Assembly (NCBI GenBank): GCA_016873295.1
Contig: VGXM01000001.1
Coordinates: 1-64,000, forward strand
Reading direction: 5' to 3'
DNA length: 64,000 nt
Source: Phycisphaerae bacterium
Lineage (GTDB): Bacteria; Planctomycetota; Phycisphaerae; Phycisphaerales; UBA1924
Shown piece by piece: positions 1-64,000 of the stretch. Numbering within the stretch: position 1 is the first letter of the stretch; every line of letters begins with the position of its first letter. The notes below the pieces were generated by a model, which saw only the letters and a list, made by a program, of their open reading frames with translations, had not been told where the DNA came from and ran no database searches. The position numbers and the translations under genes are program-made.

Positions 1-2
1 AC

Positions 3-1541
3 ACCGCGCGGGTGTGGGACGCGACCAGCGGCGCGAGCCTCGCCGAGCTCAAGGGGCACACGGAATACGTGACCTCCGCCGCGTTCAGCCCGGACGGGTC
101 GCGGATCGTGACGGCGTGGGGGGACGACACCGCGCGGGTGTGGGACGCGACCAGCGGCGCGAGCCTCGCCGAACTCAAGGGGCACACGAAGTACGTGACC
201 TCCGCCGCGTTCAGCCCCGACGGCACGCGGATCGTGACCGCGTCGAGTGACGACACCGCCCGGGTGTGGGATGCGGCGACCGGCAAGAGCCTCGCCGAAC
301 TCAAGGGGCACACGGCGGACATGACCTCCGCCGCGTTCAGCCCGGACGGGACGCGGATCGTGACGGCATGGGGGGACGACACCGCGCGGGTGTGGGACGC
401 GACCCCCGGTGCGAGCCTCGCCGAGCTCAAGGGGCACACGAGGGGGTTGACCTCCGCCGCGTTCAGCCCGGACGGCACGCGGATCGTGACCGCTTCGGGC
501 GACCAGACCGCGCGGGTGTGGGACGCGGCGACCGGCGCGAGCCTCGCAGAGCTCAAAGGGCACACGGAGTGGGTGACCTCCGCCGCGTTCAGCCCGGACG
601 GCACGCGGATCGTGACCGCGTCGGGGGACGACACCGCGCGGGTCTGGGACGCGGCGACCGGTGCGAGCCTCGCCGAGCTCAGGGGGCACACGGAGGACGT
701 GACCTCCGCCGCGTTCAGCCCGGACGGCACGCGGATCGTGACCGCGTCGGGCGACCAGACTGCGCGGGTGTGGGACGCGACCACCGGCGCGAGCCTCGCC
801 GAGCTCAAGGGGCACGCGGAGGACGTGACCTCCGCCGCGTTCAGCCCGGACGGCACGCGGATCGTGACCGCGTCGTGGGACAAGACCGCGCGGGTGTGGG
901 AGAGCGTGCCCTACCGCGAGCGGTTCCCGGCCACCGACCGTGCCCGGGCCGCGGCGGCCAAGATGGGGCCGATCGTTCAGGCCCGTCTGAGAGGCGGAGC
1001 GTCACCCGAAGGCCTGGCCGCCGCGTTCGCCTCCGACGCTTCGCTCTCACCAGCGGAATGCACCGCTGCGCAGGCGGCGTTGTTCACGGTGATCGACGAG
1101 CAAAGTGGCGCCGCCGAAGCCCGCGCCGCTGAGGCCGAGACGCTCAATACCGCGGCGTGGTACGCCGTGCGCTTTGCGCCGGTGACGCCCGAGGCCGCGG
1201 CCAGGGCCGTGGCGGACGCGCGCCGGGCGGTCGAACTCGCCCCCGAGGAGGGCTTCTACATCAACACGCTGGGCGTGGCCCTCTACCGCGCCGGCGAGTT
1301 CAGGGAAGCCCTCGACACCCTCACGCGCTCCGACGCCATCAACGCCAAGGGCGAGGACGGCCCCCAGCCCAGCGACATCGCCTTCATCGCCATGGCGCAC
1401 TGGAGGCTCGGGCACGAGGCCGAGGCCCGGGCGGCGCTGGCGAAGTTCCGGCAACTGGCGGTGGCAGAGCGCTGGAAGGCCGACGAAGAGGTCGCGCGGT
1501 GGGCGCAGGAACTCGACGCCCTGGTCCCGCCCGTGCCGTAG
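3..1541 (+). CDS. WD40 beta-propeller protein with C-terminal TPR-like region (5' end outside window)
   Basis: The frame is open from the window edge, so the N-terminus lies upstream. Residues 1 to about 295 are seven complete WD40 repeats of exactly 42 residues (126 bp), each with a GHT...VTSAAFSPDG(T/S)RIVTA...D.TARVWDA core, plus a partial first blade. The repeats are nearly identical at the DNA level. After the last WD (ARVWESVPYRERF) comes a roughly 200-residue alpha-helical region containing TPR-like helices (LNTAAWYAVRFAP and EGFYINTLGVALYRAGEFREAL). In planctomycetes this arrangement often follows an N-terminal Ser/Thr protein kinase, so the missing part may be a kinase; that is inference. 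The role is probably a protein-interaction scaffold. Convergent with the sigma-factor gene, 57 nt between stops. Confidence 0.85.
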   Translation, partial: TARVWDATSGASLAELKGHTEYVTSAAFSPDGSRIVTAWGDDTARVWDATSGASLAELKGHTKYVTSAAFSPDGTRIVTASSDDTARVWDAATGKSLAELKGHTADMTSAAFSPDGTRIVTAWGDDTARVWDATPGASLAELKGHTRGLTSAAFSPDGTRIVTASGDQTARVWDAATGASLAELKGHTEWVTSAAFSPDGTRIVTASGDDTARVWDAATGASLAELRGHTEDVTSAAFSPDGTRIVTASGDQTARVWDATTGASLAELKGHAEDVTSAAFSPDGTRIVTASWDKTARVWESVPYRERFPATDRARAAAAKMGPIVQARLRGGASPEGLAAAFASDASLSPAECTAAQAALFTVIDEQSGAAEARAAEAETLNTAAWYAVRFAPVTPEAAARAVADARRAVELAPEEGFYINTLGVALYRAGEFREALDTLTRSDAINAKGEDGPQPSDIAFIAMAHWRLGHEAEARAALAKFRQLAVAERWKADEEVARWAQELDALVPPVP

Positions 1542-1598
1542 CGTGCCTCTGCGCCGGGCGCGGGCCCGGCCGGCGCTCACTCGCAATCCATGCCGTCC

Positions 1599-2786
1599 TC
1601 AGTTGACCGTCACGTCGCGCTGGGGCGGCTTGGTCTCAACCGTCGGCGGCTGCCCGAGCATGGACAGCGGGTCGGAGGTGTTCCCGCCCTCGCCGGGTTG
1701 GCCCTCGGCCCCTTCCTGCTCGTTCCGCGTGCCCAGGAACTGCTGCTCCAGAACCGTGCGGATCTTCTCCATCGCCTTGTTCTGGATCTGACGCACCCGC
1801 TCCTTGGTCACCCCGATGATCTGCCCCACCTGCTCGAGCGTCATGGGCTTCTCGATCTCGCCCGCCTCCAGCCCGAAGCGGTGCTCGATCACCGTCCGCT
1901 CGACATCCGACAGGTCGGCCCGGTTCTCGAGCACGATCCGCTTGACCTCGTCCGCCGCGTCCTTCTCGAACCCGGCCCGCTTGGTCTCCAGGAAGTTGGA
2001 ACGCTCCAGCTTGGGGTCAAAGTCCGTGGGGAACCGCTGCCGGTACTTGCTCAGCTTCATCCCCTGGCGGCTGAAGGCCTTGAGGATCGCCCGGCAGGCG
2101 TACGTGCTGAACTTGTACCCGCGGCCCGCGTCGAACTTGTCGACCGCCCGGAGCAGGGCCATGTTCCCCTCGCTCACCAGGTCGGCAAAGTCCACCTCGC
2201 TCATCCGCGTGCGCTTGGCCATCGCCAGCACCAGCGCCAGGTTCGTCTCCGCGATCTGCTCCCGCACCTGGTCCGCCACGCGGTACCAGCGCAGGATCTC
2301 GGCGGCCTGGGGCTCCTCGGGCTTGCGGCTCGGCGCCCCCCACACCTCCTGCTGCAGCTTCCACACGCGGTACCGCGCGTAGTTGAACTTGTGGAACAGC
2401 ACCTTCTCCTGCGCCCCCGTCAGGATCACCTGCTGCGCGCTCTTCACCGTCCGCGTCCGCGCGCTCGACAGGTCGTCCATCACCGGGTGGTACCAGCTCG
2501 TGTCCGGCAGCGGGATCGGCGGCGCCTCGTCGTAGATCTTCACCTCCGCGTCCTTCTCGTAGAACGCCGGGCTGTCGATGAAGTCCTGCTCGTACGACAG
2601 GATCTGGTTCAGGAGACGCTCGTCCTCCTGGCTCAGCCGACGCGTCACCGCGGGCTTCGACGGCGCCGTCGCCGCCTTGTCCCGCGTCACGGGCGCCACC
2701 GCGGGCGCTCCGCTCACGCCCGTCTGATGACGGCGGCGGGCCTGCTCCAGCGGACTCAGTGGTTTCTTCGAAAGCACTGCTGACAT
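1599..2786 (-). CDS. RNA polymerase sigma-70 family sigma factor
   Basis: 395 residues from the chosen ATG (MSAVLSKKPL); an in-frame extension upstream has poor, Arg/Gly-rich composition and is rejected. Residues about 175-245 form region 2, with NLALVLAMAKR, DLVSEGNMALLRAVDKFD and GYKFSTYACRAILKAFSRQG, covering core binding and -10 recognition. Residues about 305-365 form region 4, with VERTVIEHRFGL and a helix-turn-helix at MTLEQVGQIIGVTKERVRQIQ for -35 recognition. A Pro/Gly-rich tail of about 30 residues follows. Region 1.1 is absent and the central region is atypical, so this looks like an RpoD-related group 2/3 factor rather than the main housekeeping sigma; I cannot assign a regulon. 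Monocistronic. Confidence 0.9.
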   Translation of the reverse strand: MSAVLSKKPLSPLEQARRRHQTGVSGAPAVAPVTRDKAATAPSKPAVTRRLSQEDERLLNQILSYEQDFIDSPAFYEKDAEVKIYDEAPPIPLPDTSWYHPVMDDLSSARTRTVKSAQQVILTGAQEKVLFHKFNYARYRVWKLQQEVWGAPSRKPEEPQAAEILRWYRVADQVREQIAETNLALVLAMAKRTRMSEVDFADLVSEGNMALLRAVDKFDAGRGYKFSTYACRAILKAFSRQGMKLSKYRQRFPTDFDPKLERSNFLETKRAGFEKDAADEVKRIVLENRADLSDVERTVIEHRFGLEAGEIEKPMTLEQVGQIIGVTKERVRQIQNKAMEKIRTVLEQQFLGTRNEQEGAEGQPGEGGNTSDPLSMLGQPPTVETKPPQRDVTVN

Positions 2787-3443
2787 GACCGTTTCCCGGC
2801 TCGTCCTGGAGCCGTCCGATTTCGGGCGGGCCCACCCGGCCCGCCCGTTGCGCTTCCCGCGACGCCGGGCTCCCTTGTCCCGCCGATCGCAGCCAGCAAT
2901 TCCCCGAACTCGCCGTTCCCGGCAAGCCGGACACCCCACCCCTCGACTCCCTCACTCCGAAGGTCGCCGAGCCTCCCGCGGGCCCAAGCCGGCGGCCCAC
3001 CGCTCACCGGGCACTCCGTGCCCCTGGCTCGCGAACAGACCGTGAACGACGGGTCCGGATACCCGCCAGCCGTCCTGGCCCTTCCACGTCTCCTCTTACG
3101 GCTCGGCGGCCGATTTGTTTCCCCTCCCGGACGGCCTCCAGTCTACCGCGCCCCCATCGGCAACACAACCGCCACCGGCCCCCGCACCGCCGAAAGACGG
3201 GGTTCCCCACAATCTGAGGGCGTCCCAGAACCAACAACCCGCACAAATCCCCATCTTCGCGGGGGATCCGTTGACCCCGGCGGGGGAAGAAGTTAGGCTC
3301 ACCGGGCCCGCGGAGTCCTCCCCGATCCGACGCCCGCCCCGGCGGGACGGACCGATGCGTTTGGTATATGTATGGCTACCGGAGTCGGGGCGGTTGTCCA
3401 CGGACGATCCACAATCCCACAGGGTCCACGAAAGGAGCGATCC
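2787..3443. other. Intergenic region between divergent sigma-factor and sod genes
   Basis: This 657-bp stretch holds no convincing gene; the open frames in it are Pro/Arg-rich shadows. It must contain the promoters of both flanking genes. The only locally AT-rich patch is tttggtatatgtatgg at 3360-3375, where TATATG (3365-3370) could be a -10 for sod; no good -35 is visible, so this is weak. A strong ribosome-binding site (AAAGGAG, 3431-3437) precedes sod. Confidence 0.5.
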
Positions 3444-4082
3444 ATGCCATTCACTCTCCCCCAACTGCCCTACGCCCCCGAGGCCCTGGAGCCGCACATC
3501 GACGCGGCGACCATGCAGATCCACCACGGCAAGCACCACAAGGCGTATGTGGACAACGCCAACAAGGCCCTTGAAGGGAATGCGTTCGCCGCGCAGGATC
3601 CCGCCGACGTGATCAGGAAGCTCGCCGAGGTGCCCGAGGACAAGCGCGGGGCCGTGCGCAACAACCTGGGCGGGCACGTCAACCACTCCATGTTCTGGGC
3701 GCTCATGGCCCCGGCGGGGAAGGGCGGCGGCGGGGCGCCGACGGGAGCGCTCGCCAACGCCATCAACACCGCGTTCGGCTCCTTCGAGAGCTTCAAGGAG
3801 AAGTTCCAGGGCGCCGGGCTCGGGCGCTTCGGCTCGGGCTGGGCGTGGCTGGTGCTCAACGCCGGGAAGCTGGAGGTCGTGAGCACGCCGAACCAGGACA
3901 ACCCGCTGATGGGCCGATCGATCGCGGGATGCGAGGGCACTCCCATCCTCGGCTGCGACGTGTGGGAGCACGCGTACTACCTCAAGTACCAGAACCGGCG
4001 CGCGGACTACCTCTCGGCGTGGTGGAACGTCGTGAACTGGGGCGCGGCGTCGGAGCGCTACGCCAAGGCGGGGGGGAAGTAG
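3444..4082 (+). CDS. sod: Superoxide dismutase, Fe/Mn family
   Basis: 212 residues, normal for the family. It converts superoxide to hydrogen peroxide and oxygen in the cytoplasm. Start [10 protein letters not shown] follows AAAGGAGCGATCC. N-terminal helical hairpin domain: [21 protein letters not shown] (metal-ligand His plus the gateway His/Tyr) and [10 protein letters not shown] (second ligand). C-terminal alpha/beta domain: GSGWAWLVL, then [23 protein letters not shown] with the ligand Asp and His. No signal peptide. The metal (Fe, Mn or cambialistic) cannot be decided from sequence alone. Monocistronic. Confidence 0.96.
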
Positions 4083-4200
4083 CGGGTCGACCAGGGACGC
4101 TGCTTGCCGCAGGGCGGTTGCGAGCGACCGGGGCGGGCTGAAGATCGGGACGGAGTGTGCTGTTGAGGCCCTCTGTTGCAGGCCCGAAGGGCCGCCCGGG

Positions 4201-4395
4201 ATGGAGCCGCGGGTGGAGCGAGTCCGCGAGCGCAACCCGTGGTGCGCTCGCGGTCGTGTTCCTCGCCCCGGAGGGGCGAAGGAGGGCGCCGGCGCGGCGA
4301 GCGGATCATGCCTCCGTCCCGGCCGGGGCGGGAAGAGCATGCGGGAGAACGCTTCCACGGGCTGCGCGACGCTGCGCGTCGCTTCACCCGCGGCT
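4201..4395. repeat. Inverted pair of REP-like palindromic elements
   Basis: Copy 1 (4201-4242) runs from ATGGAGCCGCGGGT to GCAACCCGTGG. Copy 2 (4353-4395) is the same element in reverse orientation (CCACGGGCTGCG to TTCACCCGCGGCTCC). The ends of each copy are imperfect inverted repeats (CCGCGGGT / ACCCGTGG), and the middle of each copy is a different, self-complementary core. A small GC hairpin CGCCCCGGAGGGGCG (4264-4278) lies between them. A third copy lies at 47471-47526. They occupy the 456-bp gene-free stretch between sod and the esterase gene, where I see no gene. Confidence 0.7.
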
Positions 4396-4500
4396 CCGTT
4401 CCGCGGCCCCCGCGGGGCCGGGCCGGCGCGCGGGGGCGTGCGCCGGGATTGGGCGGAGCGCGGGTGCTTATAGTCGATGCGGAGGTCGCGTGGAAGGAGC

Positions 4501-4517
4501 ACAGGCGGGGCGCCTGT
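4501..4517. repeat. 17-nt GC hairpin repeat (ACAGGCGGGGCGCCTGT)
   Basis: Near-perfect palindrome ACAGGCG-GGG-CGCCTGT ending 21 nt before the esterase start codon, so it may sit in that gene's 5' leader. The same 17 nt occurs at 28277-28293 on the opposite strand, with related flanks (CTCGGCGG), indicating a dispersed element rather than a gene-specific regulator. Confidence 0.55.
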
Positions 4518-4538
4518 GCCACTCGGCGGAGGTGGGGC

Positions 4539-5948
4539 ATGGCGACGCGCAGGCAGAGCTTGATACTGACGGTGCTGCTGGCGATGCCGGTGTTGGTGGT
4601 GGCGGGGCTGCTGTACGTGATGTCCGGCGTCACGGACCAGCGGGCCGAGGCCGAGCGGGAACGGGCGGCGGCGGCCCGCGTGGAGGATGCTCGGCGCGCG
4701 GCGGGGGCCGCGGCCATGGGCCCGCGGGTGGTCCGCCCCGAGACGCTGGAGCAGGGCGTCGTCCTGATCGTGCTGGACAAGTCGGGCAGGAGCAACGCCG
4801 ACGAGCCCATCTACTTCGCCTCGTCGCTGAGCGCCTGGAACCCGCGCGACAACCGCTTCAAGCTGGGCTCGCGCTCGGACATGCGCTGGCAACTGCACTT
4901 GAGAGTGCCGGCGGGGACGGAGCAGGTGCAGTTCAAGTTCACGCGGGGGTCGTGGGACAGGTGCGAGGTGTCGGCGGACCTGTCGGACATCGAGAACCGC
5001 TCGCTGCCCGAAGTGGACGTGTCGATGCTCCAGCCGGGCGAGCCGCCGCGGATCGAGCTGGCGATCGAGCGCTGGTCGGACGAGCGCCCCAGCGCGGGGG
5101 CGGTGGAGGACCCGGTCTACGGCCCGATCAAGGCGACGGGGACGGTGAAGCGGCTTCAGGTCTCGGGCGGGGCCGGGTCGGCGTCGGGGGCGACGCGCGA
5201 CGTGCTCGTGTGGCTGCCGCCGGGGTACGAGGACCCGGCGTACGCGGGCAAGGTCTACCCGGTGCTGTACCTGATGGACGGTCAGAACGTCTTCCAGAAG
5301 CACTCGAAGATCCCGGCGGAGTGGGGGGCTGACGAGACGGCGCGGGGGCTGATCACGGGCGGGCAGTGCGAGCCGTTCCTGATCGTGGCGGTGCCGAGCC
5401 TGGGGGCGTCGCGGATGGAGGAGTATCTGCCGGCGCCGGCGCTGGAGGGCGTGACGCCCGCGGGCGACCGCTTCGTGGAGTGGCTCGTGACGCAGGTCAA
5501 GCCGCGGGTCGAGCGGGCGTTCCGCACCGACCCGCGTCCGGAGCGCACGGCGATCGGCGGGGCGTCGCTGGGCGGGGCCATCGCGCTCCACGCCGCGACG
5601 CGCCGCCCGGACATCTTCGGGCTGGCCCTGGTCGAGAGCCTGCCGCTGACGGCGGGGGACGCGGCGGCGTGGAAGACGTGGCAGTCGGGGTTGACGAGTT
5701 GGCCGGGCAGGCTGTTCCTGGGCGTGGGCGGGCGCGAGTTCGAGCCCGACGCCACGGATCGCAACCAGGCCCTCGTGCAGGCCGTGCGCGACCTGCACGC
5801 CCAGGTCACGGCGTCGGGCGTGGATGCCTCGCGCGTGCGGCTGGTGGTGGGTGATCAGGACCGGCACGACGAGTCGGCGTGGGCCCGGCGGCTGCCCGAG
5901 GCCCTGCGGTTCCTCTTCCCATCGCCCGAGGGCGTGCCGGGCAAGTAG
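4539..5948 (+). CDS. Membrane-anchored esterase (enterochelin esterase / esterase D family) with N-terminal beta domain
   Basis: 469 residues from MATRRQSLIL, preceded by GGAGGTGGGGC; longer in-frame starts run through repeat DNA and are rejected. Residues about 7-26 are a hydrophobic signal anchor, placing the enzyme in the periplasm or tethered to the inner membrane. Residues about 65-150 resemble a carbohydrate-binding (CBM48/AMPK-like) beta domain (SLSAWNPRDNRFKL, VQFKFTRGSWDRCEV). Residues about 215-465 are an alpha/beta-hydrolase: YPVLYLMDGQNVF, nucleophile elbow GGASLGG (Ser about 343) and a probable catalytic His about 443 in DRHDESAWARRLPEAL. The family hydrolyses ester bonds (siderophore or acyl esters); the substrate here is unknown. 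Confidence 0.85.
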   Translation: MATRRQSLILTVLLAMPVLVVAGLLYVMSGVTDQRAEAERERAAAARVEDARRAAGAAAMGPRVVRPETLEQGVVLIVLDKSGRSNADEPIYFASSLSAWNPRDNRFKLGSRSDMRWQLHLRVPAGTEQVQFKFTRGSWDRCEVSADLSDIENRSLPEVDVSMLQPGEPPRIELAIERWSDERPSAGAVEDPVYGPIKATGTVKRLQVSGGAGSASGATRDVLVWLPPGYEDPAYAGKVYPVLYLMDGQNVFQKHSKIPAEWGADETARGLITGGQCEPFLIVAVPSLGASRMEEYLPAPALEGVTPAGDRFVEWLVTQVKPRVERAFRTDPRPERTAIGGASLGGAIALHAATRRPDIFGLALVESLPLTAGDAAAWKTWQSGLTSWPGRLFLGVGGREFEPDATDRNQALVQAVRDLHAQVTASGVDASRVRLVVGDQDRHDESAWARRLPEALRFLFPSPEGVPGK

Positions 5949-5966
5949 CGGGCGGAGTCGGCGACC

Positions 5967-6140
5967 CTGAAGATCCTCCTGGGCATCGTGCTGGCGATCG
6001 GGCTGCTGCTGGCGGCGATCGTCGCGGTCTCGGCCCTGACGGTGTGGCTCAGGCTGCGCAAGAAGTCGCGGGAGTGGAGCGATCGCGCCGCGGGCGTCAA
6101 GCGCGTGCGCAACGAGGCCCGCGACGCGGGCGAAGACTGA
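5967..6140 (+). CDS. Small single-pass membrane protein, probable CTG start
   Basis: A 57-residue frame directly after the esterase stop and in the same frame. No ATG, GTG or TTG lies between the TAG at 5946-5948 and the hydrophobic segment; the best start is CTG (5967-5969), 8 nt after a GGAG. The product would be KILLGIVLAIGLLL... with one long transmembrane helix (residues about 3-28), then a basic stop-transfer patch (RLRKKSR), an amphipathic stretch and an acidic end (AGED). The coding-like topology argues for a real small gene. It ends 21 nt before truA. Function unknown. The alternative is a read-through or decayed tail of the esterase. Confidence 0.5.
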   Translation: MKILLGIVLAIGLLLAAIVAVSALTVWLRLRKKSREWSDRAAGVKRVRNEARDAGED

Positions 6141-6161
6141 CGCCGCGCGTACCCTCAACCC

Positions 6162-7025
6162 GTGCCGCGGTACAAGCTCACCATCGCCTACGACGGGACG
6201 GACTTCTGCGGCTGGCAGCGGCAGGTCACGGGGCAGGGACCCGACGAGCCCGACGCCTCCGAGGCCGGCCCGGGCGAGCTGCGGACGGTGCAGGGCGTGC
6301 TGCGGCGCGTCGTTGCGCGGGTCGTGCGTGAGCCGGTGGTGGTCAAGGGCGCCAGCCGCACCGACGCGGGCGTGCACGCCCGCGGGCAGGTCGCGGCGTT
6401 CACCTGCTCGGGCGACGCGGCGGAGGGGACGGGGTGGCCCAGCGAACGCGGGACGGAGCGCCTGGCGCGGGCGATCAACGGCAAGCTGCCGCCCGACGTG
6501 TGCGTCGTCGGCGTCGAGGACGTGACCCGCCCGCCGGGCGTCGACGCCTTCGACCCCGTAGGCGACTGCACGTCCAAGGCGTACAGCTACACCATCCACG
6601 CGCTGGAGACGGGCGAGGGGTCGCTGGGGGTGCGCCCGGTCTTCGACCGCCGATCCGTCACGCTGGTGTGGGAGCGGCTCGACGTGGAGGCGATGAACCG
6701 TGCGGCCCGGCACCTGGTGGGCGAGCACGACTTCGTCGCCTTCGCCGCGGCGGGTCACGGTCGCCTGACCACCGTGCGCACGATCCTCTCGTGCGCCGTG
6801 ACGGACCTGGGGGAGCGCGAGGGCGGGCGTCGCGTGCGCCTGGACGTGGCGGGCACGGGCTTCCTCTACAACATGGTGCGGATCATCGCGGGGACGCTGG
6901 TGGAGGTGGGGCGGGGGCGCACGCGGGCGGAGGGGGTGCCGGCGATCATCGCGGGCAGGGAGCGGGCCGCCGCGGGCCCCACGCTCGGGCCCGAGGGCCT
7001 GTGCCTGGAGTGGGTGCGCTACTGA
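6162..7025 (+). CDS. truA: tRNA pseudouridine(38-40) synthase TruA
   Basis: 287 residues, GTG start (PRYKLTIAYDGTDFCGWQRQ). TruA isomerises uridine to pseudouridine at positions 38-40 of the tRNA anticodon arm. The catalytic Asp is about residue 68 in ASRTDAGVHARGQVA, the family signature. Further conserved blocks are KAYSYTI, HLVGEHDFVAFAAAGH and GTGFLYNMVRIIAGTLVEVG. A short insertion (GPDEPDASEAGPGE) after the first strand is unusual but should be tolerated in a loop. Cytoplasmic, constitutive housekeeping gene, 21 nt after the small membrane-protein frame. Confidence 0.95.
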   Translation: MPRYKLTIAYDGTDFCGWQRQVTGQGPDEPDASEAGPGELRTVQGVLRRVVARVVREPVVVKGASRTDAGVHARGQVAAFTCSGDAAEGTGWPSERGTERLARAINGKLPPDVCVVGVEDVTRPPGVDAFDPVGDCTSKAYSYTIHALETGEGSLGVRPVFDRRSVTLVWERLDVEAMNRAARHLVGEHDFVAFAAAGHGRLTTVRTILSCAVTDLGEREGGRRVRLDVAGTGFLYNMVRIIAGTLVEVGRGRTRAEGVPAIIAGRERAAAGPTLGPEGLCLEWVRY

Positions 7026-7163
7026 CGGGGGAAGAACGCGGAGAGGCGCGGAGGTCGATCCGGGATTCCAGAGGGGTCTTCGCGCTCCTCCGGCGACCCG
7101 GCCGCGCTCTTCCGATGGGTCCGGGAGGGGCGTTCGATCGTCGTCGCGTATCCTCGGGGCTGG

Positions 7164-8426
7164 ATGCGGATCCTGCACCTGTCAACGCGCCTGATCCTCG
7201 GCGGCTCGCAGGAGAACACCGTCCTGTCGTGCGAGGGGCAGGCCCGCCTGGGGCACGAGGTCCACCTGGGCTTCGGGCCCATCTACGGCCCCGAGGGGTC
7301 GCTGCTCGCCCGCGCCGAGGCGTTCAACGCGCGGTGCGCCGCCGGGGGCGAGCGCGTGCGCCCCGTGGGCGGGGCGGCGACCGTGCGCCCCGAGGGACAG
7401 CCTGTCACGCCCATCGCCATCCACGTGCTCAGGCACCTGGTCCGACCGGTGCGCCCGTGGGCGGATCACGTGTGCTTCCACCGCGAGCTCAAGCCGCTGA
7501 TGCGGCTGGGTTTCGACGTCGTGCACACGCACTCGAGCAAGGCCGGGATCCTGGGTCGGATGGCGGCGTGGGGGCGGGCCCGGGCGGTGGTGCACACCAT
7601 CCACGGCCCGCCCTTCATGCCCGCCGAGGGTGGCGCGCTCCGTCGCCTTGGGACGCGCCTGGTGAACCTGGGGTATGAGCGCTCCGAGCGGCTCGCGGCG
7701 CGCCGGTGCCACCGCATCCTCAGCGTCGCCGACGCCATGACGGGCCTGTTCCTGTCCCGCGGCATCGGGAGGCCCGGGCAGTACCTCACGGTGCACTCGG
7801 GGATGGAGGTCCAGACGTACCTGGAGCCGGCGGCGGGGCAGTCGCGCGAGGAGGTTCGGGGCGGGCTCGGACTGGAACCGTCGCACTTCGTGATCGGCAC
7901 GGTGGCGCGGCTGGCGCAGCACAAGGGGCACGACGACCTGCTCGACGCCCTGGGCGATCGAATCCGCGCCGAGCCGACGTGGCGGCTGCTCTGGGTGGGC
8001 GACGGCTGGTGGCGCGAGCGCCTCATGGCCCGCGTCCGGTCGATGGGGCTGGAGGGGCGCGTGCTGACGACCGGGCTGGTGCCGCAGGATCGAGTGCCGG
8101 GGCTCGTCCGCGCCATGGACCTGCTGGTCCACCCCAGTTACCGCGAGGGCCTGCCGCGGACCGTGCCCCAGGCGCTCCTGTGCGCCGTGCCGGTGGTGGC
8201 CTACGACGTCGACGGCACGCGCGAGGCGTGCATCGAGGGCGTGACGGGCCGCCTGGTGCGCCCGGGCGATGTCGCCGCGCTCCGCGAGGCGGTCGTTCGG
8301 ATGTTCGCCGACCCGGGCGCGCGCCGCGCCATGGGCGAGCGCGGGCGCCGGATGTGCCGCGACCTGTTCAGCGCCGAACGCATGGTCGCCCGATTGGAGG
8401 AGGTCTATGCCCAGGCCCTGGCGTAG
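7164..8426 (+). CDS. Glycosyltransferase family 4 (GT-B fold)
   Basis: 420 residues starting MRILHLSTRLILGGSQENT, the typical N-terminal Rossmann strand and Gly loop of GT4/GT1 enzymes. Residues about 1-190 are the acceptor domain (FDVVHTHSSKAGILGRMAAW). Residues about 215-400 are the nucleotide-sugar domain: IGTVARLAQHKGHDDLL, WVGDGWWRERL, and the EX7E-type block HPSYREGLPRTVPQALLCAVPVVAYDVDG. No transmembrane helix, so it acts at the cytoplasmic membrane face, probably in surface polysaccharide or glycolipid assembly; donor and acceptor cannot be predicted. Its 3' end overlaps the next gene by 20 nt, implying co-transcription. Confidence 0.9.
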   Translation: MRILHLSTRLILGGSQENTVLSCEGQARLGHEVHLGFGPIYGPEGSLLARAEAFNARCAAGGERVRPVGGAATVRPEGQPVTPIAIHVLRHLVRPVRPWADHVCFHRELKPLMRLGFDVVHTHSSKAGILGRMAAWGRARAVVHTIHGPPFMPAEGGALRRLGTRLVNLGYERSERLAARRCHRILSVADAMTGLFLSRGIGRPGQYLTVHSGMEVQTYLEPAAGQSREEVRGGLGLEPSHFVIGTVARLAQHKGHDDLLDALGDRIRAEPTWRLLWVGDGWWRERLMARVRSMGLEGRVLTTGLVPQDRVPGLVRAMDLLVHPSYREGLPRTVPQALLCAVPVVAYDVDGTREACIEGVTGRLVRPGDVAALREAVVRMFADPGARRAMGERGRRMCRDLFSAERMVARLEEVYAQALA

Positions 8427-10419
8427 CGCGGCCCTGTCCCTGCTGCTGGCGGCGGCCGCCCCCGCCCAAACGCTCAATCTGGGCGGGCCACCGGAACCCC
8501 CGCCTCGCCTGGAACTGGCCATGGTCGCCCACCGCCGGGTCGTGGAGCAGGAGCTTCGGCGTGCCGAGCCCGGCCCGGCGGGCGCGGCATCCCAGGCCCT
8601 CCGCCGGCTGGCGCTGGCGCTCATGGCCCGGGGCGAGGCCCCGGACGCGCTCCGCGATCCCGACGCCACCCAGGCCGCCCTCCTCGGGCTGACCATCGCC
8701 CGCCATCGGGCCCACCTCGATCGCGCCCTTCTGGAGGTCCGCGACGCGGCGGCGCTGGAGTCAGCCGCGGCCCTGCTCGCCTCGGGAGGGACCACCGCCG
8801 ACGTCGAGCGCGCGCTCCAGCGTCTCTTCGCCGAGGTTCGGCCCGCGGCGGGGCTGGGCGCGGGGTGGATCGACGCCGACGTGCCCACGAGCACGCCCGG
8901 TACCGCCCTGGTCGACCTGGCGGGGGCCGCCGCACTCTCGGAGGGGTCGGTCGCGGCGGTCGGCGCGATGGAGACCGAGTGGCAGGTCAGGCGGGCGACG
9001 CGGGCGTGGGGGCGCGAGGCCGAAGCGCTCCGCGCCGACCTGGCCCAGACCCTGGGCCTGCTCGACCCGCGCCGGCGCCTGGCGCCCGCGGCGAGGCTCA
9101 AGCCCTGGCGCGACGGGCTGGAGTCGGTCATCCCCGGCGTCAGTGGCGGCGACGCGCGGGCCGCCGCGACCCTGGCGCGCCTGGCCGCCCTGGGACGATT
9201 GACGTCGGGCCTGCCCACCCTCCGCAACCCGAGCGAGAGCCGGCGCCTCGTCGAAGCCCTGCTCGAACTGGACCTGTCGGGCCCGGAGACGGACGCGCGT
9301 CTGCGGGACGCCGAGTCGGCGGTGGCGTCGGCCTCGCGCGCGTTCGACCCCGCGGTGGAGCGCGGGCTGGTGCGGGAGCTGCGCCAGCCCTTCCGCGAGG
9401 TCGGGCTCTCGACGCGGGAGTCGGCGCTCGCCGTGGTGCGGGCCGCGACGGAGATCCTCACCAGGCCCGGCGCCATGTCCGACCCCGGGGTCCTCAGCGC
9501 GCTCAACAACCACGGGGCGCGCTGGGACGAGCTGGATCAACTGCGGGCGCTGGCCGACCTGATCCGCGAGGGGCCCGTGGCCAGGCCCGGCGTGGAGGCG
9601 AGGGTCGCCGAGCCCTTCCGCGCCCTGGCGCGCAGGCTCGTGGCGATCCAGCGGGACGTCGCGACGCCCGCGAAGCGCGACGCGGCCCAGGGCGAGCGGC
9701 GCGCGCTGGTCGCCGCCGCCGTCGGGTTCTGGTCGATCCCGGGCGAGGACGCGCTGCGGGCGCACGCGGGCGAGGCGGTTCCGGGGCTGGAGCGGGCGAC
9801 GGGCGGGCACGTGCGCGCGCTGCTGGACCGCCTGGACGCCGAACGCGCGGCGTGGCTGAAGGGGACGACCGAGGCCGGGGCGGCGCCCCCCGCGGCGGCG
9901 GAGGCACGCCTGCGCGCGCTGGCCCGCGTCGTTCCGCTGGCGCTGGACGCCGCGGCGTGGATCGCGGGCGGCGAACGGCTCAACGAGTGGCCCGGGTGGG
10001 AGTGCGGGCCCGAGGCGTGGCGCTGGGTGGGCGGCGACCTGGAGGGTCGGGTCGCGGCGGCGTGCGCCGAGGGCGCGCGCGCCAACGCGGTGGACCTGTC
10101 GCGCCGCCTGGACGCGCTGGAAACCGAGCACTCGGCGGGGCTGCTGGCCGGGGCCCTGGCCCGCGCGTGGGCGGCGCGGGTCACGCCCGCGGCGGACCCG
10201 GTGGACGCGGCCCTGGCGGAGCTCTCGGGCCCGGCGATGGGCCCGGGGGCGTGGATGGGGCGATGGCGCGTGGAGGTGGCGCGGGTGTGCCTGATCGCGG
10301 AGGAGGCGGCGGCGCTGTCGGCGTCGAGCGACGGGTCGCAGGCGCGCGGGCAGGAACGGCTGGCGGCACTTCGGCGCGCGCTGCTGGACGCCGCGGGGCC
10401 CGTGTCGGGCGTGCGCTGA
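8407..10419 (+). CDS. Secreted protein of unknown function, alpha-helical
   Basis: 670 residues from MPRPWRSAALSLLL, chosen because GGAGGAGGT lies just upstream and because it opens with a signal peptide cleaving near APAQ (residues about 1-21). The mature part is Ala/Arg/Leu-rich, predominantly helical, with no motif I recognise and no transmembrane segment. It starts inside the end of the glycosyltransferase gene (20-nt overlap in another frame), so it is probably translated from the same transcript, but nothing links the functions. It is convergent with the next gene with only 3 nt between stop codons. Codon use matches the neighbours. Confidence 0.75.
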   Translation: MPRPWRSAALSLLLAAAAPAQTLNLGGPPEPPPRLELAMVAHRRVVEQELRRAEPGPAGAASQALRRLALALMARGEAPDALRDPDATQAALLGLTIARHRAHLDRALLEVRDAAALESAAALLASGGTTADVERALQRLFAEVRPAAGLGAGWIDADVPTSTPGTALVDLAGAAALSEGSVAAVGAMETEWQVRRATRAWGREAEALRADLAQTLGLLDPRRRLAPAARLKPWRDGLESVIPGVSGGDARAAATLARLAALGRLTSGLPTLRNPSESRRLVEALLELDLSGPETDARLRDAESAVASASRAFDPAVERGLVRELRQPFREVGLSTRESALAVVRAATEILTRPGAMSDPGVLSALNNHGARWDELDQLRALADLIREGPVARPGVEARVAEPFRALARRLVAIQRDVATPAKRDAAQGERRALVAAAVGFWSIPGEDALRAHAGEAVPGLERATGGHVRALLDRLDAERAAWLKGTTEAGAAPPAAAEARLRALARVVPLALDAAAWIAGGERLNEWPGWECGPEAWRWVGGDLEGRVAAACAEGARANAVDLSRRLDALETEHSAGLLAGALARAWAARVTPAADPVDAALAELSGPAMGPGAWMGRWRVEVARVCLIAEEAAALSASSDGSQARGQERLAALRRALLDAAGPVSGVR

Positions 10420-10422
10420 GGG

Positions 10423-11751
10423 TCACGCCGAGCCGGCGGCGGGCTTGAGGGCGGCGTTGACCTTGTCGGCGAGTTCGTCGAGCGTGGCGCCGCTGGGGAA
10501 CCCCTCGACGGTGTAGAGGATCTGGCCCTCGGGGCTGAGGAGGAGGAGGGTGGGGTAGGCGCGGACGTCGTACGCCGCGGCGGTTGCGTCGGCGTGGAGC
10601 AGCGTCGAGAAGCCGGCGTTCTCGCGCTGGAGGAAGTCGGCGGCGGCGGCGGGGACCCGCTCGCGGACGGCGAGGGCGACGATCGCGAGCTGGGCCGGGT
10701 CGTGCCTGGCGCGCAGGGCGGCGAGGGCGGGGACGGCGTCCTGCGAGGGGAGGCTCCAGGTGCCCCAGAAGAAGAGGACCGCGGGTCGGCCTCGCAGCGA
10801 GTCGAGCGTGACGGTCTCTCCGGCGGCGGTCCTGAGCTCGAAAGGCACCGCGTACTTCGGGGCGGGGGGCGGGGGCGGCGGGGCGGCGGTCACGGTCGGG
10901 GCGGTGGCGTCCGGGGTTGCCGCGACAGGGGTGGTGGGCCCGGGCGGGGCCGGCTCGGCCTCCGCCTCGAAGCCCGCGGGGACGGGCACGCGGGTCTCGG
11001 AGGGATCGATGGGGTTGAACGCGTCGACGCCGCTCAACTGGAAGACGGTGCGGCCGTCGAGCTGCCCGCTGACGATCTGGTCGTATCGGCGGACGAGCCC
11101 GTCCTCGAGGCCGACGTAGACGCGGCGCGTCCCGCCGCTGGGGCCCAGGGTGGCGACCTCGACGACGCGGCAGAGCTCGCCGTCGACCTCGGCGTCGTCG
11201 AGGAGTTTGCCGTTGACGGCGACGCCCAGTTCCTTGGAGAAGGCGACCGGGGCGAAGATCCAGTCCATGCGGAGATGCTGGGCGTGGCGGAGGGTCTCGC
11301 TGCGGGGCTGGGGGCGCGGGGCTCGGCGCAAGAGCTTGCGTTCGGCGGGCTCGACCCACTCGATGAAGTGCTCCTGGAAGCCGGCGTCGAAGGCGCCCTC
11401 GGGCTTGTCCGGCGCCAGCTTGCCCGAGCCGCTGATGCGGATGAGCCAGGTCTGCGGGTTGGTCGGCGAGCGGACGGCGACCACGCGGGCCTGCAGGATC
11501 GGGGCGTAGGTGGCCAGGAGCCCCTCCCCCCGCATCGACACGTCGAAGGTGATCGAGTTGATCCCGCGGATGGACTCGGAGGCCTTGACGAGGACCTCGC
11601 CGGCGGGGGAGGCGGGGCGCGGCACCTCGGGCAACGCACCCGGCGGCGTCTCGGGCGGGCTCCCGGGCGCGTCCTCCTGGGCCAGGGCGGGGGCGGGGGC
11701 CAGCGCCAGGGCGGCGGCGAGGAGCGAGCGGACCATCAGCGGCGTGTTCAT
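10423..11751 (-). CDS. Secreted DUF2092/LolA-like plus thioredoxin-fold protein lacking the redox cysteines
   Basis: 442 residues. Signal peptide MNTPLMVRSLLAAALALAPAPALAQ. Residues about 50-260 form an LolA/DUF2092-like beta domain (SESIRGINSITFDVSMRGEG..., CRVVEVATLGPSGGTRRVYV, VSGQLDGRTVFQL). A Pro-rich linker leads to a TlpA-type thioredoxin fold at about 305-440 (LRGRPAVLFFWGTW..., cis-Pro in YDVRAYPTLLLL). The expected WCxxC is WSLPS (Ser about 333 and 336), so no thiol-disulfide chemistry is expected. It is a paralogue in architecture of the gene at 41874, which keeps WCGPC. Its ATG overlaps the trpC stop (ATGA), so it is translationally coupled to trpC. Confidence 0.85.
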   Translation of the reverse strand: MNTPLMVRSLLAAALALAPAPALAQEDAPGSPPETPPGALPEVPRPASPAGEVLVKASESIRGINSITFDVSMRGEGLLATYAPILQARVVAVRSPTNPQTWLIRISGSGKLAPDKPEGAFDAGFQEHFIEWVEPAERKLLRRAPRPQPRSETLRHAQHLRMDWIFAPVAFSKELGVAVNGKLLDDAEVDGELCRVVEVATLGPSGGTRRVYVGLEDGLVRRYDQIVSGQLDGRTVFQLSGVDAFNPIDPSETRVPVPAGFEAEAEPAPPGPTTPVAATPDATAPTVTAAPPPPPPAPKYAVPFELRTAAGETVTLDSLRGRPAVLFFWGTWSLPSQDAVPALAALRARHDPAQLAIVALAVRERVPAAAADFLQRENAGFSTLLHADATAAAYDVRAYPTLLLLSPEGQILYTVEGFPSGATLDELADKVNAALKPAAGSA

Positions 11752-12596
11752 GGCGAGGTTCCGTTCGGGGGCGGCGTGAGCAGGTCGCGGAGGGCCTTGC
11801 CCGGGTCGTCGGCCCGCATCAGGTGCTCGCCGACCAGGACGATTCGGACGCCCGCGGCCCGGAGGCGGGCCAGGTCGGCGGGGGTCTTGATGCCCGACTC
11901 GCTGACAAGGGTGGAGCGGTCGTCGACCATGTCGACCAGGCGCAGCGTGTGGGCCAGGTCGACGGACATTGTGCGCAGGTCGCGGTTGTTGATGCCGAGC
12001 AGGGCGTAGGTGGCATGGGGGAAGCCGACGTAGGGGCGGACGCGGAGGAGCTGCTCCACGCCGTGGGTCTCCAGGAGCACCGTCAGCCGAAGCTGCTGGG
12101 CGAGGATCAGCATGTCGACGAGCTGGCTCTCGGTGAGGCACTCGGCGATGAGCAGGACCGCGTCGGCGCCGGCGGCCCGCGACTCCCACACCTGGTACGG
12201 GTCGACGATGAAGTCCTTGCGGAGGACGGGGATGCCCACGGCGGCCTTGACGCGGGAGAGGTGTTCGAGGCGGCCCCCGAAGAACTTCTCGTCGGTGAGG
12301 CAGGAGATCGCGGCGGCGCCGTTCGCCTCGTACTGTCGGGCGATGTCCTCGGGGCGGAAAGCGTCACCCTCATACTCGGGCCGGATGAGCCCGGCGCTGG
12401 GGCTGCGCCGCTTGACCTCGGCGATGACGGCGGTGCGGTCGTCGTTGCGGGTGACGGCGGCGAAGAAGTTGCGGGGCGGGGCGGCCCGGCGCACCCGGTC
12501 CTTCAGCGCGTCCAGCGAGGTCTCCGCCTTGGCCCGCTCCACCTCCGAGCGAGTGTGCTCGACGATGCGGCGGAGCTGGTCGGGCACGTCGCTCAT
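11748..12596 (-). CDS. trpC: Indole-3-glycerol-phosphate synthase
   Basis: 282 residues, full length. It catalyses ring closure of CdRP to indole-3-glycerol phosphate, the fourth step of tryptophan synthesis, in the cytosol. TIM-barrel signatures: VIAEVKRRSPSAGLI (substrate Lys, Ser-Pro-Ser), AISCLTDEKFFGG, VLRKDFIVDPYQVWESRAAGADAVLLI (catalytic Lys), GINNRDLRTMSVDL and LVSESGI, then VLVGEHLMRADDPG for phosphate binding. The start codon overlaps that of the divergent CPBP gene. No other trp gene is adjacent; trpS nearby is a tRNA synthetase. The last bases overlap the downstream thioredoxin-fold gene. Confidence 0.97.
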   Translation of the reverse strand: MSDVPDQLRRIVEHTRSEVERAKAETSLDALKDRVRRAAPPRNFFAAVTRNDDRTAVIAEVKRRSPSAGLIRPEYEGDAFRPEDIARQYEANGAAAISCLTDEKFFGGRLEHLSRVKAAVGIPVLRKDFIVDPYQVWESRAAGADAVLLIAECLTESQLVDMLILAQQLRLTVLLETHGVEQLLRVRPYVGFPHATYALLGINNRDLRTMSVDLAHTLRLVDMVDDRSTLVSESGIKTPADLARLRAAGVRIVLVGEHLMRADDPGKALRDLLTPPPNGTSP

Positions 12597-13512
12597 GGGC
12601 TGGATTGTTGGCGCGGCGACGGTCCCGCTCGCGGCGACGCCCGCGCTGGCCGCCCAGGACGCAACCCCCGCCGCGGGCTCGTCCGTGGCGTCGGTCGTCG
12701 GCTGGGCCCTCCTGCTGGCGGCCCCGCTCGTGCTGGCGTGGCTGTGGAAGCGCGACGCGATCAGGCCGGGGTCGTTCGCCCGGGCGGGCGTGCGCGACCC
12801 CGGGCCGCTCCCCTGGTGGTTCTGGCTGGTGGCGGCGGTGTGCGTCTTCCTGACGGCGGGGATGGCGATGGCGGTGACGCTGGTGGCTCTCACGGGCGGG
12901 GCGGGGCTGCACCCGGCGGACCAGGGGGCGCCGATCGACCGGGCCTGGTCGGCGGTGGGGGGGTTTGGGGCCGCGGCGGTGCTGGGGGCGCTGCTGGCGG
13001 CGCGGGCGCACCGGATCGCTCCGCTGGCCGGGCTGCGGATCACGGGACGCGGGATGCTGATCGGCGCGGGCGCCCTTGTGGTGGCGGCGCCGGTGGTCTA
13101 CGCGGCGGGTCGGCTGAGCGTGTGGGCGTACCGGGCGCTCACGCAGGTTGAGCCGGAGCGCCTGGCCCACGACACGCTCAAGGAGATCGTGGAGCGCCCG
13201 GGCGAGCCGGCCGCGTGGCTGCTGATCGCGGCGGTGGTGGTGCTGGCGCCGATCGCGGAGGAGATCGCCTTCCGCGGGTTCCTCCAGACGTCCATCCTGA
13301 GGCTGACGCGCCGGCCGTGGGTCGCGATCGCGGGGGCGTCGGCGGTCTTCACGCTGGTGCACGGGCTGGAGCCGTACGCGATGGCGACGGTCTTCGCGCT
13401 GTCGCTGTGCCTGGGCGTCGCGTTCGAGCGGAGGAAGAACCTGGGCGTGCCGATCGCGATGCACGCGATCTTCAACGCGGCCAACGTGTGGCTGGCGATT
13501 CCGGGCGGCTGA
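12595..13512 (+). CDS. CPBP-family intramembrane metalloprotease (CAAX/Abi type)
   Basis: 305 residues as drawn from MGWIVGAATVP. About seven transmembrane segments follow an N-terminal hydrophobic stretch that could be a signal peptide. The Abi/CPBP signature is intact in the second half: APIAEEIAFRGFLQTSIL (EExxxR, catalytic Glu pair), FTLVHGLEPYA (FxxxH) and PIAMHAIFNAAN (HxxxN). Bacterial members are membrane proteases or protein-maturation factors; the target is unknown. The ATG overlaps the divergent trpC start codon, leaving no room for a separate leader; a later start would remove the first hydrophobic segment. The start is therefore less certain than the family assignment. Confidence 0.85.
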   Translation: MGWIVGAATVPLAATPALAAQDATPAAGSSVASVVGWALLLAAPLVLAWLWKRDAIRPGSFARAGVRDPGPLPWWFWLVAAVCVFLTAGMAMAVTLVALTGGAGLHPADQGAPIDRAWSAVGGFGAAAVLGALLAARAHRIAPLAGLRITGRGMLIGAGALVVAAPVVYAAGRLSVWAYRALTQVEPERLAHDTLKEIVERPGEPAAWLLIAAVVVLAPIAEEIAFRGFLQTSILRLTRRPWVAIAGASAVFTLVHGLEPYAMATVFALSLCLGVAFERRKNLGVPIAMHAIFNAANVWLAIPGG

Positions 13513-13536
13513 TGCCGATCGGGGTTGGACGGCACG

Positions 13537-14135
13537 CTATCGGCGCCGGCGGACGCCGACGAGCCCGGCGAGAGCCAGTGCCGCAAGCCCGCCCGGGGCG
13601 GGAACCACGCGCACTGTAAGGGAGCCCTGACCGGTCGCGCCGTCGAAGGAGTACGCCTGCACGCTGACGCCCGTTCCTCCCACCACGTGCGAGAGGTTGC
13701 CGTGGTAGGGTCCGTTTCCGCTGAACGAGAACCACGTGCCCACCATGGTGCCGGCGAGAGGCGTGGCGAGCGCTCCGGCCGCGTCGCGGAACGCGACCAG
13801 GTGCGGGACGGCTCCGACCGGGCCGGCGAAGTGGGCGGGGTTGTCGCCGAACCACAGCCCAATCGCGTGGCCGGGGTCGACGCGCCCCCAGACCTGGAAG
13901 GTGAACAGGTCGTCGCCCAGGGAAAGGGCGAAGGTGGTGGCGCGCGGCGCGCCGTTGATCACCATCTCGGCGTTCGCACTGCCCGGGGCGTTGCAGAACT
14001 CCCAGTGCCCGCCGATGTTGGCGCCGCTGGCCGGATCGGCCAGCCACAGGTTGGCCGAGGTGAGGTACACCTGGGCCGGGACAAGCAGGCCATGCAGGCG
14101 ACGGCAAGGGCGGCGACGTGGATCGTGAGCAACAC
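13537..14135 (-). CDS. PEP-CTERM-sorted secreted protein, apparent frameshift in signal peptide
   Basis: The C-terminal 180 residues are clear: a beta-rich domain (LTSANLWLADPASGANIGGHWEF..., TFQVWGRVDPGHAIGLWFGDN) ending in VPAPGGLAALALAGLVGVRRRR. That tail is a PEP-CTERM-like signal: VPAP motif, hydrophobic helix, Arg cluster. In this frame there is no signal peptide. A good one (start GTG 14135, SD AGAGAGG, LLTIHVAALAVACMA) lies in another frame and runs into the body near 14085-14095. 14135-13537 is 599 nt, one nt out of phase, so an indel or sequencing error is likely. The product would be exported and anchored by an exosortase-like system; none lies in this window. Confidence 0.65.
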
Positions 14136-14344
14136 ATCCTCTCTCTTCTCGATCCCCGGAGCGGCTTTGAGACCCCATGGATTAGGCCTCACGGCGCCGA
14201 GAATGCCACCTCCATCGGTGAATAGCGGCCTTTTTGTGGTCGGAATGAGGAACCACGAGGCGGCCGGCGGGCTGCCGCTCCCTCAGAGGCCGGCCGACCG
14301 GCCCGCCCGTGTGCCGAACGAGCAGGCCTCTTACCCTCCGCCCC

Positions 14345-15418
14345 ATGGAGACACGGAAGGGCAAGCCCCGCATCCTGACCGGCGACACGCCCACCGGGCG
14401 GCTTCACCTGGGGCACTGGGTGGGCAGCGTCGAACGCCGGGTGCAGTTGCAGGGCGACTACGACTGCTACTTCCTGCTCGCGAACATGCACGCCTTCACG
14501 ACGCGGGCGGATCAGCCGGCGGAGATCCGGCGGGACACCATCGAGATCGTGAAGGACTGGCTGGCGGCGGGGATCGACCCGGAGCGCTCGACGATCGTGC
14601 TGCAGACGGAGGTGCCGGCGATCGCGGAACTGACGTGGTACTTCGCCATGCTCCTGTCGTTCAACGACGTGATGGGCAACCCCACGCTGGTGCACGAGCT
14701 GGAGACCAAGGGGCTGGCGGGGAAGCACTCCTTCGGGTTCCCGATGTACGCGGTGGGGCAGTGCGCCGACATCCTGGCCTTCCGCCCCGTGTACGTGCCG
14801 GTGGGGGAGGACCAGGAGCCGCACATCGAGATGTGCCGCAAGGCGGCCCGGAAGTTCGACCAGCTCTACTGCGGCGTGCCGGACCGCACCAGGGACGAGG
14901 ACTACGAGAAGGCGGGGGGCGTCTTCCCGATCCCTCGGGCCCTGATCGGGCGCGTGGGGCGCCTGCCGGGCGTGGGCGACGGACGGCAGAAGATGTCCAA
15001 GAGCCTCAACAACGCGATCTTCCTGTCGGACGACCCCAGGGACGTGCAGAAGAAGATCAACAGGATCACGACGGGGCGGCAGAGCCCCACCGAGCCGGGA
15101 GACCCCGACAACGTGCTCTTCGAGTTCGTGGAGGCGTTCATCGCGGACGAGGGCCGCGTGGCGGAGCTGAAGGACCGCTACAGGCGGGGCGACAACCTGG
15201 GCGACGGGCACGTCAAGCAGGAGGTCGCGGCGGCGATCAACACGCTGCTGGAGCCCATGCGGGCCCGGCGGGCCCAGTTCGACAGGCCCGGCGGCGACGA
15301 CGTGATCGTGGACATCATCCGGGCCGGCACGGGGCGCGCCAACGCCACGGCGGAAGAGACGCTGTACATGGCCAAGAAGGCCATGAAGCTGGACTTCGGG
15401 AGGAGGGTGTTGGGGTAG
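14345..15418 (+). CDS. trpS: Tryptophanyl-tRNA synthetase
   Basis: 357 residues, normal for bacterial TrpRS. It charges tRNA-Trp with tryptophan using ATP. The class I HIGH motif appears as PTGRLHLGHWVGS and the KMSKS motif as GDGRQKMSKSLNNAI; further family blocks are YFLLANMHAFTT, YPMYAVGQCADILAF-like sequence (FPMYAVGQCADIL) and PVGEDQEPHIEM. The start METRKGKPRILTGD is preferred over upstream in-frame codons because the Rossmann strand begins at once. Monocistronic, same strand as the following membrane protein gene. Confidence 0.97.
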   Translation: METRKGKPRILTGDTPTGRLHLGHWVGSVERRVQLQGDYDCYFLLANMHAFTTRADQPAEIRRDTIEIVKDWLAAGIDPERSTIVLQTEVPAIAELTWYFAMLLSFNDVMGNPTLVHELETKGLAGKHSFGFPMYAVGQCADILAFRPVYVPVGEDQEPHIEMCRKAARKFDQLYCGVPDRTRDEDYEKAGGVFPIPRALIGRVGRLPGVGDGRQKMSKSLNNAIFLSDDPRDVQKKINRITTGRQSPTEPGDPDNVLFEFVEAFIADEGRVAELKDRYRRGDNLGDGHVKQEVAAAINTLLEPMRARRAQFDRPGGDDVIVDIIRAGTGRANATAEETLYMAKKAMKLDFGRRVLG

Positions 15419-15437
15419 CCCAGCGCGGGGGTGTGGG

Positions 15438-16427
15438 GTGGAATCGCGGTACGTCGGATCATCAATGGGGCATGTTGATGACGCCGCCGCCGACGTCGTG
15501 CACGTCCGGCTGCCGCGGAACGTCAACCGCGCGTGGGAGATTGCGCTGCTGGCCGGGCTGGTGCTGCCGACGATGGGGGCTCAGACGTGGTTCGCACCGG
15601 TGTTGGCGCCGGGCTTTGCCGGTGTTGTGCGAACCATCAGCGTTGCGGCTGGGGCGTCGACGGCGATCGGGGCGTGCGTGCTGCTCTTGCGATCGGCGCG
15701 CGTGCGGAGGCGGGCCAACGAGACGGTCGAGCGGGCCGCGGCGGGCGGGCTCGTGAGCGACGAAGAGCTGTGCGTCGCGGCGGCGGTGCTGGGGGGCGCG
15801 CGGCGGGGGTCGGTACGCCGGCTCCGGAGGGCGCACCTGGACGCGGTCGAGGAGGCCGCCCGGCGCGTCCTGCCGCGGGTCTGGCTGCTCGACAAGTCGG
15901 CGGCGCGTTCACTCGCGATGCCGGAGCGCAACGACGACGAGAGCGGCGAGGAGTCGTGGTTCGTGGTCGCGGCCAGCCCCATGCCGTTCTCCAAGGGCCT
16001 GGTCGAGGGGGCCGCCGTCGTCGGCACGCTCGCCGCGAGCATCGCCGTCGAGGTCGCCGCCGCCCGGGGCTGGCTGGGGCGGCCCTCGAAGCTCGTCCAT
16101 GGCCTCCTCGGGATGTTCGGCGGCGCGATCGTGGCCGCCCCGGTCTACTGGTTCTTCCGCGGCGCGGGGTGGCGGCTTCGCACGACGCTGGAGCGGGCCG
16201 AGTTGCTGCTGCTCGACCGGCGCGGCGAGCCGGCGCGGCCTCCGATCGAGATCGACCCGATCGACACCTTCGTGCTCGTCAGCAAGCGCGGGGAGGACGC
16301 CAAGGTGGAGGGCAAGGTGGCGTGGAGGCTGTTACCGCCGAGCCCCGCGCCGGCGATCGACGCGGCGGACCTGCGGAGCGGGCTCACGCCCTGGAGCGCG
16401 GCCGGGCGTCAGCACCCGGCGTTGTAG
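15438..16427 (+). CDS. Multi-pass membrane protein of unknown function
   Basis: 329 residues from GTG; an ATG 27 nt later (15465) is equally possible. Hydrophobic segments at about 33-52, 60-82, 190-212 and 222-243 suggest four transmembrane helices, with a cytosolic loop rich in Arg and Glu between pairs (RRGSVRRLRRAHLDAVEEAARRV) and a soluble C-terminal part (ELLLLDRRGEPARPPIEIDPIDTFVLVSKRG). No family recognised. It begins 19 nt after trpS, so it may be co-transcribed. The 3' end overlaps the convergent metalloprotease gene by 19 nt, with no room for a conventional terminator. Confidence 0.65.
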   Translation: MESRYVGSSMGHVDDAAADVVHVRLPRNVNRAWEIALLAGLVLPTMGAQTWFAPVLAPGFAGVVRTISVAAGASTAIGACVLLLRSARVRRRANETVERAAAGGLVSDEELCVAAAVLGGARRGSVRRLRRAHLDAVEEAARRVLPRVWLLDKSAARSLAMPERNDDESGEESWFVVAASPMPFSKGLVEGAAVVGTLAASIAVEVAAARGWLGRPSKLVHGLLGMFGGAIVAAPVYWFFRGAGWRLRTTLERAELLLLDRRGEPARPPIEIDPIDTFVLVSKRGEDAKVEGKVAWRLLPPSPAPAIDAADLRSGLTPWSAAGRQHPAL

Positions 16428-19171
16428 AGGTTCAGGAACTCCAGGAAGTCGTTGAAGTCGACCAGGCCGTCGAGCGTGAGGTCGGCGCGGCGGTGGCGCG
16501 AGGTGAAGAGGTTGAGGAACTCCAGGAAATCGTTGAAGTCGACGTCGCCGTCGGCGTTGACGTCGACGGGGCAGGCGTCGCACTCGTCGGGTCGTCCGTT
16601 GCCGTTGAGGTCTCGGCTGACGAGGTTGAGGATGTCGCACTCGTCGGGCTGGGCGTTGTTGTTGCAGTCGGCGTGGTCTCCCGGGGCGAAGTCGAAGCCG
16701 GTGGGGGCGTTGATCTGGGTGTCGTTGCCGTTGATGTAGGGGCGCATGAGGTAGCCCAGCACGGGGTGGAAGATGAAGACGCGGGCGCTGGTGCGGTGGG
16801 AGTCGGTGGGTTGGATGGCCATGCTCACGTGCACGCCGTCGTGCCGGAAGCGGATGCACACGGGCCCGTTGAGGTTGAGGACGGTGGCGGTGCCGCCGTT
16901 GTTGAACCTGCGGAGAAAGGCGCCGGTGGCGGGGTCGTATTCGAGGACGGCGTCGGTGTTGTAGCTGCAGACCAGGAGGTTGCCGGTCGTGGGGTGGAAG
17001 GCGATGCCGCGCACGCCGTCGAGCCCGCCCAGCCCCGCGGCGACGACGACGCGGCGGAAGGCGCCGGTGTCGGCGTCGAACTCGAGGACGCGGTGGTCGT
17101 CGCTCGTGACGTACAGCCCGTTGGCGGGCCCGAGGGCAAGGCCCCAGGGGGACGTGAGGTTCTCGCCGCCGCGCGTGACGAGCGTCCGGAGGAGCGCGCC
17201 GGTGCCGGCGTCGTACTCGTTGACGCGGTGGTTCCCGGCGCTGGCGACGAGCAGTCGCCCGTCGGCGCGGCGGAGCATGGTCCGGGGCGTGTCGAGCCCG
17301 CCGCCGGCGACCAGGTCGCGGACGTAGTGCCCGTTGTGCCAGAACTCGACGACGCGGTGGTCGCCCGAGCTGGTGACCAGGACGCGCCGGTCGGGGGTGA
17401 CGAGGACGTCGCTGGGCTGGTCGAGGGCGCCGCCCGAGGCGCGGCGGGTGACCACGCCCGTGACGGAGTGGGTCTCGGAGAGCACGCCGTCGGACCCGAC
17501 GACCCAGGCGTGGTGGGCGCCGTCGAGCTCGACGAGGTCGGGGATGCCGTCGCCGTCGCAGTCCTGGCAGGAGTCGAGGACGGTGTCGCGGTCCTTGTCG
17601 AGGGTCATGTCGGCCATGATCTGGGAGAAGTCGCTGACGCCGTCGTTGTTGCAGTCGGGCTCGCACTCGTCGGGGACGTTGTCGAGGTGGAGATCGGTGC
17701 TCGTGCCCAGGGCGATGTCGAGGTCGTCGGGGACGGCGTTGCCGTTGCAGTCGGGCTCGCACTCGTCGGGGATGCCGTTGGTGTTCAGGTCGGTGCTCGT
17801 GCCGGAGCTGATGTCGAGGGGGTCGAGGACGCCGTTGGCGTTGCAGTCCTCGCACTCGTCGGGGATGCCGTTGGCGTTGGCGTCGGGGCTGGTTCCCGCC
17901 GAGATGTCGGCGGCGTCGGCGACGCCGTTCTGGTTGCAGTCGATCATGATGCAGGGGCGGGCGAGGATGTAGGGCCGCATCTCGTTGCGGATGGGGGTCT
18001 CGAAGCGGAGGTCCATGACGGCCTTGCCGCCGGAGACGGTCTGGGAGCAGTAGCTCATGATGCCGCCGCGGACGGCGGGGGTGTTGAGCTGGTCGCAGGT
18101 GTCGATGCCGTAGTCCGGGTTGTGGCGAGCGGCGCAGTTGTGCCCGAGCTCGTGCGCGGTCACGCCGATGTCGAACATGTGGACGCCGGGTCGGAGGGGC
18201 TCGGGGAAGGCGCCCTGGGCGTAGCCGACGACGCTGTACGAGTTGCTGTTGCAGAGCCCGTTCAGGTAGGCCACGCCGCCCCACGCCAGGTTGCGCCGCC
18301 CCGAGAAGAACTGGGCGACGTCGCGGGGCACGCCCTGCATGTTGGTGTTCCAGTGGGAGCGGAAGGCGCCCAGTGGGTCCGACCCGTTGAACAGGTCGTT
18401 CACGGTGTCCCAGATGCGGATGAACGTCAGGTCCACGCGGGTGTTCAGCTCCGACAGGTAGATGTCGCTGACGGCGGCGTACACGCGCACGACGTAGTCC
18501 GTCGCCGCCTGCACGTTGTTGAACAGCAGGTAGTACTCGTAGTCGGTCTCGATGGCCATCTCGATGCGGCGCAAGTCGCGGCGGGCGGTCGAGTCGGCCG
18601 ACGACGACGGTGGTTCGAGCGGCTGGGCGTGGTGGGGCGGGCCGTGCTCGCCGTGGGGCTCGGTCTGGAGCCCGCAGAGCTCCGGCCCAGGGCTGGGCAC
18701 CGACCCGTCGTGGGGGAAGACCAGGACCTGGGCGCCGGGCAGCGGCACCCCTCCGTTGTGCGACGAGATCCAGTAGCGCTGACCCGAGCGGTCGGGCGTG
18801 ATCCAGCCCGTCGTGCCGTGGGGAGTGGTGACGAGGAAGGCGCGGGACCCGTCGCGGCCGCGGAGCGACCCGCGATAGGCCCGGACGGCGGACCAGTCGA
18901 AGTCGACGGGCGTGTCGGCGGCGTCGAGACTCCCGAGGACAACCCGGGCCCCGGGGCTGGCGACCGGGAAGCGTTCGAGATCGAGTTCCACGGCGCCCAG
19001 GCCCGGGACGCGGAGCCCGAGCGCGAGGGCGGCCCCGCCGGGCCCCGCGCCGTCGAACAGGGCCAGTTCGCAGGTTTCGACCCGGGGCATCGCCGGGGCG
19101 ACGCCCTGTCCGAACACCGAGCCCGCGGACCACACACCGACCGCCGCCGCACCGATCAAGCACGTTCGCAT
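16409..19171 (-). CDS. Secreted metzincin metalloprotease with NHL-type propeller and dockerin repeats
   Basis: 920 residues, start MRTCLIGAAAVGVWSAGSVFGQ (signal peptide). Residues about 130-400 are a reprolysin-like catalytic domain: Zn motif HELGHNCAARH (first His about 340, HExxHxxxxxH spacing) and Met-turn GGIMSYC. Then come four to five calcium-binding, dockerin/thrombospondin-3-like repeats (DCNxNxxxDxxDIxxGTSxDxNxNxxPDECE), about 430-540. A six-repeat NHL-type beta-propeller (VLVTPDRRVLVTSSGDHRVVEF and relatives) follows, then one more DCNNNAQPDECD unit. The end is a GC-type dockerin tail, two DFNDFLEFLNL units with terminal Cys. Extracellular or surface-anchored protease; the substrate is unknown. 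Confidence 0.88.
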   Translation of the reverse strand: MRTCLIGAAAVGVWSAGSVFGQGVAPAMPRVETCELALFDGAGPGGAALALGLRVPGLGAVELDLERFPVASPGARVVLGSLDAADTPVDFDWSAVRAYRGSLRGRDGSRAFLVTTPHGTTGWITPDRSGQRYWISSHNGGVPLPGAQVLVFPHDGSVPSPGPELCGLQTEPHGEHGPPHHAQPLEPPSSSADSTARRDLRRIEMAIETDYEYYLLFNNVQAATDYVVRVYAAVSDIYLSELNTRVDLTFIRIWDTVNDLFNGSDPLGAFRSHWNTNMQGVPRDVAQFFSGRRNLAWGGVAYLNGLCNSNSYSVVGYAQGAFPEPLRPGVHMFDIGVTAHELGHNCAARHNPDYGIDTCDQLNTPAVRGGIMSYCSQTVSGGKAVMDLRFETPIRNEMRPYILARPCIMIDCNQNGVADAADISAGTSPDANANGIPDECEDCNANGVLDPLDISSGTSTDLNTNGIPDECEPDCNGNAVPDDLDIALGTSTDLHLDNVPDECEPDCNNDGVSDFSQIMADMTLDKDRDTVLDSCQDCDGDGIPDLVELDGAHHAWVVGSDGVLSETHSVTGVVTRRASGGALDQPSDVLVTPDRRVLVTSSGDHRVVEFWHNGHYVRDLVAGGGLDTPRTMLRRADGRLLVASAGNHRVNEYDAGTGALLRTLVTRGGENLTSPWGLALGPANGLYVTSDDHRVLEFDADTGAFRRVVVAAGLGGLDGVRGIAFHPTTGNLLVCSYNTDAVLEYDPATGAFLRRFNNGGTATVLNLNGPVCIRFRHDGVHVSMAIQPTDSHRTSARVFIFHPVLGYLMRPYINGNDTQINAPTGFDFAPGDHADCNNNAQPDECDILNLVSRDLNGNGRPDECDACPVDVNADGDVDFNDFLEFLNLFTSRHRRADLTLDGLVDFNDFLEFLNLYNAGC

Positions 19172-19362
19172 GCCGACCTCCACCCCATCGAACAGATGAG
19201 CATACCACGGGCGTGCCGCATTCCCAAGCCGATCGCGCCCCCCGGGGTTCCCGGGCGTCCGCCGCGCGCGCCCCGGGGGGCAAGCGGGGCCTTTGTGCGG
19301 ATCCCGTTCGCGGTCGGGCCCGGACGGGCGGTGTAGCATGGGAGGGACCGGAAGGAGGCGCC

Positions 19363-20076
19363 ATGACGACGACCGCCGAGACGGGGGTCCGCCTGTACGA
19401 GGGGGACGCCGACAGCCTGATGAAGAGCGACCTGTTCCCCGACCGGGTGAGCCTGCTTCCCGGGGCCGCCGGGAAGATCGACCCGGGGGAGCGTCTGCGG
19501 ATCATGTGGGGTCAGGACATGCTGCGCGACCTGCTCGACGGTCGCTACCGGGCGGTGATCTGCGGCGTGAACGACCGCGACAACAGCCACGGGATCATCG
19601 CGCAGCTGTGCTCGCTGGTGCCGACGAGCCAGTGGACGGCGGCGACGATCACGGCGTATGCGCGCACGTTCCAGGACTCGGTGAGTGTGCTGGCGGCGGG
19701 CGACCGTGAGCCGTACATCCTCAAGTTCGACCTGGACCAGTTGCTCATCTTCGCGGTCCTGAGGCCGCGGGGGCGGGAGTACTTCACGATCGAGGACATC
19801 GGTCGCGGGTTCGGGACGGTGTGCAAGATGCTGCGGGGCCGGCGCGAGCGTCTGCCCGTGGCGACGGTGAGCTTCCTGAACGCGCGGGCCAACCGCCTGC
19901 TGGGCCCGGACGGTCGCGAGCCGAGCTTCGAGGCGGTGTTGAGCGCGATGTTCCAGGCGGGGTTCCGGGGCGACGTCTACGCCGCGCCCAACATGTGGAA
20001 GGTGGCGCACGTCGGCGTCTTCTCGAGCTACCCCTTCCCCGAGAGCGTGGAGCGCATGCGCACGGGCGGGTTCTGA
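19363..20076 (+). CDS. Cytosolic protein of unknown function
   Basis: 237 residues with an excellent ribosome-binding site (AAGGAGG, 7 nt before ATG). No signal peptide and no transmembrane helix; mixed alpha/beta composition (LRDLLDGRYRAVICGVNDRDNSHGIIAQL, EPYILKFDLDQLLIFAVLRPRGREYFTIEDIG, FRGDVYAAPNMWKVAHVGVF). I recognise no family or catalytic motif. It stands alone between the divergent metalloprotease (191-bp spacer) and the convergent adaptor gene (12 nt between stops). The even composition and clean start make it a confident gene with unknown role. Confidence 0.75.
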   Translation: MTTTAETGVRLYEGDADSLMKSDLFPDRVSLLPGAAGKIDPGERLRIMWGQDMLRDLLDGRYRAVICGVNDRDNSHGIIAQLCSLVPTSQWTAATITAYARTFQDSVSVLAAGDREPYILKFDLDQLLIFAVLRPRGREYFTIEDIGRGFGTVCKMLRGRRERLPVATVSFLNARANRLLGPDGREPSFEAVLSAMFQAGFRGDVYAAPNMWKVAHVGVFSSYPFPESVERMRTGGF

Positions 20077-20088
20077 GCGGCGGGCCCG

Positions 20089-21726
20089 TCAGGGACGGGG
20101 CGGATGGGCGCGGGCTTCCGCGGGGGGCGCGGGCTCGCCCGCCGTGGCGACCGGGTCGATCGCCTGCCCGCGATCGTCGAGCGCGTACCCCGCGGCGTCG
20201 AGGGCGGCCTTCTCCCAGGCGGTCACGAGAGCCTCGCCCGGGCGCGGGTCGCGGATGAGCACCCGGTCGGCCTCCGACAGCCCCGCGGTGATCTCGCACA
20301 GGGTGTCCGACCGCTTGCCGACCCGCACGGGCACCCGCACCAGGCCTTGGGAGCGATCGGCGTACACGAACCGGACGGCGCCGTCCATGAAGACGGCCTG
20401 GATCGGCACCGTGAGCGTCGGCTCGACCGAGGCCAGGCGGATGGTCGCCTCCACGCGCATGGAGGGCTTGAGCGCGGCGACCGGCTCGGCGAGGGCGATC
20501 TTGACCGTGTACTCGCGCTTGTTCTCGTCGATCCAGTCGTCGCTCTGCGCCAGCACGCCGATCGACTCGACGGTGCCGGGGAGGGCGCGCCCCCCCAGGG
20601 CGTCGACCTTGACGATCGCGGTCAGACCCGGCGTGATGCGCCCGGCGAGGCTCTCGTGGACGCGCACGGTCGCGAGCATGCCCGAGGTGTCGGGGAGCAC
20701 GATGATCTCCTGCCCGGGGTACACCTGCGAGCCCACGGCCCACGACCGCCCCATCCAGCGCCACTGGCGCAGGCTGGTCGTGTAGACCACCAGCCCGTCG
20801 ATCGGGGCCTTGAGCGTCGCCTTGTCGCGCTGCTCCTCGAGCCTCTTCAGGCGGGCCTGGCGGCTGGCGAGCTGGTTGCGGGCGTTGGCCAGGGCCGCCT
20901 GCTTGCTCGTCAGCTCGCTGTCGTTGGTCTTGCTGACGCGTTCGAGCTCCGCACGGGCCTCCTCGAGCTCCGAGGTCTTGGTCCGCTCTTCCTTGGGGTG
21001 CTGGTAGGTCTCGTAGGTGTCGTGGGCCAGGCGGGCCTTGGTCAGGTCGGCGCGGGCCTCAAGCACGGCGGTGCGGTCGCGCTCCAGCTCGTCCTTGGAG
21101 AGGAAGCCCCGCCCGTGCAGGCTCTCGCTGTTGAGTCTCCGCTCGTCGAGCCGCGCCAGCTCGCGGTCGGCCTTCTCGATCGCGATGCGGTTGGTCTCGC
21201 GCTGCGTCGCGACGGTGCCCTCGGCCCACTCGCGCAGGGCCAGGTCCGCCAGGTCCACCTTCAGGCGGGCCTGGCGGACCTTGGACTCGTTCTCGCTCTT
21301 CTGGATGTCCGCGGCGATCTCGGCGGCGATCACCGCGGCCTGGGCCGAGTCGACCTGCATCGACTCTTCGTCGATCTGCCGCTGCATCTCGTCGGCGTTG
21401 AGCCGCGCCAGCACGTCCCCCGCCTTGACGCTCGATCCCTCGGGCACGATCTCGACGATCGTCGTCTGCCGCTCCAGGTCGTTGCGGAGCTGGACCTGGC
21501 GGGCGGCCTCGAGCTCGCCCACCGCGGTGATGTTGATCTCGAACCCGGCCCGGCGCGCCTCCGCGACGTCCGACCCCACCCGCAGGCCCCGCCCCTCGCC
21601 GGCGCCGCCGAAGAGCGCGACCCCGAGAGTCGAGAGCCCCAGCACGGCGACGCCCCCAACGATCCACGGCAGCGCGGAACTCCGGCGCGTGCGCACAGCC
21701 GCGACTGATCGGGCCGCCTCGGGCAT
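20089..21726 (-). CDS. HlyD/RND-type periplasmic adaptor protein
   Basis: 545 residues. One N-terminal membrane anchor (LPWIVGGVAVLGLSTLGVAL, about 19-40). A split biotinyl-lipoyl domain flanks a very long coiled coil: first half GELEAARQVQLRNDLERQ...IVPEGSSVKAGDVLARLN, second half KATLKAPIDGLVVYT. The coiled coil spans about 115-305 (DEESMQVDSAQAAVIAAEIAADIQKSENES...). Beta-barrel and membrane-proximal domains follow (GMLATVRVHESLAGRITPGL, LTVPIQAVFMDG). Such adaptors link inner-membrane ABC or RND transporters to outer-membrane channels. No transporter gene is adjacent, so the partner is encoded elsewhere. A Pro/Ala-rich tail ends the protein. Confidence 0.88.
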   Translation of the reverse strand: MPEAARSVAAVRTRRSSALPWIVGGVAVLGLSTLGVALFGGAGEGRGLRVGSDVAEARRAGFEINITAVGELEAARQVQLRNDLERQTTIVEIVPEGSSVKAGDVLARLNADEMQRQIDEESMQVDSAQAAVIAAEIAADIQKSENESKVRQARLKVDLADLALREWAEGTVATQRETNRIAIEKADRELARLDERRLNSESLHGRGFLSKDELERDRTAVLEARADLTKARLAHDTYETYQHPKEERTKTSELEEARAELERVSKTNDSELTSKQAALANARNQLASRQARLKRLEEQRDKATLKAPIDGLVVYTTSLRQWRWMGRSWAVGSQVYPGQEIIVLPDTSGMLATVRVHESLAGRITPGLTAIVKVDALGGRALPGTVESIGVLAQSDDWIDENKREYTVKIALAEPVAALKPSMRVEATIRLASVEPTLTVPIQAVFMDGAVRFVYADRSQGLVRVPVRVGKRSDTLCEITAGLSEADRVLIRDPRPGEALVTAWEKAALDAAGYALDDRGQAIDPVATAGEPAPPAEARAHPPRP

Positions 21727-21842
21727 CGGGCGCTCCTCGCGTGCGCGGACCAGTGGATCCGCGCCCGTTCATGGTAGTTCTAGCGGGTGCGCGTGGTTCG
21801 GGTTGCGGGTCGCGGGGCCCCAACGGCTTACTACCATCGGGC

Positions 21843-22568
21843 GTGACGCGCGCGCCCGGACAGGATGGCGTCTTGACGCGGTGGCTGGCGGGGCGGTCGC
21901 GCTCGTGCGTGCTGCTGGCGGTCGCCGCCCCGCGCGAGGCCGAGGCGGTGTTCGAGGGGCTCGGGGTCGCGACGCCCCCGGGGCTGAGGGACTGGTCGGT
22001 CGTGGCGGCGGCGCCGGGCGTGGACGTGGTGCGGACGGGCGTGGGGAAGGCGAGCGCGGCGGGGGCGGTGGCGCGGGGGCTCGATCCGGCGCGGCACGCG
22101 GGCGTCATCTGCGTGGGGGTGGCGGGCACGCTCCCGGGCTCGCCGGCGGGACTTGGCGACGTGGTGCTCGCGACCGCGTCGGTCTTCGGCGACGAGGGCC
22201 TGGCGACGCCGGACGGGTTCGTCGGCTGCGCCGAGATGGGCTTCCCGCTGGGCGGCTTCGCGGGCGCGGCGGTGCCGCTGGATGCCGGGCTGAGGGAGAG
22301 GCTGGCGCCGCTGGCGGCCCACGTCGGGGTGATCGCGACCGTGTCGACCTGCTCGGGCCGCGACGACCTGGCCCACGAACTCGCCCGTCGGACGGGCGCG
22401 CTCGCGGAGGGCATGGAGGGGGCGGCGGTGGCGGCCGTCGCCCACCGCCTGCGGGTGCCCGCGGGAGAGTTGCGGGTCATCAGCAACACGACGGGTGACC
22501 GGGGCACCCAGCGGTGGGACCTGGGCGGCGCCCTTTCGCGCCTGTCGCGGGTTATGGGACGCCTGTAG
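21843..22568 (+). CDS. mqnB: Futalosine hydrolase (MqnB-like nucleoside phosphorylase-family enzyme)
   Basis: 241 residues from GTG 21843; upstream codons are Gly/Arg-rich and less likely, and TTG 21873 is a possible later start. The fold is purine-nucleosidase-like: SCVLLAVAAPREAEAV, VRTGVGKASAAGAVARGL, VICVGVAGTLPG. The C-terminal block STCSGRDDL...GALAEGMEGAAVAAVA...ELRVISNTTGDRG is the MqnB form of the MTA/SAH nucleosidase signature (catalytic Glu-Met-Glu-Gly, then Asp). MqnB splits dehypoxanthine futalosine precursor futalosine to release hypoxanthine in menaquinone synthesis. No other mqn gene is nearby. An MTA/SAH nucleosidase remains possible but fits less well. Confidence 0.8.
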   Translation: MTRAPGQDGVLTRWLAGRSRSCVLLAVAAPREAEAVFEGLGVATPPGLRDWSVVAAAPGVDVVRTGVGKASAAGAVARGLDPARHAGVICVGVAGTLPGSPAGLGDVVLATASVFGDEGLATPDGFVGCAEMGFPLGGFAGAAVPLDAGLRERLAPLAAHVGVIATVSTCSGRDDLAHELARRTGALAEGMEGAAVAAVAHRLRVPAGELRVISNTTGDRGTQRWDLGGALSRLSRVMGRL

Positions 22569-22793
22569 CGTTGTCGCGGACCGGCGGCGCCGTGCGCATC
22601 GCGCCTGCCGGATGCGCCGGACGCGGCGCGCGGTCGCGCCTCCGCCGTCACGCCCCGCGGGTTCACCCTCCCCGTCGCTTGCGTCGATGACGAGCCGGTC
22701 GTTCGCGGGCCGGGTCTTGTGGGTGGGCAGGAGGCTCCGGGGCGGCGATCGGGCGAACCTGAGGCCGGCATCGACCCATCTCGAGTGCAACGC

Positions 22794-24017
22794 ATGGGAC
22801 TCGGAAAGCTGCCTGGACTGTCGTCGCTGAGCAAGCTGCAGGGGATCTCCGCGCTGTCCATGGTCAATCACTCGCAGCCCCCGATCGGGGTGGACTTCGG
22901 GGCGGCGTCGCTCAAGGTGCTCCAGCTCACGGGGGCGGACGCGCCCTCGATCGTCGCCGCCGCGTGCCTGGAAACGCCCGAGCTCCTGCTCACCAGCCCG
23001 ATCAAGCGGCTGGAGCACCAGTTGGAGCACGTCGGTCGGATGCTCCGGCAGGGGGGCTTCCGCGGCAAGCGGGTGGTGTGCGCCATCCCCGCGCAGTTCA
23101 GCGTGTGCAAGCACCTGCAGATGCAGCGGGCCGAGGGGATGGTCACGGAGCCGCTCGTGGCGTCGACGATGGCCCAGGCGATGGGGTGCGATCCGTCGGC
23201 GCTGGTGACGCGTCAGTGCGACGTGCCGCTGCCGCCGGGGTCGGGCAAGTCGGAGATCATCTGCATGGCGACCGGTCGCGACCTGGTGGGGCGGCTGATG
23301 GGCGCGATCCGGGAGGCGCGGTTCGAGCCGGTCGGGATGCAGTCCGAGTTCCACGCCTCGCTCCGCGCCTTCGAGACGATCACGAGGCGGCTGGACGACT
23401 TCGCGCTGACCTCCCTCTACATCGACCTTGGGTTCGCCACGACCAAGATCGCGATCGCCAACGGGCAGCAGATGGTGTTCGCGCGCAGCATCGAGATGGG
23501 CGCGCGGCACCTGGACGAGGCGGTCGCGCGGCACGCGGGCGTGGACCTGCTCGGGGCCCGGGCCCTGCGGATCCAGGACGCCCGGAGCGTCGCCGCGCCG
23601 GTCCCGGTCGCGGTCGCCGCCGAGGGCAACACCATCAACCTGGGCGACCGGCGCGGCGCCGGCACGGGGATGGAGGTGATCCCCGAGGGTCCGCCGGCGT
23701 CGCCCATGCCCGCGGGGTGCGACCTGCGCGAGACGCTGGAGATGCTCACGGACGAGATCCAGCTGTCGATCCGCTACCACGCGTCGCTGTTCCCCAACGA
23801 CCGCATCGGGCGGATCATCTTCGTGGGGGGCGAGGCCCGCAACCGCGCCACGTGCCAGCACATCGCGCGGGTGCTGCGCACGCAGGCCCAGATCGGCGAC
23901 CCGCTGGCGCGCGTGGCCCGCTCGGGCAGCGAGCCCGCGCTGGGCGTGAACCTCAAGGAGCCCCAGCCGGGCTGGACCGTCCCGCTGGGCCTGTGTCTTT
24001 CCCCGACGGACCTGTGA
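22794..24017 (+). CDS. pilM: Type IV pilus assembly protein PilM (actin-like ATPase)
   Basis: 407 residues from ATG 22794. FtsA/actin-like fold: first phosphate loop PIGVDFGAASLKVLQL, second SLYIDLGFATTKIAI, adenosine motif IIFVGGEARN. It is a cytoplasmic protein that binds the N-terminal tail of PilN to build the pilus inner-membrane platform. A roughly 65-residue insertion before DLRETLEMLTDEIQLSIRYH is a little longer than usual. First gene of a five-gene operon (spacings 22, 20, 19 and 24 nt). The 225-bp upstream gap contains no gene and probably the operon promoter. An in-frame ATG at 22860 is an alternative start. Confidence 0.88.
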   Translation: MGLGKLPGLSSLSKLQGISALSMVNHSQPPIGVDFGAASLKVLQLTGADAPSIVAAACLETPELLLTSPIKRLEHQLEHVGRMLRQGGFRGKRVVCAIPAQFSVCKHLQMQRAEGMVTEPLVASTMAQAMGCDPSALVTRQCDVPLPPGSGKSEIICMATGRDLVGRLMGAIREARFEPVGMQSEFHASLRAFETITRRLDDFALTSLYIDLGFATTKIAIANGQQMVFARSIEMGARHLDEAVARHAGVDLLGARALRIQDARSVAAPVPVAVAAEGNTINLGDRRGAGTGMEVIPEGPPASPMPAGCDLRETLEMLTDEIQLSIRYHASLFPNDRIGRIIFVGGEARNRATCQHIARVLRTQAQIGDPLARVARSGSEPALGVNLKEPQPGWTVPLGLCLSPTDL

Positions 24018-24039
24018 CCACGAGCCCACGGAGCGAGCG

Positions 24040-24855
24040 ATGAGCCACCCGCAGCACAGGCCCGGAGCCGGGAACACCAGCTTCCTCCCCGAGGACTACG
24101 TCCAGCGTCGCACCGAGGCGCGGGCCAACCTGCTCACGCTCACGCTCTTCGCGGTCGTGCTGCTGGGGGTCGTGGGGGCGTTCCTGGTGACCAACCGGGC
24201 GTGGAACACCATCCGGATGGAGCAGGAGGCGATCAACGTCGAGTACACCCAGGAGGCGTCGAAGATCGACCAGCTCAAGGAGCTGGAGCGGCAGCGCGAG
24301 CAGATGATCGAGAAGGCCGAGATCACCGCGGCCCTGATCGAGCGGGTGCCGCGCTCCGTGCTCCTGGCCGAGATCATCAACCGCATGCCCGGCGAGGTCA
24401 CGATCCTGGAGCTGGAGCTCAAGAGCACGCGGGTCGACACCGCCCCGCCCCCGGCGACGGCGGCCCAGGGCCAGCCCGCCAAGATCACCCCCAAGGTCCG
24501 CTCGCTCATGGACCTGGGCGAGGGCGGCAAGCCCGACGCCGAGTCGTCGAAGGTCAAGCCACCCAAGTACGAGAGCGGGCTGCGCCTGGTCGGGGTCGCC
24601 CGGGGCAACGAGCAGATCGCGGACTACCTGGCGGCCCTGAAGGCCAGCCCCCTGATCACGCGCGTGGAGCTGGTCTACATCAACGAGGCGACGATCGACA
24701 AGCAGTCGTTCCGGAAGTTCGAGGTGCTGGCGGCGATCCGCCCGGACGCCGACGCCCGCCAGGCCCTCAAGGCCGCGCCCCCCGAGAACCGCCAGGCGTC
24801 CGAGACGGACGCCCCGGCGTCCAGCGCCTCGGCGCCGTCCGACGCTCCCCGCTAG
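24040..24855 (+). CDS. PilN-like type IV pilus / type II secretion inner-membrane protein
   Basis: 271 residues. A short cytoplasmic tail contains SFLPEDYVQRRTEARANL, the counterpart of the PilN motif (INLLP) that docks on PilM; a single transmembrane helix follows at about 38-56. Then a periplasmic coiled coil (MEQEAINVEYTQEASKIDQLKELERQREQMIEKAE) and a ferredoxin-like domain (LLAEIINRMPGEVTILELELKS, ESGLRLVGVARGNEQIADYLAAL). The position between pilM and a PilO-like gene supports the call. The Pro/Ala linker and tail are specific to this lineage. It forms a heterodimer with PilO in characterised systems. Confidence 0.78.
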   Translation: MSHPQHRPGAGNTSFLPEDYVQRRTEARANLLTLTLFAVVLLGVVGAFLVTNRAWNTIRMEQEAINVEYTQEASKIDQLKELERQREQMIEKAEITAALIERVPRSVLLAEIINRMPGEVTILELELKSTRVDTAPPPATAAQGQPAKITPKVRSLMDLGEGGKPDAESSKVKPPKYESGLRLVGVARGNEQIADYLAALKASPLITRVELVYINEATIDKQSFRKFEVLAAIRPDADARQALKAAPPENRQASETDAPASSASAPSDAPR

Positions 24856-24875
24856 ACCCTGTCCCGGAGACGCCC

Positions 24876-25427
24876 ATGCGATTCGGATTCCGCGAGTTCC
24901 TTCTGCTGCTGATCCTGATGGCGGTCCCGGTTTCGAGCTGGTGGCTGGTCTTCCGCCCCCAGAACCGCGAGATCGGGCTGGCCCGCCAGGAGATCGGGCA
25001 CAAGCGTTCCATGCTCGCCAAGCTCCGCGAGGAGACGGCCCGCAGCGTCGACCTGCGGCAGGCCAACGAGCGCATGCGCGAGGGCATCTCGGACATCGAG
25101 GCCCGCCTGCCCAACAACAAGGAGATCGACAGCGTGGTGCGCCAGGTCTCGAACATCGCGGTCGAGTCCGGGCTGGGGGCCCCGGCCCTCAAGAGCGAGA
25201 AGCCGCTGTCGGCCGCTCTCTACTGGGAGCAGCCCATGCAGATCAAGATGACGGGCGACTTCAAGGGGTTCTACGACTTCCTGCTCAAGCTCGAGCAGAT
25301 GCCGCGGATCACGCGCGTGCCCGACCTCAAGCTGCTGCGTTCGGACAAGGAGGACGGGCACCTGGTGAGCGAGTTCACCCTGAGCATCTACTTCCAGGAC
25401 GACGCCTCGCGAGGCAGCGCCCGCTGA
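24876..25427 (+). CDS. PilO-like type IV pilus inner-membrane protein
   Basis: 183 residues, start MRFGFREFLLLLILMAVPVSSWWLVF, a single N-terminal transmembrane helix. A coiled coil (about 30-85) precedes the PilO ferredoxin-like domain (SGLGAPALKSEKPL, MQIKMTGDFKGFYDFLLKLEQMPRITRVPDLKL). In known systems PilO pairs with PilN in the periplasm and links PilM to PilP and the secretin. Fourth block of the operon logic (M-N-O-P-B); 20 nt after the PilN-like stop. The sequence is divergent, but order and topology fit. Confidence 0.8.
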   Translation: MRFGFREFLLLLILMAVPVSSWWLVFRPQNREIGLARQEIGHKRSMLAKLREETARSVDLRQANERMREGISDIEARLPNNKEIDSVVRQVSNIAVESGLGAPALKSEKPLSAALYWEQPMQIKMTGDFKGFYDFLLKLEQMPRITRVPDLKLLRSDKEDGHLVSEFTLSIYFQDDASRGSAR

Positions 25428-25446
25428 TCGCCCCGGAGCCCATGAC

Positions 25447-26181
25447 ATGACCATCAACCTTGCGCCCATGCCCGACGACCGCCGCGAACACGAAGCGCCC
25501 GCCAAGCCCGGCGGGGGCGGGGCGGCGTCGCTGCTGGCCGAGCTCCGCGGCGGCGAGACGGCCCGCCCCGAGCCCGGCGCGGCGCCCCGGAAGCCCTCGC
25601 GGGTCTCGGGGCAGACGCTCGTGCTCGTGCTCGTGCTGGGGGTGAGCGCCGCGTCGCTGTTCACGATGCGGCAGATGAGCAAGCGGTCCGGCATCCGGCT
25701 CGAGACCGTCGACGTGGCCTACGTCCCCGACGAGAACGCCCGCCGACGCGCCGTCGACCAGGCCCGCATCGTGCGGTTCCTGAGCGAGAGCGGGTCGCCC
25801 GTGCAGGTCCCGCGCGAGAGCCTGGACAAGAACCCGTTCTTCCTCGGGCTGGAGAGCACCTCGCTCCCGATCGGGGCGGACCCCGCGGAGGTCGAGGCCC
25901 ACCGCGCCGCCGAGCTGGCCCGGGAGCAGGCCGCCCAGCGCCAGGAGGAGATCCAGAATCACCTGGCGTCCTTCACGCTGCACAGCGTGCTGGGCGGGCG
26001 GAACCCCATCGCCCGCATCAACGACGTCACGGTCCGCCCCGGCGACACCCTCAACGACCTGTTCAAGGTCGTGTCCATCGAGGGACGGTCCGTCACGCTC
26101 GAGTGCGACGGCAAGTCGTACGCCCTCGACCTCGACGCCCGCAAGGGCGCGGCCCCGGGCACGTCGGCCCGCCCACGCTGA
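25447..26181 (+). CDS. PilP/GspC-like inner-membrane protein of the pilus operon
   Basis: 244 residues. A long cytoplasmic Pro/Gly-rich head (about 1-50), one transmembrane helix (QTLVLVLVLGVSAASLFTM, about 58-77), a helical periplasmic region, and a C-terminal small beta domain (LHSVLGGRNPIARINDVTVRPGDTLNDLFKVVSIEGRSVTLECDGKSYALDL) resembling the PilP/GspC homology domain that contacts the secretin. PilP itself is normally a lipoprotein, whereas this protein has a GspC-like transmembrane anchor; that is a difference from the textbook operon. Directly followed by the ATPase gene. Confidence 0.65.
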   Translation: MTINLAPMPDDRREHEAPAKPGGGGAASLLAELRGGETARPEPGAAPRKPSRVSGQTLVLVLVLGVSAASLFTMRQMSKRSGIRLETVDVAYVPDENARRRAVDQARIVRFLSESGSPVQVPRESLDKNPFFLGLESTSLPIGADPAEVEAHRAAELAREQAAQRQEEIQNHLASFTLHSVLGGRNPIARINDVTVRPGDTLNDLFKVVSIEGRSVTLECDGKSYALDLDARKGAAPGTSARPR

Positions 26182-26205
26182 CACGCGACGCCGCGGAGCA
26201 GACCG

Positions 26206-28221
26206 GTGCCCAAGTTCAACCTCGACGACATCCTCAACGAGCTCGGCGTGAACGAGGGCAAGGGCAAGCCCCCGCCCCAGCTCGCGAGCGCCGGCGACCC
26301 GCCGACCCCGAAGCGCCACCGGGTGGACGATGCCGAGGAGAGCTTCAGCCCCCTCCCGGCGATGCCCGGCCACCAGCGGCGCTTCGGGACCGAGCCGCCC
26401 TCGACCCCGTCGGACGACCCGGCGGTCAAGGTGAAGCCCGACGCGGCGGGCGGCACGCCCGCGGTCGGACCGGCCCTGGCCGACGTGTACACGCCCGCCG
26501 GGCCCGAGCCGGGCGGCGCGCGCGAACTGGGCGAGCTGCTCATGCACCGCGCGGTCGTGACGCCCGATCGCCTCCAGTCCGCCCGCCAGGTGATCAGGCA
26601 GAGCCCGGGGCGACGCCTCGAGGAGGTCCTGATCGAGCAGGGGGTGGACGAGGCCTCGGTGCTCGCCTGCATCGCGGAGATCGCGGGGATCCCCTTCGAG
26701 CGCATCGACCTCGCCAAGGGCCTGGACGGGGGGTTCGACGGCCGCCTGCTTCAGCGGCTCGGGGCCGACTTTTGCAAGCACCACTCGGTGCTCCCGCTTC
26801 GGACCGACGGGCGCCGGGTGGTGGTGGGGGCCGGCCGCGCCGACGACGCCTTCCTGGTGGACGAGATCCGGCAGCGCCTGGGCGTGCCCAGCGTGAAGCT
26901 GGTGCTGGTGCCGGCGGTCGACATCCGCGGCGCGATGGAGCTGATCGGCGCCGAGACGCAGGAGCCGACCAACCTGGGCGACCTGCTCGCCGAGGTGGCC
27001 GAGGGCGACGTCCAGCTCGAGAAGGACCGTCAGCAGCAGATCGACCTGGAGAAGGAGGCCGGCGAGGGCCCGGTCATCCGCTACGTGAACTACCTCATCC
27101 AGCAGGCGGTCAAGGAGGGCGCCAGCGACATCCACATCGAGCCCAGCGAGAAGAAGATCAAGATCCGCTTCCGCGTGGACGGCGAGCTCTACGAGAGCAT
27201 GAACCCGCCCGCGAGCATGGCGGCCGCCGTGATCTCTCGCATCAAGATCATGGCGAACCTCGACATCGCCGAGCGCCGCATCCCCCAGGACGGGCGCATC
27301 CGCTGCCAGGTCGCCGGGCGCAAGCTCGACCTGCGCGTCTCCACGCTCCCCACCGCGGTCTCCGAAAAGATCGTGATGCGCATCCTCGACACCCGCTCCA
27401 TCAACGTCGAACTCGATCAACTGGGGTTCGACGACGACACCCTGGCGGTGTGGAAGCGCCAGATCGACTCGCCCCACGGCATCATCCTGGTCACCGGCCC
27501 GACGGGCTCGGGCAAGACCACCACCCTCTACTCCTCCGTCCGCGTCCTCGACAAGAACGCGATGAACATCTCCACCGTCGAGGACCCGGTGGAATACCAC
27601 CTCGACGGCATCACCCAGACCCAGATCCACGAGAAGATCGGCATGACCTTCTCCGTGGCCCTGCGGGCCCTGCTCCGCCAGGACCCCGACGTCATCATGC
27701 TGGGCGAGATCCGCGACGGCGAGACCGCCCAGATCGCCGTCCAGGCCGCCCTCACCGGGCACCTGGTCCTCAGCACCCTGCACACCAACGACGCCCCCTC
27801 CTCGATCACGCGCCTGGTGAACATCGGGCTGGAGCCCTTCCTCGTCGGCGCCGCCGTCAACGCCGTCCTCGCCCAGCGCCTCATCCGCCGGTTGTGCAAG
27901 GAGTGCCGCACCATGGAGCGCCCCGGCGAGGAGATGGCCGAGTTCCTCACACTCCAGGGCCTCCCCGCCGAGACGGTGTGGGTCGCCAAGGGCTGCGACA
28001 AGTGCCGCAAGACCGGCTACTCGGGCCGCCTGGGCATCTACGAGCTCCTCACCGTCGACGACCAGCTCCGCGACGTCATCGCCCGAAACCCCAACGTCGC
28101 CGAGTTCCGCCGCATGTGCCTGGAACGCGGCATGGTCACCCTCCGCCAGGACGGCCTGCGCAAGGTCCAACGCGGCATGACCACCGTCCAGGAAGTCCTC
28201 CGCGTCACCGAGGCCCACTGA
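26206..28221 (+). CDS. pilB: Type IV pilus assembly / type II secretion ATPase PilB (GspE family)
   Basis: 671 residues, GTG start (PKFNLDDILNELGVNEGKG). An unusual Pro-rich N-terminal extension of about 100 residues precedes an MshEN/GspE N-terminal domain (ELGELLMHRAVVTPDRLQSARQ..., about 105-235). The motor domain has Walker A GPTGSGKTTTLYS (about 431-443), Asp box (ISTVEDPVEYHLDGITQTQI), Walker B (DPDVIMLGEIRDGETAQIA) and His box (HLVLSTLHTNDAPSSITRL). The tetracysteine Zn site CKEC...CDKC (about 564 and 598) is kept, as in extension ATPases and not in PilT retraction ATPases. It powers pilin or pseudopilin assembly from the cytoplasm. Confidence 0.93.
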   Translation: MPKFNLDDILNELGVNEGKGKPPPQLASAGDPPTPKRHRVDDAEESFSPLPAMPGHQRRFGTEPPSTPSDDPAVKVKPDAAGGTPAVGPALADVYTPAGPEPGGARELGELLMHRAVVTPDRLQSARQVIRQSPGRRLEEVLIEQGVDEASVLACIAEIAGIPFERIDLAKGLDGGFDGRLLQRLGADFCKHHSVLPLRTDGRRVVVGAGRADDAFLVDEIRQRLGVPSVKLVLVPAVDIRGAMELIGAETQEPTNLGDLLAEVAEGDVQLEKDRQQQIDLEKEAGEGPVIRYVNYLIQQAVKEGASDIHIEPSEKKIKIRFRVDGELYESMNPPASMAAAVISRIKIMANLDIAERRIPQDGRIRCQVAGRKLDLRVSTLPTAVSEKIVMRILDTRSINVELDQLGFDDDTLAVWKRQIDSPHGIILVTGPTGSGKTTTLYSSVRVLDKNAMNISTVEDPVEYHLDGITQTQIHEKIGMTFSVALRALLRQDPDVIMLGEIRDGETAQIAVQAALTGHLVLSTLHTNDAPSSITRLVNIGLEPFLVGAAVNAVLAQRLIRRLCKECRTMERPGEEMAEFLTLQGLPAETVWVAKGCDKCRKTGYSGRLGIYELLTVDDQLRDVIARNPNVAEFRRMCLERGMVTLRQDGLRKVQRGMTTVQEVLRVTEAH

Positions 28222-28276
28222 CCCCCTCCAAGGGAGGGCCGGCGAGCGGTTGGCGGCTGTCCTCGGCCTCGGTGTG

Positions 28277-28293
28277 ACAGGCGCCCCGCCTGT
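28277..28293. repeat. 17-nt GC hairpin repeat, second copy
   Basis: ACAGGCG-CCC-CGCCTGT, the reverse complement of the element at 4501-4517, lying in the 88-bp convergent spacer between pilB and the next minus-strand gene. Here it could act as a bidirectional terminator stem, although no T-tract follows. Confidence 0.5.
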
Positions 28294-28309
28294 CCGCCGA
28301 GCCCGAAAC

Positions 28310-28939
28310 TCACCCCAGCCAGTGCCGCGCGACGCCGGAGATAAGGGGCCAAAAGAAGAGGACGACCACGGCGACCCACGGCAGGACCGCCACCCAGCGC
28401 CAGCGCGAGAGCATGAGCCGCGCGTGCCAGCGTCCGAAGTAGACCCGCCGCAGCGCCAGCGGGTTCTCCAGCCCGCACTCGGGGCAGGGCCGATCCGCCG
28501 CGGCCTCGTAGCCGCAGCGGACGCAGACGGGGGCAGCACCAATCAGCGGGTCGTTGTGGGGCGCACGGCGGTGATTGGCGGCGTGCAATCGCCTGCGAAC
28601 AAGCCATGCGAGTGAAACGAGGTACCCCAGCCCGCCCCCCGCGTAGGGCATCGCCATCGCCCATGTGCTGTAGTCGATCGCCGGCTCGGTCACCGCCCCC
28701 GGACGAACCATGTTACTTACCGCGAACCAATACCCGCCAGTGAAGTGTGAGAGCAGCGCAAAGCCGATCCACAGAGGGAATGATCGCACGACCGTGGGCA
28801 GAATCAGCGGGCGAGCCGACGCCAGCCCACCCGGGAGCGGCGGAGTGCCGAATCGCGCGACCAGCAAAACCGCCGCGGACGCGCAGGCCACATGGATCGG
28901 GATCCCCACGACTTCAATACCTTCAAGGTCAAGGGCCAT
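28310..28939 (-). CDS. Membrane protein with zinc-ribbon motif, unknown function
   Basis: 209 residues from MALDLEGIEVVG (an ATG 15 nt upstream, MGVRS, is possible). Hydrophobic segments lie at about 13-28, 45-72, 90-112 and near the C-terminus (WVAVLPWVAVVVLFFWPLISG). Between them lies a rubredoxin-like zinc knuckle, CVRCGYEAAADRPCPECG (two CxxC), a common planctomycete signature in small membrane proteins. Function unknown. Last gene of a probable minus-strand set (gaps 32 and 50 nt). The final 66 residues are duplicated as a pseudogene at 30546-30743. Confidence 0.7.
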   Translation of the reverse strand: MALDLEGIEVVGIPIHVACASAAVLLVARFGTPPLPGGLASARPLILPTVVRSFPLWIGFALLSHFTGGYWFAVSNMVRPGAVTEPAIDYSTWAMAMPYAGGGLGYLVSLAWLVRRRLHAANHRRAPHNDPLIGAAPVCVRCGYEAAADRPCPECGLENPLALRRVYFGRWHARLMLSRWRWVAVLPWVAVVVLFFWPLISGVARHWLG

Positions 28940-28971
28940 GGAGCGGACCCCCATTCAGGGCGCGGCCAGGA

Positions 28972-29286
28972 TCATCGGAATGGATTGTGGAAGTGAATCT
29001 CATCAGGCCACGACCATCTCCATGTGCCGTCCGGCCTCACCCAACTCGTCCTGGATTGGCTCCGGTGCGGCCATGCGATCGCCGTGTGGTGCCCAAGCCA
29101 CCCAGACGTTGGGGCCAGGATGAGTGCGTTCACTCCAGCACCAACGCATCCCGCGGCCAGCATGGCGCCCAAGGCCGCGGCCCAGGCAAGGATTTCGCTG
29201 CGCTGCGCGCGCCGCCGGGGCCGCGCCAGCGGGGACCACGCCAACACCCTGCCCATCTTCGCGCCGGCAGACGTGATCCAGGCCAT
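28972..29286 (-). CDS. Small membrane protein of unknown function
   Basis: 104 residues from MAWITSAGAKMGRV, with GGAGCAGGAGC directly upstream as ribosome-binding site. A basic stretch (ARPRRRAQRSE) precedes one long transmembrane helix (ILAWAAALGAMLAAGCVGAGVNALIL, about 33-58). The polar end contains Trp/His clusters (TWRWSWPDEIHFHNPF). It fits between two minus-strand genes with 50-nt and 32-nt gaps, which supports a real gene. G+C at this locus is lower than in the neighbours and third-position bias is weak, so confidence is moderate. Confidence 0.5.
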   Translation of the reverse strand: MAWITSAGAKMGRVLAWSPLARPRRRAQRSEILAWAAALGAMLAAGCVGAGVNALILAPTSGWLGHHTAIAWPHRSQSRTSWVRPDGTWRWSWPDEIHFHNPFR

Positions 29287-29336
29287 GCTCCTGCTCCACG
29301 GATCGAGGTTCACGGGCGCGGCTCCCGCGGCCATGC

Positions 29337-30287
29337 TCACGGGCAGGCCGTCGGCGGCGGAGGCAGAGCGCAGCTCGGCGTCAGCGGACACAAGAGGAGC
29401 CCAGGGGGCGCGGGGCACGAGCCCGACTGAACGAGACCTCCACCGCAGTCCATGTCCCAGCAGATGCACGAGCCCAAGAGACAGCATTTCCTCGTTCGAA
29501 TGTAGAGTCGGCTGTACGAGCACACGGGCGGTATTCCCGCGGGCACCGCCACGACCGACACCCAAGGGCCCGTCGCCCAAGCAACCGGGTCGTAGCAGAA
29601 GAAGGACGAGCTCTCGGGAGCGCCGTTGGACGCCACAACCTCCTCGATCTGCACTATGAAGGACGGAAGGACCATCCCCAGGAGATCGTCGCTCGCGTTG
29701 AAGGTCTCGGTGCAGGCTGGGCTGGGATCCGCGGTGAATCCAGTCAGCTCCGTCGCCCCTTCCGACCCCAGGCTCACGAACCACTCCAGCAGCTCCGCCG
29801 GCATCGAGCCCGCGTAGGGCTGCAACGGGTCCGTCACCGCCAGGCCGTCGACCATCGGCACGAACCCCGCCTCCGGCTCCGCGCCCGTCGCGGCCAGCCC
29901 CGCCAGCTCGCTCACGTCAAACGCCGAGGGGTCGTCGAGGAGCATCCTCACCTTCTCCGCCGCCTCCGCGATCGAGGTTCCCGAATACCCCTCCATCGAG
30001 AACGCATCCCCCGGCAGGCGACGGAACCACACGATCGAGAACCCGTTGGGGGCCGGCGTCCCCCCCACCTGCTGGGCGAGGTAACCGACGAGCGTGTTCC
30101 CCGCCATCGCCGGGTGCAGGGCCCAGTTCTCGCTGATTTGGACCCTGAGGTTGGAGACCTGCGCCTGAGCGGGCCAGGCGACCGCCGCCAGCGCCGCCCA
30201 CGCCGCGATCACCCACGCCCACGCCCACACCCTCCACGCCTCACCGCCGAACGCCGAACGCCGAACGCCAATTGTACTGGTTCTCAT
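29337..30287 (-). CDS. Secreted protein with Cys-rich C-terminal tail, unknown function
   Basis: 316 residues. The ATG at 30287 follows GGGAGCCCATC. The signal peptide has an unusually long N-region (MRTSTIGVRRSAFGGEAWRV) before the hydrophobic core (WAWVIAAWAALAAVAWPAQA, cleavage near residue 42). The mature domain (VSNLRVQISENWALHPAMAGNTLVGYLAQQ...) is acidic and shows no known motif. The last 65 residues hold about ten Cys (KCCLLGSCICWDMDCGGG), suggesting several disulfides outside the cytoplasm. First gene of the small minus-strand set that includes the 104- and 209-residue membrane proteins. Confidence 0.7.
   Translation of the reverse strand: MRTSTIGVRRSAFGGEAWRVWAWAWVIAAWAALAAVAWPAQAQVSNLRVQISENWALHPAMAGNTLVGYLAQQVGGTPAPNGFSIVWFRRLPGDAFSMEGYSGTSIAEAAEKVRMLLDDPSAFDVSELAGLAATGAEPEAGFVPMVDGLAVTDPLQPYAGSMPAELLEWFVSLGSEGATELTGFTADPSPACTETFNASDDLLGMVLPSFIVQIEEVVASNGAPESSSFFCYDPVAWATGPWVSVVAVPAGIPPVCSYSRLYIRTRKCCLLGSCICWDMDCGGGLVQSGSCPAPPGLLLCPLTPSCALPPPPTACP
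30245..30269. repeat. Seven-base tandem repeat (CGCCGAA) inside the signal-peptide codons
   Basis: Three perfect CGCCGAA units plus CGCC on the plus strand. On the coding (minus) strand they specify residues about 7-14 of the 316-residue secreted protein. A gain or loss of one unit would shift the reading frame. Confidence 0.6.
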
Positions 30288-30545
30288 GATGGGCTCCCTA
30301 CTCGCGTGCTCGTTCCGCCGAGCCGTTTCCGGCGACGGCGCCAGTCTCCCACTCCGCCGCGGCGTTGTCAAGCCCGATCCGCGGGGCGCCGGGCGGGTTG
30401 TGGAAACACACATCCCCGTGTCTGGGCGTGTTCCCGATCGCCGACGCGACGCCGGGGCTTGGGCTCCGCGGCGGTGCAACGCACGGAATCGTGGGCGGCC
30501 CTGAACGCGCCGCCATCCCCGCCGCGCGCCCCGCAAACCGTCCCC

Positions 30546-30743
30546 TCACCCCAGCCAGTGCCGAGCCACCCCCGAGATCAGCGGCCAGAAGAAGAGCACG
30601 ACCACGGCGACCCAGGGCAGGACGGCCACCCAGCGCCAGCGCGAGAGCATGAGCCGCGCGTGCCAGCGTCCGAAGTAGACCCGCCGCAGCGCCAGCGGGT
30701 TCTCCAGCCCGCACTCGGGGCAGGGCCGATCCGCTGTGGCCTC
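30546..30743 (-). pseudogene. Truncated duplicate of the zinc-ribbon membrane protein gene
   Basis: This 198-bp segment is a close copy, in the same orientation, of 28310-28507, with the same stop codon. It encodes CPECGLENPLALRRVYFGRWHARLMLSRW... to the stop. The similarity ends abruptly at 30743 inside the zinc knuckle, and going upstream the frame meets TGA with no start codon. It is therefore a 3' gene fragment, not an expressed gene. The sequence 30288-30545 around it holds nothing else that I can support. Confidence 0.8.
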
Positions 30744-30845
30744 TCTTTGCGAACCGCGTCAGGTCCATGGCCCGCGACCGCACGGCGCGCGGACCGGAAC
30801 GGAGGGTGAGGGCAGCGCGCGTGCGACGACCCCGGCCGTGGGCGA

Positions 30846-31724
30846 TCAGGGCCGACGTTGATACACCACCCAGTACACCAGCCCCACGAACCCCGCGCCG
30901 CCCACGATGTTGCCGAGCGTCACCGGGACGAGGTTCCGCAGGGCGAAGTGCCGCCACGTCAGGTGCTCCAGCGACCCCGGCGCGACGACCGACAAGCGCC
31001 AGAACTCGTCGCCCGCGCCGCTCTTGATCAACAACCCGGCCGGGATGAAATACATGTTCGCGATGCTGTGCTCGAACCCCGTGGCGACGAACGCGGTGAT
31101 CGGGAAGATGATCGCCAGGATCCGGTCCGTGGTCGTGCGGCACGAGAGACACAGCCACACCGCCAGGCACACCAGCGCGTTGCAGTAGACGCCGCGCGTG
31201 AAGGCGACCATCCAGTCGAGCCGGCACTTCTCCTCCGCGATCACAAGGGCCGTCGTCCCGACGCCGCCGCCGGCGAGCATGTACTGCTCGGTCAGCAGCA
31301 TCACCCCGGCCGTCGCGACCGCGCCCATGAAGTTGCCGACGTACACGACGCCCCAGTTCCGCAGCAGCGGCCGCACGGAGAGCTTGCCGCTGACGAAGGC
31401 CATGATGAGCAGGTTGTTGCCCGTGAACAGCTCCGCCCCCGCGACGATGACGAGGATCAGGCCCAGACAGAACGACAGCCCGCCGATCAGACGCGAGACT
31501 CCCCAGGGCAACTCGCCCGCTCCGGTCATGACGGTCGTGAGGAAGATCGATCCCATCGCGATGAACGCGCCGGCAAGGACCGCGAGCATGAGCAGCGGCA
31601 CGAGCGGCATCGCCCCCTTGGCCGCGCCGATGTCCTCCGCCTTCGCGGCCATCTGCGGCGGCATCAGCGCGTCAAACCGCGCGGCGTCCGGCCCGGCCGC
31701 CGTGTTCGTAAGCAAACCAGTCAT
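30846..31724 (-). CDS. Formate/nitrite transporter family protein
   Basis: 292 residues from MTGLLTNTAAG, preceded by GAGGAGCGC. FNT channels are pentamers moving formate, nitrite or related small anions across the inner membrane. Six transmembrane segments are visible; conserved blocks are GAFIAMGSIFLTT, GLILVIVAGAELFTGNNLL (the FTGN signature), NWGVVYVGNFMGA, RGVYCNALVCLAVWLC and FPITAFVATGFEHSIANMYFIP (central His). Substrate specificity (FocA, NirC or HSC type) cannot be called; no pyruvate-formate lyase or nitrite reductase is adjacent. Monocistronic. Confidence 0.92.
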   Translation of the reverse strand: MTGLLTNTAAGPDAARFDALMPPQMAAKAEDIGAAKGAMPLVPLLMLAVLAGAFIAMGSIFLTTVMTGAGELPWGVSRLIGGLSFCLGLILVIVAGAELFTGNNLLIMAFVSGKLSVRPLLRNWGVVYVGNFMGAVATAGVMLLTEQYMLAGGGVGTTALVIAEEKCRLDWMVAFTRGVYCNALVCLAVWLCLSCRTTTDRILAIIFPITAFVATGFEHSIANMYFIPAGLLIKSGAGDEFWRLSVVAPGSLEHLTWRHFALRNLVPVTLGNIVGGAGFVGLVYWVVYQRRP

Positions 31725-32091
31725 GCGCTCCTCGGGTGTGGCGGCGCTCGTCCGCCGCCGATCCGCTTCACCGGCCTTCGCTGCATCATGCATCGCTTCA
31801 CCGCGATCGGCGCCGTCCCCACGGAATCCGGATGCCCCGTTCTTCTCTCCGCGCCACGACCGCCGTGGGCGCCGGACGCTGAGTATACCGGCACAACCAC
31901 CCCGCCTGATCGGTGACCCGCTCCGATCGCGACCGAGGCCTCCGCGCCGCACGCGTCCGCGCGGCGGCGTGGCGTGCTTCGCAGGTTGGGAAGGCATGCG
32001 CCACCCGCATGCCCTCCCCGGGCGGGGGCCATGCCACCCACGAACATCGGATCCGGGGCGGGCGCGTCGTCCGTACCCTCTGGGCGTGACC
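31725..32091. other. Divergent intergenic region between FNT transporter and beta-lactamase-fold gene
   Basis: 367 bp without a convincing gene. It contains a perfect 8-bp hairpin GGCATGCG-ccacc-CGCATGCC (31993-32013), which could be an operator or a leader structure of the downstream plus-strand gene. No clear -35/-10 pair is visible. Confidence 0.4.
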
Positions 32092-33900
32092 ATGCTTGTT
32101 GCCCCAGTTCTGCTCGGCTGCTGCCTGGCCCAGGCCGCGTGGGGGCAGGACCCGCCCGGGTGGGAGGACCGTCCGCTCCTGATCGCCGACGGCCCGGCGC
32201 TCCCGCCGCCGCCCCCGGAGGACGCGGCCTGGGTCGTGGCCTTCCGCGACGGGCGCGAGATGCACGAGTTCCTCGAACGGTCCGTCTCCTACGGGTTCTC
32301 GGGGGCGGTGCTGGCGTTGCGCGGTCAGGACATGCTGCTCCGCGCGGGGTACGGGCTGCGCGACCGGGCGGGCAGCGAGGCGATGCCCACGACGGCGCGG
32401 TTCGACGTCGGGTCGATCGCCAAGTCGTTCACCGCCGCCGCGGTGCTGCGCCTGGCCGAGCAGGGCAAGCTCGATCTGGATGCGCCGGTGCGGCGCGTGC
32501 TCGGCTACGTGCCCGAGCGGTACGACGGCGTGACCCCGAGGCTGCTGCTGCGTCACACCGCGGGCGTGTCCCCCGCGCCGGACTTCTCGGGGCTGGTCGA
32601 CTTCGTGGACGCCGAGCCGGTCGTGCTCGCCGCCATGGCCTCGGTCGAGCCCGACGCCGTCGGCGCCGCCTTTGCGTACGCCAACGCGGGCTACGGCGTG
32701 CTGGCGTCGATGGTGGAGCGGGCGGCGGGCAAGCCGTTCCACGAAGCGATGCGCGAACTGGTCATCGAACCCGCGGGCCTGCCGCACACCGGGCTGGTGG
32801 GCGAGGGGCTCGACCTGGGCCCGCTGGCGATCGGCTACGCGGACCGTCCCCGCCGGCGACCGTCGACCGAGGGCATCGTCGCGGACGCCAGCCCGTTCGA
32901 GTGGGGGCACCGGGGCGCGACGGGCGTGGTGACGACGGTGACCGACCTGTACCGCTGGGCCCGGGCCCTGCAGTCGCCCGCCGTGCTGGCTCCCTCCAGC
33001 CGCGACGCGATGTTCCAGACGGGCCCGGGCGACTACGCCCTGGGCTGGTTCGTGCGCTCGCGCCCGGCGCCGGACGTCGAGCGGCTGGTCCACGAGCACG
33101 AGGGCACGACGGTCGGCTTCCAGTCCTCGCTCTCGGTCTGGCCCGACGAGCCGGCGGTGTTGGCGATCCTCTCTAACACGAGCAACGGCTCGGGGCCGCT
33201 GATCAGGCCCAGGCTGGAGAAGATCATGTGGGGCGGGGTGGCGCGTCTGCCGCCCAAGGCCGCCGATCCGCCCGTCACCCCCGCGCGGCTCAGCGCACTC
33301 GAAGGACGCTTTGGCATCGGCGCGGGCACGATCGTGGTCCGGCACGACGACGACCTCGACCGCCTCACGGTCCACGCCGAGGGGCAGGACGCGGTCGACG
33401 CCCTCGTCCCGCTCGACCCCGAGTCGCGGAGCCGGGTCGATCGGTGGCACGCGATCGCGCTGGAGGTGCTGACGGCGTTCAAGGACCGCGATCCGATCCC
33501 CGCGCTGGCCCACGCCCACGAGCAGGTCCCGGAGCGGGCCGCGGAGAACTGGATCATGCGCTGGGCCACGGTGGAGGGCGGGGCCCAGCTCGATCGCGTG
33601 GAGGTCCTCGGCACGGCTCCGGGCGAACTGGGCCCGCTCACCTTCGCGCGCCTGGTCTACGCCGAGGGGCGCAGCCCGGAGGTCGTCCGGGTCCTGTGGG
33701 CCGACGGGCTGATCGCGGGGATGTCGAGGGCGCCGCTCCACGGCCCCGGCGCCCTCGCCTTGGTCGCGGAGTCCGACGAGTTCCTCGCCGGCTTCGAGCC
33801 CCGCACGTGGGACACCACCCGGTTCTTCTTCCCCCCCAACGCCCGCTCGCTGACGATCTCGGGCCCCGCGGGCGAGCACCGCGCCGAACGCGCCCCGTAA
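32092..33900 (+). CDS. Secreted serine beta-lactamase-fold hydrolase (class C / esterase EstB-like)
   Basis: 602 residues from ATG 32092 (a GTG 6 nt earlier is also possible). Signal peptide MLVAPVLLGCCLAQAAWGQ. Residues about 60-380 are a penicillin-binding-protein-like transpeptidase fold: SxxK in DVGSIAKSFTAAAVLRLAEQGKLDLDAPV, the YxN in YANAGYGVLASMVERA, and a C-terminal HEGTTVGFQS in place of KTG. Such enzymes are esterases, D-amino acid peptidases or beta-lactamase-like proteins; the class is not predictable. Residues 390-602 are an accessory region (RFGIGAGTIVVRHDDDLDRLTVHAEG), as seen in many planctomycete serine hydrolases. Monocistronic. Confidence 0.87.
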   Translation: MLVAPVLLGCCLAQAAWGQDPPGWEDRPLLIADGPALPPPPPEDAAWVVAFRDGREMHEFLERSVSYGFSGAVLALRGQDMLLRAGYGLRDRAGSEAMPTTARFDVGSIAKSFTAAAVLRLAEQGKLDLDAPVRRVLGYVPERYDGVTPRLLLRHTAGVSPAPDFSGLVDFVDAEPVVLAAMASVEPDAVGAAFAYANAGYGVLASMVERAAGKPFHEAMRELVIEPAGLPHTGLVGEGLDLGPLAIGYADRPRRRPSTEGIVADASPFEWGHRGATGVVTTVTDLYRWARALQSPAVLAPSSRDAMFQTGPGDYALGWFVRSRPAPDVERLVHEHEGTTVGFQSSLSVWPDEPAVLAILSNTSNGSGPLIRPRLEKIMWGGVARLPPKAADPPVTPARLSALEGRFGIGAGTIVVRHDDDLDRLTVHAEGQDAVDALVPLDPESRSRVDRWHAIALEVLTAFKDRDPIPALAHAHEQVPERAAENWIMRWATVEGGAQLDRVEVLGTAPGELGPLTFARLVYAEGRSPEVVRVLWADGLIAGMSRAPLHGPGALALVAESDEFLAGFEPRTWDTTRFFFPPNARSLTISGPAGEHRAERAP

Positions 33901-34024
33901 GCGAGGCGTGGCGTCCCCCCCACGCTCCCCCCACGCTCCCCCCACGCGCTCCTGTTCCCTCGCCCCCCGCTCCGCAGTATCCTCTTGGGACGTCCCCCGG
34001 GGTGGGGGCGAGGGAGAACCCGCC

Positions 34025-36139
34025 ATGACCCAGGCCAACAACGCCTCGATCGAGTCGCTCCTCGCCGAGACCCGCGTCTTCCAGCCGCCCGCGCCCGACA
34101 CGCTCGGGTTCAAGGCCCCGGGCGGTCGCGGGCCCCGCGGCTGGCACATCCACTCGCTCGAGGAGTTCAAGCGCCTGCACAAGCGCTCGATCGAGAACCC
34201 CGAGGGCTTCTGGGCCGAGGAGGCCCGCACCGTCGAGTGGTTCGCCCCCTGGACCCGGGTGCTCGACTGGAAGGCCCCCGACGCCCGCTGGTTCGTCGAC
34301 GCCAAGCTCAACGTCTGCCACAACTGCGTGGACCGGCACGTGAGCGCGGGCTACGGCGACGAGACGGCGATCGTCTGGGAGGGCGAGCCCCTCGGCGTCC
34401 GCACCGGGCACCCCGCCCCCGGCTCCAAGTACGCCAAGACCCCGGAGATCAAGCGCCTGACCTACAGGCAGGTGCAGTCGGAGGTCTGCCGCCTCGCCAA
34501 CGCGCTCAAGGCCCTGGGCGTCAAGAAGGGCGACGTCGTCACCCTCTACATGCCCATGGTCCCCGAGCTGGCCATCGCGTGCCTGGCCTGCGCCCGCATC
34601 GGCGCGCCCCACAGCGTGATCTTCGGCGGGTTCGCCGCTCAGGCCATCGTCGAGCGCGTCGAGGACGCCCGGAGCAAGGTCATCATCACCGCCGACGGCG
34701 GGTATCGGCGCGGCGACGTCGTCAAGCTCAAGGACGCCGTCGACCAGGCCTGCGCCAAGACCTCCCTGGTCAAGGACGTGCTGGTGCTCCGGCGCACGGG
34801 GCACGCGGTGCAGTGGCACGACGGGTCCGCCGGCGGCAAGCGCGACCACTGGTGGCACGAGACCGTCCCCAAGATGAGCGACCAGTGCCCCTGCGAGCCC
34901 ATGGACGCCGAGGACATGCTCTTCCTCCTCTACACCTCCGGCTCCACGGGCAAGCCCAAGGGCATCGTGCACACCACGGCGGGGTACCTCGTCTTCGTGC
35001 AGATGACCGCCCGCCTGGCCTTCAACCTCATCCCCTCCTCGGGGCAGCTCTTCTGGTGCTCGGCGGACATCGGGTGGGTCACGGGCCACTCCTACGTCCT
35101 CTACGGCGCCATGGCCAACCGCGTCGCCACGCTCATCTACGAGGGCGCCCCCAACTTCCCCGACAACGCCCGCTTCTGGGACATCATCGAGCGCCACAAG
35201 GTCACCCAGTTCTACACCGCGCCCACCGCCATCCGCTCCTTCATGAAGTGGGGGACCGAGTTCCCCGCCCGCCACGACCTCTCCAGCCTCAAGGTCCTGG
35301 GCACCGTGGGCGAGCCCATCAACCCCGAGGCCTGGATCTGGTACCACGAGCACGTCGGCGGCGCCCGCTGCCCCATCGTCGACACCTACTGGCAGACCGA
35401 GACCGGCGGGCACGTCATCACGCCCCTGCCCGGCGCCGTCCCCACCAAGCCCGGGTCGTGCACCCTGCCCATGCTCGGGGTCGACGCCGCCGTCGTCAAC
35501 GAGCAGGGCGAGGAGCTCCCGCCCGACCGGGGCGGCCTGCTGGTCATCCGCAAGCCCTGGCCCGGGATGCTCCGCGGCATCTTCCGCGACCCCGACCGCT
35601 ACGTGCAGGCCTACTGGTCCCGCGTCTTCGGCAAGGGCGCCGGGGGCGAGCGCACGCCGTACTACTTCTCCGCCGACGGCGCCCGCCGCGACAAGGACGG
35701 CTACTTCTGGGTGATGGGGCGCGTCGACGACGTGATCAACGTCTCGGGGCACCGCCTGGGCACGATGGAGGTGGAGTCGGCGCTGGTGTCGCACCCGGCG
35801 GTGGCCGAGGCCGCCGTGGTGGGCATGCCGCACGCCATCAAGGGCACCGGCATCTGCGCCTTCGTGACGCTCAAGAGCGAGTTCCTCAGGACGCTGCCGG
35901 GGCACCCCGACGACGCGGTCCGCAAGGCGCTCTCCGACCACGTCGTCCGGGAGATCGGCGCCATCGCCCGCCCCGACTCCATCCGCTTCGCCGACGGCTT
36001 GCCCAAGACCCGCTCGGGCAAGATCATGCGCCGCCTGCTCCGCGACGTCGCCGCGGGCGTGGAGAAGATCACGCAGGACACGACCACCCTCGAGGACTTC
36101 TCCGTCGTCGCCAGGCTCCGCGAAAGCGACGAGGAGTAG
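34025..36139 (+). CDS. acs: Acetyl-coenzyme A synthetase (AMP-forming)
   Basis: 704 residues, longer than the usual 650 because of small insertions. It activates acetate through acetyl-AMP to acetyl-CoA. Motifs: NVCHNCVDRHV, A3 loop YTSGSTGKPKGI, WCSADIGWVTGHSYVLYG, DTYWQTETGGH, A8 hinge GRVDDVINVSGHRLGTMEVESALV, and the C-terminal catalytic Lys in GLPKTRSGKIMRRLLRD, which is the site of regulatory acetylation in other bacteria. Start MTQANNASIESLLAE is preceded by GAGGGAGAACCCGCC. Convergent with ispD, 7 nt between stops. Confidence 0.96.
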   Translation: MTQANNASIESLLAETRVFQPPAPDTLGFKAPGGRGPRGWHIHSLEEFKRLHKRSIENPEGFWAEEARTVEWFAPWTRVLDWKAPDARWFVDAKLNVCHNCVDRHVSAGYGDETAIVWEGEPLGVRTGHPAPGSKYAKTPEIKRLTYRQVQSEVCRLANALKALGVKKGDVVTLYMPMVPELAIACLACARIGAPHSVIFGGFAAQAIVERVEDARSKVIITADGGYRRGDVVKLKDAVDQACAKTSLVKDVLVLRRTGHAVQWHDGSAGGKRDHWWHETVPKMSDQCPCEPMDAEDMLFLLYTSGSTGKPKGIVHTTAGYLVFVQMTARLAFNLIPSSGQLFWCSADIGWVTGHSYVLYGAMANRVATLIYEGAPNFPDNARFWDIIERHKVTQFYTAPTAIRSFMKWGTEFPARHDLSSLKVLGTVGEPINPEAWIWYHEHVGGARCPIVDTYWQTETGGHVITPLPGAVPTKPGSCTLPMLGVDAAVVNEQGEELPPDRGGLLVIRKPWPGMLRGIFRDPDRYVQAYWSRVFGKGAGGERTPYYFSADGARRDKDGYFWVMGRVDDVINVSGHRLGTMEVESALVSHPAVAEAAVVGMPHAIKGTGICAFVTLKSEFLRTLPGHPDDAVRKALSDHVVREIGAIARPDSIRFADGLPKTRSGKIMRRLLRDVAAGVEKITQDTTTLEDFSVVARLRESDEE

Positions 36140-36146
36140 AGCGCGA

Positions 36147-36977
36147 TCAGAATCGCTTGTGCGTCTCCCGCCCCTCCGGGTCGCGCACGCCCAGGATCGC
36201 CCGCGCCAGCCTCAGGTCGTTGGGGCGGGTGATCTTCAGGTTGCGCTCGTCGCCCTCCACCACCAGCACCGCCTCGCCCAGCCGCTCGGCCAGTTGGGCG
36301 TCGTCGGTGCTCGACAGGTCCGCCTGGGCATAGGCCGACTCGAAGACCTGCCTGCGGAAGACCTGCGGCGTCTGGGCGGCGACCACGCCCCCGCGGTCGA
36401 GCGTGGACGACACCGTGCGCCGCGAGACCTTCCCCTCGGCGGGCGAAAGCCCGAGGATGTCCGCGATGGGATCGCGCTCCCCGGCGTCGGCCCGCTCGGC
36501 GGCCACGCGCTTGAGCGTGTCGGTCACCTCGACCGCGGGCACCACCGCGGCGTGCCTCTCCGCCGCGGCGAACACGCGGTCGAGAAGCTCCGCCGGCGTG
36601 CAAGGGCGGGCGGCGTCGTGCACCGCCACGTGCGTGATGTCGCCCCATGTCGGAAGCGACTGCGCGTGCCGCAGGGCCGCCAGCACCGTCTGCCAGCGAT
36701 GGGCCTCGCCGCCACGGCACAGCGCCGCCCCCATCAGCCCGAGCCGGTCCGCGTGCCGCGTCCGGAACTCGGCGAAGGCCTCGCCCTCGTGCGGGCCCGC
36801 GACCACGATCGACGCCACCAGCGGGCCGACCTCCGCGTGGTTCACGAACTGCTCGATCGTGCGCTGGAGCACGGGGCGCCCGCCCAGGTCCGCGTCGAGC
36901 TTGGAGCGCTCGGCGCCCCCCTCGGCGTTGAACCGCTTCGAGGCGCCGGCGGCGGGGATGAGCAGGCAGACGCGCAC
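36147..36977 (-). CDS. ispD: 2-C-methyl-D-erythritol 4-phosphate cytidylyltransferase
   Basis: 276 residues from GTG (VRVCLLIPAAGASKRF); longer starts add a Gly/Arg-rich leader. It transfers CMP from CTP to MEP in the non-mevalonate isoprenoid pathway. Motifs: LIPAAGASKRF...SKLDADLGGRPVLQRTI (nucleotide loop, Lys), VAVHDAARPCTP and VVAAQTPQVFRRQVFESAY, then STDDAQLAERLGEAVLVVEGDERNLKITRPNDLRLA. About 40 residues longer than E. coli IspD owing to an insertion around ADAGERDPIADILGLSPAEGKV. IspF is not adjacent. Confidence 0.93.
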   Translation of the reverse strand: MRVCLLIPAAGASKRFNAEGGAERSKLDADLGGRPVLQRTIEQFVNHAEVGPLVASIVVAGPHEGEAFAEFRTRHADRLGLMGAALCRGGEAHRWQTVLAALRHAQSLPTWGDITHVAVHDAARPCTPAELLDRVFAAAERHAAVVPAVEVTDTLKRVAAERADAGERDPIADILGLSPAEGKVSRRTVSSTLDRGGVVAAQTPQVFRRQVFESAYAQADLSSTDDAQLAERLGEAVLVVEGDERNLKITRPNDLRLARAILGVRDPEGRETHKRF

Positions 36978-37077
36978 CGCCGAACGGTATCCGGGCCCCC
37001 GCCCCGGCACGGCGCGCGACGCCGACGCTCGATCCGCATAACGTGGCGTGTCCGACCCGCGATTCCACGGAGGTCAC

Positions 37078-38178
37078 ATGGCGAATCTGCAAGTCGCGGA
37101 CCAGGTCGCGGCGGCGTGGGACCGCATCGTCGTGGGGAACCCCCTCTGGACGTGGGCCCTCGCCGTCGGGATCGCCCTCGGGGTCTTCCTGGCCCTGCTC
37201 ATCGCCCGCCGGATCGTCGCGTCGCGGGCGCGCACGATCGCCCAGCGCCGGCCCCGCCCGGCGACCCAACTGGCCGCCCGCCTCGCCGGGTCCGTCAACC
37301 GAACGGCGCTCCTGGTCTTCTCGAGCGCCGGCGGATCGCTCCACCTGGCCCTCTCCGCCAAGGCCGGGCAGGGCGTCCGCATCGCCGTGGCCGTCGCCGC
37401 GGGCGTGCAGGCGATCGTGTGGGGGCGGCACCTCATCGACGTCATGCTCGAGCGCCTGCTCGCCGCCAAGACCACCGACCAGGGCCAGCCCGACCCCGCC
37501 CTCCTCACCGCACTCACCCCCATCCGCTTCCTCTCCATGGCGGTCCTGCTGGGCGTCGTCGTGCTCATCGTGCTTGACAACGCGGGCGTGGACGTGACGG
37601 CCATGGTCGCGGGGCTGGGCATCGGCGGCATCGCCATCGCCCTGGCCGCCCAGAGCATCCTGGGCGACCTCTTCGCCGCCGTCTCCATCGTCGTCGACAA
37701 GCCCTTCATGGTGGGCGACTTCATCACCGTCGACGACAAGCTGGGCACGGTGGAGTCGATCGGGCTCAAGACCACGCGCCTCCGGGCCCTGTCGGGCGAG
37801 CAGCTGGTCTTCGCCAACTCCGACCTGCTCAAGAGCCGCATCCAGAACTTCAGGCGCATGCACGAGCGGCGCGTGCTGTTCACCGTCGGCGTGGTGTACC
37901 AGACCCCCGCCGAGAAGCTCCGCCAGATCCCCCGCATCGTCCGCGAGGCCATCGAGCACAACTCGCCCACGCGCTTCGACCGCTGCCACTTCAAGCGCTT
38001 CGCCGACTCGGCCCTGGAGTTCGAGGCGGTCTACTACGTCGGCAACCCCGAGTTCAACGTCTTCATGAACATCCAGCAGGCGGTCAACCTCGAGCTCTTC
38101 GAGCGCCTCCAGCGCGAGGGCGTCGAGTTCGCCTACCCCACGCGCACGCTCTTCGTGAACCAGTCGCCCGGGGGCTGA
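37078..38178 (+). CDS. Mechanosensitive ion channel of the MscS family
   Basis: 366 residues; start MANLQVADQVAAAW after GGAGGTCAC. Transmembrane helices at about 20-42, 85-105 and 150-170. The pore-lining TM3 is AMVAGLGIGGIAIALAAQSILGDLFAAVSIV with the Gly/Ala packing pattern, followed by the beta domain DKPFMVGDFITVDDKLGTVESIGLKTTRLRALSGEQLVFANSDLL and a C-terminal alpha/beta domain. It releases solutes under hypo-osmotic shock. The gene is complete. It is followed by the beta-domain remnant of a second, different MscS gene. Confidence 0.93.
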   Translation: MANLQVADQVAAAWDRIVVGNPLWTWALAVGIALGVFLALLIARRIVASRARTIAQRRPRPATQLAARLAGSVNRTALLVFSSAGGSLHLALSAKAGQGVRIAVAVAAGVQAIVWGRHLIDVMLERLLAAKTTDQGQPDPALLTALTPIRFLSMAVLLGVVVLIVLDNAGVDVTAMVAGLGIGGIAIALAAQSILGDLFAAVSIVVDKPFMVGDFITVDDKLGTVESIGLKTTRLRALSGEQLVFANSDLLKSRIQNFRRMHERRVLFTVGVVYQTPAEKLRQIPRIVREAIEHNSPTRFDRCHFKRFADSALEFEAVYYVGNPEFNVFMNIQQAVNLELFERLQREGVEFAYPTRTLFVNQSPGG

Positions 38179-38239
38179 GGGGTCGCCCCGCCCGGGTCTG
38201 CACTCGCCGCCGTGACGATCGACACGCCCACCGCAACCC

Positions 38240-38753
38240 CCGAGGATTCCGGATCCCCGCCGACTGGCAGGGCGTGGTGGACACGATCGACCTCTTCACC
38301 GTCACGCCGGACACGCCCGGCAACCGCCGCATCCTCATGCCCAACAGCCAGGTCTTCAACAACACCATCGAGAACATCACGCACCACCCGCGTCGGCGCG
38401 CCGACGTGGCGGTGGGCGTGCACTACCGGGCGCCGGCGGACGCGACCCGAACCGCCCTCGAACGGGCCGCCGCCCGCGTCGTCGAGATTGTCCCCGGCGC
38501 CCCCGCCGACCCGCCCCCCAGGATCGTGGTCGTCGAGATGGGCGCCTCCAGCAACAACGGGCAGGTGCGGGTGTGGGCGAGGACGCCCGACTTCATCGAG
38601 CTCCGCAGCCGGGCCAAGGCGATCGTCAAACACGTCCTCGACGCCGAGGGCCTCATCATCGCTTTCCCCCGGCTCGACCTCCACCCGGACCCGGCGGTCG
38701 AATCGGCCCTGAGGGCCTTGGCGGGTCGCCCCGACGACCGGAAACCGACCTAG
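38240..38753 (+). pseudogene. 3' remnant of a second MscS-family channel gene
   Basis: The frame encodes FRIPADWQGVVDTIDLFTV, then RRILMPNSQVFNNTIENITHHPRRRADVAVGVHY, which is the beta domain and start of the C-terminal domain of small MscS channels. There are no transmembrane helices and no pore helix; no plausible start codon precedes DWQGVVD. GTG codons at 38271/38274 would give a pore-less 159-residue protein. The full-length neighbour (37078-38178) has its own complete C-terminus, so this is a separate decayed gene. Its stop codon TAG lies inside the left arm of the palindromic element at 38749. Confidence 0.75.
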
Positions 38754-38946
38754 TGGCGCGAGTCGGAAGAACGCGCACCAAGGCGCGGGCGGGCGCTGCG
38801 GGTGCCACGGGCGATCCGCCTTGCGGATCGCCCGTGCCGGCGTCCGGACCGGCCTCGAACAGCCGCACGGGTCACGGGCGAGGCGCCCGATGACCCGTGG
38901 CACCCGGAGCGCATCCGTCCACGGACTCCCGACTCGCGCCACTAGG
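38749..38946. mobile_element. MITE-like nested palindromic element with 18-bp terminal inverted repeats
   Basis: Perfect 18-bp terminal inverted repeats: CCTAGTGGCGCGAGTCGG at 38749-38766 and its reverse complement at 38929-38946. Inside is a second inverted pair (38793-38811 with 38894-38912, 18 of 19 matches). Two side hairpins occur: 38806-38836, a perfect 14-bp stem with 3-nt loop, and about 38869-38897. The 198 bp could fold almost entirely, like a cloverleaf. No open reading frame of its own. Sits between the MscS remnant and the BNR-repeat gene. No target-site duplication is visible next to the ends. Confidence 0.65.
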
Positions 38947-38994
38947 GCTTGGTCGCGGGCCGGCGCTGCGGTATCCTGTCAGGGCGAGGTGACC

Positions 38995-41280
38995 ATGGCC
39001 CGGACGGGCGCGGCGACAGCGTGGGCGTGTGTCTCGGCGGCCCTGGTCGCCCTGCCCGCCGCCGCGCAGACCTGGGAGGAACTCGGTCCGGCCCCGGTCA
39101 CCTGGTTCAACGGCGCCACCGGGCGGCTCTCCGCCATCGCCGCGTCGCGGGTCGACCCGAACCTGTACTACATCTCCGGGGCCGACGGCGGCGTCTGGCG
39201 CACCACCGACGCCGGCCTCTCCTGGACCCCGCTCACGGGGCACATGCCCACCACCGCCATGGGCGCGCTCGCCCTCGACCCGTCCGACGAGCGCGTGATC
39301 TACGCCGGCACCGGCGAGGCCCACTTCGCCAACCACAGCCGCTACGGCCTGGGCCTCCTCAAGAGCACCGACGCCGGCGCCACCTGGTCGCTCCTGGCGG
39401 GCGGCACCTTCGCCGGGCGCTGCTTCTCCTCCATCGCCATCGACCCGCGCGACACCCGCGTCCTCTACGCCGGCATCACCCGCGCGGGCGGGTTCCCCGT
39501 CACCGGCGGCACGCTCGCCACCCCGCCCCCCGCCGCCAAGGGGCACCCCCAGGGCAACGGCCTCACCGGCGTCTTCAAGTCCACCGACGCCGGCGAGACC
39601 TGGACGCACCTCACCAACGGCCTCCCCGCACGCGACTGCACCCGCGTCGTCATCACGCCCGACAGCCCCGACGTCCTCTACGCCGGCGTCGGCTTCATCT
39701 TCGGATCGCCCGACAACGGCGTCTACAAGAGCGCCGACGCCGGCGCCACCTGGACGCGCCTCGCCGGCGGACTGCCCACCGCCAACCTCGGACGCGTCAG
39801 CCTCGCCGTCGCCCCCAGCAACCCCAACCGCGTCTTCGCCCTCATCGCCCGCGCCTGCGATCCCTTCGGCGGCGCCGGCGGCACGCTGGGCATCTACCGC
39901 TCCGACGACGCCGGCGCCACCTGGACCACCACCGCCGCGCCCTCCTTCCAGTCCACCTACGGCTGGTACCTCAACGTCGCCGCCGTTCACCCCACCAACG
40001 CCGACATCGCCTTCTTCGGCGGGCTCTCCTTCCAGAAGACCGCCAACGCCGGTGTTTCCTACGCCTCCGCCTCGCCACCCCACCCCGACAACCACGCCAT
40101 CGCCTTCGACGCCGCCGGCAACCTCCTGGTCGGCAACGACGGCGGGTTCAACCGCAGCACCGACCTCGGCGCCTCCTGGCAGGTCCGCAACCAGGGCCTG
40201 GGCACCGTCCAGTTCTACGCCGGCCTCTCCACGCACCCCACCGACGACGAGTTCGTCATCGGCGGCACCCAGGACAACGGCACCAACGCCCGACGGAGCG
40301 CCACCCGTGTCTGGAACTCGGTCCTCGGCGGCGACGGCGGGTGGACCCAGGTTGACCCCAAGAACCCCCTCATCATCCTCGCCGAGAGCCAAGGCACAGG
40401 CGCCCTCTCACGCTCCACCAACGGCGCCGCCTCCTTCTCCGCCTTCGGCTCGGGACTGACCGGCCGCAACTGCTTCCTCCCGCCCTTCCTCATCGATCGC
40501 GCCAACCTCTCCCGCATCCTCTACGGCACCGAGCGCGTGTGGCAGAAGATCGGCACCGGCACCTGGACCGCCATCAGCGTCGACCTCTCGGGCGGGGGAA
40601 ACGCCGCCATCCGCTGCCTCGCCGCCGCGCCCAGCGACCCCGCCGTCGTCTACGCCGCCACCAACGACGGCCGCGTCCTCCGCTCCGACGATGGCGGCTT
40701 CTCCTTCTCCCTGCTCCTCACCGGCAACCCCGGCTGGCCCCGCGTCACGCGCGAGCTCTTCGTCCACCCCACCGACCCGCGCACGGTCTACCTCGCCGGG
40801 GCCGCCTTCGGCGTGCCCCAGGTCCGCCGATCCACCGACGCCGGCGCCACCTGGCAGGCCCTCGACGCCGGGCTCCCCGACATCCCCGTGAACACCGTCG
40901 CCGCCGACCCGCGCTACCCCGTCCCGCGCCTCTACGCCGGCACCGACGCCGGGCTCTATTACTCCCCCGACGACGGACGCACGTGGCGCACGCTCGGCTC
41001 GGGCCTCCCCAACGCCCCCGTCATCGACATCCTGCTCGAGCCCGTCCGCCCCTCGGGCCGCGGCCGCGTCATCGTCGGCACCCAGGGTCGCGGCGCCTGG
41101 CGCCTGCCGATCTCCTGCCCCGCCGACGTCAACGCCGACGGCGTGATCGACTTCAACGACTTCCTCGCCTTCCTCAACCTCTTCAACGCCCTCGACCCCG
41201 ACGCCGACCTCAACGCCGACGGCTCCCTCGACTTCAACGACCTGCTGATCTTCCTCAACCTCTTCAACGCCCCCTGCTGA
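38995..41280 (+). CDS. Secreted BNR/sortilin-type beta-propeller protein with GC-type dockerin tail
   Basis: 761 residues. Signal peptide MARTGAATAWACVSAALVALPAAAQ. The body consists of many BNR/Asp-box repeats (WRTTDAGLSWTPL, KSTDAGATWSLL, KSADAGATWTRL, STDAGATWQAL and others) with the S/T-x-D-x-G-x-T-W pattern, forming one or two VPS10/sialidase-like propellers; no sialidase catalytic triad is evident, so a binding or structural role is more likely. The C-terminus is DVNADGVIDFNDFLAFLNLF and DLNADGSLDFNDLLIFLNLF, then NAPC, a GC-type dockerin tail like that of the metalloprotease at 16409. Extracellular or surface-anchored. Confidence 0.9.
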   Translation: MARTGAATAWACVSAALVALPAAAQTWEELGPAPVTWFNGATGRLSAIAASRVDPNLYYISGADGGVWRTTDAGLSWTPLTGHMPTTAMGALALDPSDERVIYAGTGEAHFANHSRYGLGLLKSTDAGATWSLLAGGTFAGRCFSSIAIDPRDTRVLYAGITRAGGFPVTGGTLATPPPAAKGHPQGNGLTGVFKSTDAGETWTHLTNGLPARDCTRVVITPDSPDVLYAGVGFIFGSPDNGVYKSADAGATWTRLAGGLPTANLGRVSLAVAPSNPNRVFALIARACDPFGGAGGTLGIYRSDDAGATWTTTAAPSFQSTYGWYLNVAAVHPTNADIAFFGGLSFQKTANAGVSYASASPPHPDNHAIAFDAAGNLLVGNDGGFNRSTDLGASWQVRNQGLGTVQFYAGLSTHPTDDEFVIGGTQDNGTNARRSATRVWNSVLGGDGGWTQVDPKNPLIILAESQGTGALSRSTNGAASFSAFGSGLTGRNCFLPPFLIDRANLSRILYGTERVWQKIGTGTWTAISVDLSGGGNAAIRCLAAAPSDPAVVYAATNDGRVLRSDDGGFSFSLLLTGNPGWPRVTRELFVHPTDPRTVYLAGAAFGVPQVRRSTDAGATWQALDAGLPDIPVNTVAADPRYPVPRLYAGTDAGLYYSPDDGRTWRTLGSGLPNAPVIDILLEPVRPSGRGRVIVGTQGRGAWRLPISCPADVNADGVIDFNDFLAFLNLFNALDPDADLNADGSLDFNDLLIFLNLFNAPC

Positions 41281-41290
41281 CCCCCGCCCC

Positions 41291-41308
41291 GGGGCCTTCT
41301 CAGGCCCC
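41291..41308 (+). terminator. Hairpin after the BNR-repeat gene
   Basis: GGGGCC-ttctca-GGCCCC, 10 nt after the stop codon. It has a strong GC stem but no T-tract, so the call is tentative. It separates the gene from the tmRNA promoter. Confidence 0.45.
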
Positions 41309-41379
41309 CTCTGCGTGGAACGCTCCCAGCCCTGGGCAAGCACGCTCGCCCGCCCGACTCCCCAGCCTCCCGCCCTCCC

Positions 41380-41385
41380 TACAAT
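41380..41385 (+). promoter_or_regulatory. Putative -10 box of the tmRNA gene
   Basis: TACAAT lies 20 nt before the mature tmRNA 5' end in an otherwise GC-rich region. A recognisable -35 is not present at 17 nt upstream. Confidence 0.45.
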
Positions 41386-41404
41386 CCCACCTCTTTGGAA
41401 ACCC

Positions 41405-41758
41405 GGGGCCGAACTGGATTCGACCGAGCAGAATCGGTCGGCGGTGGCGCGTCGCGGAGCATGCACGCCCGCGTTATCAAGCATGCACCATAATGATTGC
41501 CGAGCGTAACTACGCTCTGGCGGCCTGAACACCAGGCAGCCCGGTCCGCTCTCCACGCCCGATAAAGAGCGGCCCGAAGACATCGGGCTGGTCCGCGCCG
41601 GGGGGCTCCCGGCGGCGCGGGCGAGATCACGCCGGGGCCTGGGCCCAAAGGGAGGCTGCCGATGGCCGCCCCAGGGCCGAGATCAAATCACACGGCTACA
41701 CGCGTAGAGGCCGCCGAGCGACTGTCCCGGGACGGGGGTTCGATTCCCCCCGGCTCCA
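41405..41758 (+). ncRNA. ssrA: Transfer-messenger RNA (tmRNA)
   Basis: The 5' end GGGGCCGAACTGGATTCGAC and the 3' end, with T-arm GGGGGTTCGATTCCCCC and CGGCTCCA, are the classic tmRNA tRNA-like domain. GGGGCCG pairs with CGGCTCC (one G-U). CCA is not encoded. The tag frame is 41499-41528: GCC GAG CGT AAC TAC GCT CTG GCG GCC TGA, giving AERNYALAA, after an ATGATT context; the exact resume codon is inferred by analogy with E. coli. About 354 nt, one-piece form. It rescues ribosomes stalled on broken mRNA and tags the nascent chain for proteolysis. Confidence 0.96.
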
Positions 41759-41873
41759 TTCCGTACGGAACACGATCGGGTTGCGCCCACATGAACCCCT
41801 TGGTACCCTCGTGCGTTCAAGGGAGGTCAGGGCGTGTCCGCGCCCGCCGTTCCCGCCGTCACATGGAGGCCCC

Positions 41874-43145
41874 ATGCCAGCCCATCGATTCGCCCTGCCC
41901 GGCGTCATGATCGCCGCCCTGCTCGCCACGTCCGGCCAGGCCCTCGCCGCCAGCCCGCCCGAGGCCCAGCCCGGCGCCGTGGCCCCGGGCGACGACACCG
42001 CCCGGGCCACGCTCGACGCCGCGCGCGAGGCCGTCAAGGCCGCTCGCTCCTTCGGCACCACCGCCATCGTCGAAGGCGACTGGTCGAAGCACGGCGGGGC
42101 CAAGGTCGGCGGCAGGTACAACGTCGCCGCCCTCCGCGCCGACGCCGGCGGGTGGATGATCCGCGCCTTCGGCGAGGGCAAGGGCCAGGACGCGCCCCCC
42201 ATCGACATCGCGTTTGACGGCGTCACCGCCCGCGCCACCGCCCGCGCCGACAAGACCATCCACGAGATGGCCCCCGCCAACGCCGACGAGACCCGCGGCT
42301 TCTTCGCCGCGCAGCACGCCGCGGCCCCCGTGCCCTGGGACCTGCTCGCCGGGTTCACGTTCCCCGACGGCGTCCGGTTCCGCGCCGCCGGGCGCCAGAC
42401 CGTCGCCAACACCGACTGCGAGCTGGTCTCGGTCGCCGTGCCCGACGACCCGGTCGTCCTCACCATCGCCTTCGGCGTCGAGGACCACCTGCCCCGGCGC
42501 TTCGAGTGGCGCTCGGGCGACGCGTCGCGCTCGCTCACGCTCGCCGAGCTGAGGCCCAACCGTCCGCTTTCGCCCTCCAACTTCATCGTCTCGGCCCCGA
42601 GCGACTTCGTCGTCAAGCCCATCCCGAGCCCCTCGCGCCAGGCGCAGCGCGAAGAGCCGAAACCGCTCGTCGAGGCGCCCAGGCCCGCGGCCCCCGCCAA
42701 GCCGCGAGAAGTCGCCGTGGGCAAGCCCGCCCCCGCCTTCGCGCTCAAGAACCCCGAGGACGAGACGGTCTCCCTCGAGGGCCTCAAGGGCAGCGTGGTC
42801 CTGATGGACTTCTGGGCCACCTGGTGCGGGCCGTGCAAGGCCGCCATGCCCAGCCTCCAGGAGTTCCACGAGGCCTACGAGAGCAAGGGCCTCAAGGTCA
42901 TCGGCGTCAACGCGTGGGAACGGGGCGACCCCGTCAAGTTCAAGAAGGAGAAGGGCTACACCTACGGCCTGCTCCTCAACGGCGACGAGACCGCCAAGGC
43001 CTACGGCGTCTCCGGCATCCCCGCCTTCTTCCTCGTCGATCGCGAGGGCAACCTGGCGTGGAAGGGCGTGGGCTGGGGCCCGGGCTCCAAGGACAGCATG
43101 AAGAAGGCCATCGAGGACGCGCTGGGACAGGCCGGGGGCAACTGA
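41874..43145 (+). CDS. Secreted LolA/DUF2092-like plus TlpA thioredoxin-fold protein
   Basis: 423 residues from MPAHRFALPGVMIAALL (GGAGGCCCC upstream); signal peptide ends near ALAASP. Residues about 40-250 are a LolA/DUF2092-like beta domain (GGRYNVAALRADAGGWMIRAFGEG, RFRAAGRQTVANTDCELVSVAV). After a Pro-rich linker, residues about 282-423 are a TlpA/ResA-type thioredoxin fold with an intact active site, WATWCGPCKAAMPSL (Cys about 318 and 321), and cis-Pro GVSGIPAFFLVDREG. Probably a periplasmic thiol-disulfide oxidoreductase acting on exported proteins or cytochrome precursors. Same architecture as the Cys-less protein at 10423. Confidence 0.9.
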   Translation: MPAHRFALPGVMIAALLATSGQALAASPPEAQPGAVAPGDDTARATLDAAREAVKAARSFGTTAIVEGDWSKHGGAKVGGRYNVAALRADAGGWMIRAFGEGKGQDAPPIDIAFDGVTARATARADKTIHEMAPANADETRGFFAAQHAAAPVPWDLLAGFTFPDGVRFRAAGRQTVANTDCELVSVAVPDDPVVLTIAFGVEDHLPRRFEWRSGDASRSLTLAELRPNRPLSPSNFIVSAPSDFVVKPIPSPSRQAQREEPKPLVEAPRPAAPAKPREVAVGKPAPAFALKNPEDETVSLEGLKGSVVLMDFWATWCGPCKAAMPSLQEFHEAYESKGLKVIGVNAWERGDPVKFKKEKGYTYGLLLNGDETAKAYGVSGIPAFFLVDREGNLAWKGVGWGPGSKDSMKKAIEDALGQAGGN

Positions 43146-43328
43146 ACCACGCTCGGGCCCGCGCTCCTTCCGAACCGACGGCGCCAGCCGTCGGGCCCGG
43201 CGAGCCATGATCCTCCCACGGCGCGAGCCGTCGGCTCGGACGAAGGGCCCGGGCGCGGATCGCCGGAGCCGGAATGAAAACCGGCCGCCGCGGTGAAGCG
43301 ACGGCCGGTGGAGTCAGTCCAGTCGAAT
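43146..43328. repeat. Convergent spacer with GC palindromes
   Basis: No gene. Contains CCGACGGC-gcca-GCCGTCGG (43177-43196 region) and a related ACGGC-gcga-GCCGT palindrome about 40 bp later. They are likely terminator stems or small dispersed repeats between the TlpA-like and porin genes. Confidence 0.45.
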
Positions 43329-43346
43329 CCCTTCCAGGGGGAAGGG
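43329..43346 (-). terminator. Hairpin after the porin gene
   Basis: CCCTTCC-aggg-GGAAGGG, 6 nt beyond the porin stop codon on the minus strand. A moderately T-containing sequence follows on that strand, making it the best terminator candidate here. Confidence 0.5.
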
Positions 43347-43352
43347 GTCGGA

Positions 43353-44759
43353 TCAGAAGACGACGACCGCCTGGACGCGGAAGCCGATCTCACCGCTCTT
43401 GCGCTGACCGAGCTGGGCGACGTTGGTCCCCAGCGGGCTGCCCAGGATCGGGCTCGCCTTGATGGCGTCGGTCTTGTTGAAGGACCAGGTCAGGTCGGCC
43501 TGGATCTTGGCGGCGTGGCTCTTGGGCGAGATGTAGTAGTTCATGCCCAGGGTGCCGAAGTGGAAGTCGCTGTCGATGTCGACATCGGGGTCGCCGCCGG
43601 AGAGGAAGTCGCTGTCAATGAACAGCGCGTCCCAGCGGCCGAAGAGCTCGACCTGGTCGGTCACGAACACGCCGCCGTGGATCACGGCGCCGAAGTCATC
43701 GACCGAGGCGCTGCCCTCGACGTCGGAATCGACGTTCACGCCGGTGAACGAGCCGAAGAGGTTCCAGCCGGCGCCCTCGTAGGAGGCGTCGATGCTGTAC
43801 ATGAACACGTCGGTGCCCATGGAGCTGGAGTTCTCGTGGTCGATCCCGTCGCCGGTGTCGCCCGACTGCTGGTAGTGCACGCCGGCGCCGAGCAACCAGC
43901 CCTGGTTGGCGTCGCGCCAGTTGGTGAAGTCGCTGAACTGACCCCACTCGCCGGCGCCCTTGAACTCGGCCCGGGCCGTGAGACCCCAGTCGGCCTCGCG
44001 GGAGTCGTTGAAGTCGGTGTTCTGGGAGCGCCAGCCGTCGGTGAACCCGGCGACGAAGCGGAACTGGTCCCCGCCGTAGCCGAGGGCGATGCCCTGGGCC
44101 CGGCCGGGCTGGAAGTACGCCGTCGTGACCGAGCGCTCCGTCGCGAGCTGGAACTGCTCCTCGACGTTCCGCTCACGGAGGAGCGGCACCGTGAACTGGC
44201 CGCCCTGCATGAAGAACCCGTTCTCCCAGGAGTACTTCAGGAAGGCGTCGTCGAGGGAGAACGCGCCGTCCGTGCCGCTGCGGAAGCTGGCGAGCGTGGC
44301 GTCCGGATCGGCCGGGTCCTCGATCTCGATCACGCGGCTGCCGCCGTTCGAGAACGCGCCGCGGATCTTGAAGTAGAAGTTCGGATCCCACAGCGTGCCC
44401 TCGACGCCCAGCTTGGTGACGCGGTTCGTGAACCCGTGCGTGAAGTTGTCCTGGTCGGTGATGCGGGTGGCATCCGGCTCCGGATCCGTCTCGGTGCCCT
44501 CGCGCTTCGAGCGGAAGTTCGCCGTGTACCGGAAGATCGAGTAGCCCTTGATGTAGAGCTTGTACGCACCGCCGTCGGTGATGTAGAAGCCCTTGTCGTC
44601 GCGACCCGCACCGCCCGCGGCCAACAGGCTCGTGCGATTGGCGGCGTCGGCGAGCAACTCGGCGCGATACGCCTGCGACTCGCTCGTCTGCGCCGCCGCG
44701 CTCGAGGCGAGACCGGCCGCCGCGCCAGCCAGCACCACAAGAACCTTGCTCAGACTCAT
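43353..44759 (-). CDS. Outer-membrane porin, phosphate-selective (OprO/OprP) type
   Basis: 468 residues. Signal peptide MSLSKVLVVLAGAAAGLASSAAAQ; SD GAAGGAGTCAGGAA before the ATG. The mature part alternates aromatic/polar beta-strands and ends in Phe (RVQAVVVF), typical of outer-membrane barrels. OprP-like blocks are RTSLLAAGG...GFYITDGGAYKLYIKGYSIFRY, KLGVEGTLWDPNFYFKIRGAF, DAFLKYSWENGFFMQGGQFTVPLLRE and AYFQPGRAQGIALGY. It probably forms a trimeric anion or phosphate channel. Divergent from the PhoB/PhoR-like genes, with Pho-box-like repeats between; a long leader of about 257 nt is predicted. Confidence 0.85.
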   Translation of the reverse strand: MSLSKVLVVLAGAAAGLASSAAAQTSESQAYRAELLADAANRTSLLAAGGAGRDDKGFYITDGGAYKLYIKGYSIFRYTANFRSKREGTETDPEPDATRITDQDNFTHGFTNRVTKLGVEGTLWDPNFYFKIRGAFSNGGSRVIEIEDPADPDATLASFRSGTDGAFSLDDAFLKYSWENGFFMQGGQFTVPLLRERNVEEQFQLATERSVTTAYFQPGRAQGIALGYGGDQFRFVAGFTDGWRSQNTDFNDSREADWGLTARAEFKGAGEWGQFSDFTNWRDANQGWLLGAGVHYQQSGDTGDGIDHENSSSMGTDVFMYSIDASYEGAGWNLFGSFTGVNVDSDVEGSASVDDFGAVIHGGVFVTDQVELFGRWDALFIDSDFLSGGDPDVDIDSDFHFGTLGMNYYISPKSHAAKIQADLTWSFNKTDAIKASPILGSPLGTNVAQLGQRKSGEIGFRVQAVVVF

Positions 44760-45022
44760 TTCCTGACTCCTTCTTGGAATCTCGGGCCGCCGGTGACGCG
44801 CCGGATCGGGCCCCACACTGGACTTCCCGGTTTCCCGTCCAACGCGGACGGACCGGATTCGACTCCTGACCGCTTCCGACGACGCCGGCGGCCCAGACTC
44901 GACACCCCCGCACACGCGGGGACCCGAGCTTGAGCCGCCTCACCCGACTCCGGGCCGGCGTCGGCCCCGTCGGCAGCGGAACGATGGACCCGGCATCCGA
45001 CCGGGCCCTGTGAATCGCGAGG

Positions 45023-45051
45023 ATAGTACCCACGAACCTTAGCCAATGCAA
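45023..45051 (-). promoter_or_regulatory. Sigma-70-type promoter of the porin gene
   Basis: On the minus strand: TTGCAT (45051-45046), 17-nt spacer, TACTAT (45028-45023). It is the best -35/-10 match that I found in the window. Transcription would start near 45016, about 257 nt before the porin ATG. Confidence 0.55.
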
Positions 45052-45151
45052 ACACCTCGCACGCCTCTCTTCGACCACCCCACCCCACCCTCACGAGATT
45101 TCACATCCACCCGACCCCTCAATAACGCCTTCGTGAACCGTCCACATAACC

Positions 45152-45173
45152 TACAAAAACCATACAAAAACCG
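45152..45173. promoter_or_regulatory. Pho-box-like 11-bp direct repeats
   Basis: TACAAAAACCA followed immediately by TACAAAAACCG: two direct repeats with exact 11-bp period, with a degenerate relative (CACATAACC) just upstream. Pho boxes recognised by PhoB are tandem 11-bp units with an AT-rich part, and the flanking genes are a phosphate-type porin and a PhoB-like regulator. The base sequence differs from the E. coli consensus, so this is inference. Confidence 0.45.
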
Positions 45174-45251
45174 CTCGTCGCAGTCCTTGCCGAATCTGAA
45201 CCCATCCCACGGCGACCGTCAGCCCCCGCTCCGGTACCGTGCATCCTCGCC

Positions 45252-45965
<714 letters not shown>

Positions 45966-46005
45966 GCGCCCCCGTGTCGCACGGGGGCCGGTAGGATCGC
46001 CGGCG

Positions 46006-47346
46006 ATGGCTCACGCCCGGCCCGACAAGCCTGACCTGCTCGTGATGGCGGCCCTGGCGGGCGTTTTCGCCGTGGCCCTGGGGTCGGCGGTGCTGAGCCC
46101 GGCGGTCTCGCTGGACTGGGCCATCGCCGCGACGGCCCTGATCGGCGCCGCCGCCCTGTTCGCGTCGATCCGCGAGCGACGGCGCGAGCGCGGGCGCATC
46201 GACGAGGGCGTGCGCACGATCCTGGGCCGACTGGGGGGGTCGGCGGCGTCGGGCGCGCCGGCGGGCGAGACGCTCGCCCGGTGCGTCCGGCTGCTCGACG
46301 CCGCCCTGTCGGCGGACCGGGCCCGGGGTGGGCTGGCGGCCGCGGTGCTCCGGGGCGTGGGCGAGCCGGTGATCGCGACCGATCGCAACGGGCGCGTGAC
46401 GCTCTTCAACCCCGCCGGGGCCGACCTGTGCGCCCCCCGTCCGCCGGCGGCGGGCGACCCGCTCGACGCGCTCTTTGCCTCGCGCGAACTCCTCGACCTG
46501 CACGCGGCGGCGCTGCGGGGCGAGCCCGGACGGGCCCAGGCGCGGCTGGCGGTCCGGGGCGGCACGCGCACGTTTCAGGTCGGCGCCGCGCCGCTGGAGG
46601 ACGGCGGGGCCGTGCTCACCCTCCGGGACGTGACGGACGTGGCGGCGGCGGCCCAGCTCAAGACCGACTTCGTCGCCAACGCCTCGCACGAGCTGCGCAC
46701 GCCCCTGGCGTCGATCCGCGCCGCCGTCGAGACTCTGGGCGACCAGGCCCGCGACGACCCCGCCGCCGCCGAGTGGCTCATGGGCAAGATCGTGGGCAAC
46801 CTCGACCGCCTCGACGACCTGACGCGCGACCTGCTCGACCTGTCCCGCATCGAGTCGCCGGAGGCGGTCGTCCGCATCGTCCCCGCGCGGGCCTCGGCGA
46901 TCGTGGCGTCGGCGTCGGCGGACGTGCAGCCAGCCCTGGCGCGGCGCCGACTCACCCTCGCCCTCGACCTCGACCCGGCCCTCGAACGCCTCCGCACCGA
47001 TCCGGGCCTCGTCGCCCTCATCCTCAAGAACCTGCTCGACAACGCCGCCAAGTTCGCCTTCGAGGGCACCGAGGTGCGCCTCGTGGGCCGGCGGACCCCG
47101 GCGGGAGCCCGCTTCGAGGTGGTCGACCGCGGCGTGGGCATTCCGCTGGAGCACCAGGCGCGGGTCTTCGAGCGCTTCTACCAGGTCGACGAGGCCCGCG
47201 CCGGCGGTGCCGAACGCGGCACGGGGCTGGGGCTGGCCATCGTCAAGCACGCCGCCAAGGCCCTGGGCGGAACCGTGGGCCTCGAGAGCGTCTGGCAGCG
47301 CGGCACCACGGCGTGGGTCGAGATCCCCGACGGCGTCGAGGCGTGA
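46006..47346 (+). CDS. PhoR-like sensor histidine kinase
   Basis: 446 residues. Two N-terminal transmembrane helices (about 10-28 and 34-52) with almost no periplasmic loop, as in PhoR, so it senses inside the membrane or through partner proteins. A PAS domain follows at about 110-210 (VIATDRNGRVTLFNPAGADL). HisKA: FVANASHELRTPLASIRAAVETL with phospho-accepting His about 228. HATPase: KNLLDNAAKFAFEGTEV (N box), DRGVGIPLEHQARVFERFYQVD (G1/F box) and GTGLGLAIVKHAAKALGG (G2). It autophosphorylates and passes phosphate to the upstream-encoded regulator. Confidence 0.93.
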   Translation: MAHARPDKPDLLVMAALAGVFAVALGSAVLSPAVSLDWAIAATALIGAAALFASIRERRRERGRIDEGVRTILGRLGGSAASGAPAGETLARCVRLLDAALSADRARGGLAAAVLRGVGEPVIATDRNGRVTLFNPAGADLCAPRPPAAGDPLDALFASRELLDLHAAALRGEPGRAQARLAVRGGTRTFQVGAAPLEDGGAVLTLRDVTDVAAAAQLKTDFVANASHELRTPLASIRAAVETLGDQARDDPAAAEWLMGKIVGNLDRLDDLTRDLLDLSRIESPEAVVRIVPARASAIVASASADVQPALARRRLTLALDLDPALERLRTDPGLVALILKNLLDNAAKFAFEGTEVRLVGRRTPAGARFEVVDRGVGIPLEHQARVFERFYQVDEARAGGAERGTGLGLAIVKHAAKALGGTVGLESVWQRGTTAWVEIPDGVEA

Positions 47347-47470
47347 TCCGGGCGCTCGCTGGTCCATCCGCCGGACGACGGGCCCACACACGCCGTCGCC
47401 GAGTCCGAACAGCGATCGGAAGGACCTTCTCGGCGAGCGTGAAGTGTCCTCGCCCCAGCGGGGCGGCGGA

Positions 47471-47526
47471 ATGGAGCCGCGGGTAGAGTGCGGCCCGCGT
47501 CATCGCGGGCGGAGCGCAACCCGTGG
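47471..47526. repeat. REP-like palindromic element, third copy
   Basis: Same ends as the pair at 4201-4395 (ATGGAGCCGCGGGT to GCAACCCGTGG), with a different self-complementary core (CCCGCG-tcat-CGCGGG). A CGCCCC-agc-GGGGCG hairpin (47451-47465) flanks it, like the one beside copy 1. It lies in the 1-kb gene-free stretch after the kinase gene. Confidence 0.65.
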
Positions 47527-47747
47527 AGAGCGTGAATCGGCCCGCCCCGCCCCGGCAGGGGCGGGGGTCCTGCGGAGGGTGTTTCAAGGCCCTGCGGACG
47601 GCATTCGAAGGCGCACCCCCGCCGAGACCCGCACAATCCGCCCGCGACTCCAACCGACTTGGCGCGTTGGTGCGCTGATGCGGAGAGGGCGGCACGCCCT
47701 CTCCGCACCTCTCCCTGCCCGGAAAGGAAACGACCGCCGCGCTGGTC

Positions 47748-48154
47748 GTGCGCCGTGTGCCACGACTGTGCCGCTTGGGGCACAGTCGTGTCCGGCGAGG
47801 GACGCAGTGACCGGTGACGGACGCACGACTGTTCGCCGAGCCGAACAGTCGTGTCCGGCGAGGGACGCAGTGTCCGGCGAGGGAAGCAGTGTCGGGTGAC
47901 GGACGCACGACTGTTCGCCGAGCCGAACAGTCGTGGCACGCCGTGTGCCACGACTGTGCCGCTTGGGGCACAGTCGTGTCCGGCGAGGGACGCAGTGTCC
48001 GGCAACGGACGCACGACTGTTCGCCGAGCCGAACAGTCGTGGCACGCCGTGTGCCACGACTGTGCCGCTGGGGGCACAGTCGTGTCCGGCAAGGGACGCA
48101 GTGTCCGGCGACGGACGCACGACTGTTCGCCGAGCCGAACAGTCGTGGCACGCC
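47748..48154. repeat. 106-bp tandem array of two alternating hairpins sharing one stem
   Basis: Hairpin A (30 nt; CACGACTGTGCC stem, GC-loop) occurs at 47761, 47949 and 48055. Hairpin B (30 nt; CACGACTGTTCG stem) occurs at 47824, 47906, 48012 and 48118. Both share CACGACTGT / ACAGTCGTG and differ only in the inner three stem pairs and the loop. In the regular part the unit is A, a 33-bp spacer, B, then a 13-bp linker, giving exactly 106 bp. The first part is irregular (82- and 188-bp steps). The spacers contain TCCGGCGAGGGACGCAGTG. No coding frame in 47347-48310 is believable; the rest of that stretch holds only the element at 47471. Confidence 0.85.
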
Positions 48155-48310
48155 CCCGGGCTTGCCGCGGGGGCGCTTCGAGGTCGGCGGCCTGGCGTGC
48201 GGCGGCGTCCGTGCCCACGCCGCGTGTGATGCACTCCCCTCGGCCCAAGCGCAAGTCGGTTCCCGTTCGCGTCCGGCGCGTGGAACACTGCTGAGGAGTT
48301 GCGATTCGTC

Positions 48311-48339
48311 TTGTTCTGGCTCCGGATATCCAGTATTCT
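48311..48339 (+). promoter_or_regulatory. Putative promoter of the fibre-like protein gene
   Basis: TTGTTC (48311-48316), 17-nt spacer, TATTCT (48334-48339), in a locally AT-richer segment. Transcription would start only about 10 nt before the ATG at 48356, with GGAG (48346-48349) at the extreme 5' end, so the mRNA would be nearly leaderless. Confidence 0.45.
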
Positions 48340-48355
48340 GTCGCTGGAGCCTGCC

Positions 48356-50866
48356 ATGAAACACGCCATGTGCCTCGCCGCGATGCTCGTTCTCGCTTGC
48401 ACGAACGGGGTCCGGGCCCAGCCCCTGTCGACCGCGTTCACATACCAAGGCGAACTTCGCAATGGGACGATCCTCGCGACGGGCCCGCATGACCTTCGCT
48501 TCCGCCTCTACGACGCCTCCGTGGGCGGCTCGCAGGTCGGCCCGACGCTGTGCAGCGACAGCGTGAGCCTGACCGATGGGTGCTTCACGCTGAACCTTGA
48601 TTTCGGGGCCCAGTTCGCCGGTCAGCAGCGGTTCCTGGAGATCGACGTCCGCGCCGACACCGGGCTGGGGTGCGGGAACGCGACGGGGTTCGTGACGCTC
48701 GCGCCGCGGCAGGCGTTGACGGCGTCGCCGAACGCGGCGTACGCGCTCAGCGCGGGAACCGCGGGCAGCGCGGCCAACGCCACGCAACTCAACGGGCAGT
48801 CGGCGGCGTTCTACCAGAACGCGGCCAACCTGACCGGGGGGACGCTGCCGGACGGTCGGCTGGCGCCGACGGTGGCGCGGACGAACGTGGCGCAGACGTT
48901 CACGGGGGCGACCACGTTCAGCGCCGCGCCGTCGTTCGCGTCGGCGGGGGCGCCGTTCGCGGTGTCGTCGCCGACGCTGGTCACGGACCTGAACGCGGAC
49001 CTTCTGGACGGGCTGCACGCCTCGGCGTTCCTGCAGTCCATCCCCGTGCCCCTCACGCTCAGCGGAACAAGCCCGTCATCCCACATCATCAGCGGCACGA
49101 ACGACGCCACAACGGGAAACTCCTACGGCGTCCTGGGACGAACGACCGCCGCTACGGGGCTGACCTGGGGCGTGTTCGGACGCTCGGATAGCGAAGGCGG
49201 TAACGGCGTGGGTGGCTACGCCTCATCGACCACGGGCTCGGCTACGGGCGTATGGGGACGGAGCATGAGTTCCGAGGGAATCGGCGTCGTTGGAGACGCC
49301 GGCGGACAGACCGGCACGACGTACGGCGTCTGGGCCCGCAGCAGCAGCACCAGCGGCCGCGGCGTCGCGGGCGTCGCAACGGCGACCAGCGGCGTCACCT
49401 ACGGCGGGCGCTTTGATAACGCCAGCACGAGCGGGTTTGGCGTATTCGCCCGCGCGAGCGCGACCAGCGGGGGCACTTTCGGACTCTGGGCTCAGAGCGA
49501 CAGCACCGCCGGGTCTGGCGTGTTTGGCGAACAGACCGCCGCCAGCGGCACGACCTATGGCGTGTACGGTCGCAGCGCCAGCACCAGCGGACGCGGAGTT
49601 TTCGGGCATGCCATCGCCACCAGCGGTGACACCGTCGGCCTGTGGGGTCAGAGCGACAGCACCGACGGCACCGCCGTATTCGCCGATCAGACCGCCACCA
49701 CCGGAACGACTTACGGTGTCTACGCGCGCAACCGCAGCGCCAGCGGGATCGGCGTCGAGGGGCAGGCCCTGTCCAGCACGGGTTCGACGGTGGGCGTGTC
49801 GGGCAAGAGCAGCAGTTCCCAGGGATTCGGCGTGGTCGGCGAAGCGAATGCGGGGAGCGGTTCAGGTATTGGTGTTCGCGGCTTTACGAGCGGCTCATTT
49901 GGCAAGGGCGTGCATGGGTGGGCGGGGAACGCCGCCGGCACCTCGATCGGCGTGCACGGGGAGAGCAGCAGCTCGGGGGGAATCGGCGTCAAGGGAGAGA
50001 CCACGGCCTCCGGAACCACCTACGGCGTGTATGGCCAAAGCAACAGCTCCACCGGCTACGCGGGGTACTTCGTCGGGGCCGGCGGCGACGCGCTGTACGT
50101 GGAGAACAACGCCAGCGGGCGCGGCATTCGCGCGGTTTCCTCCGCCGACACCGCGCTCTGGGCGCTGACCACCTCGGGCGTGGCGGGCGTGGACGGGCGC
50201 AACGCCAGCACCACGGGCCGCGGCGTCTATGGCTACGCCACCGCGACGACCGGCACGAACTTCGGCGTCTACGGGCGAACCGCGAGCAGCACGGGGTACG
50301 GTGTGTACTCGCTTGGCAACACGGGGGCCAGCGGAACCAAGTCCTTTCAGATCGACCACCCCTTCGACCCCGAGAACAAGTACCTGCTGCACTACGCCGC
50401 CGAGTCGCCCGAGGTCATCAACTTCTACCGCGGCACCGTCACGCTCGGCGCCGCCGGCGAGGCGACTGTGGACCTGCCCCCCTACTTCGCCTCGATCAAC
50501 AAGTCGCCGAGTTACCACCTGACCGCGGTCGGCGCACCGATGCCCATGCTGCACGTGGCAGAGGAGATCAGCGAGCAAGCGCTGGCGGCGGGCGAGCGGG
50601 CCGGCCCGGGCGTCGCCCCGCCTCTTTGCTCCTTCCGCGTCGCCGGCGGCGTCCCGGGCGCCAAGGTCTGCTGGCGCGTCGAGGCCGTGCGCAACGACCC
50701 GCGGATGCGCCTGCACGGCGCGCCGGTCGAGCGCGACAAGACCGGGCCGGAGCGCGGCAAGTACCAGCATCCCGAGTACTACGGCCTGCCGGCGGACCTT
50801 GGGATAGATACGGCCGCCCGGGCGTCAAGCGCCCCTGCACCCTCCACACCTGCAACGGCCCGGTGA
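48356..50866 (+). CDS. Secreted repetitive fibre-like protein
   Basis: 836 residues; signal peptide MKHAMCLAAMLVLACTNGVRAQ. Residues about 25-125 are a beta domain (STAFTYQGELRNG, HDLRFRLYDASVGG) widespread in planctomycete surface proteins. About 125-225 is a spacer rich in Ala, with a tail-fibre-like segment (LNADLLDGLHASAFL). Residues about 250-660 are roughly 20 degenerate Gly/Ser/Thr-rich units of about 20-22 residues (GTTYGVYGRSASTSGRGVFG type), expected to form a beta-helix or trimeric fibre. The C-terminal 170 residues (FQIDHPFDPENKYLLHYAAESPEVINFYRGTVTLG, SFRVAGGVPGAKVCWRVEAVRNDPRMR) form a conserved terminal domain. Probably extracellular adhesin or matrix fibre. Confidence 0.82.
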   Translation: MKHAMCLAAMLVLACTNGVRAQPLSTAFTYQGELRNGTILATGPHDLRFRLYDASVGGSQVGPTLCSDSVSLTDGCFTLNLDFGAQFAGQQRFLEIDVRADTGLGCGNATGFVTLAPRQALTASPNAAYALSAGTAGSAANATQLNGQSAAFYQNAANLTGGTLPDGRLAPTVARTNVAQTFTGATTFSAAPSFASAGAPFAVSSPTLVTDLNADLLDGLHASAFLQSIPVPLTLSGTSPSSHIISGTNDATTGNSYGVLGRTTAATGLTWGVFGRSDSEGGNGVGGYASSTTGSATGVWGRSMSSEGIGVVGDAGGQTGTTYGVWARSSSTSGRGVAGVATATSGVTYGGRFDNASTSGFGVFARASATSGGTFGLWAQSDSTAGSGVFGEQTAASGTTYGVYGRSASTSGRGVFGHAIATSGDTVGLWGQSDSTDGTAVFADQTATTGTTYGVYARNRSASGIGVEGQALSSTGSTVGVSGKSSSSQGFGVVGEANAGSGSGIGVRGFTSGSFGKGVHGWAGNAAGTSIGVHGESSSSGGIGVKGETTASGTTYGVYGQSNSSTGYAGYFVGAGGDALYVENNASGRGIRAVSSADTALWALTTSGVAGVDGRNASTTGRGVYGYATATTGTNFGVYGRTASSTGYGVYSLGNTGASGTKSFQIDHPFDPENKYLLHYAAESPEVINFYRGTVTLGAAGEATVDLPPYFASINKSPSYHLTAVGAPMPMLHVAEEISEQALAAGERAGPGVAPPLCSFRVAGGVPGAKVCWRVEAVRNDPRMRLHGAPVERDKTGPERGKYQHPEYYGLPADLGIDTAARASSAPAPSTPATAR

Positions 50867-51251
50867 CCATCGGTCGCCAGGATCGACAAGGGGATGCACC
50901 ATGCCACATGCGCTCTTCATCGCTGCGCGAGCGGGCCTGCTCACCGGTCGGCGCGTGCGCCCTTCGCCTTTCGCTGCCGCTCTCTGATTCGGGCTCCACT
51001 TGAACATCGCGCGCTGTTCGGCGCCCGGACGGGTGGCGCGGCGCGCGGAAGGGTGCGATGACCTGGCCACCAGGCACGGGGGCCGATCACGCGCGTGGAG
51101 CCACGGCACGGAAGCGCTCGAGTCGCTGATCCGGGATGAGAAGGACGCGCGGGTGACCACGCGCCCCCGCGAACAGGCGGGAAGGGAGCGGCGGTCGGAG
51201 GGGCCCCAGGGGCCACGGCCTGCCTCGCGCGGATCGCCCGGGCCCGACGGC
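50867..51251. other. Convergent intergenic region, nothing recognised
   Basis: 385 bp between the fibre-like gene and the end of the minus-strand operon. I see no gene, clear terminator or repeat. Confidence 0.5.
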
Positions 51252-52529
51252 TCAGCGAGCGATGCTCAGTAGGGCGCGCTTGAGCGTGGCCCGGTCCTGG
51301 ATGGGGCCGAAGCGGCCCTGGTCGAGCGTCGCGGTGAGGACGCGGTCGGCGCGGTCGGGGCGGGGGAGGCCGAGGGTCAGGTCGTGGCTGGGCTCGGCGC
51401 TGCTGAGGCGGACGCTGGCCAGGGTGCCGTCGAGCGCGATCGTCAGCGTGGCGTCGCCCCAGAGGCGGGCGTCGAGGGGGAGCTCGGCGGTGAGGGAGAG
51501 GTGAATCGCGCCGCGGGGCAGCGTCCACGACACCTTCATCGGGCCCGGCAGCTCGATGTCCGCCAGGCCCAGCGGGGACGGGTCGCCCGTGCGCAGGGGC
51601 GGGGTCCAGGGGCGGTCGGCGGGTGGCTCGGCGCGGGCGTCGAGCTGCGCCAGCGGGAGCAGCACGCCCGATGCCAGCCGCGCCGCGAGCAACTGATCCG
51701 GCGGCACATCGGCGACCTGCCCCGAGGGGAGGCGCACGGCGAAGACCTCGCCGCCCTGGGCCGCCCGCTCGGTGGTGAGTTGGTCCAGGTCGGCGATGGT
51801 GCCGTCGCCCAGCCAGACGCGGGGGGCGGTGGACGCCGCCGCGGGGTTCGCCAGCCGGATGGACGCGACCTGGGCGGGCGCCAGTTCGATCGGCTTGCCT
51901 CCCGCGGCGGGTTCGACGTCGACGGTGGGCTGGAGCCGCCCCACGAAGCCCTCGAGCCGGTCGCCGTTGGACAGGCGCAGGGCGTCGCCCGACGCGGGGT
52001 CGGGCAGTTCGGCGTCGGCGTTGAGGCGGACCCAGGCCAGGCGGTCGAGCGGCAGGATGAGCGTGCCGAAGTGAGGCGTGTCCCAGAGCGCGGTCTCCGC
52101 CCGGGAGGGCGCCTGCGGGGAGAGCCGCCCCCGGAACACCTGCCCGTCGGTGAGCGCGATCAGCGAGGCCATGGGAGGCGGCTCCTCGGCGTCGGCGGGA
52201 GGCCCGGGCTCCTCGGGCACGGGCACCGTGGGCCGCGGCGGCGCGGGCGGGGGCGCGGTCCGCCCGTGTTCGAGGAAGGTGGCGGCCGAGTCGACGCGGA
52301 GGATGGCGGCGATGGACTGGCGCGGGATCGACCGGCGCTGCCCGCGGGCGTCGCGATAGTGGAGCGATTGGGCCTCGAGCCGGATCTCGACCGCCTCGAG
52401 CGTCGTGAGGTCGGCGCGGTAGATCAGCCACGAGAGGTCGGGCTGGGCGGCGGCGGCGGCGGGGAGCAGGAGCAGGGCCCAGCCCACCCGCCACTCGCGC
52501 CGAGGAGTTCGAGGGGTGTCGCGGCTCAC
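51252..52529 (-). CDS. Secreted beta-rich protein, last gene of the DUF58/VWA operon
   Basis: 425 residues, GTG start overlapping the preceding stop (GTGA). Signal peptide about 1-30 (WRVGWALLLLPAAAAAQ). The body has several short beta modules (LIALTDGQVFRGRL, LRLSNGDRLEGFVGRL, VWLGDGTIADLDQL, VRLPSGQVADVP), each resembling the others. A C-terminal domain (KVSWTLPRGAIHLSLTAEL, WGDATLTIALDG, ADRVLTATLDQGRFGPIQDRATLKRALL) recalls the NPCBM carbohydrate-binding fold. Function unknown; exported. Coupled by a 4-nt overlap to the toroid protein gene, which suggests joint action. Confidence 0.75.
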   Translation of the reverse strand: MSRDTPRTPRREWRVGWALLLLPAAAAAQPDLSWLIYRADLTTLEAVEIRLEAQSLHYRDARGQRRSIPRQSIAAILRVDSAATFLEHGRTAPPPAPPRPTVPVPEEPGPPADAEEPPPMASLIALTDGQVFRGRLSPQAPSRAETALWDTPHFGTLILPLDRLAWVRLNADAELPDPASGDALRLSNGDRLEGFVGRLQPTVDVEPAAGGKPIELAPAQVASIRLANPAAASTAPRVWLGDGTIADLDQLTTERAAQGGEVFAVRLPSGQVADVPPDQLLAARLASGVLLPLAQLDARAEPPADRPWTPPLRTGDPSPLGLADIELPGPMKVSWTLPRGAIHLSLTAELPLDARLWGDATLTIALDGTLASVRLSSAEPSHDLTLGLPRPDRADRVLTATLDQGRFGPIQDRATLKRALLSIAR

Positions 52530-53629
52530 TTCTGGAAGATCGGCAGATAGCGCTTGGGCATCTGAAGGACGATGAGGGCCATGGCGGTGCCGTAGGCGTC
52601 GCCCACGGTGGCGTCGGGCCAGGTGCCGTCGGGGTTCTGCATCTGGAGGAGTTGGCGCCGGATCTCGGGCCACCAGCGGGCCCAGCGCTCGCCCCCGGCG
52701 AGGTAGACGGCCTGGACGGCGTAGTAGTGCCCATAGAAGTAGTGGGCCCGGTTGGGGTCGGTGCGGGTGGGGAAGGCGGCGGTCATGAGGTAGTCGATGC
52801 CGCGGTCGATGGCCTCGTCCTTGTAGATGCCGGCGTAATAGAAGGTGGCGACGCCCGCAGCGGAGCGGGGCCAGGCGCTGGGCCCGCCCGAGAGCTGGTA
52901 CTTGAACCCGCCGTCGGGGTTCTGGCATCGGCGCACGTACTCGACGGCGCGGTCGATGGTGTCCCTGGGGACCTCGAGCCCGGCGTTGCGGGCGGAGCGC
53001 AGGGCCATGATCTGGCAGATGGTGACCGAGACGTCGGCGTCGTAGGGGACGGGGTTGTAGCGCCAGCCGCCCTCGTCGTTCTGGGTCTGCTGGATGAGGC
53101 GGACGGCCTTGACGAGGGCCTCGTGGATCCGCCCGTCGCGGGCCTCGTCCTGCCCCTGCGTCATGCCGTAGATCTCGCCCAGGAAGAGCGAGGCGAATCC
53201 GTGCCCGTACATGGGGCCGTTGGCGCTCTCGGCGGCGACGAGCCCGTTCTCGGAGGCGTTCTGGAGCACGAAGTCGAGCCCGCGGATGACGATGTCGCCG
53301 TAGGTCCCGCGCCCCGGCAGGTGACCGTCGCTCATGAACGCCAGGCAGGCCAGGCTGGTGATGGCGACGGAGCGCCCCCAGCGCGAGTCGCCGAAGGACC
53401 CGTCGGTGTTCTGAACGCGGGCCAGTGCGGCCAGCCCGCGCGTGACCGCCTGGTCGAGCTCGGGCGTGATCTCGCGCTCCAACGCGTTGTTCTGGGCGCT
53501 GGGGGCGACCCCCTCGGGGCGCTCGACGCGCTCCGGGGCGACGGCGGGCCCGGGCTGGGCCTGCCCCAGGGCCGGGGCCGCCAGCGCCAGCGGCGCGAGC
53601 CATCGCAGGTGCCGCGCAGTGGGCGTCAT
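52526..53629 (-). CDS. Secreted alpha/alpha-toroid (prenyltransferase/squalene-oxidase-repeat) protein
   Basis: 367 residues; signal peptide MTPTARHLRWLAPLALAAPALGQ. Four QW-type repeats are visible: QNTDGSFGDS, QNDEGGWRYN, QNPDGGFKYQ, QNPDGTWPDA, spaced by helical pairs as in terpene cyclase/prenyltransferase alpha/alpha barrels. The DXDD acid motif of squalene-hopene cyclases is absent, and the protein is exported, so it is unlikely to make hopanoids. In planctomycetes such proteins are annotated generically. Overlaps the genes on both sides by 4 nt (ATGA, GTGA), so it belongs to the MIDAS-protein operon. Confidence 0.85.
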   Translation of the reverse strand: MTPTARHLRWLAPLALAAPALGQAQPGPAVAPERVERPEGVAPSAQNNALEREITPELDQAVTRGLAALARVQNTDGSFGDSRWGRSVAITSLACLAFMSDGHLPGRGTYGDIVIRGLDFVLQNASENGLVAAESANGPMYGHGFASLFLGEIYGMTQGQDEARDGRIHEALVKAVRLIQQTQNDEGGWRYNPVPYDADVSVTICQIMALRSARNAGLEVPRDTIDRAVEYVRRCQNPDGGFKYQLSGGPSAWPRSAAGVATFYYAGIYKDEAIDRGIDYLMTAAFPTRTDPNRAHYFYGHYYAVQAVYLAGGERWARWWPEIRRQLLQMQNPDGTWPDATVGDAYGTAMALIVLQMPKRYLPIFQK

Positions 53630-54237
53630 CGCTTGGGCTCCTCGGCCAGGCGCTTGTAATACTCCTCCGTCAGCCGCTGGTACAGCGAGCTGTACCGGTC
53701 GCTGAGCCCCTGGATCAGCGCCTGGCGGACGTGCTCGGGCAGGTTGCCCCACGCGGCCCCGGCGGCGACTGCGACGGGGTTCAGGGCCCCGTCCTGCCGA
53801 CCCGGGCCGGCGCTGGCCTGCTCGCCCGCGCCCTGGGCGTTGGCCTGGGCGTCCTGCCGCTGCTGCGAGCTCTGCCGCCCGGCCTGCTGCTGCTGCTGGT
53901 CCTGCTGCTGCTGTTGCTGATCGCGCCTGCGCTGGCGGCGGGCCTGGGCGATCATCTGATCGAGCTTGCGGAGCGTCTCCTCCTGCAGGCGCTGGGTCTG
54001 GAGGCCCGGATCGCTGGCGTCGAGGCGCGAGGCGGCGCGGCGCATCAGCTCCACCGCCTGCTCGAACGGCTCGCCCGGCGACGTCCCCGCCAGCTCCTGG
54101 TCCAGCGGACGCGGCGCCGGCGCCTCCGACCGCTGCTTGGGCAGGCCCAGCAACTCATCCAGGTCCGGGAGCGGCTCGGCCGGCAGCGGCTCGGGCTGCC
54201 ACGCCAGGAGCGCGAGGATCAACGCGAGCGTGTTCAT
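53626..54237 (-). CDS. Small secreted coiled-coil, Gln-rich protein
   Basis: 203 residues; probable signal peptide MNTLALILALLAWQ. The middle has a long helix with heptads (LQEETLRKLDQMIAQARRQRRRDQ) and a polar run of Gln (DQQQQQQDQQQQQAGRQ), then a C-terminal helical part that is better conserved in character (WGNLPEHVRQALIQGLSDRYSSLYQRLTEEYYKRLAEE). That last motif is common in planctomycete operons of this type. Overlaps the DUF4175-like gene before it by 4 nt. Unknown role, perhaps a partner of the large coiled-coil protein. Confidence 0.75.
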   Translation of the reverse strand: MNTLALILALLAWQPEPLPAEPLPDLDELLGLPKQRSEAPAPRPLDQELAGTSPGEPFEQAVELMRRAASRLDASDPGLQTQRLQEETLRKLDQMIAQARRQRRRDQQQQQQDQQQQQAGRQSSQQRQDAQANAQGAGEQASAGPGRQDGALNPVAVAAGAAWGNLPEHVRQALIQGLSDRYSSLYQRLTEEYYKRLAEEPKR

Positions 54238-57200
54238 GGCGCCGGCTCCTGGCGACGCGGGCCCGCGGGACGACCGCCCTGCTCCTGCATCAGCTTCTCC
54301 AGCAGCGCCCGGGCCTGCTCGGCCAGTTCGCGCTGCAGCGCGGCGACGGCGGCGACCTCCGCGGGGTCGCCCCGGGCGTCGGGCTCGCCCAGCGTGCGCG
54401 TGCGCTCCGCCGCCTCCTCCTGCATGAGGCGCAGCAGGCGGAGTTCGGCCAGTTCGGGGACCAGCGGTGGCTGCTGCTGCCCCTGCTCTCCGCCGCCCGA
54501 TCCGCCGCCCTGTTCGTCCTCCCGGAAGGGGTTGTCATCCTCGGGGTTCTTGAGGGCCTCGACGAGCCCGGCGAGGATGGTGGCGACGGTGCGCTGGTCG
54601 CGCAGCGCCGACAGCGGGGCCTCGCCCTCGGCGAGCGGCCCCGAGGCGGACCGCGACGCCGCGTCGATCCGGCGGTGCGCGAACAGGAAGACCGTGGTCT
54701 CGGCCAGGTCGGAGGTCCTCGTCCGCAGTTCGTCGAGCGAGAGACGGAGCGCCTCCTGCCGCTGACCCACCCGCCGCACGACGACGCGGTCGCGCCGCGA
54801 GAGCTCCCGGCCCGCGAGCGGCTCGCACTGGGCGATGATCGCCCGCTGCTCGTCCAGGGCCTTGGCGTACTCCCCCGCCAACTCGCCCCGGCGGCGCCGC
54901 AGGTCGCGCTGCTGCGACTTCTTGAGCAGTTCCTCCGCGTCGGCTCGGGCCTGGGCCAGGCGCTGCAGGCTCTCGCGCTCGTGCGGGTCGGCGGCGGCGA
55001 AGTCCGCGGGGCTCGCCCGCAGCGGCGCGATCGCCCGCGCCTGGGCGTCGCCGGCCGCCGAGATCGTCGGCGCCACCGCCGCCAGTTCCCGCGGGCCCGC
55101 TTCGACCTCCTCGGCGATCGCGAGCGTGTCGCGGTGCAGGGCCCGCATCCCCGCGTCCGGCGGCTCGGCGGGCTGACCGCCCAGGGCCCGGGCCAGCCCG
55201 GCGATCTCGCCTTCCTGCGTCTTGATCAGGCGGTCGAGCGTCTGGACCAGGTCGGAGAGCTGCCGCGAGAGCACTTCGTCGCGCCGTCGCGCGGCCTGCT
55301 CGAGCTCCTTGAGCATCTGCTCCAGCGTCTGGCGCGACTGCTGCTGGAGCTGCTGGGCCTGCCCGGGCTGGTTCTGGCGGATCTGCTCGGCGGCCTGGCG
55401 CTGCTGGCGGGCCAACTGCGCCTGCTGGGCCTGGTTGGCCGCCCGGCTCAGCGACTCCGACGTCGCCCGGTCCGACTCGGCGGTGCGCTCGGCCGCGGAC
55501 CGCAGGTCCGACGCCGCCTGCTCGCTCCGCTGGGCCACGTCCTGCTGCTGCTGCGCCAGCCGATCGAGCGTGCGACGCTCCTCGTCGTTGAGCTCGTCGG
55601 CCTCGCGACCGGCGGTCTGCTCCGCGGCCTCGCGGGTCTGGTTGGCCAGCCGCCGCTGATCTTCGATCAGGCGCTCGATCGCGCGCCGGGCCTGCCACCC
55701 CTCCTGGCCCTGGTCGAGCACGTCCATGGCGCGGGTCAACTCGTCGCGCACGGTCTCCTGCTCGCGCCGGGCGCGCTCCTCGAGGTCGCGCCGCGTGGCC
55801 TCCTCGCGCCGGGAGGCGCCCGCGTCCTGCAGCGTGCCCGCCGCCCGGTCCGAGGCCTCGCCCGCCCGCGACAGCGAGTCCGCGGCCTGGGCGATGATCC
55901 CCGCGATCGCCTCGTCGCGGAGGCGGTTCTGCTCCAGGCGGTCGGAGAGTTCTTCGAGCAGTTGGAGCGCCGGGCCCAGCCGCTGCCCGATCGAGGACTG
56001 GGCCTGCGACGCGCGCCGGTCGCGCTCCAGCGCCTCGCCCTCCGCGGCGGGCTCGTCCAGCTCGCGCATGAGCCGGCGCTGGTCCGCGTCCGACTGGGCC
56101 GCGACGCGCCGCACCACGCCCAGCTCCGCCCGGAACTGCTCGACCAGCTCGGTCTCCGAGATGATCCGCAGGCGGCGCGGCCGGCTGACCGTCGGCGGGC
56201 GCCGCTGCCCCTGGGCCTCGTGCGTGTCGGCGGCCCGGGCCAGCAGCCACAGCTCGTCCCCCGGCGAGAGGTCCATCGTCGCCAGCTCCAGCCTGAGCGA
56301 CACCGACGCGCCCGTCGCCGGGTTCGTCGGCGCGGTCGGCGACGGTGGGTCGGGCGTGGCCTGGGCCGCCGAAGCGGGTTCCTCGGCGGGCACGGGCACG
56401 CGCGAGCCCGAGGTCGGGTCCGGGCGGTGACGCTGCGTCAGCACGTCGAGGCGCTCCAGCCCCACGTCGTCGCGGGCGTCGGCCTGGGCGTCGATCACGG
56501 CGGTGGCGAGCACGCTCTGGTCGCGGGCCGGCGCCGAGACCGTCGCGGTGGGGGGCTGGTCCGGCACCGCCTCGAAGCGGAAGCTCGTGCGGTCGTCGGA
56601 CCGGATCCCGTACTCGTCCACCAGCACCACGGGCAGGCTCATGGAGCGATCGAGCGTGAACGAGAGGGTCCAGCGGCGCCCCGCGTGCTCGGCGGCGAAG
56701 TCCGCGGGCAGGTCACCCGGGAACGTCGTCGCGAGGAACAGGGCCGCGTCGAGGCTGTCGCCCGACGGCACCGGAACGTCCTTGGAGAGGTCCAGCCTCA
56801 GCGTCAGCCGCGAGCCCGCGAGGATCGGCCCGACCACGGCGCGCTCGTTGGAGAAGACCGAGAGCGGGCGCGCTCCGATCACCGGCTCGCGACCGGGCGC
56901 CAGGAAGGGCGCGGCGTAGGGCGGGGGCGCGACCTCCACCTCCGCCGACGCCAGCGCCGGGGGGGACGCCAGGATCACCCGCCCGACTTCCGTCCGGTTG
57001 TCGTCCGCCTGGAACCAGTACTCCAGCGCCACCTCGCCCTCGCCCGCGTCGGCGGCGGGCTCGACCAGCCCCTCGAAGAGCGTGCCCTCGAGGCGGGGCG
57101 GGAGGTGGGCCGCGGCCAGGTGCGCCGAGCCGGCGGCGCCCTGCGCGTTGAGGAGCATCGTGCGCCACGGGCCCGGGGCCTGCCCGCGCAGCACGCGGAA

Positions 57201-57959
57201 GTACACGCGGACATCGTCGCGCACGTCCGCGCTCGTGCTGACGATGGCCCGCAGCGGCAGGGCCTGCCCCCGCGGGTGCGCCACCAGGGCCGTCACGTCC
57301 GCCAGGCGCGTGCGCTTCGGGTAGTCGGCGCCGGCCCAGGGCGTGAGCACCCGCCGCGTCGCGACGGTGCTCGACAGGGGCCAGGCCATGAACGCGCCCG
57401 TGATCAGCACCGCCGACCCCACGACCAGCCCCGCCGCCCGACGCAGACGGCTTCGGTCGATCGCCTGGTGCGAGGCCCGGGCGAACGCGCGCTGGAAGCG
57501 CGGCCCCGCCTCCTCCACGGTCGCCGCGGCCCCGGGACGCGGGTCGCCCGTCAGCTCGACCGCCGAGGCCAGGCGGTCGGGGAGTCCGGCGGCCCGCCCC
57601 GCGGCGGTCCGCTCCAGGCGGAGGGCCAGCGTCGTGAGACTGGGCGAGAACCGCAGCACCGGCACCAGCCGCCGCCACGCCAGGGCCGACAGCGTCACCA
57701 GCCCGATCGCCAACAGGCACGCCCGCAGGGGCGTCGGAAGGCGGAGCAGGTAGTCGAGCGCGCCCAGGCCCGCCGACGCCAGCAGCACCCCCCACGCCAG
57801 GGCCATGGCCCGTTGGGTGAGGAGCGTGAAACGCACGGCGGCCCGCAGCGACCGCAACCCGCGCTCGATGGGTGGGCGTGGTCCGGGCGGGGCGCCGATG
57901 GGCGGTGGGGTGGTCATCGGGTTGGCCCCCCGCCGGGCGGGACGGCCCGTTCCTGACAT
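54234..57959 (-). CDS. Large membrane-anchored coiled-coil protein, DUF4175-like
   Basis: 1241 residues from ATG 57959 (AAGGA upstream); the ATG at 57917 (MTTPPPIGAPP) is also possible. Transmembrane helices at about 48-70, 78-100 and 185-205. Then a beta-rich periplasmic region, about 230-600 (VYFRVLRGQAPGPWRTMLL, VALEYWFQADDNRTEVG, VVLVDEYGIRSDDRTSF). Then about 600 residues of almost uninterrupted Glu/Arg/Gln coiled coil (AERTAESDRATSESLSRAAN, QAAEQIRQNQPGQAQQLQQQ). The pattern fits DUF4175 family proteins, which occur beside VWA/BatA genes. Structural or scaffold role inferred. Ends with a Gly/Gln-rich segment and is coupled to the small Gln-rich protein. Confidence 0.8.
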   Translation of the reverse strand: MSGTGRPARRGANPMTTPPPIGAPPGPRPPIERGLRSLRAAVRFTLLTQRAMALAWGVLLASAGLGALDYLLRLPTPLRACLLAIGLVTLSALAWRRLVPVLRFSPSLTTLALRLERTAAGRAAGLPDRLASAVELTGDPRPGAAATVEEAGPRFQRAFARASHQAIDRSRLRRAAGLVVGSAVLITGAFMAWPLSSTVATRRVLTPWAGADYPKRTRLADVTALVAHPRGQALPLRAIVSTSADVRDDVRVYFRVLRGQAPGPWRTMLLNAQGAAGSAHLAAAHLPPRLEGTLFEGLVEPAADAGEGEVALEYWFQADDNRTEVGRVILASPPALASAEVEVAPPPYAAPFLAPGREPVIGARPLSVFSNERAVVGPILAGSRLTLRLDLSKDVPVPSGDSLDAALFLATTFPGDLPADFAAEHAGRRWTLSFTLDRSMSLPVVLVDEYGIRSDDRTSFRFEAVPDQPPTATVSAPARDQSVLATAVIDAQADARDDVGLERLDVLTQRHRPDPTSGSRVPVPAEEPASAAQATPDPPSPTAPTNPATGASVSLRLELATMDLSPGDELWLLARAADTHEAQGQRRPPTVSRPRRLRIISETELVEQFRAELGVVRRVAAQSDADQRRLMRELDEPAAEGEALERDRRASQAQSSIGQRLGPALQLLEELSDRLEQNRLRDEAIAGIIAQAADSLSRAGEASDRAAGTLQDAGASRREEATRRDLEERARREQETVRDELTRAMDVLDQGQEGWQARRAIERLIEDQRRLANQTREAAEQTAGREADELNDEERRTLDRLAQQQQDVAQRSEQAASDLRSAAERTAESDRATSESLSRAANQAQQAQLARQQRQAAEQIRQNQPGQAQQLQQQSRQTLEQMLKELEQAARRRDEVLSRQLSDLVQTLDRLIKTQEGEIAGLARALGGQPAEPPDAGMRALHRDTLAIAEEVEAGPRELAAVAPTISAAGDAQARAIAPLRASPADFAAADPHERESLQRLAQARADAEELLKKSQQRDLRRRRGELAGEYAKALDEQRAIIAQCEPLAGRELSRRDRVVVRRVGQRQEALRLSLDELRTRTSDLAETTVFLFAHRRIDAASRSASGPLAEGEAPLSALRDQRTVATILAGLVEALKNPEDDNPFREDEQGGGSGGGEQGQQQPPLVPELAELRLLRLMQEEAAERTRTLGEPDARGDPAEVAAVAALQRELAEQARALLEKLMQEQGGRPAGPRRQEPAP

Positions 57960-58045
57960 CGGTCCTTGGACTTTACGCGGTGAACGAGCGTGCCGTTCCG
58001 CGTCCGATGCGGGGTCCGCCCCGTGTTACACGCCGGCTGGGTTGC

Positions 58046-60400
58046 CTAGACCAGTTTGATCAGGCGGCGACCCGCCCACTCGGCCGACAGCAGCAGCACC
58101 AGCGCCGCGAGCACGATCGGGCGGTCCCACAACGTCTCGACCTCGGGCGCGCCCAGCAGGCGAAGGTGCCGGATCGGCACCAGCCCCGCGTCGGCCTGCC
58201 CCAGCAGCGCGACCTCCGCCTCGGCGAGGACGCGCCCCTGTGTCTGGTCGGCCAGGCCCGCCAGCAGGGCGTGGTCGGCGTGGGCGAAACGCCGCTCGTC
58301 GTCGGGGGGCGAGACGTCCAGGTCCGCCGACAGGTTGAGGTCGGCGAGCAGCGCGTCGATGGCGGCGAGCGTGTACCGCCCCGGCTCGGAGGGGATGAAC
58401 GACGCCTCGAAGACCGCGGGGCCCGCCCCCGCCAGGGGGACGAGCGTCAGGTCCACCGCGCTGGGGCCCGAGCGCGAGGCCTGGGCGGGCGCGACCCGCA
58501 CGCTCACGTTGCGGGGCGCCGCCCGCAGCAGGGCCTGGTCCAGGAGCGTCACCGTGACGCGCACGGGCTGGTCGACCACCGCCAGTCGCGGCGAGGTCTC
58601 CAGCAGGGCCGGGCGCCCGAGCCGCCCGATGCTCTCGCGGGCCAGCAGCCGGACCAGCGGGAGGTAGAACCGCTCGGGGAGCGTCTCGCCCTGCCCGTAG
58701 CGCCAGCGCCAGATCTCGTCGGTGCCCACGTAGACCACGCGCCCCGCGCCGTACCGCATCGCCAGCACGATCGGGGCCTCGCCCGCGCTCGGGGCCGACG
58801 CGACGGCGAGGGTCTCGACCGCGGGCTTGATCACCGCGGGGTCGATCCGCTGGGCCCAGCGCAGGAGCGTCCAGCCCATGGTTGGGTCGGCGAGCACCTC
58901 GGGCCACCCGGGCGAGTCGGGCCCGCCCAGGCGCATCAGGGCCAGCCGCTCCGCCGCGGGCGTGGGGCGGACCAGCACCGGCACGGGCCAGGGCCGCACG
59001 CCCGACAGCCCGGACTCGGTGTCGTCCAGGGTCATGGGGAGCAGGTCGGCCAGGGGCGTGGGGCCCCAGCGCATGGGCGTCGATTGCGGCCCGCCCACCC
59101 ACAAGAGCCCAGTCCCCCGCGTCGCCACCGCCTGCTTGAGCGCTTCGAGCTGCTCCGGGCTCAACTGGCTCGGGCGAAGGTCGCCCATGATGACCACGTC
59201 GAACGCCGCCCACTCCTCCGCCGAGCGCGGCAGCGCCACGATCGGGTCCGTGCCCTCCTGGATGAAGCGCCGGTCGGGGGCGAGCAGGAGCACGGCGGAT
59301 CGGAGCGTGCCCTCGCGCACCAGCAGGTTCTTGAGGTAGCGGTACTCCCAGCGCGGGTAGCCGTCCAGGTACGCCACGCGGATCGGGCGGTCGACCAGTT
59401 CGATCGAGAAGACCTTGAGATCGTTGTCGGCGGAGAGGTCGGGCTCGGGCGCGGCGAGGCGCACGCTCCAGGTCTGCGGGCCCGGCTTGTCGGGGCGGGC
59501 CGTGAGCGTCACCCGGTCCGTGCGCGCGCCCTCCGACGATGGGTCGTCGGCGAGCGGGCGCTCGTCGAGCACGCGCCCGCCCTCGTCCAGGAGCTCGACG
59601 CGCGCCCCGGAGCCCCGCTCCGGGCCCGTGCGCTCGACCGTGACCGTGACCGGCACCACGTCGCCCGTGAACGCGGCGGATGGAGCCTCGACCGTGCGCA
59701 CGGCCCGGTCGAAGGGCGGGTCGGGGCTGCCCAGCGGCACCACGAACACCGGGACGCGGTCGGCCTGCAGCCGCTTGAGCGTGCCCCGCGCGATCGGCTG
59801 GGCCGTGCGGCCGTCGCTCAGGACGACGATGCCCGCGACGGGACGGGCGGCGACGCGGCGCAGGGCCTGTTCCAGGGCCTGGGCCAGGTCCGTGCGCATG
59901 CCCTCGGGGGGCGCCAGTTCGACGGGGGCGCCCGTCGCCGATGCCTTGAGGTCGTACGCGCCGTGGTCGAACCCCAGCCAGAGGACGTTGCGCTCGCGGG
60001 CCAGGTCGCGCCACATGGGCCCGGTGGCGCCGAGGATCCGGCGGGCCTGCTCGTCGCGGGTGTCGCGATCGGGCCCGTCGCCGACCTGCATCGAGGCGGA
60101 GCGGTCGACGAGCACCACGACCCAGTCGCGCTCGGTGCGCTCTTCCTGGCGCACCAGTTCGGGCCCGGCGAGGAGGGCGACCAGCAGCAGGATCGCCAGC
60201 GCGCGCAGGGACGCGAGGACGGCGCGGGCCCAGCGGGACCCGTCGAGCCGCCAGTAGCTCCACGCGGCGACCAGGGCGGCGGCCAGCGCGATGAGCAGCC
60301 AGCCCCAGGCGGGGATGGGCCAGGCGAAGGCGAAGCGGACGTGGGGGTCGTCCGGCGAGAAGCGGCCGAGGGCGAAGACCTTGAAGAGGATGGACCTCAC
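58046..60400 (-). CDS. Membrane protein with VWA (MIDAS) domain
   Basis: 784 residues, GTG start overlapping the upstream stop (GTGA). N-terminal transmembrane helices at about 27-46 and 62-80. VWA domain about 95-250 with an intact MIDAS (VVLVDRSASMQVG, T in GMRTDLAQAL, D in IVVLSDGRTAQ). Then Ig-like beta domains (VVPVTVTVERTGPERG) and a glutamine-amidotransferase-like domain (RWEYRYLKNLLVREGTLRSAVLL, FDVVIMGDLRPSQLSPEQLEALKQAVATRGTGLLWVGG, RYGAGRVVYVGTDEIWRWRYG). A transmembrane helix lies near the C-terminus. The family is a planctomycete relative of BatA/BatB; function unknown, probably periplasmic. Confidence 0.87.
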   Translation of the reverse strand: MRSILFKVFALGRFSPDDPHVRFAFAWPIPAWGWLLIALAAALVAAWSYWRLDGSRWARAVLASLRALAILLLVALLAGPELVRQEERTERDWVVVLVDRSASMQVGDGPDRDTRDEQARRILGATGPMWRDLARERNVLWLGFDHGAYDLKASATGAPVELAPPEGMRTDLAQALEQALRRVAARPVAGIVVLSDGRTAQPIARGTLKRLQADRVPVFVVPLGSPDPPFDRAVRTVEAPSAAFTGDVVPVTVTVERTGPERGSGARVELLDEGGRVLDERPLADDPSSEGARTDRVTLTARPDKPGPQTWSVRLAAPEPDLSADNDLKVFSIELVDRPIRVAYLDGYPRWEYRYLKNLLVREGTLRSAVLLLAPDRRFIQEGTDPIVALPRSAEEWAAFDVVIMGDLRPSQLSPEQLEALKQAVATRGTGLLWVGGPQSTPMRWGPTPLADLLPMTLDDTESGLSGVRPWPVPVLVRPTPAAERLALMRLGGPDSPGWPEVLADPTMGWTLLRWAQRIDPAVIKPAVETLAVASAPSAGEAPIVLAMRYGAGRVVYVGTDEIWRWRYGQGETLPERFYLPLVRLLARESIGRLGRPALLETSPRLAVVDQPVRVTVTLLDQALLRAAPRNVSVRVAPAQASRSGPSAVDLTLVPLAGAGPAVFEASFIPSEPGRYTLAAIDALLADLNLSADLDVSPPDDERRFAHADHALLAGLADQTQGRVLAEAEVALLGQADAGLVPIRHLRLLGAPEVETLWDRPIVLAALVLLLSAEWAGRRLIKLV

Positions 60401-62667
60401 GCGGCCACCCCCGCGGGCGTGGTCGGCACGCCCGCGCGACGGGCCGCGGGGGCGTGGCTGAAGAGGCGGGCCAGGGCCAGTTCGAGGAGCGCGACTGCGG
60501 CGGCGGCGAGGAAGAGCCAGAGGCTCCAGGCGCGGCCACGACGGGGATCGCCCGCCGCCGCGGACGAAGACGACGGCGCCGCGGTGTCGCCCCCCATCCA
60601 CTCGGGGGGCGACCCCAGGCCCGCGAGCCACGGGGCGATCTCCTGATCCGTGCGCGGCTCGACGAGCCCGGCGCCCGGATCGGCGTCGACCGTGACCAGC
60701 CCCTGCGACACGCCACGCTCGTCGGCGACCCGGTAGACCCCCGCGCGCGTCAGCGCGACGCCGCCGGCGAAGGTCGGCATCTCGGCGCCCGCGGCGGGGC
60801 CATCGATGGCGCGGAGGGTTGAGGCCCCGGGCGGGAGCGCGGGGACGGCGCCGGCGACGGCGTGGGCGGCGCCCGCCGATCGTCCCACGCCCTGGCGCAG
60901 CAGTTCCTGCATGAGCGGCACCATGAGGGGCATGGCGGGCAGGTCGCTCCAGGAGAGGTCGGGCGCGACGGCCAGGAGCGCCACCAGCCCGCGCGAGGCC
61001 CGGGGCGCCCCGTCGCCGACCCGCGACGCGGGCGCGTCGAGCGCCAGCAGTGGGAGCCCGGGCTCGATCGAGAGGGAGCGGTCGAGGGCGTCGGGCGGCC
61101 CGATCGCGACGGCGCGGCGGACGGTGACGGGGCGGACCAGGTCGGGGAGTTCCGCCGCGAGGCGCGCCAGGGGTGAGGCATTGACGGTCGCGGCGTCGAG
61201 CAGGAGGGGCGCCGGCGTGTCGAAGGGACGCGTGTCCGGGGCGATGGTCCAGGGGAGGGCGAAGGCCTCAACGAACGCGGGCGTCCACTGGTGGGGCTCG
61301 GCGGCGAGCGCCGGGAAGACCACCACGAGGCCGCCCGCGTCGACGAAGCGGCGGAGGCGCTCCCACCCCGGGGCGGGGACGAGGTCGGGGGCGAGGACGA
61401 AGGCGGCGTCGGCGCCGGCGAGGGCGGCGCCGTCGAGCAGCCCGGGGTCGATGCGCCGGGTCTTGACCTCGGAGGCGGGGGCGTCGGCGGCCCAGCGGCT
61501 CTGGGAGGTCGGTTCGAGGGCGAGCGTGACCCACTCCGCCGGCCCGTACCGGGCCGCGCCCGAGGCGGCGGGGTCGCGGGGCGCGACGATCGCCGCGGTG
61601 ATCGACTCGCGGACGACGACGCGCCGGAAGAGGTCGTTGTCGCCGGCGATGGCGTCCTGGTCGACGCTCGCACGGACCACCAGTTCGTCGATGGCGCCGG
61701 CCTCGGCCCTGGGCATCTCGGCCTGCACCGGGATCGAGGCCTGGGTCTGCCCGGGCGTCCAGCGGATGGAGGCGGCGAACGGGGGCGACTCGGCGCCCGG
61801 GCGCGAGAGACGGACGCGGACGGCGGAGGTCTGGGCGGCGCCGACGCCCTCGCCGTCACGCCGAACCGTCACGCGCACGGGGCTCGACGCGGCCCCGGTC
61901 CGCAGCAGAACGGGGGTCAGCGGTTCGGCGCCGAGCACGGTGAGGTTGGTCAGCCCCTCTGACGCGGGGCGCCCCGCCAGGATCCGGGGCCTTGGCCCGG
62001 CGCCCGAGACCAGGGCCGCCAGCGGGCGCTGCGGGTCGGCGGACCCGGCGCGGAAGTCGGAGAGCACGGCGACGGTGACGCCCTGGTCGTCCGGGACCGA
62101 GGCGATCTGGTCGCGCACGATGGCGGCGGCGCCCGGGAGGTCCGCCGCGCTCTCGCTGGGCCCGATGCGATCGAGCACGCCCCGCACGGAGGCCAGGTCG
62201 GGCGACGGGGGCAGCACGATCGACTCGGGCGGCGCCGCCAGGGCCAGGACGGCGACGCGGTCGCCCCGGGCCGGGTCGAGTCGGGCGACGAGCGATCGGG
62301 CGCCGTCGAGGTGGCGGTCCAGGGCGCGGGCGCCGTCGGGGCTTTGCGCGGAGGCGGTCAGGCTGTTGTCGATGAGCAGGTAGAGCGTGGTGGGCCCGGT
62401 GCGGGCGTGGGCGCCCCGGGCGTCGAGGGCGGGCTTGCCGACGGCCCCGGCGATGAGGGCCAGGAGCAGGCAGCGCAGGGCCAGGAGCAGGACCTGCTCG
62501 AAGCGGATGCGTCGGCGCTGCTGGCGGTAGGCCTCGAGGAGGAAGCGCATGGCGCCCCAGCGGATGGGCGTTCGCCGGCGGCGCATGAAGAAGTGGATGA
62601 GGATGGGGACGGCGATGCACGCCGCGCCGGCGAGGAAGAGCCCCGGGTTGAGGAAGGAGAGGGCCAT
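60397..62667 (-). CDS. BatA-type membrane protein with VWA domain
   Basis: 756 residues. Starts with the BatA N-terminal motif FLNPGLFLAGAACIAVPILIHFFMRRRRTPIRWGAMRFL, then a second helix (VLLLALRCLLLALIAGAV). A degenerate VWA domain at about 90-230 (LYLLIDNSLTASAQ with DxSxT; VTVAVLSDFRAG) is followed by beta domains (AVRVRLSRPGAESPPFAASI) and a GATase-like domain (LRRFVDAGGLVVVFPAL). A C-terminal helix (WSLWLFLAAAAVALLELALARLF) closes it. Lies 5 nt downstream of the DUF58 gene and overlaps the next VWA gene by 4 nt. Probably forms a membrane complex with both. Confidence 0.9.
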   Translation of the reverse strand: MALSFLNPGLFLAGAACIAVPILIHFFMRRRRTPIRWGAMRFLLEAYRQQRRRIRFEQVLLLALRCLLLALIAGAVGKPALDARGAHARTGPTTLYLLIDNSLTASAQSPDGARALDRHLDGARSLVARLDPARGDRVAVLALAAPPESIVLPPSPDLASVRGVLDRIGPSESAADLPGAAAIVRDQIASVPDDQGVTVAVLSDFRAGSADPQRPLAALVSGAGPRPRILAGRPASEGLTNLTVLGAEPLTPVLLRTGAASSPVRVTVRRDGEGVGAAQTSAVRVRLSRPGAESPPFAASIRWTPGQTQASIPVQAEMPRAEAGAIDELVVRASVDQDAIAGDNDLFRRVVVRESITAAIVAPRDPAASGAARYGPAEWVTLALEPTSQSRWAADAPASEVKTRRIDPGLLDGAALAGADAAFVLAPDLVPAPGWERLRRFVDAGGLVVVFPALAAEPHQWTPAFVEAFALPWTIAPDTRPFDTPAPLLLDAATVNASPLARLAAELPDLVRPVTVRRAVAIGPPDALDRSLSIEPGLPLLALDAPASRVGDGAPRASRGLVALLAVAPDLSWSDLPAMPLMVPLMQELLRQGVGRSAGAAHAVAGAVPALPPGASTLRAIDGPAAGAEMPTFAGGVALTRAGVYRVADERGVSQGLVTVDADPGAGLVEPRTDQEIAPWLAGLGSPPEWMGGDTAAPSSSSAAAGDPRRGRAWSLWLFLAAAAVALLELALARLFSHAPAARRAGVPTTPAGVAA

Positions 62668-62672
62668 CCGGT

Positions 62673-63695
62673 TCAGCCGTACTTGGATCGCTTGATGCGG
62701 GCGTTGCGCCGCGCGACGAAGGCGGCCAGGGGCGGGCCCAGCCAGTCGTGCGTGTTGACGAACTGGTAGTCGAACCCGAAGGAGCGGGCCGCCCTCTCGC
62801 AGTCGGCGACGTGGGTCCGCACGAGCTCGAGGTAGCGGTCGCGGACGGCCCGCGGGTCGACCCGCAGGCGGGACTCGCGCTCAAGCCCCTCGAAGGGGGC
62901 CACGTCGGCGAAGTCGAACTCCAGCTCGGCCCGGTCCATGACCTGGAAGAGGATCAGGTCGTGCCCGGCGTGCTTGATGCGGGCCAGGCCCGCCCGCAAC
63001 TGGTCGAGCCCGAAGAAGCCGTCGGTGATCAGGGCCACCAGGCCGCGGTTGGTGACCTTGCCCAGGGTCTCGTCGACGGCGCGGCGGAGGTCGGTGGGGC
63101 GCCCCACGTTCCCGGGGTCGAGCGGGTGCGTGGACAGGGCCCCGATGATCTGGCGCCAGGTGCCCTGGCTGCTGGAGCGCTTGACCATGGCCCGCACGGC
63201 GTCGGCGAAGATCACCAGCCCGGCGCGGTCGCCCTGGCGGAGGGTGACGTAGGCCAGGGCCGCGGCCAGGGCGGTGGCGTGGTCGAACTTGCTCCACTGG
63301 GTGCGCTCGTCGAGGCTGGTCTTGCGCCCCACGCCCGAGGCCTCCTCGAAGAGCCGCGAGCCGTAGAACATGGAGCCGGAGACGTCGACCATGGCGGTGA
63401 GGTCGAGGCTGGTCTCCTGCTGGTACTGCTTGAGCTGGAGGCGGTCGCTCTTGCCGTAGACCTTCCAGTCCAGGTGCCGCAGGTCGTCGCCGGGGACGTA
63501 GGGGCGGTGCTGTGCGAACTCGACGGAGTAGCCCTGGAAGGGGGAGCGGTGGTGCCCGCTGGAGACGCCCTCGACGATCATCTTGGCCCGGAGCTCGAAA
63601 GAGCCCAGGCGCGCCAGGGTCTGGGGGTGCAGGTAGAGAGAGGCGTCGACCTCCGGGGGCGGGGCGGCCTGGGGCGACGGGGTGGGCTCGGGCAT
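62673..63695 (-). CDS. DUF58 domain protein (VWA-like), first gene of the operon
   Basis: 340 residues. The DUF58 signature is clear: FELRAKMIVEGVSSGHHRSPFQGYSVEFAQHRPYVPGDDLRHLDWKVYGKSDRLQLKQYQQE. A VWA-type MIDAS follows (LTAMVDVSGSMFYGS; ALITDGFFGLDQLRAGL). Soluble, cytoplasmic. DUF58 proteins normally work with a MoxR-type AAA+ ATPase and BatA/VWA proteins in chaperone or protein-maturation modules; here no MoxR gene lies upstream, since the next gene is divergent. The operon promoter must lie in the 117-bp gap 63696-63812. Confidence 0.92.
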   Translation of the reverse strand: MPEPTPSPQAAPPPEVDASLYLHPQTLARLGSFELRAKMIVEGVSSGHHRSPFQGYSVEFAQHRPYVPGDDLRHLDWKVYGKSDRLQLKQYQQETSLDLTAMVDVSGSMFYGSRLFEEASGVGRKTSLDERTQWSKFDHATALAAALAYVTLRQGDRAGLVIFADAVRAMVKRSSSQGTWRQIIGALSTHPLDPGNVGRPTDLRRAVDETLGKVTNRGLVALITDGFFGLDQLRAGLARIKHAGHDLILFQVMDRAELEFDFADVAPFEGLERESRLRVDPRAVRDRYLELVRTHVADCERAARSFGFDYQFVNTHDWLGPPLAAFVARRNARIKRSKYG

Positions 63696-63812
63696 CGATC
63701 GATGGTATCGGCTCGCGGGGCGTCGACGGTCCGCACGGGCCTTGCCGGGGGCGCGAACGTCGGTTAGCGTTGCGGGGGGGGCGAGGGTACCTTGGGCGCG
63801 TTCAGAGGGATC

Positions 63813-64000
63813 ATGGCGGCGGCGGGCGGGTGCGCATGGGCGCTGGGGTGCGCATCGCCCGGGGCGATGACGCCCGAGCGGCGCGTGGAAGCGGCGATCG
63901 TGGAGCGGGCGGGGGTGGCGCCGTCGACCGAGCCGATCGTGGTCGAGCTCCCCGTGGAGGAGGCGGTCGTCGAGGAGCCCGCGCCGGAGGAGGCGCCGAT
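63813..64000 (+). CDS. Start of an acidic protein, possibly exported (3' end outside window)
   Basis: 62 codons are visible from ATG (AGAGGG 4 nt upstream). It begins MAAAGGCAWALGCASPGAMTPERRVEAAIVERAG, a short, weakly hydrophobic start with LGC that could be a lipoprotein signal but does not match the lipobox well. Then comes an acidic Val/Glu/Pro-rich region (VVELPVEEAVVEEPAPEEAP), a typical low-complexity linker behind a membrane anchor. Divergent from the DUF58 operon. Not identifiable. Confidence 0.55.
   Translation, partial: MAAAGGCAWALGCASPGAMTPERRVEAAIVERAGVAPSTEPIVVELPVEEAVVEEPAPEEAP

Follow-up and report, generated by a model that had tools for sequence, protein, structure and literature searches.

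What is the block of tandem hairpins between positions 47757 and 48151 of this 64,000-nucleotide stretch (the window), and does it act as an RNA of its own locus or belong to a family that spreads through the genome? A stretch of about 1 kb without genes holds the array, from the end of a histidine kinase ORF at 47346 to the start of a fibre-like ORF. The fibre-like ORF has no match in Pfam or NCBIfam. The locus is laid out as follows.

46006-47346, forward strand: PhoR-like sensor histidine kinase ORF, upstream of the array, with relatives in many Phycisphaerales.
47757-47790, forward strand: GTGC tag and type G hairpin (CACGACTGT GCC GCTTGG GGC ACAGTCGTG), left end of element 1.
47791-47823, no strand: 33-nt spacer TCCGGCGAGGGACGCAGTGACCGGTGACGGACG.
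47824-47853, reverse strand: type T hairpin without its GCAC tag, an extra internal copy that breaks strict alternation.
47854-47905, no strand: expanded spacer of 52 nt.
47906-47939, reverse strand: type T hairpin and GCAC tag, right end of element 1.
47940-47944, no strand: GCCGT, which joins elements 1 and 2 and recurs at 48046-48050 to join elements 2 and 3.
47945-48045, no strand: element 2, made of GTGC and hairpin G (47945-47978), a 33-nt spacer, and hairpin T with GCAC (48012-48045).
48051-48151, no strand: element 3, made of GTGC and a loop variant of hairpin G (48051-48084), a 33-nt spacer, and hairpin T with GCAC (48118-48151).
48148-48300, no strand: 3' flank of the array; over 153 bp it is 97% identical to the corresponding flank of a second array, on contig C5.
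48299 (or 48359)-50866, forward strand: repetitive fibre-like ORF, downstream.

We retrieved the seven predicted 30-nt hairpins (47761-47790, 47824-47853, 47906-47935, 47949-47978, 48012-48041, 48055-48084 and 48118-48147) and their 106-bp tandem period, which starts at 47870; its two full units agree at 101 of 106 positions. As had been claimed, every hairpin has the same nine outer pairs (CACGACTGT/ACAGTCGTG) without a mismatch. The inner pairs are GCC/GGC in three hairpins and TCG/CGA in four, so that all have 12 uninterrupted stem pairs and a loop of 6 nt. The seven in the gap are also the only hairpins of this geometry in the window, and shuffled sequences contained a mean of 0.0. The two predicted hairpin types are thus confirmed, but not their strict alternation, since they are arranged as A B B A B A B. 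The prediction also overlooked a tetranucleotide at the foot of the hairpins: GTGC is found at 47757, 47945 and 48051, and GCAC ends at 47939, 48045 and 48151.

The source genome, a Phycisphaerales-type metagenome-assembled genome (MAG) of 3.14 Mb, is fragmented (104 contigs) and about 95% complete. It contains 275 exact matches to CACGACTGT-N6-16-ACAGTCGTG, and none to a control with the reversed pattern. To study the hairpins we took stretches amounting to 1.14 Mb of the 3.14 Mb and allowed at most two stem mismatches, which yielded 118 hairpins that form about 16 clusters or single elements. The half-stem 9-mers are almost confined to hairpin clusters in the stretches checked, and 15 of the 16 clusters or elements are outside the (crude) gene models. 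The palindrome is therefore short, multicopy and mainly intergenic, as are REPs. Both the multiplicity and the intergenic placement are direct observations. A further hairpin family, of the GGACAGGCGGGACGCCTGTCC type, is interspersed with or adjoins GTGC dimers (L132, about 16545-16630; L121, about 8760-8850).

The foot tags reveal the unit of repetition. Among the 118 sampled hairpins, 51 have GTGC directly 5', 59 have GCAC directly 3', none has both and eight have neither. Exactly one tag is thus present in 110 hairpins, and left and right tags mostly alternate. Since hairpins carry one tag and never both, the unit is a heterodimer, GTGC-hairpin-spacer-hairpin-GCAC, which is tandemly repeated. 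This is the layout of a REPIN, whose repeated unit is two inverted, tagged palindromes with a short spacer between them. When the 110 tagged hairpins are oriented by their tag, 52 are of the GCC..GGC type, 19 of the TCG..CGA type and 39 of the CGG..CCG type. Each dimer has one GCC hairpin and one TCG or CGG hairpin, with several families of spacers, which in common forms measure 13-33 nt. The rule of tag and dimer can be read directly in the sampled sequences and holds in at least four dimer subfamilies. The swapped inner stem of the two hairpin types therefore marks a constant distinction between the left and right ends of the element.

The difference between the types had been taken to indicate selection on structure. 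None of the three hairpin types (52, 19 and 39 copies) showed a compensated pair change; the changes in them are broken or one-sided. Hence, the array itself gives no support from covariation, and the claim fails as far as compensatory evolution within the array is concerned. It holds at the level of families, by selection or by propagation: pairing, tag and dimer layout are kept across families and genomes whose stems differ altogether. For example, the source genome has other GTGC-tagged dimer families. The stem itself is specific to this genome. A search for the hairpins in related genomes, suggested in the original prediction, gave no match to the pattern in any of 60 relatives and none to its tagged form in 162 other genomes of the family.

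REP-associated tyrosine transposases (RAYTs) are HUH/Y1 enzymes that act on single strands. Another suggested check, for a Y1/RAYT transposase, was positive: the source genome has seven Y1_Tnp genes. Two of these, divergent and free-standing (C50 and C54), have GTGC-tagged dimers or hairpins on both sides, with stems (CACGGGC.../CACGGGTCAT... and CACCGATGTCGG...) that differ from CACGACTGT. Their proteins match the NCBIfam model REP_Tyr_transpos (NF047646) with E-values of 1.3e-30 and 8.1e-22, the latter being that of C50, which at 77.7 bits is just below the curated cut-off of 80. The alignment of their clade (A1) shows both an HUH motif (PEHVH) and a tyrosine motif (Y[IV]HxNPV). It matches 45 of the 81 genomes in our search of relatives, including the source genome, where C50 and C54 are the only free-standing copies and a related domain is found inside the valyl-tRNA synthetase (ValRS).

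We then quantified the association between tag and enzyme. The 38 loci of the RAYT clade, which include some places twice (e.g. L178 and L205) so that counts are not all independent, have 102 hairpins tagged GTGC, spread over 25 loci, and 2 tagged GTAG. GTGC ranks first of the 256 tetranucleotides as a hairpin tag at these loci, and the runners-up, TGCC and GCCA, read as GTGC sites shifted by one or two bases. The background at histidine-kinase loci was 26 in 500 kb. IS200-like Y1 loci carry the GTAG tag instead, and the tag therefore follows the clade of the enzyme. This linkage between GTGC and the RAYT clade is observed directly. We also detected the loop motif GCTC or GCTT in 18 of 33 GTGC REPs near RAYTs, i.e. 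in about half. The dinucleotides GC and GA, at which cleavage is predicted, were not more frequent than others 3' of the hairpins in 33 representative REPs. A long tandem array of CGCCCCAACGGGGCG hairpins adjoins an IS200-like Y1 gene (L005:2140-2520).

While GTGC-tagged families with other stems flank RAYT genes (L010, L011 and relatives), we saw no such flanking for the CACGACTGT stem: neither the seven Y1 genes nor a genome-wide profile search placed a RAYT gene within 1.5 kb of any CACGACTGT hairpin. Hence, we can only infer which RAYT mobilises the CACGACTGT elements. The family may be mobilised in trans, it may be defunct, or an adjoining RAYT may be missing from an assembly that is fragmented and incomplete.

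RAYT-like domains (NF047646) also occur in frame inside housekeeping enzymes of the same bacterial family: ValRS, LeuRS, RdgB/XTP diphosphatase and glycine C-acetyltransferase (L203/L244, at G000:C8:9521-10339; L245-L256; L270; L271; L272; L262-L267). The ValRS with this domain is present in the source genome and at least 10 other genera, and the match spans the ValRS flanks. In the source genome the domain keeps its HUH motif (DDHVHLLL), and the tyrosine position is a serine. Our literature search found no paper on RAYT domains inside housekeeping enzymes.

In our view, the block very likely consists of tandem copies of a REPIN-like element peculiar to this genome, i.e. a short, non-autonomous DNA that would move as a single strand by a RAYT mechanism. 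The element would consist of two different inverted hairpins with a short spacer between them, each bearing GTGC at its outer foot, where the right-hand one reads GCAC. A RAYT of the clade found elsewhere in the genome would bind the folded single strand through tag and hairpin and cut near the hairpin foot, after which the element would be copied or moved into intergenic single-stranded DNA. Whole dimers would then multiply in tandem by unequal recombination or replication slippage. The C5 locus shares the array and its 3' flank with the locus studied here, but not the fibre gene. The array is present in both copies, and a search through this shared flank thus gave no empty site that would show the insertion of a single element directly.

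Other repeats are found in the window. In the gap of the array, a second REP-like family (CCACGGGT...ACCCGTGG), which is GTAG-tagged elsewhere, is represented by a degenerate copy at positions 47452-47562; this copy is 81% like a stretch adjoining the C49 Y1 gene. Positions 47672-47754 hold a repeat with a GGAGAGGGCGGCACGCCCTCTCC hairpin that is 89% like a C1 stretch near 112.2 kb (L108:12234-12315). At the start of the window (1-901), a 126-bp tandem repeat is present in seven copies and is probably coding (WD40-like by eye).

Alternatively, this one locus could encode a structured RNA or riboregulator that switches between folds as its left and right arms swap partners. The predicted RNA fold is strong (z = -9.8), and arm exchange, which the original prediction deduced from the identical outer stems, is physically possible. 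However, the sampled third of the genome has the same elements at many intergenic sites unrelated to one another, the hairpin types lack compensatory changes, and the tag rule would be left unexplained. The array has no Rfam match over the gathering score, and the weak matches are to eukaryotic RNA models. This explanation is thus very improbable, and we rejected it because of the genome-wide multiplicity of the element (275 stems; 118 sampled hairpins). An assembly artefact at one locus has some appeal, given that repeats are hard to assemble and that this draft genome is fragmented. Yet these dimers are present on several contigs, where their flanks and the number of units vary, and the same layout is found with other stems in other genomes. 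We regard an artefact as extremely implausible, even if the number of units at the array locus could still be wrong.

A more serious alternative is that the hairpins are REP-like 3'-end elements, terminators or mRNA-stabilising elements co-opted by host genes, with mobility in the past and present selection on the transcript end. Functions of this sort have been suggested for REPs (PMC3733652), and several clusters start about 20-75 bp after the end of the upstream gene. The orientation of the neighbours is mixed, however, and a terminator scan revealed no poly-T terminator at the array. We find this rather unlikely as an account of the array, but it is compatible with a REPIN-like element and the two are not mutually exclusive. 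The elements are also short, palindromic, multicopy and non-coding, as expected of a MITE or an element with terminal inverted repeats moved by a DDE transposase. Such a mover is highly doubtful when the genes flanked by GTGC-tagged hairpin dimers, in the source genome and its relatives, are Y1/RAYT genes.

The original prediction stated that no family of this kind was known, which does not stand: the array follows the working principle of REPs and REPINs, with a new four-base tag. REPINs, doublets of tagged palindromes in inverted orientation, are linked to RAYTs and have been described in tandem clusters, some of them of mixed type, in Pseudomonas fluorescens SBW25 (PMC3116915). The SBW25 REPINs (GI-GIII) are like the array in being inverted tagged doublets with a spacer, intergenic, present in many copies, linked to RAYTs and sometimes clustered in tandem. 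The family described here differs in its tag, in dimers that regularly combine two hairpin types with an outer stem in common, and in the lack of a RAYT adjoining CACGACTGT. GTAG- and CGTC-tagged REPs share with the array the short stem-loop, the unpaired foot tetranucleotide, head-head dimers, heterodimers and tandem groups, and both heterodimers with different stems and reiterated dimers have been described in GTAG families (PMC3733652). GTGC is neither of these tags. The published definition of REPs requires GT[A/G]G (PMC3686654, PMC6006769), with CGTC also named (PMC3733652), so that the array fails strict membership while fitting the working principle. We did not find the GTGC tag in the main texts of the REP papers searched for it, including PMC3733652, and a full-text search gave no relevant paper.

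The BIMEs of E. coli are likewise mosaics of palindromes in a genome that encodes a RAYT, but the stems of our array are perfect over 12 bp and lack the bulge that E. coli TnpA-REP needs (PMC8266576), and the tag differs. CGTC REPs without a dedicated transposase (PMC3733652) resemble CACGACTGT as an abundant family with no adjacent transposase, whereas in our source genome RAYT genes are flanked by other families tagged with GTGC. In the key-motif table of Quentin et al., the HUH motif is DH.H or NH.H. The GTGC-linked clade has PEHVH instead, and judging by these motifs it may be an undescribed subclass of RAYTs.

We lean towards the view that Phycisphaerales carry a distinct class of REPs, with the tag GTGC instead of GT[A/G]G and their own RAYT clade (PEHVH; Y[IV]HxNPV). 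Stems would turn over between genomes while tag and clade stay, and families such as CACGACTGT would multiply in trans, without a linked RAYT. The array itself is not a new kind of RNA. Its interest lies in the proposed rule that the foot tetranucleotide sets the target of the RAYT: in the Marinomonas system an altered GTAG predictably altered the cut site (PMC8266576), and a natural GTGC system would put this rule to the test. By our reading, the guide rule predicts cuts at GC or GA for GTGC. These results would extend the biology of REPINs to a deep phylum, in which stems differ between families while the tag and the clade of the enzyme are common to them.
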